Shown piece by piece: positions 1-64,000 of a DNA stretch of 64,000 nucleotides. The notes under the pieces were generated by a model. The model made no database searches. It was not told the origin of the DNA and saw only the letters and a program-made list of their open reading frames with translations. The translations under genes and the position numbers were made by a program. The stretch's first letter is position 1. Every line of letters starts with the position of its first letter. The stretch is taken from positions 1 through 64,000 of the forward strand of contig JADGRO010000035.1 of the NCBI GenBank assembly GCA_017880905.1. The letters run 5' to 3'. The stretch is from Methylotenera sp. Lineage in GTDB: Bacteria; Pseudomonadota; Gammaproteobacteria; Burkholderiales; Methylophilaceae.

Positions 1-252
1 ACCACGATCTCGATGATCTCTACGATCACCATCGTAGTCTCTACCACCCCAATATCCCCCACCAATATAGACCGCTGGAGCGGGCTGATAGTAGGGCTGA
101 TAGTAGGGCTCGGGCTGATAGACCACAGGCGGGGGGGCGTAACCGAAACCGAACGGAGCGAAGCCGATATCGACATTTACCCGGGCGCTGGCGGTCGTTG
201 CCGCCGTGAGTGCGACAGCACTAAAGACAAATACAAGAATTCCTTTTTTCAT
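1..252 (-). CDS. Secreted Tyr/Pro/Gly-rich protein (YXXQPYYQP repeats), C-terminus cut by window edge
   Basis: Minus-strand reading from ATG at 252: MKKGILVFVFSAVALTAATTASARVNVDIGFAPFGFGYAPPPVVYQPEPYYQPYYQPAPAVYIGGGYWGGRDYDGDRRDHRDRG, open to the edge; clear signal peptide. Absent from the ORF track because it has no stop in the window. Confidence 0.8.
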   Translation of the reverse strand, partial: MKKGILVFVFSAVALTAATTASARVNVDIGFAPFGFGYAPPPVVYQPEPYYQPYYQPAPAVYIGGGYWGGRDYDGDRRDHRDRG

Positions 253-316
253 GATAGTTCCTTAAAGTAGGTTGCAGCCGTGCGGAAATAACTACCGCGC
301 GAGGCTAGGCATAGTT

Positions 317-796
317 TTATTTCATTCCTTTGTGTCTGTTCATTCCTTTATGTATGCGATGAAGGAATACCGCGTCAGCCACCTTTTTCTGATCATCCGG
401 CATTGAGGCATATAATGGAGAAAAAGCTTCAGAGAGCTTTCTGACACCATCAGCATGGGCTTGGGCAATATCGGCATAAGCATTCAAGTCATCGATAGCC
501 GTCGCGGTACTAATATTTGCTTCACGCTTGTCGATCACTTGATCAAGTTCGGTTGCATTGTCATGCATCACCTTAGCCACAGCATCCCATTGGGATTCCT
601 CTTCTGGCGTGATTTTGAGCTTTGCGTGCAGCTCCTTGATATGTTTCTCGACTTTCATGTCGTGTTTGGCATCTTCTTTCGCCTCCGCGGCGGCGGAAAC
701 ATTGGGTGAGGCTGTAGTATCGGCATATGCCGGTGTAAAAGCATAAGCGCTGCTAATGAGAAATGTGGATGCGAGTACTTTAGCTATAATCTTCAT
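317..796 (-). CDS. Spy/CpxP-like periplasmic protein (LTXXQ-type)
   Basis: Signal peptide MKIIAKVLASTFLISSAYAFTPAYA; charged helical body with KITPEEESQWDAV; GGAGA SD before ATG at 796, so a shorter start than in the track. Confidence 0.65.
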   Translation of the reverse strand: MKIIAKVLASTFLISSAYAFTPAYADTTASPNVSAAAEAKEDAKHDMKVEKHIKELHAKLKITPEEESQWDAVAKVMHDNATELDQVIDKREANISTATAIDDLNAYADIAQAHADGVRKLSEAFSPLYASMPDDQKKVADAVFLHRIHKGMNRHKGMK

Positions 797-1479
797 GAGA
801 TTCTCCATAAAATGGTAATTTGCCTGGGATTTGTATATTAATTCGAGAACCGAGGCAATTACGGTCGATCTCAAATGTCCGGAAGCAATCAATCTTCCAC
901 GCATACCGTTGACTTATACGCGAATGACGGGTTGTTCTTTTGCTATTGCTGAAAGCCCAACGCCGCATGCTAATTTGCATTGGAGCATGAATGAACCGCA
1001 ACTATCTGTGCGGCACCGCACATAGAAAATACGCACGCTAAACTTAATCACGGGAAATCAATAGTGGGGCAATAAAGTTCGATTACGGGGATTAAGGAGA
1101 GCAATGAAAGTAAAGCCCAGCTAATCATCTACTATGGCACCATTCCCTGCCTGGTTTTTGGTTGCCATGCTTGCAGCAGAAGTTGCCTTCGCTTTCAAGT
1201 TGGATATCGGAAAGATGTCGGAATTTACCCGCCTTTAAATCACCTAGCCCAACCCCGGGTGACCTCTTGGGCAGAATGCCCCGCTGTCCGCTATTGGCCG
1301 ATATCTGCCATTTATAGCACCGAAAGCACCTCAATCCAGTGCCCAGTTTCATCATCTCGGGCGCGCCATATAAATCCAAGGGTTAGCTTAAGCCAGCCCT
1401 TTTTAATTCATTGATATTTGGCAAATATCAAATTCGCGCTTAGCATAATATGCATGAGCAAAATGTTAAGGTAAACGGA

Positions 1480-2391
1480 ATGGTCAAGCGATATATTTTT
1501 AGCATTGCAGTAGTTATTCTGTGTTGGTTTACTACATCCGTTTTCGCAGCACAGACTAGTGAAACCAGAACCTATAATCTTTCTGATGGCACGCAAGATC
1601 GGACCTATGTGCTCTATCGCCCTACCACTTTGGATCGTCAGACACCGGCATCTTTGGTAATCTTTCTACATGGAGGCTTTGGTACAGATAGCCAGGCTGA
1701 AAGTTCCTACAACTGGGATGCACAGGCACACCAACAAGGTTTTGTTGTGGTTTATCCAAATGGAATTAACCGTAGCTGGAATGCAGGTGGTATGTGCTGT
1801 GGTCCAGCATTGCGTGACAATGTAAATGACCTTGGTTTTTTGACACATTTAATTAATGCCGTTTCTAAATCAGAAAATATTGATCCAAAACGGGTGTATA
1901 TAACAGGTATTTCAAATGGCGCCGCGATGGCCTATCGTTATGCCTGCGAAGGAACTTATCCTATAGCGGCTATCGGAGCTGTGTCCGGTAGCTTTTCTTA
2001 TCCTTGTTCCAAGCCGCATGCCGTTTCCGTTATCGCGATTCACGGGCTGGAGGACCAGCACATCCCTTATACCGGCGGACAAGGAACAAAAGGGGTGACA
2101 AAAGGTTCGTGGATGTCGGTACCGCAAACGCTGGATCTCTTTCGAAAGGCCAATGATTGCGAGCCAGTAACTACCAATAAGAATGAGTCAGTACAAACAG
2201 ACGTCTCGCATTGTGCGCAAAGTCACGAGGTAACGCTAATTACTATAGAGGGTGCTGGACATCAGTGGCCGGGCGGAAAATCAAAAACGGGCATTCTTCA
2301 ACGCGCAATAGGGGCTGATCCGCCAAGTACGGCCTTGGACGCCACTGCTGCAATTTGGGAGTTCTTTCAACACCATACCGCACAACCTTAA
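1480..2391 (+). CDS. PHB depolymerase / LpqC-family secreted esterase
   Basis: Signal peptide, FLHGGFGTD oxyanion region, GISNGAAMAYRYAC nucleophile elbow, AGHQWPGG His motif. Start moved to MVKRYIF. Confidence 0.75.
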   Translation: MVKRYIFSIAVVILCWFTTSVFAAQTSETRTYNLSDGTQDRTYVLYRPTTLDRQTPASLVIFLHGGFGTDSQAESSYNWDAQAHQQGFVVVYPNGINRSWNAGGMCCGPALRDNVNDLGFLTHLINAVSKSENIDPKRVYITGISNGAAMAYRYACEGTYPIAAIGAVSGSFSYPCSKPHAVSVIAIHGLEDQHIPYTGGQGTKGVTKGSWMSVPQTLDLFRKANDCEPVTTNKNESVQTDVSHCAQSHEVTLITIEGAGHQWPGGKSKTGILQRAIGADPPSTALDATAAIWEFFQHHTAQP

Positions 2392-2451
2392 ACGATAACT
2401 GATAGAACACTTGCAAGGTATTGATTGGTATCGCAGTTACCTTGAAAAAAC

Positions 2452-2976
2452 TTATTTTTCAGTTGCTGCTTTAAGGCTTGCCAAACCTTCTTCAAACTTA
2501 GGTCCGACCATTTTTTCCATGCTAAACACTAAGCTCATCAGCTTGGAAATATAAAGGCTAGGGCCAGACATCCCTTGTGTGACGGTAGTGCTGTCGCCAT
2601 TCGGTGTCAACGTAAATTCAACTATGTTGTGGGCGACCATAGGCGCTGTAAAATCCAGCTTCATCGCTATTTTTGTCGGCGACGATTCAGTGATTTCCAT
2701 GCTACCAGAACCAATATTTTTGTTGCCCTCCCACGCGTATTGCGCGCCCTTGCCGCTATCCGTGCCGCTGTAGGTGCGCTTCATAGCTGGGTCTATCTTC
2801 TCCCAAGCCGACCAAGTTTGCATATTGTGAAAATCGTTGATGAGGGGAAATATTTTTTCAGGTGGCGCTTTGACGCTCACAGAGCGTGAAATGCTAAATT
2901 GGTCTGGCTTCAATGCCGCCATAATGAGCGCAATTGCTACAAGCACAATTAACGCGATAAAAATCATTTTTAACAT
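2452..2976 (-). CDS. SRPBCC family protein (polyketide cyclase/dehydrase-like)
   Basis: N-terminal TM then FSISRSVSVKAPPEKIFPLINDFHNMQTWSAWEKIDP, typical SRPBCC. Confidence 0.8.
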   Translation of the reverse strand: MLKMIFIALIVLVAIALIMAALKPDQFSISRSVSVKAPPEKIFPLINDFHNMQTWSAWEKIDPAMKRTYSGTDSGKGAQYAWEGNKNIGSGSMEITESSPTKIAMKLDFTAPMVAHNIVEFTLTPNGDSTTVTQGMSGPSLYISKLMSLVFSMEKMVGPKFEEGLASLKAATEK

Positions 2977-2998
2977 GATATTTCTCCTATTTTATGTA

Positions 2999-3034
2999 CT
3001 CTGTAGACCGTATGGATATTGCCTCACAGAGCAC
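2999..3034. repeat. Dispersed hairpin repeat, copy 1
   Basis: CTCTGTAGACCGTATGGATATTGCCTCACAGAGCAC; 26/36 ungapped identity to 14240..14275; CTCTGT/ACAGAG arms. Confidence 0.5.
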
Positions 3035-3038
3035 TATT

Positions 3039-3548
3039 CTACATCTTTTTAATCATTGCAACCATTTGATTGAGCGCCGTGCCCCAGCCCTCCTCAAAGC
3101 CCATTTTTTCGTGTTGAATACGGGCTGCTTCGGTGGCGTGTATAACAAGCGCGGTGTATTTTGTGCCCTTTTTGTGTGACTCAAGCGAAATCACCGCCGT
3201 AAAGACAAACTCAACACTCGTGGGCTCAAGGCTTTCGGCTGTCTGTTTAGCTGGTCGAAAACCAGATTCAAGCGCATTCGTCCAGGTGAGTTTTTCATTT
3301 GGAATTACTTCTAAATAGCAACCCAAACCCGGAAAATCTTGCCCTTCTGGCGATTGCATCATTGTACGAAATATACCACCCGGACGTAGGGCAATTTCGC
3401 AATCTACAGTTTTCCACGGCAATGGACAAAACCATTTTTTAAGCAGCTCTGGCGTTGTCCAAGCCGCCCAGACAAGCTCTCGTGGCACATCGACAATGCG
3501 TTCAAACATCAGGTCTAGCTCGGGGTTAAATTTAAAATTTTTCATCAT
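3039..3548 (-). CDS. SRPBCC / AHSA1-like protein
   Basis: [53 protein letters not shown]1 signature. Confidence 0.85.
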
Positions 3549-3570
3549 TATTATCCTTTTATTTGAGTTT

Positions 3571-4029
3571 CTAAATAGCCTGCAAGCCGCGCCAATGTTT
3601 TTTTCCGCCTTCTATCGCGTCATAAAATTTTACAATTGCATCGCGTGCTTCTGCGGTCGGGAAGAGTAATCGCAAAGTGACTTTGGTTTGATTATTACCT
3701 ACTACTTCAAACGTCCACGTGGCATCAAATTGTGCTGCTGGGTCGCCTTTCCTTCCGCCGCCGTGTGAATACTCAATACGTTCTGGTTTGGCGATGGTGG
3801 TGAAGGTGCTTTTGTTGGGATAATCCGTGCCATCAGGGCCATGCATTACGTGCTTCCACACGCCGCCGACGCTGAAATCCATTTTCTCAATAGTTGTGCT
3901 ATATCCATTTGGCCCCCACCAATTGACAACATGCTTAGGGTCGGCCATTGCCTCCCACACCAGCTCGCGTGGCGCATCTAAAGTGCGTGTAATCACCATT
4001 TCGCGGTCGGTGATGTTATCCGGTTTCAT
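3571..4029 (-). CDS. SRPBCC / AHSA1-like protein
   Basis: [57 protein letters not shown]. Start [10 protein letters not shown] at 4029. Confidence 0.85.
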
Positions 4030-4030
4030 A

Positions 4031-4363
4031 TTATTTCTCCTTTGCCTGGAGTTCTTTAAGGTAGCTATCCAATTGGTTGAAGCGCTGTTCCCAAAACTGA
4101 CGATATTGGTCAACATAATCGGCAATTTCTTGCAGTGGCTTAGCTTCTAGCTTGCAAAGTCGCCATTGCGCCTGGCGGCTTTGCGTGATGAGACCGGCAC
4201 GCTGCAACACCTTGAGATGCTTGGTCACGGCGGGAAGGCTCATCTCAAAAGGCTCGGCGAGCGCATTAACCGAAGTTTCCCCCAATGCTAATCGTGCAAG
4301 AATAGTGCGACGGGTAGGGTCGGCGAGTGCGGCAAAGATGTTACTAAGATGATCTACGAACAT
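4031..4363 (-). CDS. ArsR-family transcriptional regulator
   Basis: IFAALADPTRRTILARLALGETSVNALAEPFEMSLPAVTKHLKVLQRAGLI, canonical ArsR wHTH. Confidence 0.92.
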   Translation of the reverse strand: MFVDHLSNIFAALADPTRRTILARLALGETSVNALAEPFEMSLPAVTKHLKVLQRAGLITQSRQAQWRLCKLEAKPLQEIADYVDQYRQFWEQRFNQLDSYLKELQAKEK

Positions 4364-4367
4364 TTAT

Positions 4368-4399
4368 TTAACCTTTTAGTTAATTAACTAAAAGGTTAA
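4368..4399. promoter_or_regulatory. 32-nt perfect palindrome upstream of the ArsR gene (candidate operator)
   Basis: TTAACCTTTTAGTTAATTAACTAAAAGGTTAA, exactly self-complementary. Confidence 0.75.
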
Positions 4400-4456
4400 T
4401 ATCAAATTTGCACCTGTCAAGAGCTTATCAATTAAACTTTGATTGGCAAACTTTCT

Positions 4457-4532
4457 TGGTAGGGCGTGCGAGGATCGAACTCGCGACAAACGGATTAAGA
4501 GTCCGCTGCTCTACCAGCTGAGCTAACGCCCC
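4457..4532 (-). tRNA. tRNA-Lys(CTT)
   Basis: Minus strand GGGGCGTTAGCTCAGCTGGTAGAGCAGCGGACTCTTAATCCGTTTGTCGCGAGTTCGATCCTCGCACGCCCTACCA; cloverleaf with loop CTCTTAA. Confidence 0.95.
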
Positions 4533-4690
4533 ATATACCACAACTAAAGCCATTATAAATCAAAAAACGGCTTACATGAGGATGTGTAAGTAAGGTTTTT
4601 AAATGGGGGGATTTATTCAAAAAAATAATTAAACTTTTACTCTATTGTGACGTTACAAATTCATGATTAATAACACACACAAAACAAGCT

Positions 4691-6622
4691 ATGGCTACTA
4701 ACTCTTACAACTCCGCTAAAAAACAAATTTTAATACTGATTGGTTCTATCTACATTGGCGAATTGCTGATTATGGTAGCTTTTGCAGTACTTCCAAAGTT
4801 ACCTGAATGGATAGAAACAATAGTAGACCCCACTATACTTTCCATATTTTGTGCCCCTATCCTTTATTTAAATGTGTTTCGCCCAACGACAAGACGTATT
4901 TCTCAACTAAGTATAGCTAAAAATCAATTACGCACTACCGCCGCTGCATTTGAAACCTATGACGCCATCATGATTACAGACGCTGAAGCAAATATTATTC
5001 GTGTTAATCGTGCTTTTGAGCGCACAACTGGTTTTAAAGAGGAAGAAGTAATAGGTAAAACCTCCCATATTTTGAAATCGGAACTTCACGACCAAGCTTT
5101 CTACACTAAAATGATGGGGGATTTATTAACTAAAAATGTTTGGAGTGGCGAAGTATGGGATAAACATAAGGATGGCAGCGTTCATCCCAAGCTTGTAACG
5201 ATTTCAGCCATTAAAAATGCTGCGAGTAAAACCACCCAATATGTCTCCATATTCACTGACATTTCTGATCGAAAAAAAGCTGAAAAAGAGATTCATAATC
5301 TAGCCTTCTACGACACATTGACCGGGCTTCCTAATCGGCGATTACTACGCGATAGACTCGAAGTTGCGCTTACCTCTTCTGCTCGCAGTCACCAATACGG
5401 CGCATTGCTGTTTCTCGATTTAGATAACTTTAAAACGTTAAACGATTCTCTTGGGCACGAATATGGGGATATGTTACTGGTTGAAGTTGCCAATCGGATT
5501 AAATTCAGTTTGAGAGAAGCAGATACTGTGGCTCGCTTAGGTGGAGACGAATTCGTGATATTGGTCGAAAAAATTGGCACGAACTCAGAAAGAGCCTCAC
5601 AAAGGGTTGCACTACTTGCTGAAAAAATACGTACCATTTTAACCGAGCCGTATCAGTTAAAGGAAAGCTTACGGCACTCTTCACCTAGCATTGGCATATG
5701 TATGTTCTGCGACCAAGATGAGCTTGTTGATGAATTGCTTAAACGCGCCGATATGGCGATGTATCAAGCTAAGAGCTCTGGTCGTAATAAAACCTGCTTC
5801 TTTGATCCACGCATGCAGCAATTGACAGAAAAACGCGCTGCACTAGAATCGGATTTACGTATAGCGCTGACCGAGGGGCAATTGCGCTTGCACTACCAAA
5901 TTCAGCTAGACCAAGAACGAATTCCTATCGGTGCAGAAGCTTTAGTGCGCTGGATACATCCCCAACACGGCATGGTTCCACCCTCTGACTTTATTCCCGT
6001 AGCAGAAGAAAGTTCGCTAATCGTGGAAATCGGTGATTGGGTGCTGGACAATGCCTGCAGACAAATTGCTGAGTGGCGCTATAACGAGCAAACGCGCAAC
6101 TTGGTGCTTGCAGTTAATATTAGCGCACAACAATTTACACAGCCAGATTTTGTGGAGAAAATTACCGCACTGCTTAAGAAATACAGCATCGAAGCCTCTC
6201 GCTTAAAATTGGAATTAACCGAAAGCGTTGTGGTTAACGATTTAAAATCTGTTGTAGCCAAAATGAATGTCTTGAGGGATACGCTAGGCGTTACATTATC
6301 ACTGGACGATTTTGGAACAGGATACTCATCGCTATCATATTTAAAACAGTTGCCACTTGATCAAATCAAGATAGACCAAAGCTTTGTGCGTGACATGACG
6401 ACAGATGCCAGTGACGCAATGATGGTAAAAAATATCATCGACATGGCGCATAACTTTGGCTTGAACGTTATCGCCGAGGGTGTAGAAACGGAAGATCAAC
6501 TGGCGCTGCTTAAGAAAAATGGCTGTAAGTCTTATCAAGGTTACCTATTTAGTAAACCAATACCAATCGAACAATTTGAGATATTTTTAACAGAAAGCCA
6601 ATTACCTTTTAGGATTGAATAA
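4691..6622 (+). CDS. Membrane PAS-GGDEF-EAL c-di-GMP signalling protein
   Basis: Two N-terminal TMs, PAS region, ARLGGDEFVIL, EALVRW, DDFGTGYSSLSYL. Confidence 0.95.
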   Translation: MATNSYNSAKKQILILIGSIYIGELLIMVAFAVLPKLPEWIETIVDPTILSIFCAPILYLNVFRPTTRRISQLSIAKNQLRTTAAAFETYDAIMITDAEANIIRVNRAFERTTGFKEEEVIGKTSHILKSELHDQAFYTKMMGDLLTKNVWSGEVWDKHKDGSVHPKLVTISAIKNAASKTTQYVSIFTDISDRKKAEKEIHNLAFYDTLTGLPNRRLLRDRLEVALTSSARSHQYGALLFLDLDNFKTLNDSLGHEYGDMLLVEVANRIKFSLREADTVARLGGDEFVILVEKIGTNSERASQRVALLAEKIRTILTEPYQLKESLRHSSPSIGICMFCDQDELVDELLKRADMAMYQAKSSGRNKTCFFDPRMQQLTEKRAALESDLRIALTEGQLRLHYQIQLDQERIPIGAEALVRWIHPQHGMVPPSDFIPVAEESSLIVEIGDWVLDNACRQIAEWRYNEQTRNLVLAVNISAQQFTQPDFVEKITALLKKYSIEASRLKLELTESVVVNDLKSVVAKMNVLRDTLGVTLSLDDFGTGYSSLSYLKQLPLDQIKIDQSFVRDMTTDASDAMMVKNIIDMAHNFGLNVIAEGVETEDQLALLKKNGCKSYQGYLFSKPIPIEQFEIFLTESQLPFRIE

Positions 6623-6666
6623 ATTCCAGTCAATTAATTGCTTCAAGAAATATGTCCTATTTGAAG

Positions 6667-8019
6667 CTAGCGCATTCCAGGCAGCTTGCCGCCCATACTG
6701 CGCATCATTTTCGCCATACCGCCTTTGCTAAACATTTTCATCATTTTTTGTGTTTCTTCAAATTGTTTTAGCATGCGGTTTACTTCCTGCACTTGTACAC
6801 CACTGCCTTCGGCAATGCGTTTTTTACGGGTAGCCTTGATCAGTTCTGGTTTTTTACGCTCTAGCGGTGTCATGCTGTTGATAATACCTTCTATGCGGCG
6901 CAAAGCTTTGTCGCTGTCTTCATTACTCACTTTAGCTGCCATGCCAGCCATTTGCGCAGGCATTTTATCCATCAGCGCACTCATACCGCCCATTTTGCGC
7001 ATTTGCCCCATCTGGCTTTTAAAATCCTCTAAATCAAATTTACTGCCCGATTTAATTTTATCGGCAACTTTTTGCGCTTCAAGCATATCCACATTTTTAT
7101 GTGCCTGCTCAATCAACCCCAGCACATCGCCCATTCCCAAAATACGGCCTGCCATGCGGTCTGGGTAGAATGGCTCTAAACCATCCACCTTCTCGCTCAC
7201 GCCAATAAACTTAATCGGCTGACCTGTGACATGGCGCACCGAAAGCGCTACACCACCGCGCGAATCGCCATCCAGCTTGGTTAAAACAATGCCTGTCAAT
7301 GGCAACGCATCACCAAAGGCTTTAGCCGTGTTCACTGCATCCTGACCCTGCATAGCATCAACCACAAACAAAGTCTCAATCGGGTTAAGTTGCGTATGCA
7401 GCGCTTTAATTTCTGCCATCATCGCTTCGTCGATGCCCAAGCGACCTGCAGTATCGAATATCACCACATCGTAGTAATTCTTTTTGGCATGCTCTAAAGT
7501 CAGTGCAGCAATTTCACTCGGTTTTTGATTGACATTACTATCGAAGCAATCAATTTCCAGCTGTTTGGCCAACGTTTGTAGTTGGGTAATCGCCGCAGGC
7601 CGATACACGTCGGCGCTCGCCAACAACACTTTTTTCTTTTGTTCTTTGAGCAATTTAGCAAGTTTGGCCGATGTGGTAGTTTTGCCAGAACCCTGCAAAC
7701 CCGCCATCAAAATAATCGCGGGCGGTACAACAGTCAAATTCAAACCGACATTGGCTTTACCCATCAGCGCGGTCAGCTCATCATTCACCACCTCAATCAC
7801 CGCTTGGCCGGGCGTTAGGCTTTGCAGCACTTCCTTGCCTTGTGCACGTTCTTTGACGCGGCCAATGAAGTCTTTCACCACTGACAATGCGACATCGGCC
7901 TCGAGCAAGGCCATGCGCACTTCGCGCACGGCATCGGCGATGTTATCTTCCGTAAGCCTTGCTTGACCACGCAGATTTTTAATAATGCCTTGCAGGCGAC
8001 CAGTAAGATTGTCTAGCAT
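6667..8019 (-). CDS. ffh: Signal recognition particle protein Ffh
   Basis: MLDNLTGRLQGIIKNLRG; GLQGSGKTTTSAKLA; DTAGRL; TKLDGDSRGG; Met-rich M domain. Confidence 0.98.
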   Translation of the reverse strand: MLDNLTGRLQGIIKNLRGQARLTEDNIADAVREVRMALLEADVALSVVKDFIGRVKERAQGKEVLQSLTPGQAVIEVVNDELTALMGKANVGLNLTVVPPAIILMAGLQGSGKTTTSAKLAKLLKEQKKKVLLASADVYRPAAITQLQTLAKQLEIDCFDSNVNQKPSEIAALTLEHAKKNYYDVVIFDTAGRLGIDEAMMAEIKALHTQLNPIETLFVVDAMQGQDAVNTAKAFGDALPLTGIVLTKLDGDSRGGVALSVRHVTGQPIKFIGVSEKVDGLEPFYPDRMAGRILGMGDVLGLIEQAHKNVDMLEAQKVADKIKSGSKFDLEDFKSQMGQMRKMGGMSALMDKMPAQMAGMAAKVSNEDSDKALRRIEGIINSMTPLERKKPELIKATRKKRIAEGSGVQVQEVNRMLKQFEETQKMMKMFSKGGMAKMMRSMGGKLPGMR

Positions 8020-8079
8020 GTTGTTATGTGCAAAATAAATTAGATGTGCAATTTTAACCCAAACACGCGATAATTAGGC

Positions 8080-8901
8080 ATGCAAAAAATGATTCCTTTT
8101 TTAGTGGTTGCCTTTATTTATTTGGCGGTTGCGGCCGATTTTTGGCGCAGCGCGAAAGCTACCGCTAGTGAACATTCGTTAAAGCTACACGCATTAAAAC
8201 TTCACTCGGCCATGATAGCACTTGGGTTGATTATTCACGGTTGGCTGTTGTATCAAGACATTTTTGCCGAAGGCTTTAATTTGGGTTTTTATAATGCACT
8301 CTCGGCCATATTGTGGCTCACTGTGCTGATTTATTGGATCGCCAATTTAAAGCACGAGTTACAAAGTTTGCAAGCGTTTGTATTACCACCCGCGGCTTTA
8401 TTTGCGCTATTACCTGCCTTTGAGGTGAGTAATTACTTTCTACCAGACGCAAGCCAGCCCTTATTTATAGCGCATATAGCCATTGCGCTATTGGCTTACA
8501 GCTTATTTACCTTTGCCGCGCTACATGCGCTACTCATGATGTTTGCCGAGCGCAGCTTGCACAACCAGCCAACCGCAATTAAATTGCCCAGTTTCCCACC
8601 GCTGCTGGTTATGGAAAGTTTGTTGTTCAGAGTAATTACCATTGCCTTTGTATTGCTCACTTTTACGCTGATTAGCGGCATGCTTTTCTCGGAACAAATT
8701 TTTGGCAAACCATTGCAATTTACCCACAAAATCGTGTTTTCAATTGCCGCGTGGATGATTTACGGTTGGCTACTGTATGGGCGCTATCAATATGGCTGGC
8801 GCGGTCGCAAGGCCATTAAACTCACGCTGATTGGCTTTTTAATGCTGTTGTTAGCCTATGTTGTAAGTAAATTTATCTTGCAAGTGTTGCTGCATAGATA
8901 A
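8080..8901 (+). CDS. CcsA/YpjD-like cytochrome c assembly membrane protein
   Basis: Multi-TM with HIAIALLAYSLFTFAALHALLM and FTHKIVFSIAAWMIYGWLL, as in YpjD/HemX proteins beside ffh. Confidence 0.8.
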   Translation: MQKMIPFLVVAFIYLAVAADFWRSAKATASEHSLKLHALKLHSAMIALGLIIHGWLLYQDIFAEGFNLGFYNALSAILWLTVLIYWIANLKHELQSLQAFVLPPAALFALLPAFEVSNYFLPDASQPLFIAHIAIALLAYSLFTFAALHALLMMFAERSLHNQPTAIKLPSFPPLLVMESLLFRVITIAFVLLTFTLISGMLFSEQIFGKPLQFTHKIVFSIAAWMIYGWLLYGRYQYGWRGRKAIKLTLIGFLMLLLAYVVSKFILQVLLHR

Positions 8902-8904
8902 AAC

Positions 8905-9576
8905 TCAGCGCAAACTGATTTGCGGCCAAGCCTGCTCTTCTGCATAAGTCTTTAAAATCTCATCTGCATCTACCGCAACCGGATTAGTCACCAGCTTCAT
9001 CAGCGCCAAGTCGTTGTGCGAATCACTATAAAAATAGCTATGCTCAAAGTCGCTTAATTTTTTTCCGCGCTCTGCCAACCATTGATTTAGGCGTGTTACT
9101 TTTCCCTCTTTGTAAGACGGCACGCCAGTAACATTGCCAGTATATTCGCCATTCACCAATTCAGGGTCGCTGCCAATTAAGTGCTCAACACCATAGGCAG
9201 TGGCGATGGGCTTGGTGACAAAACTATTGGTCGCGGTAATCACCGCACACAAGTCACCTGCCGCTTTGTGTTTATTCACCAGATTTTGCGCTTTTTCTGT
9301 CATCATCGGGCGAATAACTTTTTGCATATATTTTTTATGCAATTCATCCAAGAACGCCTTTGGGTGCTGGCTCAAAGGCTGCAACTGAAACTTCAAAAAT
9401 TCCACAATGTTTAAACAACCATTTTTGTAATCTGCATAAAATTGCTCGTTACGGTCATGGTGCGTTTTAGCATCCAATAAACCCTCGCCAATTAGAAACA
9501 GACTCCAGTTATAGTCTGAATCCCCCGCTAAAAGAGTGTTATCTAAATCAAATAATGCTAAGTTTTGCATTGTCAT
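8905..9576 (-). CDS. HAD-superfamily (SerB-like, HAD-IB) phosphatase
   Basis: LALFDLDNTLLAGDSD; VITATNSFVTKPIA; YFYSDSHNDLALM. Confidence 0.88.
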   Translation of the reverse strand: MTMQNLALFDLDNTLLAGDSDYNWSLFLIGEGLLDAKTHHDRNEQFYADYKNGCLNIVEFLKFQLQPLSQHPKAFLDELHKKYMQKVIRPMMTEKAQNLVNKHKAAGDLCAVITATNSFVTKPIATAYGVEHLIGSDPELVNGEYTGNVTGVPSYKEGKVTRLNQWLAERGKKLSDFEHSYFYSDSHNDLALMKLVTNPVAVDADEILKTYAEEQAWPQISLR

Positions 9577-10451
9577 TTTGCTTCTTTATTCTCTGCTGTT
9601 AATACTAAAAATACGCCGATTAAAATCACCGCCAGGGCAATATATTCCATCTTGTGTATGGTCTCGCCTGCCAGCCACACACCCACGACAAACGCGACAA
9701 TTGGATTCACAAACGTATTACTGCTTGCCACCAACGGACGCACGGTTTTGAGCAAATATTGGTAAGCGCTATACGCCACCAACGAGCCCAGCACGATTAA
9801 AAACAAAAGTGCACTCCAAGATTTTACGCTTATTTGCACAGGCCATTTTTCGCCAAAAATCAGGCTCAAAATGCTTAACGCAATGCCGCCCACCAGCATT
9901 TGCACTGCAGGTGCCATCAAGCCTACGGGTTGTTTTAGGTGCCCGCCCCACACTGAGCCAAAAGCCCAACTGGCTGCGGCAAACGTCAATAGCAACGCGC
10001 TCACCACGTCGCCTTGCAGGCTACCACGCGTGTTAAGTATCACAATACCAGCGAAGCCAATGGCAATGCCCAGCCATTCTTGGCGCGTAATTTTGTGTCC
10101 CCAAAAACTGGAGAAAATCGCAATCCAAATCGCCGCTGTAGCGATTGCCAACGCCGCCAGGCTGGAACTCACTGTCTGCTGTACGTAGCACACCGTGCCA
10201 TTGCCGAACGCAGGACCCAACACGCCCACGGCGCCAGATCCGCGCCATTGTTGGGCAGTTGGGTTTGGCGCACCATTTAACCGCAACACTGCGTATAACA
10301 AGACCCCCGCGATAGAAAAACGCACTGCACCCATTAAAAATGGTGGAAAGCTCTCAATGCCAAAACGAATGGCAAGGTAGGTCGAGCCCCAAATAAAATA
10401 GGTGCAAAATAGCGCGAGGGCTATCAGCAACGTTTGATTCTTATTCTTCAC
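9573..10451 (-). CDS. EamA/DMT-family transporter
   Basis: Ten-TM pattern, FIWGSTYLAIRFGIESFPPFLMGAVRF, YSAYQYLLKTVRPLVASSNTFVNPIVA. Confidence 0.88.
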   Translation of the reverse strand: MKNKNQTLLIALALFCTYFIWGSTYLAIRFGIESFPPFLMGAVRFSIAGVLLYAVLRLNGAPNPTAQQWRGSGAVGVLGPAFGNGTVCYVQQTVSSSLAALAIATAAIWIAIFSSFWGHKITRQEWLGIAIGFAGIVILNTRGSLQGDVVSALLLTFAAASWAFGSVWGGHLKQPVGLMAPAVQMLVGGIALSILSLIFGEKWPVQISVKSWSALLFLIVLGSLVAYSAYQYLLKTVRPLVASSNTFVNPIVAFVVGVWLAGETIHKMEYIALAVILIGVFLVLTAENKEAK

Positions 10452-10452
10452 A

Positions 10453-12000
10453 CTAGACTTGCGGGTGTGCGCGTTCTAACTTCGAATGCAATTTGTTTAG
10501 TCCATTCAAATAAGCTTTAGCCGAGGCAATCACAATGTCAGTATCCGCACCCTGCCCATTCACAATGCGCCCACCCTTAGCCAAACGCACGGTCACTTCG
10601 CCTTGCGCATCGGTGCCGCTGGTAATGTTATTGACGGAATATAATTGCAACTCGGCACCGCTATTCACCATGCTTTCAATAGCTTTAAAGCTGGCATCTA
10701 CAGGACCGCCGCCATCAGCTTCGGCGCGCTTTTCTACACCGTTTTCGCTTAAGGTGATGATCGCATGCGGCACTTCACCGGTTTGTGAGGCTACCTGCAA
10801 ATAAACAAGCTTATAACACTCGCTTGCCTCGCTGACGAATTCTTCGCTCACCAATGCGTGCAAATCTTCATCAAAAATTTCAGATTTTTTATCGGCTAAA
10901 TCTTTAAATCGACTAAATGCCGCGTTTAACGCATCTTCACTCTCTAACTCAATACCAAGCTCTTTCAAGCGCGTTCTAAAGGCGTTGCGGCCAGATAATT
11001 TCCCCATGGTGATTTTATTGGCGTTCCAGCCCACGTCTTCCGCTCGCATGATTTCGTAAGTTTCGCGATGCTTCAAAACACCGTCTTGATGAATGCCGCT
11101 CTCGTGCGCAAACGCATTGGCGCCGACAATGGCTTTATTTGGCTGCACAGGATAACCGGTAATGGTGGATACCAATTTACTGGTCGGCACAATTTGGGTG
11201 GTATCAATACGTGTATCCAAATTGAAAATATCGCGGCGGGTTTTAATCGCCATTACCACTTCTTCCAAACTGGCATTACCCGCACGCTCGCCCAAACCGT
11301 TGATGGTACATTCTACTTGGCGTGCACCACTCGTCACAGCTGCTAAGGAGTTTGCCACCGCCATACCCAAATCGTTATGGCAGTGTGTTGACCACACCAC
11401 TTTATCGCTATTTTTAACGCGCCTAATGAGCGTCGCCATCCGCTCGCCCCATGATGCGGGGATTGAATAGCCAACCGTGTCCGGTACGTTGATGGTCGTT
11501 GCACCAGCTGCGATTACTGCATCAAATACGCGTACCAAAAAATCGATGTCAGAGCGTACCGCATCTTCAGCAGAAAATTCCACATCGTGTGTGTATTCCA
11601 ACGCCCACTTTACTGCCTGCACCGCCCTTTCGACCACTTGGTCTTCGGTCATTCTCAACTTGTTTTCCATGTGGATTTTGCTGGTGGCGATAAAAGTGTG
11701 AATGCGGCCATTTTTTTCTGCATTTTTCATGGCTGGCGCAATCGCCTCGCCGGCGCGTCGCACGTCATTCTCGCTGGCGCGCGCAAGCGAACATACTGTG
11801 GATTTATGAATCAAACCCGCAATCGTGTAAATGGCATCAAAGTCTCCCGGGCTGGCGGCGGCAAAACCAGCTTCAATAATATTGACGCCCAATTTTTCAA
11901 GTTGGCGCGCAATACGGACTTTTTCTTCTTTGGTCATAGATGCGCCAGGGCTTTGTTCGCCATCGCGCAAGGTAGTATCAAAAATAATAATATTGTTCAT
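10453..12000 (-). CDS. leuA: 2-isopropylmalate synthase
   Basis: [50 protein letters not shown]-terminal allosteric domain. Confidence 0.97.
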
Positions 12001-12083
12001 GTGTATTCCAATTATTCAATAGACGAATTCTAACCGCTGAAAACAAATTCAGCGAGCGTAAAAAACTTAAAATGGGGGTGTGA

Positions 12084-12188
12084 TTAGTGTGCGCTGGCGC
12101 GCAGCAAACGTAGTGCGCGCAACAAAGCGAGGCTTAGTAATAAGCCTGCGTAAAACGATAAAACTTGAGATGTGAGATAATTCAACAT
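12084..12188 (-). CDS. Leucine-rich 34-aa ORF, candidate leu leader peptide (leaderless)
   Basis: MLNYLTSQVLSFYAGLLLSLALLRALRLLRASAH*; 12 of 34 residues Leu, including LLL, LL, LL; lies between promoter and leuA. Confidence 0.55.
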   Translation of the reverse strand: MLNYLTSQVLSFYAGLLLSLALLRALRLLRASAH

Positions 12189-12194
12189 GGTGCA

Positions 12195-12223
12195 AGTATA
12201 AGTATTTGCTAACTATTTTTCAA
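12195..12223 (-). promoter_or_regulatory. Sigma70-like promoter for leader/leuA
   Basis: Minus strand TTGAAA-17 nt-TATACT; 7 nt past the -10 falls on the A of the leader ATG. Confidence 0.6.
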
Positions 12224-12233
12224 CAAAAAGCTG

Positions 12234-13028
12234 TTAATTTTGTTCAACTTGGTTTTTTATTCGCGATTTTAACCACAAATAATAGCCGGATAACGCATAC
12301 ACAAAAACCACTGTAAACAACACTTCTGGCGGGCTATACGAAATCAGCACGAACATCAGCACAATGGCTAAAATCGCCACAAATGGCACACTTTCTTTTA
12401 AATTAATATCTTTACCGCTGTAGAATTTCAAATCTGACACCATCGAACCCGCCGCAAATAAGGTTAATCCCCAGGCCATCCATTTTACTTGGATAACACC
12501 AAAAAATATCTCGCGCCCACTCACATTATATTCATATGAAACCCACACAAAGCCCGCCAATAATGCTGCTGCGGCTGGGCTAGGGAGGCCTTGAAAATAG
12601 CGTTTATCTTGAAATTCATCATCTAGCTTAGTATTAAACCGCGCCAGCCTTAATGCTGCACATGCGCAATAAATAAAAGCGGCTATCCACCCCAGTTTGC
12701 TCATGGGTTGCAGAGCCCAAGTGTACATAATAAGTGCAGGCGCCACGCCGAAAGACACCATGTCTGACAAGCTGTCGTACTCTGCCCCAAACGCACTTGT
12801 AGTATTGGTAAGACGCGCAACACGACCATCAAGCCCGTCCATCACCATAGCAATAAAAATAGCGATTGCAGATTGCTCAAAATTTGCATTCATGGCTTGC
12901 ACAATGGCGTAAAAGCCCGCAAATAAAGAGGCAGACGTGAATAAATTGGGCAACAAATAAATGCTGCGTACACGTACCAAGTCTTTATCTGCTGAGCGGC
13001 GTGCTAGGCGTTGTTTGGGTACTGCCAT
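12234..13028 (-). CDS. pssA: CDP-diacylglycerol-serine O-phosphatidyltransferase
   Basis: DGLDGRVARLTNTTSAFGAEYDSLSDMVSFGVAPA, the CDP-alcohol phosphotransferase motif; start MAVPKQRL. Confidence 0.93.
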   Translation of the reverse strand: MAVPKQRLARRSADKDLVRVRSIYLLPNLFTSASLFAGFYAIVQAMNANFEQSAIAIFIAMVMDGLDGRVARLTNTTSAFGAEYDSLSDMVSFGVAPALIMYTWALQPMSKLGWIAAFIYCACAALRLARFNTKLDDEFQDKRYFQGLPSPAAAALLAGFVWVSYEYNVSGREIFFGVIQVKWMAWGLTLFAAGSMVSDLKFYSGKDINLKESVPFVAILAIVLMFVLISYSPPEVLFTVVFVYALSGYYLWLKSRIKNQVEQN

Positions 13029-13074
13029 AATTTTTGGCCTGATTAAATTAAGCGCTAAGTATAGCAAAGTCTAA

Positions 13075-14232
<1,158 letters not shown>

Positions 14233-14239
14233 AGTGATG

Positions 14240-14275
14240 TCCTGTGAACCTCATGGATAATATCTCACAGAACAC
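14240..14275. repeat. Dispersed hairpin repeat, copy 2
   Basis: TCCTGTGAACCTCATGGATAATATCTCACAGAACAC; CTGTGA/TCACAG arms; aligns ungapped with 2999..3034. Confidence 0.5.
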
Positions 14276-14288
14276 ATCAATTTACGAT

Positions 14289-15239
14289 TTATACAAACCA
14301 AATTAATGCAACCACGCCCAAAATTAGCGCGATTTTGGTGAGCTTATAAACAGTCTTATTCCAGCGTTTGAAACGTCGGCGATACTGGCCAATAACCCAC
14401 ACATAGTGGAATAAGTGGTTGAACAGCCCAGTCTGATCGCCTTCCTGATTAGGTGAACTGGCAGCAGTGATGAGAGTACTGCCCAAAAAGTGATTCACCG
14501 CTTGCGCCCATTTAAAACGCATAGGCCTCTCAATATCGCAAAACAAAATGATGCGGTCGACATCGGTAGTGTTACGTGCCTCGTGGATGTAGGTCTCATC
14601 AAACATCACGCACTCACCATCGCGCCAGCTATAATCTTGCCCATCCACCTTGATGTAACAGCCGTCGCTATTAGGCGTAACCAAACCTAAATGATAACGA
14701 ATAGAGCCCGCGTAAGGATCCCGATGCGGGTTAAGCACGCCTTCAGGCGGCAATTCGGCAAACATCGCCGCTTTAATCGTAGGGATACTCCGCAACAGAG
14801 CCACGGTTTTAGGGCATAGCGTCTCTGCCGAAGGATGATTTGCGTCGTACCACTTCAAATAAAAGCGCTTCCAACCATATTTGAAAAAAGAATTAAAACT
14901 GGCGTCGTTATTGGTTTTCGCAGCCTGAATACGCTCCTGCTCGCGTAAATGAATCGCCTCATCGCGAATCACTTGCCAGTTTTCTGCCAGCGGCGCCAGT
15001 TCAGGAAATTGGCTGACGCTCACATAGGGGTTGGCCTTAACTGTAGAAAACATGTACATAAACACATTAATCGGCGCCAATAATCCTGATAAATCAAATA
15101 TTTGCTTGAATATTCGGTGCCGCACCTGTCCCCGAAAATGCACATAAGTCACAGAACCGAAAAATAAAGCAATAAAAAACCATTTCATAGCATTCCAAAT
15201 CTCAAATTTTCGCGCTAAAAAGTGCGCTAACATTTCCAC
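14289..15239 (-). CDS. Aspartyl/asparaginyl beta-hydroxylase-family (LpxO-like) protein
   Basis: LNPHRDPYAGSIRYHLGLVTPNSDGCYIKVDGQDYSWRDGECVMFDETYIHEARNTTDVDRIILFCDIERPM; terminal TMs. Confidence 0.88.
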   Translation of the reverse strand: MEMLAHFLARKFEIWNAMKWFFIALFFGSVTYVHFRGQVRHRIFKQIFDLSGLLAPINVFMYMFSTVKANPYVSVSQFPELAPLAENWQVIRDEAIHLREQERIQAAKTNNDASFNSFFKYGWKRFYLKWYDANHPSAETLCPKTVALLRSIPTIKAAMFAELPPEGVLNPHRDPYAGSIRYHLGLVTPNSDGCYIKVDGQDYSWRDGECVMFDETYIHEARNTTDVDRIILFCDIERPMRFKWAQAVNHFLGSTLITAASSPNQEGDQTGLFNHLFHYVWVIGQYRRRFKRWNKTVYKLTKIALILGVVALIWFV

Positions 15240-15412
15240 CGTCAGTTTACCAAAAAATCATGCTGCTCGCACTTAGGCTAAATATGTAGCGCGATTGAAC
15301 AATGTGAATATAATATTTTTAGCAAAACTTTTGCCACGAAACGCACACAACTCAATTAACAATCACTCTGTGTTAAAATCCGCCTTTAGATTTAAGTTTA
15401 GGAATTACAAGC

Positions 15413-15730
15413 ATGTTTATTAGTAACGCATACGCCGCATCAGCCGCACCAGTTGGCGATTTAATGAGTTTTTTACCCATTGTTTTTATTTTTGCATTGT
15501 TCTACTTTATGCTGATTCGTCCGCAAATGAAGCAGGCAAAACTACAAAAAGCCATGATAGAAGCACTTAAAGCAGGCGATGAAGTGGCTACCGCGGGCGG
15601 CGTGATTGGCAAAGTGACTAAAGTGGGCGATAACTACGTCAGCATTGAAATTGCGGCCAACACGGTTGTGAATGTGCAAAAGCACACCGTGCAAACCATG
15701 TTGCCACCCGGCACTATTAAATCCATATAA
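15413..15730 (+). CDS. yajC: Preprotein translocase subunit YajC
   Basis: FYFMLIRPQMKQAKLQKAMIEALKAGDEVATAGGVIGKV. Confidence 0.97.
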   Translation: MFISNAYAASAAPVGDLMSFLPIVFIFALFYFMLIRPQMKQAKLQKAMIEALKAGDEVATAGGVIGKVTKVGDNYVSIEIAANTVVNVQKHTVQTMLPPGTIKSI

Positions 15731-15746
15731 TTCATAAAAAATTGCC

Positions 15747-17591
15747 ATGAATCGCTACCCCACCTGGAAATACATACTTGTTGCAGTTGTCATTTTAATT
15801 GGCCTGTTATTCACCATCCCTAATTTTTATGGTGAATCGCCAGCTGTACAAGTCTCGCCAGCTAAATCCACACTAAAAGCCAACCCTGAACTGCTAAGCA
15901 AGGTAGAAGATACACTAAAACTTGCCAACATTAATTTTAATGGCATATTTTTAGATGCCAGCGGCGTAAAAGTACGTTTTGGAAGCCCTGAAGAGCAACT
16001 CAAAGCCAAAGATAAACTTATCGCTAGCTTAGGCAAAGATTACACGGTTGCCCTAAATTTACTTTCGCAAACGCCAAACTGGTTACTGGGTATTGGTGCC
16101 AAGCCTATGTATTTGGGGCTAGATTTACGCGGTGGCGTGCACTTTTTACTGCAAGTGGACATGAAAGCCGCGCTGGATAAGGCTGCCGAAAGTAGTGTGG
16201 GCGATTTCCGCACCACTTTGCGTCGCGAGAAAATCAATTACTTTGGCATTGGCCGCGATGGTCAAAAAGTAGAAGTGAAATTTGAAAGTGCAGATGAACT
16301 TGAAAAAGCGCGCAAGCTATTAAGCAAAGATTACGCAGACTTAACCTTCAACAGCTCTGCAAGCGGCAAGGAACAACTGTTAACTGCCAGTATTGGTGAT
16401 GCTACCAAAAAGAAAATTCAAGAATTTGCGCTTAAACAAAACTTGCAAACACTGCATAACCGTATTAATGAACTGGGCGTAGCCGAGCCTATCGTGCAGC
16501 AACAAGGTTTTGACCGCATTGTGGTGGAATTACCAGGTGTGCTAGATACCGCCAAAGCGAAAGAGATTTTAGGTCGCACCGCCACTTTGGAAATTCGCAT
16601 GGTGGATGAAGAGAAAAAAGATTTTGCTACGCTTGAAGCCGCAGCAAAAGGCCAAGTACCGTTTGGCGATGAGCTTTACAAAAACCGCGATGGCCAGCCT
16701 ATTCTGGTTAAGAAAAACGTGGTGCTGACGGGCGACCGCATTACCGATGCGGGCCCAGGAGTCAATCAACAAACAGGCCGCTCTGTGGTGAACGTGACGC
16801 TAGATGGTCGTGGTGCAGGCATTTTTAAAAACGTCACGCGCGATAACGTGGGCAAACGCATGGCGATTTTACTCATCGAAAAAGGTAATACAGAAGTGAT
16901 TACCGCACCTGTGATTAACGAGGAAATCGGCGGTGGACATGTGCAAATTTCCGGCATGGATAACGCGCAAGAAGCGACAGATATCGCACTATTGTTGCGT
17001 GCCGGTGCACTGGCAGCACCGATGGAAATTATCGAAGAGCGTACCGTTGGTCCAAGCATGGGTGAAGAAAATATTAAGCGCGGCGAGCATTCTACGCTGT
17101 GGGGCTTTGCCGCCATTGCCACTATGATGATCATTTATTACATGGTATTTGGCGGCGTCTCCGTGCTGGCACTTGGCGTTAATTTACTATTATTGGTTGC
17201 ATTACTTTCTATGTTGCAAGCCACGCTCACCTTACCAGGTCTAGCCGCAGTTGCCTTAGCATTGGGTATGGCGATTGACTCAAACGTATTGATTAACGAG
17301 CGTATCCGCGAAGAGTTGCGCAATGGAAATACGCCACAAGCCAGTATTAGCGCGGGTTACGAGCGCGCTTTTGGTACGATTATCGACTCTAACGTCACAA
17401 CATTAATTGCAGGTACGGCCTTATTTATGTTTGGTACCGGCCCAATAAAAGGCTTTGCCGTGGTGCACGTGCTGGGCATTTTAACCTCTATGTTCAGCGC
17501 GGTTTTGGTATCGCGCGCCATTGTGAATATCATTTATGGTTACCGCCGCAAAGTAAGCAAACTGTCTATCGGCCAAATTTACAAGGCCTAA
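15747..17591 (+). CDS. secD: Protein translocase subunit SecD
   Basis: LGLDLRGGVHFLLQVD; DGRGAGIFKNVTRDNVGKRMAILL; downstream of yajC. Confidence 0.98.
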   Translation: MNRYPTWKYILVAVVILIGLLFTIPNFYGESPAVQVSPAKSTLKANPELLSKVEDTLKLANINFNGIFLDASGVKVRFGSPEEQLKAKDKLIASLGKDYTVALNLLSQTPNWLLGIGAKPMYLGLDLRGGVHFLLQVDMKAALDKAAESSVGDFRTTLRREKINYFGIGRDGQKVEVKFESADELEKARKLLSKDYADLTFNSSASGKEQLLTASIGDATKKKIQEFALKQNLQTLHNRINELGVAEPIVQQQGFDRIVVELPGVLDTAKAKEILGRTATLEIRMVDEEKKDFATLEAAAKGQVPFGDELYKNRDGQPILVKKNVVLTGDRITDAGPGVNQQTGRSVVNVTLDGRGAGIFKNVTRDNVGKRMAILLIEKGNTEVITAPVINEEIGGGHVQISGMDNAQEATDIALLLRAGALAAPMEIIEERTVGPSMGEENIKRGEHSTLWGFAAIATMMIIYYMVFGGVSVLALGVNLLLLVALLSMLQATLTLPGLAAVALALGMAIDSNVLINERIREELRNGNTPQASISAGYERAFGTIIDSNVTTLIAGTALFMFGTGPIKGFAVVHVLGILTSMFSAVLVSRAIVNIIYGYRRKVSKLSIGQIYKA

Positions 17592-17620
17592 TTTGTTAAG
17601 CAAAATTAAGAGCAAAAATT

Positions 17621-18568
17621 ATGGAATTATTTAGAATTAAAAAAGATATCCCATTTATGAGCTATGGCCGTTTAACCACGACCATCTCGCTCATCACCTT
17701 TATTTTGGCGGTATTTTTCTTAGCGACTAAAGGCTTAAATTACGGTGTGGATTTCACAGGCGGCACGGTGATGGAAGTACATTATCCGCAAGCGGCTAAC
17801 ATTGATGGTATTCGCAAAGCGGTTGATGGCATTGGCTTAAAAGACGCCACCGTGCAGAATTTTGGTACCAGTAGCGACGTGCTGATTCGCTTGCCATTAA
17901 AAAAAGATATGTCGATTGCGCAGCTTTCTGAAATCGTGGCAAAAGCATTGCAAACTGCCGACCCACAGGCCGAGGTACGCCGCGTGGAATCGGTGGGTTC
18001 ACAAGTGGGTGATGAGCTTTACTCAAATGGCGGCTTGGCTTTACTATTGGTTTGTGCAGGCATTATGATTTATTTGGCAATTCGCTTCGAATGGCGTTTT
18101 GCTGTAGCCGCGATTATAGCCAACATGCACGATGTGGTGATTATTTTAGGTTTTTTTGCCTTTTTTCAGTGGGAATTTAACTTAACCGTACTTGCTGCAG
18201 TTTTGGCTGTTTTGGGATATTCGGTAAATGAATCAGTGGTAGTATTTGATCGAGTGCGTGAGAATTTTCGCAAAATGCGTAAAGCCAATGTAGTACAAGT
18301 GATTGATAATGCGATTACCCGTACCATGTCGCGCACAGTGATTACCCACGCCATGACACAAACCATGGTGGGTTCTATGCTGCTATTTGGCGGCCAAGTG
18401 CTACATAACTTTGCGCTCGCACTCACCATCGGCATTTTGTTTGGTATTTACTCTTCTGTGTTGGTGGCTTGTCCAATCGCCATGTGGTTAGGTGTGAATC
18501 GTGCCAATTTGATAGGCGATAGCGATAAAAAAGGCTCAGATAAAGAAGCTATTGAAGCTACCCCATAA
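17621..18568 (+). CDS. secF: Protein translocase subunit SecF
   Basis: GLNYGVDFTGGTVMEVHY; VLGYSVNESVVVFDRVREN. Confidence 0.98.
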   Translation: MELFRIKKDIPFMSYGRLTTTISLITFILAVFFLATKGLNYGVDFTGGTVMEVHYPQAANIDGIRKAVDGIGLKDATVQNFGTSSDVLIRLPLKKDMSIAQLSEIVAKALQTADPQAEVRRVESVGSQVGDELYSNGGLALLLVCAGIMIYLAIRFEWRFAVAAIIANMHDVVIILGFFAFFQWEFNLTVLAAVLAVLGYSVNESVVVFDRVRENFRKMRKANVVQVIDNAITRTMSRTVITHAMTQTMVGSMLLFGGQVLHNFALALTIGILFGIYSSVLVACPIAMWLGVNRANLIGDSDKKGSDKEAIEATP

Positions 18569-18645
18569 TGCTAGCTGGCTGCCGCTTGATTATTCAGCTG
18601 GCTAACAGGTAAACTAGCACATCATGTTTTTTGATTTAACTCTCT

Positions 18646-19917
18646 TTGGATAACATCCCCTTAAGCTGGCAGCTAGCCATTTTAGCGCTGCTTTTATTAC
18701 TTTCTGCATTCTTCTCCGTCGCCGAAACTAGCCTGATGTCGCTCAACCGTTATCGGATGCGCCATCTCGCTAAACAAGGCCATCGCGGTGCGCGCTTAGC
18801 CAGTGTTTTATTAGCAAAAACCGATAAATTGCTTGGCGTCATTTTGTTGGGCAACACCTTGTGTATCGCTGCTTCCTCCACGCTGGTCGCGGTAATTAGC
18901 GTAAATTTGTTTGGTGAAGGTAAATTTGTGTTGATGATAGGCACAATTGCCGTCACTTTTGCCATTTTAGTATTCAGCGAAATTTCGCCTAAAGTCATTG
19001 CCGCCGCTTATCCAGAAAAACTGGGTTTTGCTTGCAGTTACTTGCTTTACCCCATGCTGTGGCTGTTTAATCCTATCGTTTCTTTTGTAAATCTCTTCGT
19101 CAAAGGCTTTGTGCGCTTGTTAGGTATTAAAGTAAACTTTGAGGAAACCTTACATGCCGTCACTACCGAAGAATTACGCAGTATTGTGTCTGAGGCTGGG
19201 CACTTTATTCCTAAAAAAAATCGCACCATTTTATTGAATTTGCTTGATCTTGAAAAAATTACGGTCGACGACGTGATGACGGCTCACACATTGGTTGAAG
19301 TGATTGATTTTGATGCGCCTTTGGAGGATATTCTGCAGCGCATTTCTAACAGCCACCACACGCGCCTACCGATTCGCGAAGGCGATGCTGAGGAAATTAT
19401 CGGCATTATTCATATTCGCAAAGTAATCAACCAGATTCGCGAGCATCAGCAAGATGACGATTTAACCAAGGAAGCTTTGCGCGAAATTATTGAGGACCCT
19501 TATTTTGTTCCCGCCGGCACACCACTTTATACCCAAATTCAGCAGTTTCAAGAAAACCATGAGCGCATTGCACTGGTGGTAGATGAATACGGCGAATTTA
19601 AAGGTTTAGTAACGCTTGAGGACATTCTAGAAGAAGTGATTGGTGACTTTACCACGCAATCACCAAGCCGCATCGGCAGCTATCGCCAGGAAGTTGATGG
19701 TAGCTGGCTGGTAGACGGCAGCAGCACGTTACGCGACTTGAACAAAAAGCTTAATCTAAACTTGCCGCTCGATGGTCCACGCACATTAAACGGCTTAATT
19801 CTAGAACATTTTGAAAATATTCCAGAGGCGGGCACCAGTTTTAGAATGGGCGAACACACGTTAGAAATTGTGCAAACGCAAGACAGAATCGTCAAAAGTG
19901 TCAAAATATTTCCCTAA
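18646..19917 (+). CDS. CNNM/CorC-type hemolysin-family protein with CBS domains (TTG start)
   Basis: SVAETSLMSLNRYRMRHLAKQG; CBS pair; LVVDEYGEFKGLVTLEDILEEVIGDF. Confidence 0.92.
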   Translation: MDNIPLSWQLAILALLLLLSAFFSVAETSLMSLNRYRMRHLAKQGHRGARLASVLLAKTDKLLGVILLGNTLCIAASSTLVAVISVNLFGEGKFVLMIGTIAVTFAILVFSEISPKVIAAAYPEKLGFACSYLLYPMLWLFNPIVSFVNLFVKGFVRLLGIKVNFEETLHAVTTEELRSIVSEAGHFIPKKNRTILLNLLDLEKITVDDVMTAHTLVEVIDFDAPLEDILQRISNSHHTRLPIREGDAEEIIGIIHIRKVINQIREHQQDDDLTKEALREIIEDPYFVPAGTPLYTQIQQFQENHERIALVVDEYGEFKGLVTLEDILEEVIGDFTTQSPSRIGSYRQEVDGSWLVDGSSTLRDLNKKLNLNLPLDGPRTLNGLILEHFENIPEAGTSFRMGEHTLEIVQTQDRIVKSVKIFP

Positions 19918-20019
19918 TTTGGCAATTATTTAAATAGAATGTAAAAGCCCTACTTGAATTGGGCTTGAAATTTTCGCTATTCGGCTCAAAATACAGTTTG
20001 GTAATTAGCAATTAAGCAC

Positions 20020-20331
20020 ATGGCAAATATAAATCCTATTGGCGATGTAATCATTAAGCCTAGCGCAGTTAAACCAAAACTGCCTGAAATGTTTAAAGTA
20101 TTGCTAATAAATGACGATTACACTCCTATGGAGTTTGTTGTTGAAACGATTCAACGTTTTTTTAACAAAACGCGTGAACAAGCGACACAAATTATGCTCA
20201 AAGTACATACAGAGGGCATTGGAGTATGTGGCGTGTATCCGCAAGACATCGCGGAAACTAAGATGAATCAGGTAATAATATATGCCAAGGAAGCGCAGCA
20301 CCCTTTGCAGTGTGTGGTAGAGCCTGATTAG
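20020..20331 (+). CDS. clpS: ATP-dependent Clp protease adaptor ClpS
   Basis: [27 protein letters not shown]; upstream of clpA. Confidence 0.97.
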
Positions 20332-20370
20332 GCTATGGCGTTAAGATTAAATTTAAAGTAAGGTAACGAA

Positions 20371-22650
20371 ATGATTGCTCAAGAGTTAGAAGTTAGTCTC
20401 CACATGGCGTTTATGGATGCGCGACAAAAGCGCCATGAACTCATTACGGTTGAGCATTTATTGCTAGCAATGATAGATAACCCTACCGCGGCGGAAGTGT
20501 TGCGCGCATGTGGCGCAAAATTTGATGTGTTGCGTACCGAGTTAAATCACTATATCGAAGAACATACGCCCACTGTAGGCGGTGAAGATGAAGTTGATAC
20601 ACAGCCTACGCTTGGCTTTCAACGCGTTATTCAGCGCGCCATGCTGCATGTGCAATCCTCGGGCAAAAAAGAAGTGACTGGCGCCAATGTGCTGGTTGCG
20701 ATTTATGGCGAAAAGGATTCTCATGCAGTGTTTTTCTTGCATCAGCAAGGCATTACACGGCTTGATGTCGTGAATTTCATCTCACATGGCGTGGCTAAAG
20801 TACCAGATGGCGATGGCAAAGCAGATAGCGGCGACACCGATGTTGAAATGGAAGCTACACCCAATGGCGCGCTAGAAAACTTTACGCTAAACCTCAACGC
20901 ACAAGTCATAGCGGGCAAAATTGACCCGCTAATTGGTCGTGCGCCCGAGCTTGAGCGCGTGATTCAAACTTTATGCCGTCGCCGCAAAAATAATCCGCTG
21001 TTAGTCGGCGAAGCTGGCGTAGGCAAAACTGCTATTGCAGAAGGTTTGGCCAGCCGCATTGTGGGTAAGGATATTCCCGACATACTGGCAAACGCCACTG
21101 TTTACTCACTCGACATGGGCGCATTATTAGCCGGCACCAAATACCGTGGTGACTTTGAGCAACGCCTAAAAGCAGTGATGAAACAGCTCGCCGAAAAACC
21201 AGATGCAATTTTATTTATTGATGAAATTCATACCTTAATCGGCGCAGGCGCCGCTAGTGGCGGCACTTTAGATGCTTCTAACTTGCTCAAACCTGCGCTT
21301 TCAAACGGCACGCTAAAATGTATAGGCGCAACAACATACCAAGAATATCGTGGGATTTTCGAGAAAGACCACGCGTTGTCACGTCGCTTCCAAAAAATTG
21401 ATGTGGTTGAACCAAGCGTGGCCGAAACTGTAGAGATACTGAAAGGCCTGAAATCACGCTTTGAAGAACATCACAGCGTGAAATACAGTGCTGGCGCACT
21501 TTCTACGGCAGCAGAGCTTTCCGCCAAATACATCAACGATCGTCACTTGCCCGATAAAGCCATCGACGTGATTGATGAAGCAGGTGCAGCGCAGCGCATT
21601 TTGCCAAAATCGAAACAGAAAAAAGTCATCGGCAATAAAGAGATTGAAGACATTATCGCCAAAATTGCGCGTATTCCGCCAAAAAATATCTCGTCTGACG
21701 ACCGCACGGCGCTCAAAACACTGGAACGTGATTTGAAAGCGGTGGTATTCGGCCAAGATAAAGCGATTGAAGCACTGACTTCCGCCGTAAAAATGGCGCG
21801 CAGCGGTTTGGGTCAAAACAACAAACCTATCGGTAGCTTCTTATTCAGCGGCCCCACTGGCGTCGGAAAAACCGAAGTTGCAAAACAGCTCGCCTACATC
21901 ATGGGCATCGAATTGATTCGCTTTGACATGAGTGAATACATGGAGCGCCATGCCGTATCACGCTTAATCGGCGCACCTCCTGGCTATGTGGGCTTTGAGC
22001 AAGGCGGCTTGATGACCGAGGCAATTACCAAACAGCCTTACTGCGTTTTGTTGTTGGATGAAATTGAAAAAGCACACCCTGACATTTTCAACATTTTGTT
22101 GCAAGTGATGGATCACGGTACACTCACCGACAACAATGGTCGCAAAGCGGATTTCCGTAACGTGACAATTATTATGACCACCAATGCGGGTGCGGAAGGT
22201 CTATCCAAAGGTAATATGGGCTTTACCACCAGTAAACAAACGGGTGATGAGCAGGCTGATATTAAACGCTTATTCTCCCCTGAGTTCCGTAATCGCTTGG
22301 ATGCAATTGTGTCATTTAGCGCGCTTTCACAAGATATTATCATCCGCGTAGTGGATAAATTCTTGATGCAGCTAGAAGACCAATTACATGAGAAAAAAGT
22401 GGAAGTGACGTTCAGCGATGCGCTAAAAAACTATCTTGGAAAAAAAGGTTTCGATCCGCTCATGGGCGCTCGGCCAATGGCACGTTTGATTCAAGACACT
22501 ATTCGCAAGGCCTTAGCTGATGAGTTGCTGTTCGGCAAGCTTGCCAACGGCGGTGCAGTGCACGTGGATATTGACGATAAAGATGAAGTGAAACTTGTTT
22601 TCACGCAAGACAAAAAGTCATCTGAAACCACACTGGCAACTACTGAATAG
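20371..22650 (+). CDS. clpA: ATP-dependent Clp protease ATP-binding subunit ClpA
   Basis: Clp-N repeats; [41 protein letters not shown]. Confidence 0.98.
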
Positions 22651-22664
22651 TTTTAGCACTTTAC

Positions 22665-22705
22665 AAAACAGCCACTACTCAATGTAAGTTGGCTGTTTTT
22701 CCATC
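22665..22705. terminator. Bidirectional terminator-like hairpin between clpA and GST
   Basis: AAAACAGCCA ... TGGCTGTTTTT, 10-bp arms, T-run on the plus strand. Confidence 0.65.
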
Positions 22706-23277
22706 ACACTTTTAAACAAATTACTTTCAACCCAGCTATTAAGCCACGCCTGTAGTTTCGGGTAAGGTGCAGCTTCAAACCACGCGCTATCCACTGCGGC
22801 GAATTGCCTTATAAAAGGGAAAATTGCGATATCAGCCAAGCTGGGCGTGGCTTTCAGTAGATAAGTGTTTCGTAGCAACAGAGCTTCTAGCTTTAGCAAA
22901 AATACCTCACCTTGCATGCGATAGTCAAACTGAGTTTTTTCTGGGGAACGCTCTGGATATTTATAACCATCCAAAGCCCATTTAAAACTAGTATCGTTTT
23001 CTACAATCAATGCTCCAGAAGCCTTGTCCAATATGCCTTCTGGGTCATGCTGTTGCAACGCCCAACGCATAATGTCCAAGCTTTCTTCAACCGCTATACC
23101 ATCTGGCAATACTAAAACCGGGATAGTAGCTTTGGGTGATATCTGTAACAAATGTGCAGGTTTTTCTCGTAGAGAAATTTCACGAAACTCTACCTCAATA
23201 TTCGCAAGTTTCAAGGCCATTCGGGCACGCATGGCATAGGGGCACCTTCGATAAGAATACAAAATTGGCAGTGCCAA
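22675..23277 (-). CDS. Glutathione S-transferase family protein
   Basis: YRRCPYAMRARMALKLANIEVEFREISLREKP; SLADIAIFPFIRQF. Confidence 0.9.
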   Translation of the reverse strand: MALPILYSYRRCPYAMRARMALKLANIEVEFREISLREKPAHLLQISPKATIPVLVLPDGIAVEESLDIMRWALQQHDPEGILDKASGALIVENDTSFKWALDGYKYPERSPEKTQFDYRMQGEVFLLKLEALLLRNTYLLKATPSLADIAIFPFIRQFAAVDSAWFEAAPYPKLQAWLNSWVESNLFKSVMEKQPTYIE

Positions 23278-23279
23278 AG

Positions 23280-24296
23280 CTATCCCAAAGTTTTACAAAT
23301 TTCGTGAACTAACGCTGGGCCCTTGTAAATCAAGCCGCTGTACACTTGCGCCAAACTCGCCCCCGCCGCGATTTTTTCTACTGCGTCAAAACCACTAAAA
23401 ATGCCTCCCACGCCTATAATCGGCACTGCACCTTGCAGTTGTTTTGAGAGCTGCTGAATCACGATTGTCGATTGGTTACGCACTGGTGCACCTGACAAGC
23501 CACCCGCTTCATCGGCGTTTGCTAACCCTTTAACCGCATCACGCTTAAGTGTAGTATTCGCCGCAATCACGCCATCTATCTTGTGTTGCATCAACAAATC
23601 GGCTATTTTTATCACTTGGCTACTATCTAAATCCGGCGCGATTTTTAAGGTAATTGGCACGTATTTTCCATGCTTTTCGGCTAACTTAGTTTGTTCTAAT
23701 TTCAAGCTGGCAAGCAAGCTGGATAAGGCTTCCTTCTCTTGTAAATCACGTAAGTTTTTGGTGTTAGGCGATGAAATATTCACCGTAATATAACTGGCAT
23801 GTGCATACACTTTTTGCATACAAAGTAAATAATCATCCGCTGCCTTTTCAATTGGCGTATCGAAATTTTTACCGATGTTGATACCCAAAATACCTTTGAA
23901 CTTGGCAGCTTGTACATTCTCAACTAAATTATCGACACCTAAATTATTAAAGCCGAAGCGGTTAATAATGCCTTCTGCTTGCGGCACACGGAATAGCCTA
24001 GGCTTCGGGTTTCCTGGCTGTGGACGCGGCGTCACCGTACCCACCTCAATAAAACCAAAGCCCAGTTTAGCCATGCCATCAATCACCGCGCCATTTTTAT
24101 CCAGCCCAGCCGCCAAACCAACAGGATTAGGAAAAGTTAAGCCCATTACCTGACGTGGCACGCAAACTGGTGCTTTTGGGTATAAAGCAAGCACACCTGA
24201 TTTTTCTGCAAACTTAAGCGCTTTAAGTGTAATGTCATGCGTAAATTCTGCATCGAGTTGAAACAGCAAAGGCTTAACGAGTTGGTAAAAGCTCAT
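23280..24296 (-). CDS. pyrD: Dihydroorotate dehydrogenase (quinone)
   Basis: [51 protein letters not shown]. Confidence 0.97.
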
Positions 24297-24349
24297 ACTG
24301 TTATTTTACGCGAGATATTAATTTATGGATAAATCTCTAGTTACTCAAT

Positions 24350-25126
24350 CTAATTATTCAAGACGCGTACCCTAAACTTACAACCGCACGATCTGCATTT
24401 AAACAAGCGTCCGTCCTCGGTGTTTGCAAGCGGTTGAACACCACATTGCGGGCACTGCACGTCATCGCCTTCATTGGCAATTTCTGCATATCCCGTTAAT
24501 GGAAAGGTATTTGTATTTAATGGGTTTGCAGTCTTTTTATTAAAATAAGTGCCAAAAATAATCAGCAAAATTGCACCAATTTCTAGTATTTCATTGATTT
24601 TTAACCCTAAAATATCGCGGTTAATCAATTTATCTACGCGATGATATGAAACGGCACGTATTAATATAAACGTGCATAGCAATATAATACCCAGCCAAGT
24701 TAATTTATAGCGTCGCCAAGAATTTGCCAAAAAATGCCGTAAACTAAGCAGTGCAATCATCATACCCAAGCCAACTATGGCGATAAAAGCAATTTGCACT
24801 GGCTTTCTATGCTCGTACCAGCCATGCGTTTGCGCCGAATCTCGCAACACTTCTGTAAACCAACTTGGCAAATCTAACTGCTTATCAATACCCAACAATA
24901 ATAAAAATACAGCCAGATAAAGCCAAAATTGGTAATTTCCACCGAATTTTTTTGAATCTCTTGCTTTAAAAATGCATCGCACAACGGCTGCCAAATAAAC
25001 CACAACCGTTATCCAACCAAACACATTCGGGTCATCAATGCCAATGTTCCAACGACCATCCTCAGTTGCGGCAAAAGCTAAACTGTTTTGGAATAAAAGA
25101 AATAATGTGAAAAATAACTTATTCAT
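24350..25126 (-). CDS. Membrane protein with C-terminal zinc ribbon
   Basis: Several TMs; CPQCGVQPLANTEDGRLFKCRSCGCKFRV, two CxxC pairs. Confidence 0.7.
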   Translation of the reverse strand: MNKLFFTLFLLFQNSLAFAATEDGRWNIGIDDPNVFGWITVVVYLAAVVRCIFKARDSKKFGGNYQFWLYLAVFLLLLGIDKQLDLPSWFTEVLRDSAQTHGWYEHRKPVQIAFIAIVGLGMMIALLSLRHFLANSWRRYKLTWLGIILLCTFILIRAVSYHRVDKLINRDILGLKINEILEIGAILLIIFGTYFNKKTANPLNTNTFPLTGYAEIANEGDDVQCPQCGVQPLANTEDGRLFKCRSCGCKFRVRVLNN

Positions 25127-25149
25127 GCGTACATTCTAGCACTACATAA

Positions 25150-25183
25150 GTGACTTATCAGGGATAGCAAACTCACAGAATCG
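25150..25183. repeat. Possible degenerate copy 3 of the hairpin repeat
   Basis: GTGACTTATCAGGGATAGCAAACTCACAGAATCG, gapped similarity to copy 2. Confidence 0.3.
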
Positions 25184-25209
25184 TCATTCCCGCGTAGGCG
25201 GGAATGACG
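25182..25209. repeat. REP-like perfect inverted repeat
   Basis: CGTCATTCCCGC-GTAG-GCGGGAATGACG, 12-bp arms. Confidence 0.8.
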
Positions 25210-25261
25210 GAGTAGAAATATGAAAGACTTACTAAAAAAAATAAGCAACGATGGAACTTAA

Positions 25262-25500
25262 CTTGGTTTTCAATCCCCTTTGCCGCGCCTTCGGCTTGAG
25301 CGGCAGATGGATAGCGGCGAGGACTGTTTGAGCGTAGCGAGTCCCACAGCCGCCCAGATGAGGCGCTAAGACCGAAGGAAACAAGCGGCAGCGGGGTAGC
25401 CTTTTCTTTCCCCTATTTCTTTTGGCTAAGCAAAAGAAATAGGGTCGCTAGTCGCGCGAAAGCGACCATCTGTATATGGGGCAACGCCTTTTTTGTTATT
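25262..25500. repeat. Structured intergenic repetitive element (multiple hairpins)
   Basis: CCCTATTTCTTTTG-gctaag-CAAAAGAAATAGGG (25411..25444), GGTCGCT...AGCGACC (25443..25467), GCCGC-CTTCGG-GCGGC-type inverted segments; no ORF. Confidence 0.6.
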
Positions 25501-25518
25501 GCGGCCAACACAAACTTG

Positions 25519-25562
25519 TTGACAAAAAAAATTAAATAAATAATAATACTGTAACAGTATTA
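25519..25562 (+). promoter_or_regulatory. Promoter with overlapping 19-nt palindromic operator
   Basis: TTGACA (25519..25524), 17 nt, AATAAT (25542..25547); TAATACTGT-A-ACAGTATTA at 25544..25562. Confidence 0.7.
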
Positions 25563-25581
25563 CATTTTAATAGGAGTATTT

Positions 25582-26037
25582 ATGGCACCTACAATTCGTA
25601 TTGACGACCAAGTTTATTTTTGGCTTCAAAAAAATGCTAAGCCTTTTGAAGATACCCCTAACTCAGTGTTACGAAGAGTAGCCGGGCTAGAAGAATCAAG
25701 CCCTTCAACTACATCCAATAATTCTAAGGAGAAAAAAATGATAGCGAATACCCCACAAAGCAGAGGAGTCTCAACTTACAAGCCTGGAAGAATAGGCCTT
25801 AGCGGGAAACAACTTAACAAAAAATGGGGAGTTGGCGCTCGCCATGCCCTATTTAATAAAGATGGTGCATTCTATGAAAATTTAAAAGAATTTCCTGGGG
25901 CGCTTTTTGATACAAAAGGTTACTTATTATTTAGAACAGAAGAAGAATATAGACAAAATCCACATTTAAAAATTACCAAGAAAACTAATGTCAATTATGA
26001 CATTGCATCCATCCCTGGATATGTGAAAAAAGAATAA
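25582..26037 (+). CDS. Ribbon-helix-helix-like N-terminus fused to a small conserved-looking C-terminal domain; function unknown
   Basis: MAPTIRIDDQVYFWLQKNAKPFEDTPNSVLRRVAGL (RHH/SeqA-N-like); GKQLNKKWGVGARHALFNKDGAFYENLKEFPGALFDTKGYLLFRTEEEY...IASIPGYV. AGGAG SD before ATG. Confidence 0.7.
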   Translation: MAPTIRIDDQVYFWLQKNAKPFEDTPNSVLRRVAGLEESSPSTTSNNSKEKKMIANTPQSRGVSTYKPGRIGLSGKQLNKKWGVGARHALFNKDGAFYENLKEFPGALFDTKGYLLFRTEEEYRQNPHLKITKKTNVNYDIASIPGYVKKE

Positions 26038-26071
26038 CAGCCTTTATTATCAAGGTGTTGTTCTAATACTT

Positions 26072-29000
26072 TTACAACAACACCTTCTCAATCCCACCAT
26101 TATTCACTCTCTCCACATATTCCTGCATCCAATTATCCCCAAGAATATGCTTCGCCATCTCTACCACAATATAATCGGCCTCAATGCCTGTATCGTCGCC
26201 ATAGCGCGCCAAGCCTTGCAGACAGCTTGGACAGCTGGTCAATATTTTTACTTTTTCTTCAGGCTTACCCACTGTTAAGCCCATTTTTTCCATGCCTTTT
26301 TCCAGCTCTTCCTGTTTACGCATTTTTACCTGCGTCGCAATATCCGGGCGGGCGGCGGCAAAGGTGCCGCTCTCACCGCAGCAGCGGTCATTCAGCACGA
26401 CATCCTGCCCCATCAGCGTGTTGGTGACTTTAAGCGGCGCATAGGTTTTCATCGGGCTGTGGCATGGGTCGTGGTACATGTAGCGCGTGCCAGTGACGGT
26501 TTGCAAGCGCATATCTTTTTCCATCAGATATTCGTGAATATCCAGCAATCTGCAACCCGGAAAGATTTTTTCAAACTCGTATTTTTGCAGTTGGTCCATA
26601 CAGGTGCCGCAAGACACAATTACCGTTTTAATGTCGAGATAATTGAGCGTATTGGCGACGCGATGAAACAACACACGGTTATCAGTAGTGATTTGCAAAC
26701 CTTTATCGTGATTACCACTTGAAGTTTGCGGGTAGCCGCAACACAAGTAACCGGGCGGCAATACAGTAATGGCGCCCACCTCGTATAGCATGGCTTGCGT
26801 AGCTAATCCCACATTAGAAAATAAGCGCTCTGAGCCGCAACCTGGGAAATAAAACACGGCTTCTGAATCCTCAGTGACCGTTTTCGGGTTACGAATCACA
26901 GGAATCATACGATCATCTTCCACACCCAGCATAGCGCGCGAGGTTTTAGATTGCATTTTTTTAGGCATGGGGCGATTAATAAAGTGCACCACTTGCGCCT
27001 TGATTTCCGGCTTGCCAACTGTGGCGGTTGGACGTTTTTTATCACGAAGCAAGCCAAATCTTTTTGCTAGAGTATGTGCAAAGTTCTGTGCTTTATAGCC
27101 AAACCCAATCATCGTAGCGCGCAAAAATTTAATCGTCGCAGGGTCTTTGGCATTTAAAAACAACATGCCTGCTGCTGTGCCGAGGTTAAATTTCTTTTTA
27201 CCCTGCTCGCGTAAAAAGTTGCGCATTTTAATCGACACATCACCAAAATCAATATCCACCGGGCATGGGTTTAAGCACTTGTGGCACACTGTGCAGTGAT
27301 CGGCCACATCGTTAAAATCATCAAAATGTTTGAGTGAAATGCCGCGCCGCGTTTGCTCTTCGTACAAGAAAGCTTCAATAAGTAACGATGTGCCCAAAAT
27401 TTTGTTACGCGGGCTGTACAACAAATTGGCACGTGGCACATGGGTGGTACACACCGGCTTACATTTACCGCAACGTAAGCAATCGCTAATATCATCGGCA
27501 ATTTCGCCAATGGCAGATTGTTCCATAATGATAGATTCTTGCTCCAGCAAGCCAAAGCTGGGTGTGTAGGCGTTCTCAAGCCCGGAACCTGCCAACAGCT
27601 TACCTTTGTTAAAGTGGCCGTTGGGGTCAACTTTATTTTTGTAGGTGGTAAAATTATCTATGGTAATTTGGTCTAAAAACTCCATTTTGGTGATGCCAAT
27701 ACCGTGCTCTCCAGAAATCACGCCGTCTAAGCTTTTCGCCAGCATCATCACACGCGCAACTGCGCTGTGCGCATCATGCATCATCTCGTAATCATCTGAA
27801 TTCACAGGAATATTAGTATGCACGTTGCCATCACCCGCATGCATGTGCAAGGCAATAAACACGCGGCTTTTCAGCACGATTTTATGAATTTCATCGCATC
27901 GACTCAAGATTTTTTGATATTCCCGCCCACTAAAAATCTCTTCCAATTGATGTTTTAATTCGCGCTTCCAAGAAATGCGTAAATCGTAAGATTGCACTGC
28001 ACGGAATACATTTTCGTATTTTGTTAATGCTTTGCTTTCCTTACCCAGTGCAGAAACTGGCGCATCAAGGCTATTCAAAATTAAACTCCAACGACTACGC
28101 AGATCACGTAATAATTGTAAGGCAATCGCTTGTTTAGCCTGCACCATTTGCACATCGGCATTGCCATCTTCATCCGCCTGCAAAGGCAACTCGCTATGCA
28201 TAAAGGTTTCCAGCGCATCTAATAACTTGAGCTTATTATTGATTGAAAGCTCGATATTAATGCGTTCGATGCCATCAGAATAATCACCCAATTTTGGTAG
28301 TGGAATCACTACGTCCTCGTTGATTTTAAAGGCGTTGGTGTGTTTGGCGATAGCCGCAGTACGAGCGCGATCGAGCCAGAATTTTTTGCGTGCATCAGCC
28401 GACACAGCAATAAAACCTTCGCCATCACGCACATTGCACATGCGCACCACCTGCGACGCCACTTCGCCCACTGCATTTTCATCGTCAGAGGCAATGTCGG
28501 CAATTAACACCATTTTGGGCCGTTGCTGGCGTGCGGCCTTGGTCGCATAGCCTACGGCTTTAATGTAGCGCTCGTCCATGTGCTCCAAGCCCGCCATGAT
28601 AACGGCAGGATCTTTTTTCGCCGTAGCATCAAGATAATCTTTAATCTCTACAATCGCAGGCACGGCATGTGAAACGTTGCCAAAAAATTCCAGTGCAATC
28701 GTGCGCACATGTTTAGGCATGCGGTGCAAAATAAAGGTAGCGCTAGTAATTAAGCCATCACAGCCTTCTTTTTGAATGCCGGGAAGCCCTGAGAGAAACT
28801 TGTCGGTAACGTCTTTACCCAACCCGACTTTTCTAAAACTAGGGCCTGGAATTTCGATAATTTCAGGTTCAGCTAACAAGGTTTTCATATCAATGTCATA
28901 GCGATTAATTTTGAAACGTGCTATGGCGATATCATGAATTTTGCCAAGATTGTGATCCAAGCGTTCTACTTCTAACCAAGTCGCATCGGGTGTTACCATG

Positions 29001-29956
29001 CGCCATGAAGCCAAATTATCCAGCGCCGTACCCCACAACACTGCTTTTTTGCCGCCTGCATTCATCGCCACATTCCCCCCAATGCAGCAAGCATCAGCAG
29101 AAGTAGGGTCGCAAGCGAATTCTAACCCTGCGTCAGAAGCCGCTTCCATAGCACGACGCGTTACCACACCTGCGCCACATTCAATGGTAGCTACTTGTCG
29201 CGCTACTCCCGGCAGCGTGCGCATTTGCACGCCGGTGTGTTGATCTAATTTCTCGGTGTTAATCACGACTGACATCGGCGTGAGCGGAATCGCACCTCCG
29301 GTATAACCCGTGCCGCCTCCGCGTGGAATCACTGTTAAACCCAGCTCAATACTGGCCTCCACTAATGCGGCGATTTCGATTTCCGTATCGGGGTTCAGCA
29401 CCACAAACGGGTATTCCACGCGCCAGTCAGTCGCATCGGTAACGTGTGAAACACGCGCCAAACCATCGAACTGCACATTATCTTTACGCGTAATTTTGCT
29501 GAATTTGCTTAAGGCTTTTTTGCGTAAATCGTAAGTTTGACGAAAATCCTCTGCAAATTTTTCTACTGCAATTTTGGCGGCATTGACTAATTTTTGGACT
29601 TTTTCACTCTCGGAATTATTGTTATCACTATTACGCTCATCAATAGCATGAATACGATGGTGAAGCGCATCAATCAAGGCTTTGCGGCGTTTTGGATTGT
29701 CCAACAAATCATCTTGCAAGTATGGGTTGCGCGAAACCACCCAAATATCGCCCAGCACTTCAAACAACATGCGCGCACTGCGGCCTGTTTTACGCTCCGC
29801 GCGTAGCTCATTTAAGATATCCCAACTTTGTTCACCCAAAAAACGAATAACGATTTCGCGATCGGAAAACGAGGTGTAGTTGTAAGGAATTTCGCGTAAG
29901 CGTGTGGCCGGAAGAGGCTCAGTTTGAAAAATTTCAGCAGAAATAGGCGCGTTCAT
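26072..29956 (-). CDS. FAD/FMN-binding oxidoreductase fused to 4Fe-4S and CCG domains (GlcD-GlcF/Dld-like, ~1294 aa)
   Basis: [18 protein letters not shown]-binding; [27 protein letters not shown] and [13 protein letters not shown] ferredoxin motifs; CCG-type [17 protein letters not shown]. Confidence 0.9.
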
Positions 29957-30078
29957 TAAGGACGATAAACTCGTAGCAAATTAAAGGCGAATTATATCAT
30001 GCTGCAAACCGCCTAATAACTGCGAGCACACAGTGGTTATTGTTCGTGTTTTTATCTAAAACGCGTTAAAATCAAGCC

Positions 30079-30573
30079 ATGATAAAATTTAAAAAGTTGG
30101 TTCTTCCGGTTGCCATTTTAGCAATATTGGCATTTGCAGGATTCACCTACAATAGGAATATGCAAGCACCTGATGTTGTTTTTACTACGATTGTGGGCAA
30201 AAAAATCAACATGGTCGATTTAAAAGGCAAAGTGGTTTTAGTGAATTTTTGGTCGACCGATTGTGGCGTCTGCGTCAAGGAAATGCCGAATTTAGTTAAT
30301 ACCTACAATGCCTACAAAAGCAAAGGTTTTGAAGTGATTGCAGTCGCCATGCCTTACGACCCACCTGCGCAAGTGCTTAATTATGCAACACAAAAGGCGC
30401 TACCGTTTCCGGTGATGCATGATGGTTTTGGTGAAATTACCGATAAATTTGGCGGCGTACATTTAACGCCAACAACTTATATTTTTGATAAGCTTGGTAA
30501 GCGCCTGCAGTACACGATTGGCGCATTGAATTTTGTCAATTTAAATCAATTGTTGGATAAAGAGCTTAGCTGA
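30079..30573 (+). CDS. TlpA/ResA-like thioredoxin-fold protein
   Basis: VVLVNFWSTDCGVCVKEMPNLV, redox CxxC; N-terminal membrane anchor. Confidence 0.92.
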   Translation: MIKFKKLVLPVAILAILAFAGFTYNRNMQAPDVVFTTIVGKKINMVDLKGKVVLVNFWSTDCGVCVKEMPNLVNTYNAYKSKGFEVIAVAMPYDPPAQVLNYATQKALPFPVMHDGFGEITDKFGGVHLTPTTYIFDKLGKRLQYTIGALNFVNLNQLLDKELS

Positions 30574-30983
30574 TGTTGTGGGTAAAAGCGCTCCACATCA
30601 TTTTCGTTACTAGCTGGTTTGCGGGCTTATTTTATTTACCAAGATTATTTGTAAACCACGCCATGGTGCAAGATAAAACTGTAAAAGAACATTTCGAAAT
30701 AATGGAACACAAACTCTATAACTTCATGTTACCACTAGCAGTTTTGGCGATTGTGTTCGGTTTGTGGTTGTGGCTTGGTTTTGGTATAACGGGCATTTGG
30801 CTACATACCAAGCTGGTATTAGTTGCTGGCTTAGTAGCTTATCACTTATATTGTGGCAAGCTGATGCGAGATTTTAAATCGGGTAAAAATACGCGTAGCC
30901 ACATATGGTATCGCTGGTTTAATGAGATTCCTGTGTTAATATTGTTTGCGGCAGTTATTTTGGTGGTGGTAAAACCTTTCTAG
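30573..30983 (+). CDS. HemJ/CopD-like membrane protein (protoporphyrinogen oxidase family)
   Basis: WVKALHIIFVTSWFAGLFYLPRLFVNHAM; RWFNEIPVLILFAAVILVVVKPF. Confidence 0.88.
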   Translation: MLWVKALHIIFVTSWFAGLFYLPRLFVNHAMVQDKTVKEHFEIMEHKLYNFMLPLAVLAIVFGLWLWLGFGITGIWLHTKLVLVAGLVAYHLYCGKLMRDFKSGKNTRSHIWYRWFNEIPVLILFAAVILVVVKPF

Positions 30984-30996
30984 ACTTTACAATTTT

Positions 30997-31776
30997 ATGG
31001 ACATTCTAAATTCAGATTGGCTAATTAAAATGCTCGAGAAATCGAGCTCAACACCGGATGGGCGCTTACTTAGTCTGTTTGATATACTGGATGATTGGCT
31101 AGATGCTCCAAACATTCGTGAACAAATCAATACGCAATTCTCTAAAAAAAGCCATGCACATCTTTTACAAAATTACTTAACCACTGAGGCGGCTAAAGCA
31201 GGCGCTTCTATGCCAGAAATGTTAGCAAATCAGCTGTATTTTATGGCGATAGCTGCGACACAAGAAAAGCTGCAAAGCAGTAACCATAAGAGCTTGCGCC
31301 ATGCCAAAAGTGCTGCCAGCGCCTTAATTTCTGCGCAGACTAAAAAAGAGTTTCATATCGCAAAGTCATCTGCATATACAATCGCTGCCAGCTTTTTAGC
31401 AGCTTTTATTGTTGCTGGCTCGTTATTTATGTTTAATTTAAACCAAGCGACTTTAAAACAAGCCATTGAACAAAAACAAGTTGCACTCTCACGACCATTA
31501 ATACAAGCCGCTATAGCCCCTTCAGCCAATTCTGAGCTCACAGCCAGCCCAGAGCAAACAGCAGCTTTAATGGCTCAACTCGAGCTTATGCGGCATGGAA
31601 ATTGTCAACTAATCGAAGCAATTCAGTTGCCGGACGACCAAAAAGGCATTTATCTCAATATGGTAGTGAATGGACAAGTTTCTACTGACCCTCATGAACA
31701 ACAAGTTGCAATAGAGTTGATTAAAAAAACCCGCTGTAACTACACGCCCATGTTAATGGCAAACTCTACTGGTTAA
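30997..31776 (+). CDS. Hypothetical protein with one TM
   Basis: Long ORF; TM AYTIAASFLAAFIVAGSLFMF. Confidence 0.65.
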   Translation: MDILNSDWLIKMLEKSSSTPDGRLLSLFDILDDWLDAPNIREQINTQFSKKSHAHLLQNYLTTEAAKAGASMPEMLANQLYFMAIAATQEKLQSSNHKSLRHAKSAASALISAQTKKEFHIAKSSAYTIAASFLAAFIVAGSLFMFNLNQATLKQAIEQKQVALSRPLIQAAIAPSANSELTASPEQTAALMAQLELMRHGNCQLIEAIQLPDDQKGIYLNMVVNGQVSTDPHEQQVAIELIKKTRCNYTPMLMANSTG

Positions 31777-31803
31777 GTTAACAATATTAAGTTTTAATAA
31801 CTA

Positions 31804-31833
31804 TTGTCTGCACACTATACAGTCTAGTATAAT
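31804..31833 (+). promoter_or_regulatory. Promoter with inverted repeat for TetR-type gene
   Basis: TTGTCT-18 nt-TATAAT; TATAC-N6-GTATA at 31816..31831. Confidence 0.5.
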
Positions 31834-31839
31834 TAAGTT

Positions 31840-32403
31840 GTGTCTATATTACGCGAAAAAATACTAAGTACCGCAAGCAACCTGTTTCAAACGCAGGGCA
31901 TTAACTCGACTGGCGTAGATAATATTGTTGCTGTTGCGGGTACGACCAAAATGACGCTGTACAAATACTTCCGCACCAAAGAAACGTTAATTTTGGAAGT
32001 GTTGCAAAAAAACCAACAAGATTTTCAAAGTTGGTTAGATGAAAAACTAACTTCAAATAGTAGAAAGCCAAGTGATAAAATTCAGCAACTATTTGATTAC
32101 ATTGAAGAATGGATAGATTCACCCGCATTTATAGGTGTAGCTTTTATTAAAGCCTCGGCAGAGTTTCCCAACGAAGAAAACCCGATTCATCAACTCTCAA
32201 ACCGGCAATCAAGTGAATTCAGGCAATTTATTGGCAAACTGGCAACAGAAGCAAAAATTAAGGATACTGATGGTTTAGCATTGCAACTTTCATTATTATT
32301 TGAGGGTGCAGTACAAGCCGAGCAAATGAAACGCGGCTCTGGCGCAATTAAATACGCCAAAAAAGCGGCTGAAATTTTAATTAACGGTGCCATTAAGGCT
32401 TAG
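31840..32403 (+). CDS. TetR-family transcriptional regulator (GTG start)
   Basis: REKILSTASNLFQTQGINSTGVDNIVAVAGTTKMTLYKYFRTKETLILEVL. Confidence 0.92.
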   Translation: MSILREKILSTASNLFQTQGINSTGVDNIVAVAGTTKMTLYKYFRTKETLILEVLQKNQQDFQSWLDEKLTSNSRKPSDKIQQLFDYIEEWIDSPAFIGVAFIKASAEFPNEENPIHQLSNRQSSEFRQFIGKLATEAKIKDTDGLALQLSLLFEGAVQAEQMKRGSGAIKYAKKAAEILINGAIKA

Positions 32404-32487
32404 CGCAATAAAAACCAAGCTTGCTTTAACAGCGCTAGCTGCAAGATAATAGTGTTTTCAAGTAACTCCAAGACAAAAACGTCATCC

Positions 32488-33456
32488 ATGCAAATACTTA
32501 TCTGTGGCTCGCTGGCTTTTGACACCATCATGGTGTTTCAAGATCAATTTAAAAATCACATTTTGCCCGACAAAATTCATGCTTTAAGTGTAGCGTTTTA
32601 TGTGCCAGAAATGCGTCGTGAGTTTGGCGGTACCGCAGGTAATATTGCTTACAGTTTGCAATTGCTAGAGGGCAAACCTCTCATTATGGCGACAGTGGGT
32701 GAAGATTTTGCGCCGTACACTAAGTGGTTGGATCAAAACAATTTAAACACAGGTCATGTTAAACAAATTACCAACAGCTTTACTGCACAAGCATTTATTA
32801 CCACCGATATTGACGATAACCAAATTACCGCTTTTCACCCTGGCGCCATGGTGGAATCGCATCAAAATAGCGTGAAGGACGCAGAAAATATTTGCTTAGC
32901 GGTTATAGCGCCTGATGGCCGTGAGGGTATGTTTCAGCATGCGCGCGAGTGCTTTGAAGTAGGCATTCCATTTTTGTTTGACCCTGGCCAAGGCTTGCCG
33001 ATGTTTGATGGTGAAGAACTTTTACACTTTATTGAGATGGCGACTTATTTGGCCGTGAATGATTACGAAGCGCAAGTTCTACAAGATAAAACTGGGCTTA
33101 ATCTTGAACAACTCGCGACAAAAGTAAACGCTCTGATTGTCACTTTAGGCGGACAAGGGTCACACATTTATGCGGATGGTCAACGTTTTGAGATTCCGTG
33201 CGTTAAAGCAGACAAGATTGTAGACCCAACGGGTTGCGGTGACGCTTACCGCGCGGGTTTGCTGTATGGCATCGCGAATAACTGGGATTGGCCGACCTGC
33301 GGCAGACTAGCTTCAACCATGGGTGCGATTAAAATCGCTAGCCGTGGCGGACAAAACCACAAGCTAACGCGTGCTGAAATTGAAAACGTTTATTGCAAAG
33401 CACTTGTCCAACATGTAACAGAAGAAGAAAAACTGACCAAATTAAGTTTAAATTAA
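32488..33456 (+). CDS. PfkB-family carbohydrate/adenosine kinase
   Basis: GGTAGNIAYSLQLLEGKPLIMATVGEDF; DPTGCGDAYRAGLLYG. Confidence 0.92.
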   Translation: MQILICGSLAFDTIMVFQDQFKNHILPDKIHALSVAFYVPEMRREFGGTAGNIAYSLQLLEGKPLIMATVGEDFAPYTKWLDQNNLNTGHVKQITNSFTAQAFITTDIDDNQITAFHPGAMVESHQNSVKDAENICLAVIAPDGREGMFQHARECFEVGIPFLFDPGQGLPMFDGEELLHFIEMATYLAVNDYEAQVLQDKTGLNLEQLATKVNALIVTLGGQGSHIYADGQRFEIPCVKADKIVDPTGCGDAYRAGLLYGIANNWDWPTCGRLASTMGAIKIASRGGQNHKLTRAEIENVYCKALVQHVTEEEKLTKLSLN

Positions 33457-33466
33457 GGAGCAACTC

Positions 33467-33919
33467 ATGAGATTTTCAAAACTATTTTTAGTGGCATTTA
33501 TATCTGTATTTTTAGCGGCATGTGCCAGCTCTAACTCTGGTAGCGTATACAAACGCGACGATGCGCGCAAAGTACAAACCGTGAAAACCGGTGTGGTTGA
33601 AAGCGTGCGCTCGGTTAAATTAGAAGGCACCAAATCGCCAGTCGGCACAGTAGCTGGTGGCGCAGTTGGCGGCATTGCTGGTAGCACTATCGGCCATGGC
33701 AGTGGCAGTGCAATTGCTGCAGTAATCGGCGCGGTTGCTGGTGGTATTGCCGGCTCTGCAGTTGAAGAAGGTGTTACCCGTAAAGACGCGCTTGAAATCA
33801 CTGTTAAATTAGATGGTGGAGCTATGATTGCTATCGTACAAGAAGCGGATGAGCAATTTCACCCAGGTGAAAAAGTGCGTATTGTGGAAAATGGCGATAC
33901 GTCACGTGTGACGCATTAA
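33467..33919 (+). CDS. Glycine-zipper 2TM outer-membrane lipoprotein (SlyB-like)
   Basis: Lipobox LAAC; AGGAVGGIAGSTIGHGSGSAIAAVIGAVAGGIAGSAVE. Confidence 0.9.
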   Translation: MRFSKLFLVAFISVFLAACASSNSGSVYKRDDARKVQTVKTGVVESVRSVKLEGTKSPVGTVAGGAVGGIAGSTIGHGSGSAIAAVIGAVAGGIAGSAVEEGVTRKDALEITVKLDGGAMIAIVQEADEQFHPGEKVRIVENGDTSRVTH

Positions 33920-33981
33920 TAAAAACTAAAGCTAATTGTCATTAACTAGTCACCTAATTTTCATTATTCGTTAACTTAGAC

Positions 33982-34019
33982 AACATAACATCTCTCGCAA
34001 TTTAGGGAGATGTTATGTT
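33982..34019 (+). promoter_or_regulatory. 15-bp hairpin enclosing SD and start codon of the olsB-like gene
   Basis: AACATAACATCTCTC-gcaattta-GGGAGATGTTATGTT; one G.U, otherwise Watson-Crick; ATG at 34015..34017 is in the 3' arm. Confidence 0.7.
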
Positions 34020-34764
34020 TGCCAAACAGTTAACGTTAAAATCCAACCATCAACAACAACGACTATACCTTAGCCTTGCCCGCACTTCAACAGAAGTAGC
34101 CGAAGCACAGCGCTTACGCTATAAGGTGTTTGCCGAAGAAATGGATGCGCAGCTATCAGGTACTGGCGGATTGGACATTGATGGATTTGATGCTTATTGT
34201 GATCACCTTTTAGTGCGCGAAAGCGCGACAAACCAAGTCATCGGCACATACCGTATTTTAAGCCCGTATCAGTCCTGTGAGGCGGGCGGCTATTACTCTG
34301 CGGGTGAATTTGATTTAACTCGTTTGTCCCATTTATTTCAAAGCACAGTTGAAGTTGGTCGCGCCTGTGTGCATCAAAACTATCGCAACGGTGGCACCAT
34401 TACTATGCTGTGGGCTGGTTTAGCCAGTTACATGCAAATGCACAATTACGAAAACGTGATAGGTTGTGCCAGCACGCCAATTCATGATGGTGGTCATATG
34501 GCGGCAAGTATGTACCACAAACTTAAAGATGAATATTTATCACCCTCAGAATATCGCGTATTTCCGCACAACCCATTGCCAATTTCCTCGTTAAATAAAG
34601 AAATGCAAGTGGTTTGCTCGCCTTTAATTAAAGGTTATTTAAGGCTTGGTGCCTATATTTGTGGCGAACCAGCTTGGGATGCCTCTTTCAACACCGCTGA
34701 TATGCTGGTAATGTTACCATTATCTAAAATCAACAGTAGATATGCATCGCATTTCTTAAAATAA
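34015..34764 (+). CDS. OlsB-like GNAT N-acyltransferase (hemolysin/ornithine-acyl-ACP acyltransferase family)
   Basis: AEAQRLRYKVFAEEMDAQ; VEVGRACVHQNYRNGGTITMLWAGLASYM. Confidence 0.85.
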   Translation: MFAKQLTLKSNHQQQRLYLSLARTSTEVAEAQRLRYKVFAEEMDAQLSGTGGLDIDGFDAYCDHLLVRESATNQVIGTYRILSPYQSCEAGGYYSAGEFDLTRLSHLFQSTVEVGRACVHQNYRNGGTITMLWAGLASYMQMHNYENVIGCASTPIHDGGHMAASMYHKLKDEYLSPSEYRVFPHNPLPISSLNKEMQVVCSPLIKGYLRLGAYICGEPAWDASFNTADMLVMLPLSKINSRYASHFLK

Positions 34765-34765
34765 T

Positions 34766-35515
34766 TTGCAGCAAAGTAACTTAGCCACTCGACTTTATCG
34801 AATATCGTGCATTTTAATTCACACCACTACTGGATTAACGCTCGCAACTTTTGTGTTGCCGTTTGTCAATAAATCCACAACACTTAGCTTAATCAAATGG
34901 TGGTGTGGCGGTTTATTACGCGCATTCAACATAAAAGTGACTACCTATGGAAACTTGCCTGTGCCTAATTCTCAAGGCATCATGTTTGTCGCCAACCATA
35001 TTTCTTGGGCAGATATCCACGCCTTAAATAGCTTAATTCCACTGCGTTTTATTGCTAAATCCGATATTAAAAGTTGGCCAGTTTTTGGCTATTTGGTAGC
35101 AAAGGCCAATACTTTATTTATTGATAGAGGCAAACGCCAACAGGCAGGACACATTGTAGAAATCTCTTCGGCAAGTTTAATAGCGGGTGATAATTTATGT
35201 TTTTTCCCCGAAGGTACTACTACAGATGGCACGCTGGTATTGCCTTTCAAGAGCAGCGTATTGCAAGCTGCAATTACTGCTGAAACGCATATTTGGCCAA
35301 TTGCGATTCGCTATATCAAACAAGATGGTAGCATAAATAAAGCAATGGCTTATGCTGGGGAAACCACACTAATGGAATCGATGCATCAAGTACTAATGCA
35401 AAAAAATCCAGCTATAGAGTTACATTTTTTAGCACCAATTCTTACAAGCGGACAAAATAGGCGTGACCTAGCTCAAGCTGCGTATGATGCAATTGTCAAT
35501 AGACTAGTTATATAG
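34766..35515 (+). CDS. 1-acyl-glycerol-3-phosphate acyltransferase (PlsC/OlsA-like)
   Basis: FVANHISWADIHAL (HX4D), FFPEGTTTDGTLVLPF. Confidence 0.9.
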   Translation: MQQSNLATRLYRISCILIHTTTGLTLATFVLPFVNKSTTLSLIKWWCGGLLRAFNIKVTTYGNLPVPNSQGIMFVANHISWADIHALNSLIPLRFIAKSDIKSWPVFGYLVAKANTLFIDRGKRQQAGHIVEISSASLIAGDNLCFFPEGTTTDGTLVLPFKSSVLQAAITAETHIWPIAIRYIKQDGSINKAMAYAGETTLMESMHQVLMQKNPAIELHFLAPILTSGQNRRDLAQAAYDAIVNRLVI

Positions 35516-36326
35516 CAAGGTCTCTAGCATCATGATTCACTTGTGTAATTTCGTGCGTTTCTAAACACATGGCGGTTAATTGCCCGCCCCACAAGCAGCC
35601 TGTATCCAAGGCATAAATATCATTGCGCTGCAGCAGGCCTAGCGCAGACCAATGTCCGCAAATGATTTGTGATGTTTGAGATTGCCTATTAGGCGCATCA
35701 AACCATGGTGTGTAGCCATTTGGAATATCCTGCAGCTCGCCTTTAAATTCAAACTCCATTTCGCCTTGTGCTGTACAAATACGCATACGCGTCATCGCGT
35801 TGGTAATAATTTTATGTCTATCAATACCTGTTAAATCATCTTGCCAACGATTGGGTTCGTTGCCATACATATTAGCTAAAAAATCGTGATAATCATCAGC
35901 TTGCAACACGGTTTCAACTTCGCGTGCATAATTTAACGCCTCATCAACAGACCACTGTGGCAGTAAACCCGCGTGCACCATCACATAATCATTTTCCGCA
36001 TGCATTAGGGGTTGATAACGCAGCCAAGTTAATAATTCATCGCTATCAGGCGCATCAATAATGGCTTGCAGCGTATCATATCTATGTGCTGGTTTAAATT
36101 GATGCACAACTGCAAGCGCGTGTAAATCGTGATTTCCCAGCACTAATTTGAGTGATTGTTGATGCTGATAACACCAGCGCAACACCTCTAGCGAGCCACT
36201 GCCGCGGTTGATTAAATCGCCCACCAACCACAGCTTATCTTGTTTAGAATCAAATTGCAGGCGCTCCAATAACGCCGTAAAAGCGTGATAGCAACCTTGA
36301 ATATCCCCGATAGCATAAGTACTCAT
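35508..36326 (-). CDS. apaH: Symmetrical bis(5'-nucleosyl)-tetraphosphatase
   Basis: YAIGDIQGCYHAFTALLERLQFD; GDLINRGSGSLEVLRW; LGNHDLH. Confidence 0.96.
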   Translation of the reverse strand: MSTYAIGDIQGCYHAFTALLERLQFDSKQDKLWLVGDLINRGSGSLEVLRWCYQHQQSLKLVLGNHDLHALAVVHQFKPAHRYDTLQAIIDAPDSDELLTWLRYQPLMHAENDYVMVHAGLLPQWSVDEALNYAREVETVLQADDYHDFLANMYGNEPNRWQDDLTGIDRHKIITNAMTRMRICTAQGEMEFEFKGELQDIPNGYTPWFDAPNRQSQTSQIICGHWSALGLLQRNDIYALDTGCLWGGQLTAMCLETHEITQVNHDARDLAI

Positions 36327-36342
36327 AACGCATTATACGAAT

Positions 36343-36372
36343 AAAAAAGCCGCTTATGGCAATAAGCGGCTT
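36343..36372 (-). terminator. Rho-independent terminator of the cytochrome c gene
   Basis: Minus AAGCCGCTTAT-TGCC-ATAAGCGGCTT followed by TTTT. Confidence 0.8.
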
Positions 36373-36389
36373 AGACATATTAATTATGG

Positions 36390-36878
36390 CTATTTTTTGC
36401 CGAGTTTAGCGGGGTCAAAATTTGCACCTGCTTGATTTGCCATATTCGCCACCGCGCCGGCAATCTCGGCATCACTTAAATCCGGGTTGCCGCCGCGTGC
36501 TGGCATAGAACGAATACCTTCGGTTGCATGCTTAACAAGTGTTTCATAGCCTTGTGCAATACGTGGTGCCCACTGTGCCTTATCGCCAATTTTTGGTGCG
36601 CTCATCAAGCCTGCAGCGTGGCACATAGCACACACGGCTTTCACCACTTCCTCACCACTTTTTTCTGTATGCGCACCACTACTTGTTGCAGCTACTTCAA
36701 CCGCTGCTACAGGCTTAATATTTTCTTCGGCATTTGCTACAACTGGCTTGGTATCGCCCTCGGCAGGAACATGCATCAAAAGCGCAATTATCAAACTAAA
36801 CGCTAAAATAGCGCCAAGAATAGCAACCATAGGCTGCAAAGTACTTGGACTTGAATGCTCAACATCTTGTTTATCCAT
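36390..36878 (-). CDS. Membrane-anchored cytochrome c5-like protein
   Basis: TM; VVKAVCAMCHAAGLMSAPKIGDKAQWAPRIAQGYETL. Confidence 0.9.
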   Translation of the reverse strand: MDKQDVEHSSPSTLQPMVAILGAILAFSLIIALLMHVPAEGDTKPVVANAEENIKPVAAVEVAATSSGAHTEKSGEEVVKAVCAMCHAAGLMSAPKIGDKAQWAPRIAQGYETLVKHATEGIRSMPARGGNPDLSDAEIAGAVANMANQAGANFDPAKLGKK

Positions 36879-36951
36879 TATTCAGCTCCTACACGCTAAT
36901 CAATAAAAAATATCTTGAAGCAAAGCTGCTTTGCTATAATCCCCATCAGTT

Positions 36952-37028
36952 GCGCCCGTAGCTCAGTTGGATAGAGTGTTGGTTTCCGAAGCCAAAGGTC
37001 ACACGTTCGAATCGTGTCGGGCGCGCCA
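36952..37028 (+). tRNA. tRNA-Arg(CCG)
   Basis: GCGCCCGTAGCTCAGTTGGATAGAGTGTTGGTTTCCGAAGCCAAAGGTCACACGTTCGAATCGTGTCGGGCGCGCCA; loop TTCCGAA. Confidence 0.95.
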
Positions 37029-37029
37029 A

Positions 37030-37938
37030 TTAGAGTTTAAATAGCCAGTAGTGATCTACCAACAATGCAGCAAAAAGTAGCGTTAGATATAAAATGGAGA
37101 ATTTGAACATGCTACGTGCAAGTGCGTCGGAATACTTGCGATATAAGCCGATTGCGTAAGCCATAAAAACGCCATCCAATAGCAGTACAGAACCTAGATA
37201 GATAAATCCGCTCATGCGCAATGCGAAGGGCATTAAAGTGACCGCTGCCAGAATAATGGTGTAGAGCAGAATCTGCAAGCGCGTGTACTCCTCACCATGC
37301 GTAACTGGCAACATGGGCAAACCAGATTTAGCGTATTCTTCACGTCGATACAGCGCCAGCGCCCAAAAATGCGGCGGCGTCCATGCAAAAATAATTAATA
37401 CTAAAATCAAAGCTTGGGCAGAAACCTCACCTGTTACAGCAGCCCAACCGAGTGCGGGCGGCATTGCGCCAGATAGCCCGCCAATCACAATATTAAGCGG
37501 TGTTGCAGGCTTTAGAAAGACTGTATAAATAACTGCATAACCTACAAAAGTAGCGAGTGTAAGCCACATGGTGAGCGGGTTCACATAAAAATACAAAATG
37601 GCCAAGCCAATGCTCGCCATAATCGTTGCAAATATAAAAGTTTGGCTTGAAGTGACTTGGCCTGTAGGCAATGGGCGACCGCGCGTGCGTGCCATTTTGG
37701 CGTCTATCTTTTGTTCTACCAAGCAGTTAAACGCCGCAGCAGCGCCCGACGCCATACCAATACCGATAATTGCGGCCAAAAGTATATTGAGCGGCACCAT
37801 GTTTGGCGTGGCAAGGAACATGCCTATCATCGCTGTAAACACAATTAAAGTGGTGACGCGCGGCTTGCACAAGGCTAGGAAGCTTTTAAAACTTGATCTA
37901 GCGTTTGGTAAATTGATTTCAGTAACAGCACTCATCAT
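37030..37938 (-). CDS. ctaB: Protoheme IX farnesyltransferase (heme O synthase)
   Basis: [23 protein letters not shown] UbiA motif; beside ctaA. Confidence 0.96.
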
Positions 37939-37962
37939 TATCTTTCTAATTTTTCAACTCAG

Positions 37963-38946
37963 TTAGCTTTGATTTGTTATCTTCGAGTTGAGCACAACCA
38001 CTGTAATTAAAAGCAAAGCTGCCCCCATATTATGCCCTACTGCCAGTACAAGTGGAAGATGTAACAGCAAATTTGCAATACCTAAGCCAATTTGTACGAC
38101 TAGCAAGCCAAGTAAAATGTGTGCCAACCTCTTCAATTGCGGCTGCTTTATTAGGCGCAAGCCAAGTAAACCCAAGTAAATAAATGTGACTAGCGCACCT
38201 ACGCGATGCGTCCATTGTATTGCGGTATATGCAGATAACGGCAAAGCCTTGCCAGACGCATCTTGACCCAATTCGCGCATCCAGTGAAAAGCATTGGTAA
38301 AATCCATGTCCGGAAACAATGCCCCATGGCAGGTGGGGAAATCCGTGCAGGCAAGCGCCGCATAGTTAGTACTAGTCCAACCGCCAAGAAAAATCTGCAC
38401 AAATAAAACTACTAGCGCGCCACGCATCCAAAAGCGTAAGTTTTCGGATTGCACATACCTTGCCGATGAAACGCCCCAATGGTGGTGCGCGATCCAAACC
38501 AATATTGCCAGAGTGCCCATACCACCCAGCAGATGTGCAGTGACTACCGCTGGCTTTAGCAATAGCGTGACTGTCCACATGCCTAGCGCTGCCTGAAATG
38601 CGACCAAAATCAACAATAGCGTGGGCAGCCATGGTGAAACTTTAATCTCTTTGCGCGCACGCCAGCCTAAAACAAAAATCGCCAAAATCAACAAGCCTAG
38701 TGTGCCTGCAAAATAACGGTGAATCATTTCTTTCCAGGCTTTGTGCGCTTCTATTGGTTTGTCTGGGTAAGCAGTATGCGCATGTTGTATGGCTGATTCA
38801 CTTTGCGGAACGCTAAGGCTGCCATAGCAACCCGGCCAATCTGGACAACCCAAACCTGCATCAGATAAGCGCACAAAAGCGCCCAACACCACCACACAAA
38901 GCGCCAGTATCGTAGTAGCCAATACCAATTTATCAAATAATCGCAT
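37963..38946 (-). CDS. ctaA: Heme A synthase
   Basis: FVRLSDAGLGCPDWPGCYG; MIHRYFAGTLG; QWTHRVGALV. Confidence 0.95.
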   Translation of the reverse strand: MRLFDKLVLATTILALCVVVLGAFVRLSDAGLGCPDWPGCYGSLSVPQSESAIQHAHTAYPDKPIEAHKAWKEMIHRYFAGTLGLLILAIFVLGWRARKEIKVSPWLPTLLLILVAFQAALGMWTVTLLLKPAVVTAHLLGGMGTLAILVWIAHHHWGVSSARYVQSENLRFWMRGALVVLFVQIFLGGWTSTNYAALACTDFPTCHGALFPDMDFTNAFHWMRELGQDASGKALPLSAYTAIQWTHRVGALVTFIYLGLLGLRLIKQPQLKRLAHILLGLLVVQIGLGIANLLLHLPLVLAVGHNMGAALLLITVVVLNSKITNQS

Positions 38947-38959
38947 TACTTATTTTATC

Positions 38960-39580
38960 CTACCCTGCCCACGAGTTCTTAAGTAGGCGTGTTAAATCGC
39001 TACGTAGTCCCTTTGGATCCAAATTTTCTGAGTAGCTCATCATCAAATTACCCAACGGATCGACCAAATAAACACTCCCTCTGGTTATATTAAATTCGGC
39101 TGAAAAATTAACAGTTTCAGCGTCAGTACCACTAAGTATTATCAAATCTGGATACTGCTTTTGTATCGCATTAAAAGTTTCGCCTTTTAGCTCGGATGGC
39201 ATCAATAACACGCGCTGCACACGCTGCATATCTTTATACAGCGAAGTATGCACCTGCTTGAGCAAATGCAGTTGGGCTTGGCACGGCTTAGCACACCCTG
39301 TGGAATCAACCATGACGATGCTCCATTTTTTAAGCCACTGTTGTGCTATAAACTCTTTGCCTTGCACATCATGCAAGATGGGAAACTTCAAGGCACGCGG
39401 CGGTTTAACCAGGTTACCGTAACTATGCCCGCTGGGCTGTATGTTTAGTAAATGCAAAGTGGCTGCTAGTGTAAATGGCAGCACAAAAATCACAGCGAGT
39501 AGTAGAAGTATTTTTCTACCGCTACCTTTATTTTGTGGCATCCCTGTATTATTTGATTCAGCGCCGCTTGATTCTGTCAT
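38960..39580 (-). CDS. Sco-like cytochrome oxidase assembly protein (thioredoxin fold)
   Basis: TM plus IVMVDSTGCAKPCQAQLHLLKQVHTSL; in the cox cluster. Confidence 0.75.
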   Translation of the reverse strand: MTESSGAESNNTGMPQNKGSGRKILLLLAVIFVLPFTLAATLHLLNIQPSGHSYGNLVKPPRALKFPILHDVQGKEFIAQQWLKKWSIVMVDSTGCAKPCQAQLHLLKQVHTSLYKDMQRVQRVLLMPSELKGETFNAIQKQYPDLIILSGTDAETVNFSAEFNITRGSVYLVDPLGNLMMSYSENLDPKGLRSDLTRLLKNSWAG

Positions 39581-39585
39581 TACTT

Positions 39586-40317
39586 CTAACGCTCCACTTT
39601 CTTAACATTCAACGCAATAAATATCACCAACAAGGTCAGTGCAAAGCCAAACCACTGGTAGGCGTAACCCAAATGCATAGACACGCGTTCTCCCGGCGGC
39701 GGCCAGTTTCTAACAAAACCACCAGCTTCGCTTTTCGGATCAAGGTGAACTACAAATGACTGCACAGCAAACGGCACAGACTTAGCATAGCGCTGCATGT
39801 CCAAGTTCTGCCAAACATGATCCTGCCAAACTTGTTGCCATTTCCCATCCTTAGGCGAGGGCTCTTCTAAAGTAAAAAATTTTGCCGCGGGCACGCTAAT
39901 ATCACCTTCGATTTCTTGCCTGCCCTGCGGGGTGATAGCCACGGGCACTTTACGGTCTGCCGAGCCTGCAATCCAGCCTCTATTCACCAGCACATAAAAC
40001 TTACTGCCTTCCACCTGCATTGGCGTTAATACGTGATAGCCAGCAACAGTATTTTCCACCTGATTATCCAGCAGCACCTGATAGCGCGTGTCGTATGTTC
40101 CAGCGAACTTAACGCGCTTATAACGCCACGCTTCTATGTCTGATATTTTATCAGGAAGCGCAACTGCCGGCTCGCCAAGGCGCGCATTCAGTTGTGTTTG
40201 CAACGCTTGTTTTAACTCAGCTTTGTTGTATTGCCATAATCCCAATTTAATACAAAGCACCATCACAACCAAAGTTGCCAGCGTCATGAATAAATTTGGG
40301 CGAAACGTGTATTTCAC
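39586..40317 (-). CDS. SURF1 family protein
   Basis: LGLWQYNKAELKQALQTQL; YQVLLDNQVENTVAGYHVLTPM; YAYQWFGFALTLLVIFI. Confidence 0.93.
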   Translation of the reverse strand: MKYTFRPNLFMTLATLVVMVLCIKLGLWQYNKAELKQALQTQLNARLGEPAVALPDKISDIEAWRYKRVKFAGTYDTRYQVLLDNQVENTVAGYHVLTPMQVEGSKFYVLVNRGWIAGSADRKVPVAITPQGRQEIEGDISVPAAKFFTLEEPSPKDGKWQQVWQDHVWQNLDMQRYAKSVPFAVQSFVVHLDPKSEAGGFVRNWPPPGERVSMHLGYAYQWFGFALTLLVIFIALNVKKVER

Positions 40318-40404
40318 TAGTAACTCCCGTGTGCAATCTAGCTCAATTGCAATATGCTCAATTAAACTGCATAATTGACCGAATTAGGTTATGCAGGGTA
40401 CATT

Positions 40405-40611
40405 ATGCTAAAAATTCTCATCATTATCATGCTACTGCTTATTGCAGGTAGCCTGTTTTCTGCTTTGTACTATCTGATGAAAGGCGATACCAGCGAACGT
40501 ACAGTTAAAGCACTCACTTGGCGTATTTCCTTGTCTTTGGCGCTATTCTTGTTGTTAATGCTGGGGTTTTACACTGGCATTATTGGCCATCCAAACCCAA
40601 CGCCAATATAG
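40405..40611 (+). CDS. DUF2909-type twin-TM small protein
   Basis: MLKILIIIMLLLIAGSLFSALYYLMKGD...TVKALTWRISLSLALFLLLMLGFYTGII. Confidence 0.8.
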   Translation: MLKILIIIMLLLIAGSLFSALYYLMKGDTSERTVKALTWRISLSLALFLLLMLGFYTGIIGHPNPTPI

Positions 40612-40616
40612 CCATG

Positions 40617-41210
40617 CTAGTTTAGTTTGGTTGCGTTATCCCCTTGTTGATACAACGCAGCTTTATCTGCGCTTGGTAAGCCGTTATAAAATGCATACGA
40701 TAAAGTCACCGTATGCACATTACTGGGTAGATCTGGTTTTACATAAAACATCACTGGCATTTTTCTATTTTCGCCAGGTTTCAAAGTTTGCTGCTTGAAA
40801 CAAAAACATTCAATTTTTTTGAAGTATAATGCGGCCAGTTCTGGTGTAACACTTGGTACCGCTACGCCAAGCTCACTCTCCAACGCATTATTTTTTGCCT
40901 CATAGCTGGTTAAGGTAATTTCACCTGGGTGCACGCGCAGGCTGGTTTGCGATGGATGAAAACTCCAGCCCAAGCCTGGCATGGTATTTCCAGTAAAAAT
41001 AACCGTTACCCAACGTGATTTATCGATTTTTAGTGTCTTATCAAATGCAGTTGCACTGCTATCCGCCCGGCCATTTAAGGCAAATTTTTTGCACATCACA
41101 TCGTAAATAGGCGAGATAGCAAAGCCAAACAACAAACCAGCAAACGCTATTAAGCTTAATCTCCAAGCTAAGCGCTTATTTAAGGCAGCAATTTCTAAAA
41201 TAGGCTTCAC
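40617..41210 (-). CDS. ctaG: Cytochrome c oxidase assembly protein CtaG/Cox11
   Basis: FGFAISPIYDVMCKKFALNG; KKIECFCFKQQTLKPGENRKMPVMFYVKPDLP. Confidence 0.94.
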   Translation of the reverse strand: MKPILEIAALNKRLAWRLSLIAFAGLLFGFAISPIYDVMCKKFALNGRADSSATAFDKTLKIDKSRWVTVIFTGNTMPGLGWSFHPSQTSLRVHPGEITLTSYEAKNNALESELGVAVPSVTPELAALYFKKIECFCFKQQTLKPGENRKMPVMFYVKPDLPSNVHTVTLSYAFYNGLPSADKAALYQQGDNATKLN

Positions 41211-41222
41211 TTGCTATAGGCC

Positions 41223-41339
41223 TTACTTACCACCTGAGCCGTAGAATATCGAAACGACATACAAAATCACTGCTAGTATGCCTATAGTCCAGCCTACCAG
41301 TAGGTTTTTACGACGTTGTTTTTGTTTATCCTGTTCCAT
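41223..41339 (-). CDS. Cytochrome oxidase small assembly protein-like, 38 aa
   Basis: MEQDKQKQRRKNLLVGWTIGILAVILYVVSIFYGSGGK*; single TM; immediately upstream of cox11. Below the ORF-track cutoff. Confidence 0.75.
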   Translation of the reverse strand: MEQDKQKQRRKNLLVGWTIGILAVILYVVSIFYGSGGK

Positions 41340-41345
41340 TTTTTC

Positions 41346-41849
41346 TCATTTCAATGTTTTAAAGAACGTGCCCGTTCTCTTTTGTAGCTGCTCAGCGAGC
41401 GATTCGCGCTGCTTTCTGGTCAGGTAACGTCCCACCTCGATTTCCTTGCCGTGTGAGAGCAAACTCAAGCATAATTCCCCATTCGACAACTCGCGACGCA
41501 CTACCTTTGCCCAATATGGATTTAGTAGGTGTTGACTAACATGCTGTCCGTTGCAACGCTCTACAACAAGACTATCACCGTCTATGCTAATGCTTTCATA
41601 ATCGCTTGCATGGCTGTTGACGTGGTAAAAAGCATAGCCAAGTGCAAAAATCTCTATGCCCACAAACGGCAACACCAACCAAGCCCCCAGTAAACTAAAA
41701 CCAACACCAATACTACAGGGAATCACCGTTAATAACAAAACTACCTTGACCTTGCCGCTGGTGCTTAAGGAGCAATTGGGTTTAAACGTCACTCTGTAGC
41801 TGTTGTACGAGTCTACATCCGACGATGTCATATCTGATAGTATCATCAC
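41346..41849 (-). CDS. DUF2244-like membrane protein
   Basis: Two TMs; FKPNCSLSTSGKVKVVLLL; in cox cluster. Confidence 0.75.
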   Translation of the reverse strand: MMILSDMTSSDVDSYNSYRVTFKPNCSLSTSGKVKVVLLLTVIPCSIGVGFSLLGAWLVLPFVGIEIFALGYAFYHVNSHASDYESISIDGDSLVVERCNGQHVSQHLLNPYWAKVVRRELSNGELCLSLLSHGKEIEVGRYLTRKQRESLAEQLQKRTGTFFKTLK

Positions 41850-41912
41850 GCCTCCGTATGGGATTTATGATTGTTTTAGCGCTAAATAATTCGCAGATTT
41901 AGGTATATTACA

Positions 41913-41951
41913 CAAAAACAAACGCCGCAAGGCAAGACCTTGTGGCGTTTG
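41913..41951 (-). terminator. Rho-independent terminator after coxC
   Basis: Minus CAAACGCCACAAGG-tcttg-CCTTGCGGCGTTTG then TTTTTG. Confidence 0.85.
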
Positions 41952-41978
41952 ACAATTCTAATTAAATAATCTTAAAAC

Positions 41979-42809
41979 TTATAGCCAATACACAAATATG
42001 AACAAGAACAACCAAACCACGTCCACAAAGTGCCAGTACCAAGCTACTGCTTCAAAACCAAAGTGGTTATGAGAATCAAAATGTCCTTTTAACACGCGGA
42101 TCAAAATGACAGTCAACATAATTGCCCCCAAGGTTACATGCAAGCCGTGGAAGCCGGTCAGCATATAGAAGGTAGCGCCATAGATTCCAGTTTTAATGGT
42201 GAAACCGGCTTCAGCATATTCATGCGCTTGTAGAAACAGAAAGGTTGCTCCTAATGCGATAGTTAAAATCAGACCCATAGCGAGCTGCTTGCGGTTGTTC
42301 TTCATCAAGCCCCAGTGAGCCCACGTCAAGGTTGCGCCTGAACTCAGCAAGATTAAGGTATTGATGGCGGGAATACCCCAAGCCGCCATAGGAGTAAACG
42401 CCTCTTTAGCAGCTGGGCCAGCAGAAGGCCAAGAAGCTACAAAACCCGGCCATAGCAGCTGGGCATCAGCTAACCAATGCAATGAAACATTACGAGCATA
42501 AAACAGAGCGCCAAAAAAACCAAAGAAGAACATGACTTCTGAGAAAATGAACCAGCCCATGCCCCAGCGAAAGGATTTATCAACCTGCTTGTTATAAACT
42601 TTACTAATGCTTTCCCCAATCACTTCACTAAACCAACCAAACAACAGGTAGGCAAAAATCACCCCACCAGCCACCATTAGAAGCTTGCCTGGCGCAATAT
42701 TGTTTAAGGCCATAGCGAAGCCACCAGCTAATAAAAATAATGCCGTTGCTGCAATAGCTGGCCAGAAAGAAGGACCTGGCAGGTAATAATTTTTTGTATT
42801 CTGACTCAT
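41979..42809 (-). CDS. ctaE: Cytochrome c oxidase subunit III
   Basis: FFGFFGALFYARN; GFHGLHVTLGAIML; AVAWYWHFVDVVWLFLFIFVYW. Confidence 0.96.
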   Translation of the reverse strand: MSQNTKNYYLPGPSFWPAIAATALFLLAGGFAMALNNIAPGKLLMVAGGVIFAYLLFGWFSEVIGESISKVYNKQVDKSFRWGMGWFIFSEVMFFFGFFGALFYARNVSLHWLADAQLLWPGFVASWPSAGPAAKEAFTPMAAWGIPAINTLILLSSGATLTWAHWGLMKNNRKQLAMGLILTIALGATFLFLQAHEYAEAGFTIKTGIYGATFYMLTGFHGLHVTLGAIMLTVILIRVLKGHFDSHNHFGFEAVAWYWHFVDVVWLFLFIFVYWL

Positions 42810-42840
42810 GTTTGCTCCTAATTAAATTTCTTTGTCTAGG

Positions 42841-44433
42841 TTACTTTAGAACTGGTGGCGTTTCAAAGGTGTGGAAAGGTGCAGGTGACGGCACAGTCCA
42901 CTCTAAACCGTGTGCGCCTTCCCATACCTGATTAGTTGCTTTAGCTCCGCCGCGAATACATTTGATTACCACATACAAGAACAACAATTGACTCAAGCCA
43001 AGAGCGAATGCGCCAAGTGAAGAAATCATATTGAACTCGGCAAATTGTTGTGCGTAATCCGGAATGCGGCGTGGCATGCCTGCTAAACCCGTAAAGTGCA
43101 TTGGGAAGAAGGTAACGTTAAAAGCTATGGTTGTCAGCCAGAAATGCACCTTACCCAGTTTTTCGTCGTACATGTGGCCTGTCCATTTGGGAATCCAGTA
43201 GTAAATACCGCCCATAATCGCCATAGCCGCGCCTGAAAACAGTACATAATGGAAGTGTGCAACAACGTAATAGGTATCTTGCAGTTGAATGTCTACTGGC
43301 AGAATCGAACATACCAAGCCGCTAAAGCCGCCAATAGTGAACAAGAACACCACCGCCACCGCAAATAACATCGGCGTTTCAAAGGTCATCGAGCCCTTCC
43401 ACATAGTGGCTAACCAGTTAAACACTTTTACGCCCGTAGGTATCGAAATCAACATCGTGCTGTACATAAAGAACAGTTGTCCCGCTACCGGCATACCCGT
43501 AGTAAACATATGGTGCGCCCACACAACAAAGGACAACACTGCAATCGCGGTAGTCGCGTACACCATTGAGGCATAACCAAACAGCGGTTTACGTGCGAAG
43601 GTAGGAATAATGGTAGAAAGAATGCCAAAGGCTGGCAAAATCATAATGTAAACTTCTGGATGCCCAAAGAACCAGAATACGTGTTGGAACAGCACAGGAT
43701 CCCCACCGCCAGCCGCATTGAAGAAGTGTGTGCCAAAGTGACGATCGGTAAGCAGCATGGTCACAGCGCCTGCCAATACTGGCATCGCTGCAATCAGCAA
43801 ATATGCCGTGATTAACCATGTCCAAACGAACATCGGCATTTTCATTAAGGTCATGCCTGGCGCGCGCATATTGAAAATAGTCGTGATAATGTTGATAGAA
43901 CCGACAATAGATGATATGCCCAGAATATGCACCGCGAAGATGGTCATATCCACCGACATACCACCTTGCACTGAAAGTGGTGGATACAACGTCCAACCAC
44001 CTGCGACCGCACCGCCAGGCACAAAAAACGAAGTCAGTAACAAGAAGGCTGCAGGAATCAATAACCAGAAACTCATGTTATTCAACCTTGGGAAGGCCAT
44101 ATCTGGCGCCCCTATCATCAGCGGCACTTGCCAGTTAGCAAGCCCCACAAAAGCCGGCATAATCGCGCCAAAAATCATAATTAAACCATGCAGCGTAGTG
44201 AGTTGATTAAAGAATTCCGGTTGAAAAAACTGTAACCCAGGTTGAAACAGTTCAGCACGAATCAACATCGCCAAACCGCCAGCGAACAAGAACATGGTGA
44301 AGCTGAACCAGAGGTACATGGTGCCAATATCTTTGTGGTTGGTAGATTTTACCCAACGCATAAGTCCAGTAGGATGGCCATGACTATCGTGCGCATGGTC
44401 GTCGTGATGTGTTGCGGTTGTGGTACTCATCAA
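42841..44433 (-). CDS. ctaD: Cytochrome c oxidase subunit I
   Basis: FWFFGHPEVYIMILPAFG; WAHHMFTTGM; VVAHFHYVLFSGA. Confidence 0.98.
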   Translation of the reverse strand: MMSTTTATHHDDHAHDSHGHPTGLMRWVKSTNHKDIGTMYLWFSFTMFLFAGGLAMLIRAELFQPGLQFFQPEFFNQLTTLHGLIMIFGAIMPAFVGLANWQVPLMIGAPDMAFPRLNNMSFWLLIPAAFLLLTSFFVPGGAVAGGWTLYPPLSVQGGMSVDMTIFAVHILGISSIVGSINIITTIFNMRAPGMTLMKMPMFVWTWLITAYLLIAAMPVLAGAVTMLLTDRHFGTHFFNAAGGGDPVLFQHVFWFFGHPEVYIMILPAFGILSTIIPTFARKPLFGYASMVYATTAIAVLSFVVWAHHMFTTGMPVAGQLFFMYSTMLISIPTGVKVFNWLATMWKGSMTFETPMLFAVAVVFLFTIGGFSGLVCSILPVDIQLQDTYYVVAHFHYVLFSGAAMAIMGGIYYWIPKWTGHMYDEKLGKVHFWLTTIAFNVTFFPMHFTGLAGMPRRIPDYAQQFAEFNMISSLGAFALGLSQLLFLYVVIKCIRGGAKATNQVWEGAHGLEWTVPSPAPFHTFETPPVLK

Positions 44434-44482
44434 ATTCTCCTTAAAACTACAGCTAATTGTCTAATTTTCAAATCTTAAAGTA

Positions 44483-45622
44483 TTAACGTGCTGCCTTTAC
44501 CTGAGCTGGTTGCAATACATCGCCAACAGAGTTGCCAAGTGCATTTCGCTCGTAAGTAATTACAGAGGCAATTTCCACATCATTCAACAAGGCCTTCCAT
44601 GATGGCATCACTCGCACACCATTTAATACACGATCTAGATGACCATCTTTTAGGTATTTGCCATCAGCACCAAAAATTGGAGCATTGGCTATTTTACTGC
44701 CTGTCAACGCTGGGAATGCTGGCGGTAAACCAGCACCACTTGCCTGGTGGCAAACTGCACAGTTTTTCTCATAAACAGCTTTACCATTGGCAACCAAATC
44801 ATCTTTGGTCCACTCTTTATCTCCACTTGCTGCCGCAGCTGCAACAGCCGCTTTCTTGGAGTCTATCCACGCGTTATATTTATCTTCTGTCACTGCTTCT
44901 ATCACAATAGGCATAAACCCGTGGTTCTTACCGCACAACTCAGAACATTGCCCACGATAGGTACCTGGTTGATCCACTCTAAACCATGTTTCTTTAATAA
45001 AGCCTGGAATAGCATCTTGCTTAACGCCAAATGAAGGCACTGACCATGAGTGAATTACATCGTCAGCTGTTAACACCACTCTCACTTTTTTGCCGACTGG
45101 TACTACCATAGGGTTATCAACCTCCAACAGGTAATTCTCGCCTTTTTCTGCCTTATTGTTGATTTGATCTTGGGTAGTAGCTAGATTGCTGATGAAGCGC
45201 ACGTCCTTGCCTAAATATTCATACTCCCACTTCCACTGATGCCCGGTCACTTTCACTGTCATGTCAGCTTCTGTAGTGTCTTTCATGGCAAGGATAGTTT
45301 TAGTTGCTGGTATGGCCATAACAAGTAAAATCAGTGCTGGGATAATAGTCCAAACAATTTCAAGCGTGTGATGTTCATGGAACTGAGCTGCCTGATGGCC
45401 TACTGATTTACGGTGTTTGTAAAGGGAATAAAACATCACCCCGAACACCACCACAAAAATCGCCAAACATACGTACACAATCAGCATGTGCAGGTCGTAA
45501 ATTTGTCTAGCAATTTCGGTCACTGGTGCTCTTAAATTAAGCTGGTAAGCTGCTTGTGCCGTGCTAACAATTGATGACAAACCTGTACCGAGAAAGAAAA
45601 TAGCTTTCTTATTCATAACCAA
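44483..45622 (-). CDS. ctaC: Cytochrome c oxidase subunit II with fused cytochrome c domain
   Basis: CuA site CSELCGKNHGFM; C-terminal KNCAVCHQASGAGLPPAFPAL. Confidence 0.96.
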   Translation of the reverse strand: MVMNKKAIFFLGTGLSSIVSTAQAAYQLNLRAPVTEIARQIYDLHMLIVYVCLAIFVVVFGVMFYSLYKHRKSVGHQAAQFHEHHTLEIVWTIIPALILLVMAIPATKTILAMKDTTEADMTVKVTGHQWKWEYEYLGKDVRFISNLATTQDQINNKAEKGENYLLEVDNPMVVPVGKKVRVVLTADDVIHSWSVPSFGVKQDAIPGFIKETWFRVDQPGTYRGQCSELCGKNHGFMPIVIEAVTEDKYNAWIDSKKAAVAAAAASGDKEWTKDDLVANGKAVYEKNCAVCHQASGAGLPPAFPALTGSKIANAPIFGADGKYLKDGHLDRVLNGVRVMPSWKALLNDVEIASVITYERNALGNSVGDVLQPAQVKAAR

Positions 45623-45839
45623 ATCTACCTTAAAATATGAGTAATTTAATAATTAGATAGCAATTAGTGCTTAAAATAAATCTTGTCACGCACTTTATTA
45701 TAGCCACTCTTTTATAACATGCACTTTTTTAATGCAATTCAAAAACAATGAGAAAGTAGCACAAAAAATAATTTGCCTCAAGCAAAAAGTTACATATTTG
45801 TAACAATTTTTTTAAACTTCTGCTACATACACTTTGGCA

Positions 45840-45926
45840 TGGTGCCGGGAGGGGGAATCGAACCCCCACGTTGTCGCCAACGCGGGATTTTGAGTCCCGT
45901 GCGTCTACCAATTCCGCCATCCCGGC
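45840..45926 (-). tRNA. tRNA-Leu(CAA)
   Basis: Minus GCCGGGATGGCGGAATTGGTAGACGCACGGGACTCAAAATCCCGCGTTGGCGACAACGTGGGGGTTCGATTCCCCCTCCCGGCACCA; long variable arm; loop CTCAAAA. Confidence 0.95.
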
Positions 45927-45971
45927 TTGAGGTATAATTACAACCCCGCCATTATAGCAATGTTTTTCGCG

Positions 45972-47000
45972 ATGCGAACCCAAGATTTTGACTTTTATTT
46001 GCCCGATAACCTCATCGCACAGCATCCTGTAAGCCAGCGTAGCGCCAGTAGATTACTGCATCTAGATGGAAAAACAGGGCAATTGAACGATCGGCAATTT
46101 ATGGAATTACCAAGCTTTTTGACCGCTGGAGATTTACTGGTTTTTAACGATACGCGTGTCATTAAGGCACGCCTATTTGGACACAAAAATACGGGCGGAG
46201 CCATCGAGTTATTGGTTGAGCGCGTATTAGATGCGCACCATGTGCTGGCGCATATTCGCGCCTCGCGTGCACCTAAAATAGGCTCCAAGTTCAAATTAGC
46301 CAACGCTTTTGAAGCAGAAGTGATTAGCCGCAATGACGATTTATTTCATGTGAAATTTTTGAACGGCACTCCAGTGCTAGATTTGTTAGAACGATATGGT
46401 GCCTTGCCATTGCCACCTTATATTACACATGCAGCAGAAGCGGATGACGAAGAACGCTACCAAACCATTTATGCCAAACACGCAGGCGCAGTAGCCGCGC
46501 CCACTGCGGGTTTACATTTTGATGAACTAATGTTGAACAAATTAAATGATAAAAGCATTAATATCGCTTACGTGACTTTGCATGTTGGTGCGGGCACGTT
46601 TCAACCTGTACGGGCTGACAACATAGAAGACCACAAAATGCACAACGAGATTTATCACATTTCGGCCGAAACAGTTGCGATGATTGCAGAAACCAAAATT
46701 AAAGGTGGCAATATTGTTGCTGTCGGCACTACCAGCTTGCGTGCTTTAGAAAGCGCCGCTCAAAACGGCGAACTTATGCATGGACATAGCGAAACCAATA
46801 TTTTCATTACCCCGGGTTTCAGCTTTAAAATAGTCGATAAACTTATAACCAATTTTCATTTACCCAAAAGTACGCTACTCATGTTAGTGTCTGCTTTCGC
46901 GGGGTTTGGGCACGTTAAAAATGCTTATGAACATGCGGTTAAGCAGCAATATAGATTCTTTAGTTATGGCGATGCCATGCTGATAAACAAGGCGGATTGA
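45972..47000 (+). CDS. queA: S-adenosylmethionine:tRNA ribosyltransferase-isomerase
   Basis: [58 protein letters not shown]. Confidence 0.97.
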
Positions 47001-47039
47001 CGAACTCACTTTGAACTTCATGCGTAAATCTAAACACTA

Positions 47040-47055
47040 ATGTAATTGTTTACAT
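47040..47055. promoter_or_regulatory. Inverted repeat upstream of the secreted propeller-like gene
   Basis: ATGTAA-TTGT-TTACAT. Confidence 0.4.
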
Positions 47056-47083
47056 ATAAAAAAACCAGGAAGCATTTTGACAT

Positions 47084-47962
47084 ATGAAATTATCCAGGCA
47101 ATTGATCATCAACACATTCATTATCTCTGCATTTAGCAGTATGCCCCTGCAGGCACAAGTGCTATCAGAAGCCGAGCTAAGTATTAAAATTCCACTCGCA
47201 AAAAAATCCACAACGCGCCCCATGACGGTGGCTTATGTACCTAACTTAAAGCGTTATTACATTGCAGATGGCGGCTTAGCGCCAATGGGATCGGAGTCTG
47301 AAGCGCCTACTTCTAAATCGCAAATTCATGCTTACGACGACACAGGCAAATACATCAACTCGGCCCAGCCAGGTTATGACAATCGCTCCATTTATTACAA
47401 CCCAAACACTGGCAAATTAGAGACAATTACCTACAACATTTCTAGCGATGTCGGCTTCTCGCCCAACACCGGCATTTATTCGATTGATTTAAGCGAGACG
47501 GGTGAAGTTAAAGATAGCTCAATTGAAATTATGCAATTTAACCCGGCGTTTGGTTTTGCCAACACAATGCCCTCTTACGATGCCGCCAACAAACGCTATT
47601 TTGCTAAACAAGGAAGAAGCGGCAAAGTGTTTATTGTTGACCCAAAACTCCATGAAAAAGTAGGTGAAATAACGCTCGATCTAGCAAAAGCCGGTGTGGC
47701 GCACGATGACATTAGCGACTGTTTTGCCGCCTACACTGGCGTTAAAGGTGAGGAGTTGTTATTGCTGGATGTTGACCACAAAGCCGCTCTGGTATTTGAT
47801 TTGGCTGGCAATTTTGTTGCCAAAAGTGAATTACCAAAAGATTTAAAACTACACGCACAAAATCATTTTAACGGCTTGGGCTATGCCAATGATATGTTGT
47901 TTGTGTACCATGAAGGTGAAGGCGAGTTTGGCACATATTATGGTTTTAAAATAATAAAATAA
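47084..47962 (+). CDS. Secreted beta-propeller-like hypothetical protein
   Basis: Signal peptide ending LQAQ; repeated YYIADGG, IHAYDDTGKYI, VFDLAGNF blade-like segments. Confidence 0.6.
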   Translation: MKLSRQLIINTFIISAFSSMPLQAQVLSEAELSIKIPLAKKSTTRPMTVAYVPNLKRYYIADGGLAPMGSESEAPTSKSQIHAYDDTGKYINSAQPGYDNRSIYYNPNTGKLETITYNISSDVGFSPNTGIYSIDLSETGEVKDSSIEIMQFNPAFGFANTMPSYDAANKRYFAKQGRSGKVFIVDPKLHEKVGEITLDLAKAGVAHDDISDCFAAYTGVKGEELLLLDVDHKAALVFDLAGNFVAKSELPKDLKLHAQNHFNGLGYANDMLFVYHEGEGEFGTYYGFKIIK

Positions 47963-47975
47963 TCAGCAGCGAAAA

Positions 47976-48012
47976 TAAAAAAACCGCATTCTTACATGCG
48001 GTTTTTTTATTT
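47976..48012. terminator. Bidirectional terminator between convergent genes
   Basis: AAAAAAACCGCAT-tcttac-ATGCGGTTTTTTT. Confidence 0.85.
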
Positions 48013-48034
48013 TAAACAGTTTAAATTAAACTAT

Positions 48035-48538
48035 TTATTTACTTATCATGCCTGCTAATTTACCTGAAAGCATGCCAAACACTGCGCCTAGCACTACAGA
48101 TAATGCCACTAGTAACACTGGATTTGTCATGTTCATTGCTGTAGAGCTGCCTGCGCCAGTTGTTTGCAATGCGTAACCTGCTGTTGCAGCGTAGCCATAT
48201 ACATTTGCTGGCACTGCTGAAAGCAAGTTGCAACCTGCCACAATCACTAACAAGAACACAGTAGCTGCAATGTAAACGGCTGGGCCTGCTGCACCTGCCA
48301 AGCCTAATGGATTATGGCCTACCAAAGCCAGCGCAACGCCTGCAATTACTGCACCGTAAATCATCCCTGCGATAGTCTTTTGTAATGCGGCAGTATCTGC
48401 ACCCAAAGCAAAGTAGCAACCCCAAGCAATAAAACCTGCCCAAACTAATACGTAACCAGCTAATGGGCCTAAAGCCAAAAATGCCCAAACGCCACCTAAA
48501 ACTGCAATACTTACTGCCAATCCTGTTAACTTCGACAT
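48035..48538 (-). CDS. DUF1097-like multi-TM protein
   Basis: Hydrophobic Ala/Gly-rich, 5-6 TMs; GGVWAFLALGPLAGYVLVWAGFIAWGCYFALG. Confidence 0.65.
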   Translation of the reverse strand: MSKLTGLAVSIAVLGGVWAFLALGPLAGYVLVWAGFIAWGCYFALGADTAALQKTIAGMIYGAVIAGVALALVGHNPLGLAGAAGPAVYIAATVFLLVIVAGCNLLSAVPANVYGYAATAGYALQTTGAGSSTAMNMTNPVLLVALSVVLGAVFGMLSGKLAGMISK

Positions 48539-48760
48539 ACTTTTCTCCCCAAATTAAAGGTAAAACTCTTGTAAAAATAATGTATTGAGAATTACAGCCA
48601 GTAACTTTAGTTTGGCAGCGCTACGATGAATCAGTGAGCAACACCAACTTCAATCAGCTAGACTTAGCGCAGTCTAGACTTATTTTGATTAATTTGACAA
48701 GTGTTTTTTTGCAGAATTTAGAAAGTTTTTTTATTTATCTATATTGAAATTGGGTTAGAT

Positions 48761-49369
48761 TTAGCTGATTTTTGTGTGGTATTCCCAATTTCTACGCCAT
48801 GCACCCACCACTAAATTGGGGTATTGCGGTTGGCCTAAACTGCCATTATAACGGCCTAGTGCGCGGTATAAATCGCCATGCTCCATATCCAAATAATGGC
48901 GCAAAATCGTACAGCCATAGCGCAAATTAAGTCGTAAATGAAATAAATTGTGTTCTGGGTTACCGATACTTCTTACCCAAAATGGCATCACTTGCATATA
49001 ACCGCGTGCGCCGACGGTAGAAACTGCGTATTTTTTAAACCCGCTTTCGACCTGAATTAAGCCGAGAACCAACTGTGGATCCAGCCCTGCACGCGTCGCT
49101 TCATAATGCACAGATCTTAAAAAATCTTCACGGTAAACTGGGTCGGGTAAACGCTTTTCTAAGCGCTGGGACATCTCATCAAGCCAAGCCCGACCTTCCG
49201 TTTGACTAGCAAACATCAATTTTGGCACAGCCAAATCACTGATCGATTTTTGCATCATCGACTTAACGCTATTTGAAAGTGGCTCTTCAATTTGATTACC
49301 GGCATGACATATAGATGCCGCACCAATCAAAAATAGCAGATAAAGTTTTTGTATAATATGTTTAATCAT
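48761..49369 (-). CDS. Lytic transglycosylase (SLT domain)
   Basis: [55 protein letters not shown]. Confidence 0.92.
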
Positions 49370-51074
49370 TCATCGCAGACTTAATAAAATTTATTATGTC
49401 TATTACAAGCAAATTCTGTGCCGCAGATGCACTCCTCGCTTTATATTCCACTTTACCTTCTGCAAGCCCACGCTCGCCCAGCACAATTCGATGCGGAATT
49501 CCCATTAAATCGCTCTCGGCAAACATCACGCCAGGCCGCTCTCCGCGGTCATCCAGCAATACGTCTATGCTGGCTTTTTTAAAATCTTCATAAAGCTGAT
49601 TCGCAGTATTTTTCACTAATTCACTTTTATCCATGCCAATCGAGCAAATCACCACCTCAAACGGCGCCATGCTGAGTGGGAAAATAATGCCTTTTTCGTC
49701 ACTTCCTTGCTCAATCGCGGCACCTACAATGCGCGAAACGCCGATACCATAGCAACCCATTTCCATCACCTGTGATTGACCACTTTCATCCAAAAACGTT
49801 GCATTCATGGCTTTAGCATATTTAGTCCGAAGTTGAAAAATATGCCCAACCTCAATGCCGCGGCACAAACTGAGTTTTCCTTTGCCATCTGGGCTGGCAT
49901 CGCCTTCCACCACATTGCGAATATCAGCAACTAAACTTGGTTCAGGCAAATCACGACCAAAATTGACATTGCTCAAATGGTATTTTGGTTTATTCGCACC
50001 ACACACAAAATCACTCATTTGCGTGACAGCTCTATCGGCAATTACCGTCACACTTTTACTCAAGCCGACTGGGCCAATAAAACCTGGCGGGCAATTCAAG
50101 TTAGCGCGAATTTCTTCTTCAGTTGCAAATCTAAACTCGCTCAAGCCAGCTAATTTGCCCACTTTCACTTCGTTCAAATTGTGGTCACCGCGCAGCAAAG
50201 CTAAGTAAAACTCGTCTTTTGCTATCAATGCAATCGCTTTCACCGTGTGCTCTATACTTATTCCCAGCAGCTTTGCCACATCTTCACAAACGGTCTGTTT
50301 TGGCGTTTCAACTTCACGCATGGCATTGCTGGAAGGCGCTCTAGTGCTGGTTGGTGGCAATGCCTCTGCAAGCTCCACATTAGCCGCATAATCTGAATTT
50401 TCGCAATACGCCAACGCGTCTTCACCGCTATCCGTCAGCACATGAAATTCTTGCGAACCGTCGCCGCCTATAGCACCACTATCGGCTTTTACTGCACGAA
50501 ACTTTAAACCAAGCCGCGTAAAAATATTACTGTAAGTTTGATACATTTGGGCATAAGTTTTTTGCAGTGATTCAAAATTGGTGTGGAAAGAATAAGCATC
50601 TTTCATCATAAATTCGCGCGCGCGCATCACGCCAAACCGCGGACGAATTTCGTCACGAAATTTGGTTTGAATTTGATAAAAATTAAGTGGTAATTGCCTG
50701 TAGCTATTGATTTCGCGACGCACAATGTCGGTAATTACTTCCTCATGCGTGGGGCCAAAACAATAATCACGTTCATGCCTATCTTTAATTTTAAGCATTT
50801 GCGGCCCAAACACCGCCCAGCGGCCGGTTTCATCCCACAACTCTTTAGGTTGCACAGCGGGCATCAATAATTCCAATGCGCCAGCCTTGTTCATTTCATC
50901 GCGGATAATATTTTCGACTTTGCGTAGAACTCTTAATCCGAGCGGCATCCAGCTATAAAGCCCATTGCCAAGCTTTTTAATCAAACCAGCGCGCACCATG
51001 AGTTTGTGCGAAATCAGTTCGGCATCGGTGGGAGCTTCTTTTTGGGTGGCAATAAAAAATTGGGAGGCGCGCAT
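49362..51074 (-). CDS. proS: Prolyl-tRNA synthetase
   Basis: [61 protein letters not shown]; insertion editing domain. Confidence 0.98.
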
Positions 51075-51139
51075 GTTGGTGACAATTATTAACGAAAAGC
51101 GAATTTTATAGGGAAACCCACGCTAAGTCAGCAATTGCC

Positions 51140-51796
51140 TTAATTTTGTGGATTGCTAACTTTAAGAGTTCGCGGTTTGCCGATTGGACTATCGGCTGGC
51201 TTGTAACCTGATTTCCATAGCGAGAAAGGCACGATAACCGCAGGAGCACCATTATCGTAGAACCAGCTATCTACTGCATATTTGTCACCAGTTTTAATGT
51301 CATGCATCACCGCTGTGGTATGCGGCCAGCCAGTAAAAAAGAAGTTTCGCGTACGCATATCTTCAATCTCATGAAACTGCATGAAACCATTTGATTTAAG
51401 CAGGCGCATGTAAGTCGTGGTGTTAATCGCCTCGTCATTGCAATCCAATTGTCCGGGTATATCTCCATTACCAAATGTACCGGCAAGATCGGCTGAAGTG
51501 CCATTTTTTGCACCGACAATCTGCTCCAACACGCCAATCGCCTTGCTAATTTGCTGCCGCTCTTCGCTGGCGTTGTTTGCTTTGATTTTAAATATTTGCA
51601 CGACACTATTCCACTCTGATTCACTGATAGAAAGCTGATTAGATTGCGCGCAACCGCCGCCTTGACACACTTCGAACTGGTTTAAACTGGGCGTTTGGCG
51701 AAAAATACGTGAGATATCTGTGAGCGCTGCCTGCGCGGATGTACTGAAATAAAACACTAAAAGACTAAAAAATAAGCGGTTTATTAGAAATTTCAT
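51140..51796 (-). CDS. Secreted protein with possible Cys-His-Asp (transglutaminase/papain-like) arrangement
   Basis: Signal peptide; LDCNDEAINTTTYMRLL ... WPHTTAVMHD ... KYAVDSWFYDNG. Confidence 0.55.
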   Translation of the reverse strand: MKFLINRLFFSLLVFYFSTSAQAALTDISRIFRQTPSLNQFEVCQGGGCAQSNQLSISESEWNSVVQIFKIKANNASEERQQISKAIGVLEQIVGAKNGTSADLAGTFGNGDIPGQLDCNDEAINTTTYMRLLKSNGFMQFHEIEDMRTRNFFFTGWPHTTAVMHDIKTGDKYAVDSWFYDNGAPAVIVPFSLWKSGYKPADSPIGKPRTLKVSNPQN

Positions 51797-52277
51797 TTTT
51801 TTTAGCGCCAGTTAACGGAAAATGCTGCTCTAAAACTGCGCCAATTTTATCAATACCATGTAAAACGCCAGCTTCAAACTCACTTTTTCTAAATAAATCT
51901 TCCATCTCGCGACAGATTTTCTCCCAACCATCATGCCCAACATGCTTATCTATACCGCGATCCGCAACAATTTCCACATCGCGATCCGCCAGCAACAAAT
52001 AAATCAACACGCCATTATTGAGTTCCGTATCCCAAATATTTAAACGTCCAAATAGCTCTATCGCGCGTTTTTTTGGCGTTTTTTTGTAGAAAATTTCCAT
52101 TGGATGCAAGCCAGATTCCATTACCATCCGGATTTCACCCGCATGTTTTTTCTCGCTCGCCGCAATAGCTTTTTCAATTTCGAACAAAGCAATCGCCGAA
52201 AGATGACGATTGACTTGCCAAGGATGGCTGAAAAAATGCTTAAAGAATCGACAGACCGAATTCGCTTTTTTCATCAC
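51765..52277 (-). CDS. TPM-domain protein (TLP18.3/Psb32/MOLO-1)
   Basis: FGRLNIWDTELNNGVLIYLLLADRDVEIVADRGID. Confidence 0.87.
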   Translation of the reverse strand: MMKKANSVCRFFKHFFSHPWQVNRHLSAIALFEIEKAIAASEKKHAGEIRMVMESGLHPMEIFYKKTPKKRAIELFGRLNIWDTELNNGVLIYLLLADRDVEIVADRGIDKHVGHDGWEKICREMEDLFRKSEFEAGVLHGIDKIGAVLEQHFPLTGAKKNEISNKPLIF

Positions 52278-53149
52278 CAGCCCCCAGAAGCTCCACCACC
52301 GCCAAACCCACCGCCACCGCCGCCCCAGTTACTAGAACTGCCGCCGCCACTCCAGCCACCGCCGCTAGTAGGATAGCCTCTACCACCATACCCATTAATG
52401 CCACGCCCACCCATCATGGTGAAAAAGAATGCAACAACGCCAAAGATAGCCGCGCTGCCTAAAGCCATGCCTAATAACCAAACCACGCCACCTACCAGAC
52501 CGCCATTTAGGGCACTGCCAAAAAATGTGCCAAGCATACTACGTAAAAACAGGCCAGTTACTAAGGCGCCAAACAACAAAACTGGCAGCAGACTATCTAT
52601 GTTTCTTCCACTAGACTCGAGGTTAGTTGGTTCTGGCAATGGCTCTCCATCTACCAGACCGATTAACTTATCAACGCCAGAATCCAGCCCGCCAAAAAAA
52701 TCACCTTGCTTAAATTTAGGTGTGATGATCTCAGAAATCACGCGCTTGGCGGTTAAATCCGGAATCGCGCCTTCTAAGCCATAACCCACTTCGATACGTA
52801 TTTTGTGGTCATCTTTCGCAACCAATAGCAGCAAGCCATCGTCGATTTTTTTGCGTCCTAGCTTCCATTTTTCTACTACACGAATTGAATATTGTGCAAT
52901 GTCTTCAGGTTGCGTGGTGGGCACCATCAGCAGCGCAATCTGGCTACCTTTTTTTGCTTCAAAAGCAGCGAGTTTCTGTTCTAGCTGCGCTTGTTCGACT
53001 TGCGAAAGAGTTTGCGTTAAATCGGTAACATGAGATTTGAGTTCAGGTACAGCAACAAGCTCGGCCCGCGCCAAGTACGATACAAACAGCAGCATCGCAC
53101 AAAGCGCATAAACACTAGCTTTCAGGCCAGTTTTTAATTGTTGAAACAC
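52274..53149 (-). CDS. TPM-domain YgcG-like membrane protein with Gly-rich tail
   Basis: SHVTDLTQTLSQVEQAQLEQKLAAFEAKKGSQIALLMV; tail GGGWSGGGSSSNWGGGGGGFGGGGASGGW. Confidence 0.92.
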   Translation of the reverse strand: MFQQLKTGLKASVYALCAMLLFVSYLARAELVAVPELKSHVTDLTQTLSQVEQAQLEQKLAAFEAKKGSQIALLMVPTTQPEDIAQYSIRVVEKWKLGRKKIDDGLLLLVAKDDHKIRIEVGYGLEGAIPDLTAKRVISEIITPKFKQGDFFGGLDSGVDKLIGLVDGEPLPEPTNLESSGRNIDSLLPVLLFGALVTGLFLRSMLGTFFGSALNGGLVGGVVWLLGMALGSAAIFGVVAFFFTMMGGRGINGYGGRGYPTSGGGWSGGGSSSNWGGGGGGFGGGGASGGW

Positions 53150-53170
53150 AGAAAAAATGTAAAATCTAAC

Positions 53171-53770
53171 TTATTTTTTATCACCAAACTCTACCTTTGG
53201 CGCAATCGAAATTTCTTTCTCATTTTCCACTGTAAAACTTGGCTTAGTTTTATAACCAAACATCATCGCGGTTAAATTATTGGGGAAGCTACGTATCGCG
53301 ACGTTATATTCCTTAATGGTTTCAATATAACGATTACGCGCCACTGTCACGCGATTTTCTGTACCTTCTAGCTGCGCTTGTAAGTCTCTAAAGCCTTGGT
53401 CGGCCTTCAGGTTTGGATAATTTTCCGAAACCGCCATTAAATGTGACAACGCTTGCGTTAATTGACCTTGCGCCGCTTGATATTTTGCAAAGGCTGCCGG
53501 GTCATTTAAAACCTCAGGAGTAACTTGCATACTGCCCACTTTTGAGCGCGCTTCCGCAACCTCAGTCAATACTTTTTCTTCGTGTTCTGCATAGCCTTTT
53601 ACGGTAGCTACCAAGTTAGGCACCAAATCTGCGCGACGTTGGTACTGGTTAAGCACCTCAGACCAGCTCGCTTTGGCTTCTTCATCCAAGCTTTGAAATT
53701 TGTTGTAGCCGCAGCCCGTTAAAGCCAACATCAAAAAGATAACTGCGATTTTAGAGAATAAATTTTTCAT
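53171..53770 (-). CDS. lemA: LemA family protein
   Basis: YNKFQSLDEEAKASWSEVLNQYQRRADLVPNLVATVKGYAEHEEKVL. Confidence 0.95.
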   Translation of the reverse strand: MKNLFSKIAVIFLMLALTGCGYNKFQSLDEEAKASWSEVLNQYQRRADLVPNLVATVKGYAEHEEKVLTEVAEARSKVGSMQVTPEVLNDPAAFAKYQAAQGQLTQALSHLMAVSENYPNLKADQGFRDLQAQLEGTENRVTVARNRYIETIKEYNVAIRSFPNNLTAMMFGYKTKPSFTVENEKEISIAPKVEFGDKK

Positions 53771-53828
53771 GGTTGTCCTTCAAAAGAAAAGTTGAGCATA
53801 TTTAAGTATATTGCGTTCATTCGTTTAA

Positions 53829-54530
53829 TTACAAGCTTTGCATCGTCGATTTTGCCAAACACAAATCATCCCATGCTTTAGCTTTATCTGCCAAGTTGCG
53901 CAACAAATAGGCGGGATGATACGTCACAATAACTGGAACGCCACAATAATGGTGTAACTTACCGCGCATGCTAGTGACTGTGGCGTCTGAATTAAGCAAT
54001 GACTGTGCGGCAAATTTACCTAAGGCAATAATCAATTTTGGTTTGATTAGCTCAACCTGACGTTTCAAATATGGGTCGCATTGAATTACTTCTTCACCAT
54101 GTGGGTCGCGATTTTCAGGCGGACGACATTTCAACACATTGGCAATATAGACATTCTCACCGCGCTTTAACTCAATCGCCGCCAACATATTATCCAACAA
54201 TTTGCCAGCTCGCCCAACAAAAGGCTCGCCGCGCTTATCTTCCTCAGCACCAGGCGCCTCACCAATAATCAGCCAATCTGCATTTTCATCGCCTACACCA
54301 AATACGGTTTGTGTGCGCGTTTTGGCGAGCCCGCAGGCTTGACAATCTTTAACGCAAGCCTGCAAAGCTTGCCAATCCATAGTTTCAATCGATGCTCTGG
54401 GAGCCAATACCAGTGCGGTCTGCAGGTTGATTGTTTTTTCAGATTTTTCGGCAGGCATAGGCTCTGCGCGTAGCTTCCACACAGGCAACAGCTCTAATTC
54501 TCGCAACATATCTTCTCGCGTCATACTCAT
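53829..54530 (-). CDS. Family 4-type uracil-DNA glycosylase
   Basis: [50 protein letters not shown]; internal ATG at 54530 overlaps rimI stop. Confidence 0.92.
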
Positions 54531-54997
54531 AGCGCCAATCCCATTAAAACTGCGTCCTCGCGACCACTTTGAGTATGGCATGCTGGATAATAACTGCGAC
54601 GTGTAGCCATTTCGCAAAACCCCATGTTTTCGTAAAGCGTAATGGCTGAAATGTTACTCGGCCGCACTTCTAAAAACATATTGGTGGCTTTGTGATTTTT
54701 AGCGATTTGTAGCATGTGTTCTAACAAATAGCGCCCCAAGCCTTGTTTTTGGCGGGGTTTGGCGATGCTTAAATTAAGCAGATGTGCTTCATCCATCACC
54801 ATCATCATTAAGGCGTAACCAATGATTGTTTGATTTTCTTCCAACACCCATGCGCTGTAGCCAGAATTTAATGAATCGCTAAAATTGCCGCGCGTCCATG
54901 GATGTGAGTAAATAGTGGGTTCGATTTGCATAATCGCATCCAAATCGTCCATCTGCATAGGACGTAAAGACAAATTAGGCTTCAGTTGGGCACTCAT
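54527..54997 (-). CDS. rimI: Ribosomal protein S18 alanine N-acetyltransferase
   Basis: GNAT fold with SIAKPRQKQGLGRYLLEHML, LEVRPSNISAITLYENMGF; next to tsaB. Confidence 0.93.
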   Translation of the reverse strand: MSAQLKPNLSLRPMQMDDLDAIMQIEPTIYSHPWTRGNFSDSLNSGYSAWVLEENQTIIGYALMMMVMDEAHLLNLSIAKPRQKQGLGRYLLEHMLQIAKNHKATNMFLEVRPSNISAITLYENMGFCEMATRRSYYPACHTQSGREDAVLMGLAL

Positions 54998-55683
54998 AAA
55001 CGCAAGCCCTGCTCGCGCTCTTGCGAGGTTAAAGCAACACGGTTGCGAATATAAATCGGCGCAGCCTCTGAGGCTGGTTTTGCCAAACCTGCTACAAAAA
55101 TAGGTTGCGCTAATGTGAGTATCGCCTCCGCACGTGGACTGACTTCTGGCATGGTTTTAATCAAGTTTTCAGCGTAAATTTTACTTAACACTTCGCCATA
55201 AACCGCCCAACCGCCGCCTACGCCAACCCATTCGCTGCCCTCTAGTACTGGAGCAGCCTCTGGCTTGCATACAATTGTTTTACTCACTTCAAACCATTCA
55301 TTATTTTTTTTCTCGAAAGCTGCATGATAACTCTCGCCCATCCGCGCATCCAAACAAGCGATAACTTTATCCTCACCACTTGCCTCAGCCAATGCCATGA
55401 GTGTATTCACCCCGACTACTGGCAAACTTGCGCCAAAGCCTAAGCCCTGCGCCACCCCACAGGCAATACGCACACCGGTAAACGAACCGGGGCCTGCACC
55501 AAAGGCGATACCATTCAAATCTTTCAACTTAACATTCGCTGAATCTAACAGTGCCTGAATTTTTGGCAAAATAAGCTCTGATGCGGCCGTTCCAGCTTGT
55601 TGCTGATGCGAAAATGACTTGTCATCCACCTGTAAAGCAAGTGATAAAAATTCGGTTGAGGTATCGAGTGCGAGGATTTTCAT
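54994..55683 (-). CDS. tsaB: tRNA threonylcarbamoyladenosine biosynthesis protein TsaB
   Basis: ILALDTSTEFLSLAL; GAGPGSFTGVRIACGVAQGL. Confidence 0.95.
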   Translation of the reverse strand: MKILALDTSTEFLSLALQVDDKSFSHQQQAGTAASELILPKIQALLDSANVKLKDLNGIAFGAGPGSFTGVRIACGVAQGLGFGASLPVVGVNTLMALAEASGEDKVIACLDARMGESYHAAFEKKNNEWFEVSKTIVCKPEAAPVLEGSEWVGVGGGWAVYGEVLSKIYAENLIKTMPEVSPRAEAILTLAQPIFVAGLAKPASEAAPIYIRNRVALTSQEREQGLRL

Positions 55684-56081
55684 TCAGACGCTATTTTGCC
55701 ACGAAGTTGTTTGATTTGGCCTCTTTGAACTTTACTTTCTAATCGTCTTTGCTTCGACCCATAACTAGGCCGTGTGACGTAGCGCGTTGGTTTTACTTGG
55801 TTTGCGGCGTTTACAATCCCATGCAGCCGCTTAATTGCATCTTTTTTATTCGCCTCTTGCGTGCGGTATTGCTGCGCCTTCAACACCAACACACCTTCAT
55901 CGGTAATGCGATTATCCTTACTATTAAGCAAGCGCGCTTTCAACCAGTCGCTTAAGCTAGAGGCGTTAATATCAAAGCGCAAATGAATCGCGCTAGAAAC
56001 CTTATTCACGTTCTGCCCACCTGCCCCCTGCGCGCGGATAGCGGTAAGTTCGTATTCGTTTTCGGGAATGATGATTTGCAT
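55680..56081 (-). CDS. arfB: Peptidyl-tRNA hydrolase ArfB-like (GGQ release factor)
   Basis: RAQGAGGQNVNKVSSAIHLRFD; basic C-terminus; start MQIIIPENEYEL. Confidence 0.92.
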   Translation of the reverse strand: MQIIIPENEYELTAIRAQGAGGQNVNKVSSAIHLRFDINASSLSDWLKARLLNSKDNRITDEGVLVLKAQQYRTQEANKKDAIKRLHGIVNAANQVKPTRYVTRPSYGSKQRRLESKVQRGQIKQLRGKIASE

Positions 56082-56221
56082 TTCTGGCACTATACAATAA
56101 AAGCGTATTTTTCCAGCAAATACACTTTCGTTTGGCACTCTTTCACATGCTAGTTATGCACGAGTAATTAAGAACTTTGTAGGATATTTAGCATCGAACC
56201 TGTCATAGTGTCACAGTTAGC

Positions 56222-56242
56222 GAGCATCTTTAAAAGATGTTC
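56222..56242. promoter_or_regulatory. 21-nt inverted repeat in fae 5' region
   Basis: GAGCATCTTT-A-AAAGATGTTC, one G.U pair. Confidence 0.45.
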
Positions 56243-56275
56243 ATATCCAACAAAAACCCGAAAGGATGGAACGCC

Positions 56276-56818
56276 ATGGCAAAGTTAACGATTGACAAGG
56301 TGCTTGTGGGTGAGGCTTTAGTAGGTGAAGGCAATGAAATCGCCCATGTTGACCTGATTATTGGTCCACGTGGTAGCGGCGCAGAAACTGCCTTCTGCAT
56401 TGCCCTGACCAATCAGAAGCGAGGCGACAATGCATTGCTTTCAGTTGTGGCCCCTAACCTCATGACCAAGCCGCCTACAGTGATGTTTAATAAGGTAGAT
56501 ATAAAGAGCGCAAAACAGGCCGTGCAGATGTTTGGGCCAGCGCAATGCGGAGTTGCTGCAGCGGTTGCAGATAGCGTCAGAGAAGGGATTATTCCGATTA
56601 AGGAAGCGAATGACCTGTTTATTTGCGTAGGTGTATTCATTCACTGGGATGCCGAAGACAACACTAAAATTCAGGATTGGAATTATGAAGCCACCAAGTT
56701 GGCACTTAAGCGAGCGATTTTAGGCCTGCCCCTCCCTACTGAAGTTATAGCACAAGAGCGGACGGCTCATCATCCTTTAGCTGCGCATGATTATAAAAAA
56801 GGTGGGTTCTCGTCTTAG
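56276..56818 (+). CDS. fae: Formaldehyde-activating enzyme homolog
   Basis: [80 protein letters not shown]. Confidence 0.93.
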
Positions 56819-56853
56819 GGGTATACATTTGTCCAAACCATTGGAGTCCCATA

Positions 56854-58833
56854 TTATCGGGCTCCAAAAAAAACTTCCACATCCGCCAACTCTTTGGTGC
56901 GCCTAAACGGCGGCAGGCTTTGCCAAATGCGCTTGCCATAAGGCTTTGTAATTAAACGCGGATCGCAAATCACTAGCACGCCTCTATCCGTTTCATCGCG
57001 TATCAATCTACCTGCGCCTTGTTTTAGCGTAATCACTGAATATGGTAATTGATATTCCATAAACGCGTTTTTACCCTCGGCATTCATTTTATCAATACGC
57101 GCAGAGAGCACCGGGTCATCGGGCGGGGCGAATGGCAGTTTATCTATAATAACCACTGACAATGCCTCGCCACGCACATCGACACCTTCCCAAAAGCTTT
57201 GTGAGCCAACTAACACTGCATTGCCATGCGCGCGAAATCGCTCTAGCAGCTCGGTACGCGTACTTTCGCCTTGCAATAAAAGCGGGTACTCAATGCCGTT
57301 GGTGGCAAATGCTTCTTTAAGCAGCGCGTGAATTTCTCGCATGGCTTTAAGTGATGTACACAGCACAAACGCACGGCCACGGCTGGCTTGGATGACTGAC
57401 AGGCTGACAGCGGCCACGGCGGCGGTATAGGTGGATGAGTTAGGGTCAGGCATATCGGCAGGCGCATACAACAGTGCTTGATTGCCGTAATCGAACGGAC
57501 TTTCCCAAAAACCTGTTGTCGCGGAATCCAGCCCCATTTGGGATATATAGTGGCTAAAATCACTTTTTACCGCCAAAGTGGCGCTGGTGAAAATCCATGC
57601 GCGCGGCTGAGCATTAAGTTGCTTACCAAAACTATCGGCCACGCTCAGTGGCGTGGCGTGTAACTGTACCGATTGCGTAAACACCTCTACCCAGCGCACT
57701 AAATTAGCATTCCCCGCTTTAATCCAGCTATTCAGTTGCTCGCTCAAGGCCTCGGCCCGTTGCCAGCATTTTTCCAACATGGGGTCACGCGCAGCTTGGC
57801 TTTCCAGCACCGTTGTAAGCTCGCTCAACTTATCTTGCATGTCGCTAAACGCAGCTTCAAACCCTTTTAACACCAATGCTTTTTGCACAGGCAGCCGCGA
57901 GCCTTCGTAAGCAAAAATCAGCCTAAAATCTTTGCAGGTTTTTTCTAATGCAGGAATCGCTTTGCCAAGTTCGATGCAATCTTTGGCTAAACTCAAATGC
58001 GCAATAGTACTGTCGCGCGCCAGCTCTATTAACTGGCTGGTAGAAATATCCTCACCAAAAAACAAACCCGCCACTTCGGGTAGTTGATGCGCTTCATCAA
58101 AAATCACCGTATTGGCGCTTGGCAATAACTCTGCCACGCCTTCATCGCGTAGCATCACATCGGCAAAAAATAAATGATGATTCACTACCACTACATCGGC
58201 TGCCAGCGCCTTTTTACGAGCCTCCATCACAAAACAATCTTTATAAAAATTGCAATCTTGGCCTAAGCAATTGTCGCGTGTGGAAGTCACATTGAGCCAA
58301 ATGGTGGCATTCTCGGGCACTGCGGTTAATTCACTTTTATCGCCGGTTTTACTGTTTTCTGCAAAGTTTTTTATTAAGTGCACATATTTAGCATCTTCAC
58401 GCGAGGCAAAGCGACCACTTTGGGCGGCAGCTTTTAAATGATAGTAGCACACATAATTGGCGCGACCTTTGAGCATAGCCACTGTCACCGGCACTTTTAA
58501 GGCATCACGCACATTGGGTAAATCACGATTAAAAAGCTGATCCTGTAAGTTTTTAGTGCCTGTAGAAATAATCACTTTACCGCCAGAAAGTAGCGCAGGC
58601 ACTAGGTAGGCAAAGGTTTTTCCGGTTCCGGTACCCGCCTCTGCCACTAACTGTTTGTTATCTTTGATTGCAGACTCTATCGCCAAAGCCATTTCAAGCT
58701 GTTGTGTGCGCTCCGAAAAGCCTTCAATCGCCTCGGCCAGTGCACCGTTTGCCTTAAAAATTTGCACTAATTGGGAGGTTTCTGACATGACTGAAATTAT
58801 CCCACGAATACTGTTCACGATTCTGGAACACAC
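56854..58833 (-). CDS. DinG/YoaA-type ATP-dependent DNA helicase
   Basis: EAGTGTGKTFAYLVPALL; VIFDEAHQLPE; Fe-S cysteine region; GSQSFWEGVDVRGEAL; QGAGRLIRDETDRGVLVICDPR. Confidence 0.95.
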   Translation of the reverse strand: MCSRIVNSIRGIISVMSETSQLVQIFKANGALAEAIEGFSERTQQLEMALAIESAIKDNKQLVAEAGTGTGKTFAYLVPALLSGGKVIISTGTKNLQDQLFNRDLPNVRDALKVPVTVAMLKGRANYVCYYHLKAAAQSGRFASREDAKYVHLIKNFAENSKTGDKSELTAVPENATIWLNVTSTRDNCLGQDCNFYKDCFVMEARKKALAADVVVVNHHLFFADVMLRDEGVAELLPSANTVIFDEAHQLPEVAGLFFGEDISTSQLIELARDSTIAHLSLAKDCIELGKAIPALEKTCKDFRLIFAYEGSRLPVQKALVLKGFEAAFSDMQDKLSELTTVLESQAARDPMLEKCWQRAEALSEQLNSWIKAGNANLVRWVEVFTQSVQLHATPLSVADSFGKQLNAQPRAWIFTSATLAVKSDFSHYISQMGLDSATTGFWESPFDYGNQALLYAPADMPDPNSSTYTAAVAAVSLSVIQASRGRAFVLCTSLKAMREIHALLKEAFATNGIEYPLLLQGESTRTELLERFRAHGNAVLVGSQSFWEGVDVRGEALSVVIIDKLPFAPPDDPVLSARIDKMNAEGKNAFMEYQLPYSVITLKQGAGRLIRDETDRGVLVICDPRLITKPYGKRIWQSLPPFRRTKELADVEVFFGAR

Positions 58834-58932
58834 ATAAAAAGTATTGCGTTAGGCTGTATATCTTGTTAGCCTAGCATTGCAGTTAAGTTGGTAGTAGTTG
58901 TTTTAACTCTGTCATTACTTACGGGAGGATGT

Positions 58933-59226
58933 ATGGATTTAGCAATGATTATTCAATTAATAAGTGGCGCAGTGGGTGGCAACGTGGTCGGTAATTTGAT
59001 GAAAGATTTAAGTTTAGGCACACTAGGCAACTCCATAGTAGGTTTACTTGGCGGGGGCTTGGGCGGTCAATTGCTTGGCATGCTAGGTGTGGGGGGGGCG
59101 GCGGCGGCAGCTGGTGGTGGCATGGAAATTAGCTCAATTGTTACCTCATTAGTCGGTGGTGGTGTGGGCGGTGGCGTGTTATTAGCTATTGTCGGCATGA
59201 TTAAGAACGCATTGGCAAAACAATAA
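58933..59226 (+). CDS. Gly-rich small membrane protein
   Basis: MDLAMIIQLISGAVGGNVVGNLMKDLSLGTLGNSIVGLLGGGLGGQLLGMLGVGGAAAAAGGG...; GGAGG SD. Confidence 0.75.
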   Translation: MDLAMIIQLISGAVGGNVVGNLMKDLSLGTLGNSIVGLLGGGLGGQLLGMLGVGGAAAAAGGGMEISSIVTSLVGGGVGGGVLLAIVGMIKNALAKQ

Positions 59227-59284
59227 TCAATTCAGTCGAACCCACCCTAAGCAAATTAGGGTGGGATTTCTAGCTTTAACTCTC

Positions 59285-59839
59285 ATGAAATATTCCTTAT
59301 TATTTTTACTGTTTAGTTTAGGTTTTGGCACACCTGCAATAGCCGAAGAAACATCTTCAGAAAACGTGGCAGGCATCACGCTTTATAACGTAGATGAGCC
59401 CAGCGACCAAGTACAGCCTAGTAGCTGGCAAGCAAAAACACAAGAAATAATCTTTAACGCACTTAGCTTAACCGGGATTAAATACAAGTACGGCGGCAAC
59501 TCTCCCGCCACTGGCTTCGATTGTAGCGGATTTGTGCGCTACGTTTTCCTTAATGCGGCTCATTTAAGCCTGCCGCCCACCGCGCGCGCCATTAGCCAAA
59601 TCGGCCAAGCAGTGAATAAAAATGAGTTGCAGCCTGGTGATTTGGTTTTTTTTAATACCTTAAAATCGGCTTTTTCGCACGTCGGCATTTACATTGGCGA
59701 CAATAAATTTATCCATGCACCCAGCGCCGGCAAAGTAGTACGCGTTGAAAACATGCAGGATAGCTATTGGGTTAGACGCTTTAGTGGTGGGCAAAGGCTG
59801 GATAAAGAAGCCGAAAAATCCGCAGCAAATTCGCTTTAA
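59285..59839 (+). CDS. NlpC/P60 (C40) peptidase
   Basis: YKYGGNSPATGFDCSGFVRYVF; GDLVFFNTLKSAFSHVGIYIGDNKFIHAP. Confidence 0.95.
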   Translation: MKYSLLFLLFSLGFGTPAIAEETSSENVAGITLYNVDEPSDQVQPSSWQAKTQEIIFNALSLTGIKYKYGGNSPATGFDCSGFVRYVFLNAAHLSLPPTARAISQIGQAVNKNELQPGDLVFFNTLKSAFSHVGIYIGDNKFIHAPSAGKVVRVENMQDSYWVRRFSGGQRLDKEAEKSAANSL

Positions 59840-59842
59840 ATA

Positions 59843-60118
59843 TCACTTGTCGCTGTGTCCTAAATCGCGCTCTGGTGCAATGATGTCACGGATTAGTTGC
59901 TTTAGCTCTTTCGATTCAGGAAAACGTCCCGCAATTTTGCGAGAGAATATGACAGCACCATTGAGCCGAACCTCAAATACGCCGCCAGTGCCAGGCAATA
60001 AGCTTACTGCTTTTAATTCCGCCTCAAACGTTGTGAGTAGCTCCTGCGCCAACCATGCGGCGCGTAACAGCCATCTACATTGTGTGCAATATTCAATCTC
60101 AACTTGATGCTTACTCAT
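59843..60118 (-). CDS. SelT/SelW/SelH (Rdx) family protein, Cys form
   Basis: VEIEYCTQCRWLLRAAWLAQELLTTF; GTGGVFEVRLNGAVIFSRK. Confidence 0.9.
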   Translation of the reverse strand: MSKHQVEIEYCTQCRWLLRAAWLAQELLTTFEAELKAVSLLPGTGGVFEVRLNGAVIFSRKIAGRFPESKELKQLIRDIIAPERDLGHSDK

Positions 60119-60292
60119 GACCTACCTAATCTTTGGCTTCAAAATTTTTACTTTGTGCACTATTAAAATGACTTGAAATAGCGCAAAATGAACCTATTAT
60201 CCTATTGTAAGCTCATAGTTATGTGTTACGAAAGTTAAAGTGCGTAGCACCTTCGAGCGTTGCAATTAATTATTTTAATGAAAAGGGTGTAC

Positions 60293-61732
60293 ATGCGGTC
60301 TTCTTTTGAAAAATTTGGTTTGATTGGCTCCGGTGTTTTAATTGGCGTATTGATTAGCCTTAACTTTTCGGCATTGGCCGATAAAGTCGCCGAGCCACAA
60401 TTACCCATCGATGATTTACGCGTGTTTGCTGAAGTTTTTGGCAAAGTTAAAAGCGATTATGTAGAGCCGGTTGAAGATAAAAAACTTATCAATGAAGCGC
60501 TCACTGGCATGCTAGCTGGTTTAGACCCGCATTCTACTTACATGGATTCCGATGCCTACAAAGATTTACAAGCTGGCACTCAGGGCGAATTTGGCGGTTT
60601 GGGCATTGAAGTTGCGATGGAAGATGGCTTAGTGAAAGTTGTCACGCCGATTGAAGATAGCCCTGCTTACAAAGCTGGTCTTAAAACTGGCGATTTGATT
60701 ATGAAGCTGGACGACACACAAGTGCGTGGCCTAAGCCTGAATGATGCCGTGAAAAAAATGCGCGGCAAGCCAGATACCAAAATTTTACTCACCGTGTTGC
60801 GCAAAGGCGAAGCTAAACCGCTTACTTTTAGTTTAACGCGCGCTATTATTAAAACGCAAAGCGTAAAAAACAAATACATTGAACCCGGCTTCGGCTATGT
60901 GCGCATTACCCAGTTCCAGGAACATACTGGCGAAGACCTTGCCAAAGCGCTTAAAACTTTGCACGACCAAAATAAGGGCCCATTCAAGGGCTTGGTATTA
61001 GATTTACGTAATAACCCAGGTGGCTTGTTGGATTCTGCTGTTGGTGTTTCTGCTGCCTTTCTGCCTAAAGATGATTTAGTGGTTTATACCGAAGGTCGCG
61101 TTGCAGATTCCAAAATGCGTCTGAGCGCTACACCTTTTGATTACGCGCGTCGCGGCAAAGGCGATTATCTGAAAGATGTGCCTGCTGATTACAAAAAAAC
61201 GCCTATGGTTGTATTGATAAATGCAGGCTCTGCTTCGGCTTCTGAAATTGTGGCTGGCGCTTTGCAAGACCATAAACGCGCAACGATATTGGGCATCCAA
61301 AGTTTTGGTAAGGGCTCGGTACAAACCATTTTGCCAATGAATAATGGTAGCGCGATTAAACTCACCACTGCGCGCTACTTCACCCCAAACGGCCGCTCCA
61401 TTCAAGCCAAAGGCATTGTGCCAGATATCCTTGTGGATGACGGTTTTGACCAATCTAATAATCTGCACGAGGCTGATTTAGCCAAGCATTTATCAAACCC
61501 AAAAGACGCAGATGCTAATAAACCAGCTGAAACAAAAGATGCAGATAAAGAAGCTACAGCTAAAGACAAATTGAATGAGAAAAAATTTGCTGAGCAACAA
61601 GGCCCAATTGAACCAGCCAGCAAAGATGATATGCAATTTGTGCAAGCGATGAATGTGCTTAAAGGCTTACCTGTGCAAAAAACGCCAGATGCAAAGCCAG
61701 CTGAAACAAAACCTGCTGACAACAAAAAATAA
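60293..61732 (+). CDS. ctpA: C-terminal processing peptidase (S41)
   Basis: PDZ GLGIEVAMEDGLVKVVTPIEDSPAYKAGLKTGD; GSASASEIVAGALQDHKRATILG; start by AAGGG SD. Confidence 0.95.
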   Translation: MRSSFEKFGLIGSGVLIGVLISLNFSALADKVAEPQLPIDDLRVFAEVFGKVKSDYVEPVEDKKLINEALTGMLAGLDPHSTYMDSDAYKDLQAGTQGEFGGLGIEVAMEDGLVKVVTPIEDSPAYKAGLKTGDLIMKLDDTQVRGLSLNDAVKKMRGKPDTKILLTVLRKGEAKPLTFSLTRAIIKTQSVKNKYIEPGFGYVRITQFQEHTGEDLAKALKTLHDQNKGPFKGLVLDLRNNPGGLLDSAVGVSAAFLPKDDLVVYTEGRVADSKMRLSATPFDYARRGKGDYLKDVPADYKKTPMVVLINAGSASASEIVAGALQDHKRATILGIQSFGKGSVQTILPMNNGSAIKLTTARYFTPNGRSIQAKGIVPDILVDDGFDQSNNLHEADLAKHLSNPKDADANKPAETKDADKEATAKDKLNEKKFAEQQGPIEPASKDDMQFVQAMNVLKGLPVQKTPDAKPAETKPADNKK

Positions 61733-61751
61733 TTAATTCCCCATGACAACG

Positions 61752-61786
61752 GCTCTGCTTATGGAAATTAAGCAGGGCTTTGTTTT
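61752..61786 (+). terminator. Rho-independent terminator after ctpA
   Basis: GCTCTGCTT-atggaaatt-AAGCAGGGC then TTTGTTTT. Confidence 0.75.
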
Positions 61787-61837
61787 ATCATATACTCAAA
61801 TTGCAAATCATCCTCGATTTAGATTAAACTCAACGCT

Positions 61838-62461
61838 ATGCTTTCGGATAAATTAATCATTGCTTTTAACAAGGGTTTACGCACTATATTTGCAGCCAGC
61901 ACCGCTGCGAGACCGCGCCCAGACGCACATTTAGAGGAGCCAACACTTGATGATGCTAGCAAGCAACATGCCGCCGCGCTAATGCGCATTAATCATGTGG
62001 GCGAGGTGTGTGCGCAAGCCTTGTACAGCGGGCAAGCGCTTACATCCAAAAATCAGCAAATTGTAAATGCACTTGAACATGCAGCCAACGAGGAAACGGA
62101 TCATCTCGCCTGGTGCGAAGCACGTATTAACGAGCTTGGCGGGCGTAAAAGCTTGCTTAACCCGCTTTGGTATGCGAGCAGTTTTACGCTAGGCGCAATC
62201 GCTGGCGCGCTGAGCGACAAATGGAATTTAGGTTTTTTGGAGGAGACCGAACAACAAGTATCGGCGCATTTACAAAATCATTTGAATCAACTGGATAAAA
62301 CCGACATTAAAACGCGTACAATTGTGAACCAGATGCAGCAAGAAGAGATGGCTCACGCAGATAGCGCCAAGCAGCTTGGTGCAAGTGAATTGCCTGCACC
62401 AATTAAGGTTGCGATGACTTTCGCATCTAAAATCATGACGAAAACTGCCTATTATATTTAA
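61838..62461 (+). CDS. coq7: 3-demethoxyubiquinol 3-hydroxylase (Coq7)
   Basis: LMRINHVGEVCAQALYSGQAL; EHAANEETDHLAWCEARI; QMQQEEMAHADSA. Confidence 0.95.
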   Translation: MLSDKLIIAFNKGLRTIFAASTAARPRPDAHLEEPTLDDASKQHAAALMRINHVGEVCAQALYSGQALTSKNQQIVNALEHAANEETDHLAWCEARINELGGRKSLLNPLWYASSFTLGAIAGALSDKWNLGFLEETEQQVSAHLQNHLNQLDKTDIKTRTIVNQMQQEEMAHADSAKQLGASELPAPIKVAMTFASKIMTKTAYYI

Positions 62462-62478
62462 CTTAATTTAAGATAAAA

Positions 62479-62796
62479 ATGCAAAAATTTAGTGATGTTT
62501 TGTTAACTCTAGATGGTACCGATGAAGTACAGCGCATCGAGCTGTATCATGAAAATGGCGAACCTGCAGGCGTTATCGAAAATAAGCCTGGTAGCCAAGG
62601 CTCACTTAAGGTTTACAATCATCTCTACAAAATGTATGGTGCAATTACCCTAGATGCGGCTGTAGAAGGCTTGGCGCTTTACGCCGAACACACGGAAGAT
62701 GCCGAAAACTGCCCAGGCAAACACCCGAATGTGGATAGATTAATCAGCGTGTTAGAAAACGAAGAGCCACTTAAGGTAAAAATAATTAACCATTAA
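62479..62796 (+). CDS. Conserved hypothetical, possibly DUF2322-like
   Basis: ORF with clean start after coq7; NKPGSQGSLKVYNHLYKMYGAI. Confidence 0.6.
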   Translation: MQKFSDVLLTLDGTDEVQRIELYHENGEPAGVIENKPGSQGSLKVYNHLYKMYGAITLDAAVEGLALYAEHTEDAENCPGKHPNVDRLISVLENEEPLKVKIINH

Positions 62797-63229
62797 AGTT
62801 TTTAGAAATAGGCGGATGATAAATCAGCTCCAGCAAGTGCCCCACCGGGTCTAGGCAATAAAAACCGTGAGCACCGTCTCTATGTGTTTTAGGCGATTCA
62901 GTTATTTTTACCCCATTCTCAACAAAATACGCATACCAATTGTCCACATCCTGCGGTGTATTTAGCACAAAGCCAATATGATCTAAACGCTGTTGCGCTT
63001 GTGGCGCATAGTCTGCACGGTGTAATGCAAAAACGTCACCGCCATTGGTTAAATACACATTATCCGCATCGGGCTGCCATTCAATCTTCATGCCCATGAT
63101 GTTGGTGTAGAAATCAACCGCAGTTTCTAGCTCTTTTACAAACAAAGCCACGTGACGTATACCTAACATGCCGCTAGGTTTGATTGAATCAGCCTTATGC
63201 ATTTTCGAACGCCCTAATCTCAAAATCAT
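62786..63229 (-). CDS. VOC/glyoxalase family protein
   Basis: LGIRHVALFVKELETAVDFYTNIMGMKIEW; GFYCLDPVGHLLELIYHP. True start may be 63202 or 63172. Confidence 0.9.
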   Translation of the reverse strand: MILRLGRSKMHKADSIKPSGMLGIRHVALFVKELETAVDFYTNIMGMKIEWQPDADNVYLTNGGDVFALHRADYAPQAQQRLDHIGFVLNTPQDVDNWYAYFVENGVKITESPKTHRDGAHGFYCLDPVGHLLELIYHPPISKNFNG

Positions 63230-63620
63230 GCGTAATAGCTACGCATTTACTTAACATGATTGAGGCGGAACAATATTTCTCGGCTGATAATTTCACCGCG
63301 CGTTCTACTTGTGCTTCATTCAAATTATTACCCGTAATCACGAAATGTACATGAATTTTAGTAAACACTTTTGGCACTTCGTCCGCACGTGTCGCATCAA
63401 TTTCTGCCACACAATCCACAATCGGCTGACGAGATTTTTTGAGTATGGTTACCACGTCAAACGAAGTACAAGCCCCCATGCCGATTAGCAGCATTTCCAT
63501 CGGGCGCATGCCAATATTCCGACCACCGCTCTCAGGCGCACCGTCTAGCACTACAGCGTGACCAGTCTCTGATTCGCCGACAAAGCTCACTCCTTCAACC
63601 CATTTAACATGTACTTTCAT
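63195..63620 (-). CDS. OsmC family protein
   Basis: RPMEMLLIGMGACTSFDVVTILKKSRQPI; VERAVKLSAEKYCSASIMLSKCVAI. Confidence 0.92.
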   Translation of the reverse strand: MKVHVKWVEGVSFVGESETGHAVVLDGAPESGGRNIGMRPMEMLLIGMGACTSFDVVTILKKSRQPIVDCVAEIDATRADEVPKVFTKIHVHFVITGNNLNEAQVERAVKLSAEKYCSASIMLSKCVAITHDFEIRAFENA

Positions 63621-63979
63621 TACTTCACATCCAGCAATTCCACATCAAAAATCAGTGTCGCATTTGGCGGAATCACCCCGCCTGCACCGCGTACACCATA
63701 GCCCATTTCCGGTGGAATAATCAACGTGCGTTTGCCGCCAATTTTCATGCCCGCAAAGCCTTCATCCCAACCTTGAATCACTTGACCCGCGCCTAATGCA
63801 AAATCAAATGGCTGTTTTCTATCTAAGCTGCTATCGAATTTTTTACCTTTGTGGTCAGTCGCTTTTTCGTCATACAGCCAACCGGTGTAATGCACGGTGA
63901 CATTAAAGCCAGGCTCTGCCTCGCGGCCTGTACCTACTTGTGTGTCAATTTTTTTTAGTTCTAAGATGCTTGTGGTCAT
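63620..63979 (-). CDS. FKBP-type peptidyl-prolyl cis-trans isomerase
   Basis: VTVHYTGWLYDEKATDHKGKKFDSSLDRKQPFDFALGAGQVIQGWDEGFAGMKIGGKRTLIIPPEMGYG. Confidence 0.96.
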   Translation of the reverse strand: MTTSILELKKIDTQVGTGREAEPGFNVTVHYTGWLYDEKATDHKGKKFDSSLDRKQPFDFALGAGQVIQGWDEGFAGMKIGGKRTLIIPPEMGYGVRGAGGVIPPNATLIFDVELLDVK

Positions 63980-64000
63980 TGCAGATTTTTCCTGTGTTGA

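Follow-up and report, generated by a model that had tools for sequence, protein, structure and literature searches.

The window described here, the whole 64,000-nucleotide stretch of DNA from Methylotenera sp. that was analyzed (contig JADGRO010000035.1, positions 1 to 64,000), carries a lone gene for a protein of 151 amino acids. The original prediction took this protein to be an orphan with a ribbon-helix-helix (RHH) head and an uncharacterized tail, and suggested a sensor of DNA modification or a defense-linked repressor. The question raised by this locus is what the two parts of such a protein recognize, and whether the protein has relatives from which its function can be deduced. The features are listed below.

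25181–25211, no strand: short palindromic dispersed repeat that recurs across the genus
25268–25466, no strand: dispersed genus-wide repeat of ~200 bp, upstream of the gene
25519–25547, forward: sigma-70-like promoter, TTGACA-17-AATAAT, 11 of 12 positions, by pattern match only
25544–25562, no strand: 19-bp palindrome, TAATACTGT-A-ACAGTATTA, which includes the first box
25550–25564, forward: tandem operator-like boxes, TGTAACA-G-TATTACA, in an 8-bp register over the expected transcription start
25582–26037, forward: gene for the RHH head and C-terminal domain, 151 amino acids, 12 relatives with the same architecture
25582–25689, forward: residues 1–36, RHH, SeqA_N-like, with strand residue R6 (TIRID)
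25690–25788, forward: residues 37–69, flexible linker, pLDDT 45–58
25789–26034, forward: residues 70–151, undescribed restriction-associated domain with the core FP[GA]xL[FC]DxxGYxxF
26052–26086, no strand: inverted repeat at the 3' end, shared with the end of the converging gene, a possible terminator

Architecture of the Protein

The reading frame at 25582–26037 on the forward strand translates exactly to the protein quoted in the original prediction, and the reverse strand of this stretch holds no long frame. The gene had been described as AT-rich and situated in a repeat-filled island; its GC content is 36.6%, compared with 44.6% for the window, and the repeats do recur genus-wide. Searches of Pfam and PADLOC with the window protein matched no family, and PHROGs returned a weak match only. 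No nuclease domain was found in the 151 residues or among the neighboring genes, and thus the window protein is not itself a restriction enzyme.

In the full-length model the residues between the head and the tail are of low confidence, and the domain at approximately 70–151 is mostly above a pLDDT of 90, in agreement with the proposed linker followed by a compact C-terminal domain. The protein is not an orphan. The same order of RHH, linker, and domain is found at 12 other loci (L009, L021, L026, L041, L046, L048, L057, L067, L071, L082, L086, and L089), and this architecture, which 13 proteins spanning at least two phyla have in common, is well supported. A tree of the 82-column domain lacks the resolution to tell whether the RHH fusion had a single origin.

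The proposed RHH/SeqA-like segment of about 36 residues was recovered by both profile and fold searches. The family profile matched the N-terminus of SeqA in the PDB (1xrx, E = 0.027), and Foldseek returned 1xrx and 3fmt for the RHH at a probability of 0.93–0.97, though with E values of 0.4–0.6. Pfam did not list SeqA_N for the window protein itself. On these modest statistics from sequence and model, the head appears to be of the SeqA_N type. A profile of the RHH by itself picked out SeqA proteins among 399 genomes, and a scan of viral contigs for the RHH motif found none. The 347 genomes of the L082 family contain the known fusions, stand-alone copies of the domain, and RHH segments with other tails; at L149 and L151, from genomes of this family, a SeqA_N-like RHH is joined to a different C-terminal domain.

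A search with the RHH consensus also found five RHH-RAMA proteins on plasmids of Rhodococcus and Streptomyces (L132–L136), the tails of which match RAMA (PF18755) above the curated cutoff, with E values of 1e-11 to 1e-16. Strand position 6 of the RHH is Glu in L046 and Arg in the other RHH fusions; it is Glu in SeqA and in four of the five RHH-RAMA proteins, and Gln in the fifth. In typical RHH proteins this position faces the DNA, and it is therefore a plausible candidate specificity residue.

A Domain Shared with Restriction Enzymes

The isolated C-terminal domain is predicted by AlphaFold to be a compact alpha/beta structure (pLDDT 93.8, pTM 0.84). The proposed Foldseek comparison of this domain with the PDB gave no match (best E = 3.2, probability 0.04), and nothing in the fold search ties it to a known DNA reader; the model may represent a new fold, or the domain may be too small for the method. 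It is also absent from Pfam, NCBIfam, and PADLOC.

Searches with the single protein sequence returned nothing from genome contigs, viral contigs, or phages, and one relative of the C-terminal half from plasmids: a stand-alone protein of 92 residues from Mesorhizobium, encoded directly 3' of a D12 adenine methyltransferase. The relatives were gathered with one degenerate DNA pattern for FP[GA]xL[FCIV]DxxG[YF]xxF, which matched 91 stretches in the genome collection and two true relatives in viral contigs. After removal of the false matches, 81 members remained, and the size and variety of this family are bounded by the pattern used. The members are spread over many bacterial phyla (Pseudomonadota, Chloroflexota, Bacteroidota, Verrucomicrobiota, Acidobacteriota, and others), the two viral contigs, and one archaeal contig. 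The window domain is 32–56% identical to distant relatives and retains every invariant residue; the invariant core (G, F, P, D, G, and F) does not look like a catalytic set.

Some apparent matches were discarded. A two-row profile gave a false match to an unrelated protein (L004), and this match came up again with the deep profile (L122). A match to tectonin (E = 4e-4 in total) had no single significant domain and was judged to be driven by repeats. The assignment by eye of L127 as RAMA-like was not confirmed by Pfam.

The original prediction suggested that similar modules occur as accessory parts of restriction-type or modification-dependent proteins, and the link to restriction has held up. 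About 29 relatives combine the domain with HNH (by motif); in a Pfam scan of six of them, five were above the curated HNH cutoff and L098 was just below it. Pfam identified fusions with GmrSD_N (L068 and L085) and with NOV_C (L059). In L083 the domain carries an extension that is nuclease-like by eye, with no Pfam assignment. Other family members consist of the domain as a stand-alone protein. The most frequent Pfam families next to the stand-alone copies are N6_N4_Mtase (four proteins), phage integrase (three), and HATPase_c_3 (two). The copy at L006 adjoins Vsr and a GHKL-like ATPase, those at L015 and L038 adjoin a methyltransferase and an ATPase, and that at L050 adjoins a methyltransferase and HerA. 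With nuclease fusions and neighbors such as methyltransferases, Vsr, GHKL ATPases, and HerA, the domain is not a mundane family lacking any link to nucleases, modification, or defense.

Neighborhoods of this kind were found for the stand-alone copies and not for the RHH fusions, which lie among housekeeping genes with no nuclease or methyltransferase neighbors. The link to defense therefore rests on the other proteins that bear the domain. Two further arrangements were observed. At L014 (1962–4450) a stand-alone domain is flanked by same-strand AbiEi- and AbiEii-like genes. At L015, L038, and L006 a stand-alone domain and a GHKL ATPase recur together with either a methyltransferase or Vsr, and this grouping could be an undescribed restriction-like system.

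Operator-like Boxes at the Promoter

The promoter and operator-like boxes upstream of the gene had been missed by the original prediction. The 19-bp palindrome overlaps the promoter and has perfect 9-bp arms; when these 90 bases were shuffled 5000 times, arms this long arose 74 times. It is the sole copy in the genome at up to two mismatches.

A tandem TGTNACA pair in the 8-bp register was found over the promoters of the RHH fusions, with at least 10 of 12 matches in 10 of the 13 genes, a motif that was noticed after inspection of the data and in a set that includes four close relatives. The weaker scores are 9/12 for L021 and L057 and 6/12 for L046. For 63 family genes without an RHH, the upstream regions of which were scored as the best over all candidate starts, the box score was 8/12 or lower. 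A perfect TTGACA precedes the boxes by 31 bp in the window gene, L009, and L026, and by 33–34 bp in L067 and L089. The 347 genomes of the L082 family were screened for a prospective test of the boxes, but no new RHH fusion was found among them. That the RHH fusions carry conserved operator-like boxes on their own promoters is well supported.

The exception is L046, which is without the boxes and also has Glu at position 6. Upstream of position 5497 at this locus there are repeated AGTAAWTTACT-like palindromes, which are perhaps its own operator. A search for other operator sites in the genome of the window gene gave matches at the chance level only, none above the control count. The suggestion of a repressor is thus supported insofar as conserved boxes lie on the promoters of the RHH fusions, but the only predicted target is the gene itself.

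Mobility of the Gene

The distribution of the window gene is patchy, and it is missing from 100 relatives. It lies between a gene for a 258-residue hypothetical protein and a long oxidoreductase gene, and in seven congeners the equivalent intergenic site is empty or contains repeats only or other small sequences. Many copies of the ~200-bp repeat occur through the genus, often beside small variable sequences at the window site.

In L009, from Silanimonas, the RHH fusion is an integron cassette, located between attC-like repeats (11 copies with GCCTAAC...GTTAGGC ends) and beside an integrase-like frame identified by eye (L153, 1–1059). No attC-like site was found at 25127–26200 of the window. 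A stand-alone domain lies within a second attC-like array (L152:3867–7143, GCCTAAC...TTGTTAG), and thus cassettes may carry the domain without an RHH as well. The best reading of the window gene is that of a horizontally acquired lone mobile unit.

Proposed Function

On balance, we lean toward an autoregulated RHH-reader protein, the head of which acts on its own boxes and the tail of which recognizes a mark or a site on DNA. The protein would be a small, dimeric DNA-binding protein that dimerizes through the RHH head. Like MetJ on met boxes, the RHH dimer would bind the tandem 8-bp TGTNACA boxes lying over its own promoter and would thereby keep its synthesis in check. The flexible linker would join this head to a noncatalytic recognition module of ~80 residues, for which the most likely job would be recognition of a DNA mark or site, on a plan like that of SeqA or RHH-RAMA. 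Since the domain is tied elsewhere to DNA-cutting defense enzymes, the window protein probably recognizes marks or sites on DNA in a manner comparable to the reading of methylated DNA by SeqA. Heads of this RHH kind occur with at least three tails, namely the SeqA reader, RAMA, and the domain described here, and a recognition role is thus the simplest reading of the tail. We infer further that the tail may prefer modified DNA and that the protein may serve defense or counter-defense.

A broader proposal is offered more tentatively, as we hold it to be somewhat improbable in full. The domain would be an undescribed family of readers of modified DNA (or of damage or structure) with its own fold, conferring specificity on HNH and GmrSD restriction enzymes, and the RHH-plus-reader proteins would be mobile, single-gene epigenetic readers in phage defense or counter-defense.

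Other explanations have to be weighed against the autoregulated reader. The protein could be a counter-defense decoy that covers the sites attacked by domain-bearing HNH or GmrSD nucleases, or that binds those nucleases, and so shields mobile DNA. The presence of a recognition module without any nuclease would fit a decoy, as would the occurrence of one RHH fusion as an integron cassette, the variable site of the window copy, and the plasmid location of the related RHH-RAMA proteins. However, searches of the genome of the window gene found no copy of the domain other than this one, and no cognate nuclease with the domain is therefore present in the genome as assembled; we consider the decoy unlikely. 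To much the same degree we doubt that the protein is an ordinary autoregulated transcription factor with a tail that senses a small molecule or a protein, the domain then having an allosteric or protein-contact role in restriction enzymes. In its favor, a repressor role is likely given the conserved operator, the domain is rich in conserved aromatic and glycine residues from which a ligand pocket could be built, and no known reader matches it in fold. Against this reading, the domain is repeatedly paired with nucleases and methyltransferases in the place of a specificity domain, and the parallel architectures of RHH-RAMA and SeqA favor DNA recognition.

It is very improbable that the gene is a decaying, functionless frame in a repeat-rich spacer. 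It is a lone, AT-rich gene next to dispersed repeats and is absent from congeners, but the frame is intact, the domain keeps its invariant residues at the identities given above, and the promoter match is near-perfect and accompanied by the palindrome with its perfect arms. The sole NCBIfam match to the window protein, NF047386 (residues 3–81, E = 2e-6), would make it a type IV secretion effector of the SepA family, a name derived from Brucella SepA (PMC4602199). This assignment is extremely improbable: the score of 27.7 bits does not reach the curated cutoff of 110 bits, the match covers the N-terminal stretch only, and the gene has a self-directed candidate operator and a restriction-linked domain.

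The autoregulated reader is of interest because the range of DNA that restriction enzymes can recognize is set by their reader domains. With each of the known readers (SRA, EVE, YTH, and winged helix), a group of modification-dependent nucleases became accessible. The present domain has a confident model and at least 81 members, and its natural fusions to HNH and GmrSD_N are open to direct assay.

Comparison with SeqA, RHH-RAMA, MetJ, and Restriction Enzymes

The closest parallel is SeqA (SeqA_N, PF17206), which has a homologous-looking N-terminal RHH, a flexible linker, and a C-terminal recognition domain. The C-terminal domain of the window protein is unrelated to the methylation-reading domain of SeqA, and Pfam, PDB profile, and fold searches did not find the hemimethylated-GATC-binding domain of SeqA in the window protein. 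The N-terminal domain of SeqA oligomerizes and does not bind DNA, which counts against a DNA-binding head in the window protein. SeqA has Glu at RHH position 6, whereas the window protein has Arg, and the window gene has on its own promoter the operator boxes that are conserved in the RHH fusions. SeqA is encoded by a chromosomal housekeeping gene, and the window gene is a mobile lone gene.

The RHH-RAMA proteins are equal in size to the window protein and have the same kind of RHH head and a tail shared with proteins of restriction and methylation. RAMA, which occurs in fusions with nucleases, has been proposed to read adenine methylation, although its preference for methylated DNA is disputed (PMC11037411). 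Pfam found no RAMA (PF18755) in the window protein, and the sole hhalign comparison of the window-type tail with one RAMA-like sequence gave a probability of 0.1%. There are no TGTNACA boxes upstream of the RHH-RAMA genes. Upstream of L132 lies a perfect palindrome of another sequence (TAAGTTCTTAAGAACTTA), and each RHH subgroup may thus have its own operator.

The RHH repressors of the MetJ/met-box type also have tandem, near-palindromic 8-bp boxes over a promoter. The likeness is confined to this layout, since the box sequence and the C-terminal domain differ and the only predicted site of the window protein is its own promoter. Known modification-dependent HNH and GmrSD restriction enzymes use SRA, EVE, YTH, or winged-helix specificity domains (PMC6212794, PMC7641849, PMC11037411, PMC4619093). 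In the relatives, the domain described here sits beside HNH or GmrSD_N in the place of a specificity domain, but it is not a known reader fold in Pfam or the PDB, and the window protein is without a nuclease. The RHH fusions, with their conserved candidate operator, suggest a wider RHH-plus-reader theme to which both SeqA and RHH-RAMA belong. The plan of an RHH plus a reader is known; the undescribed C-terminal domain is what is new.
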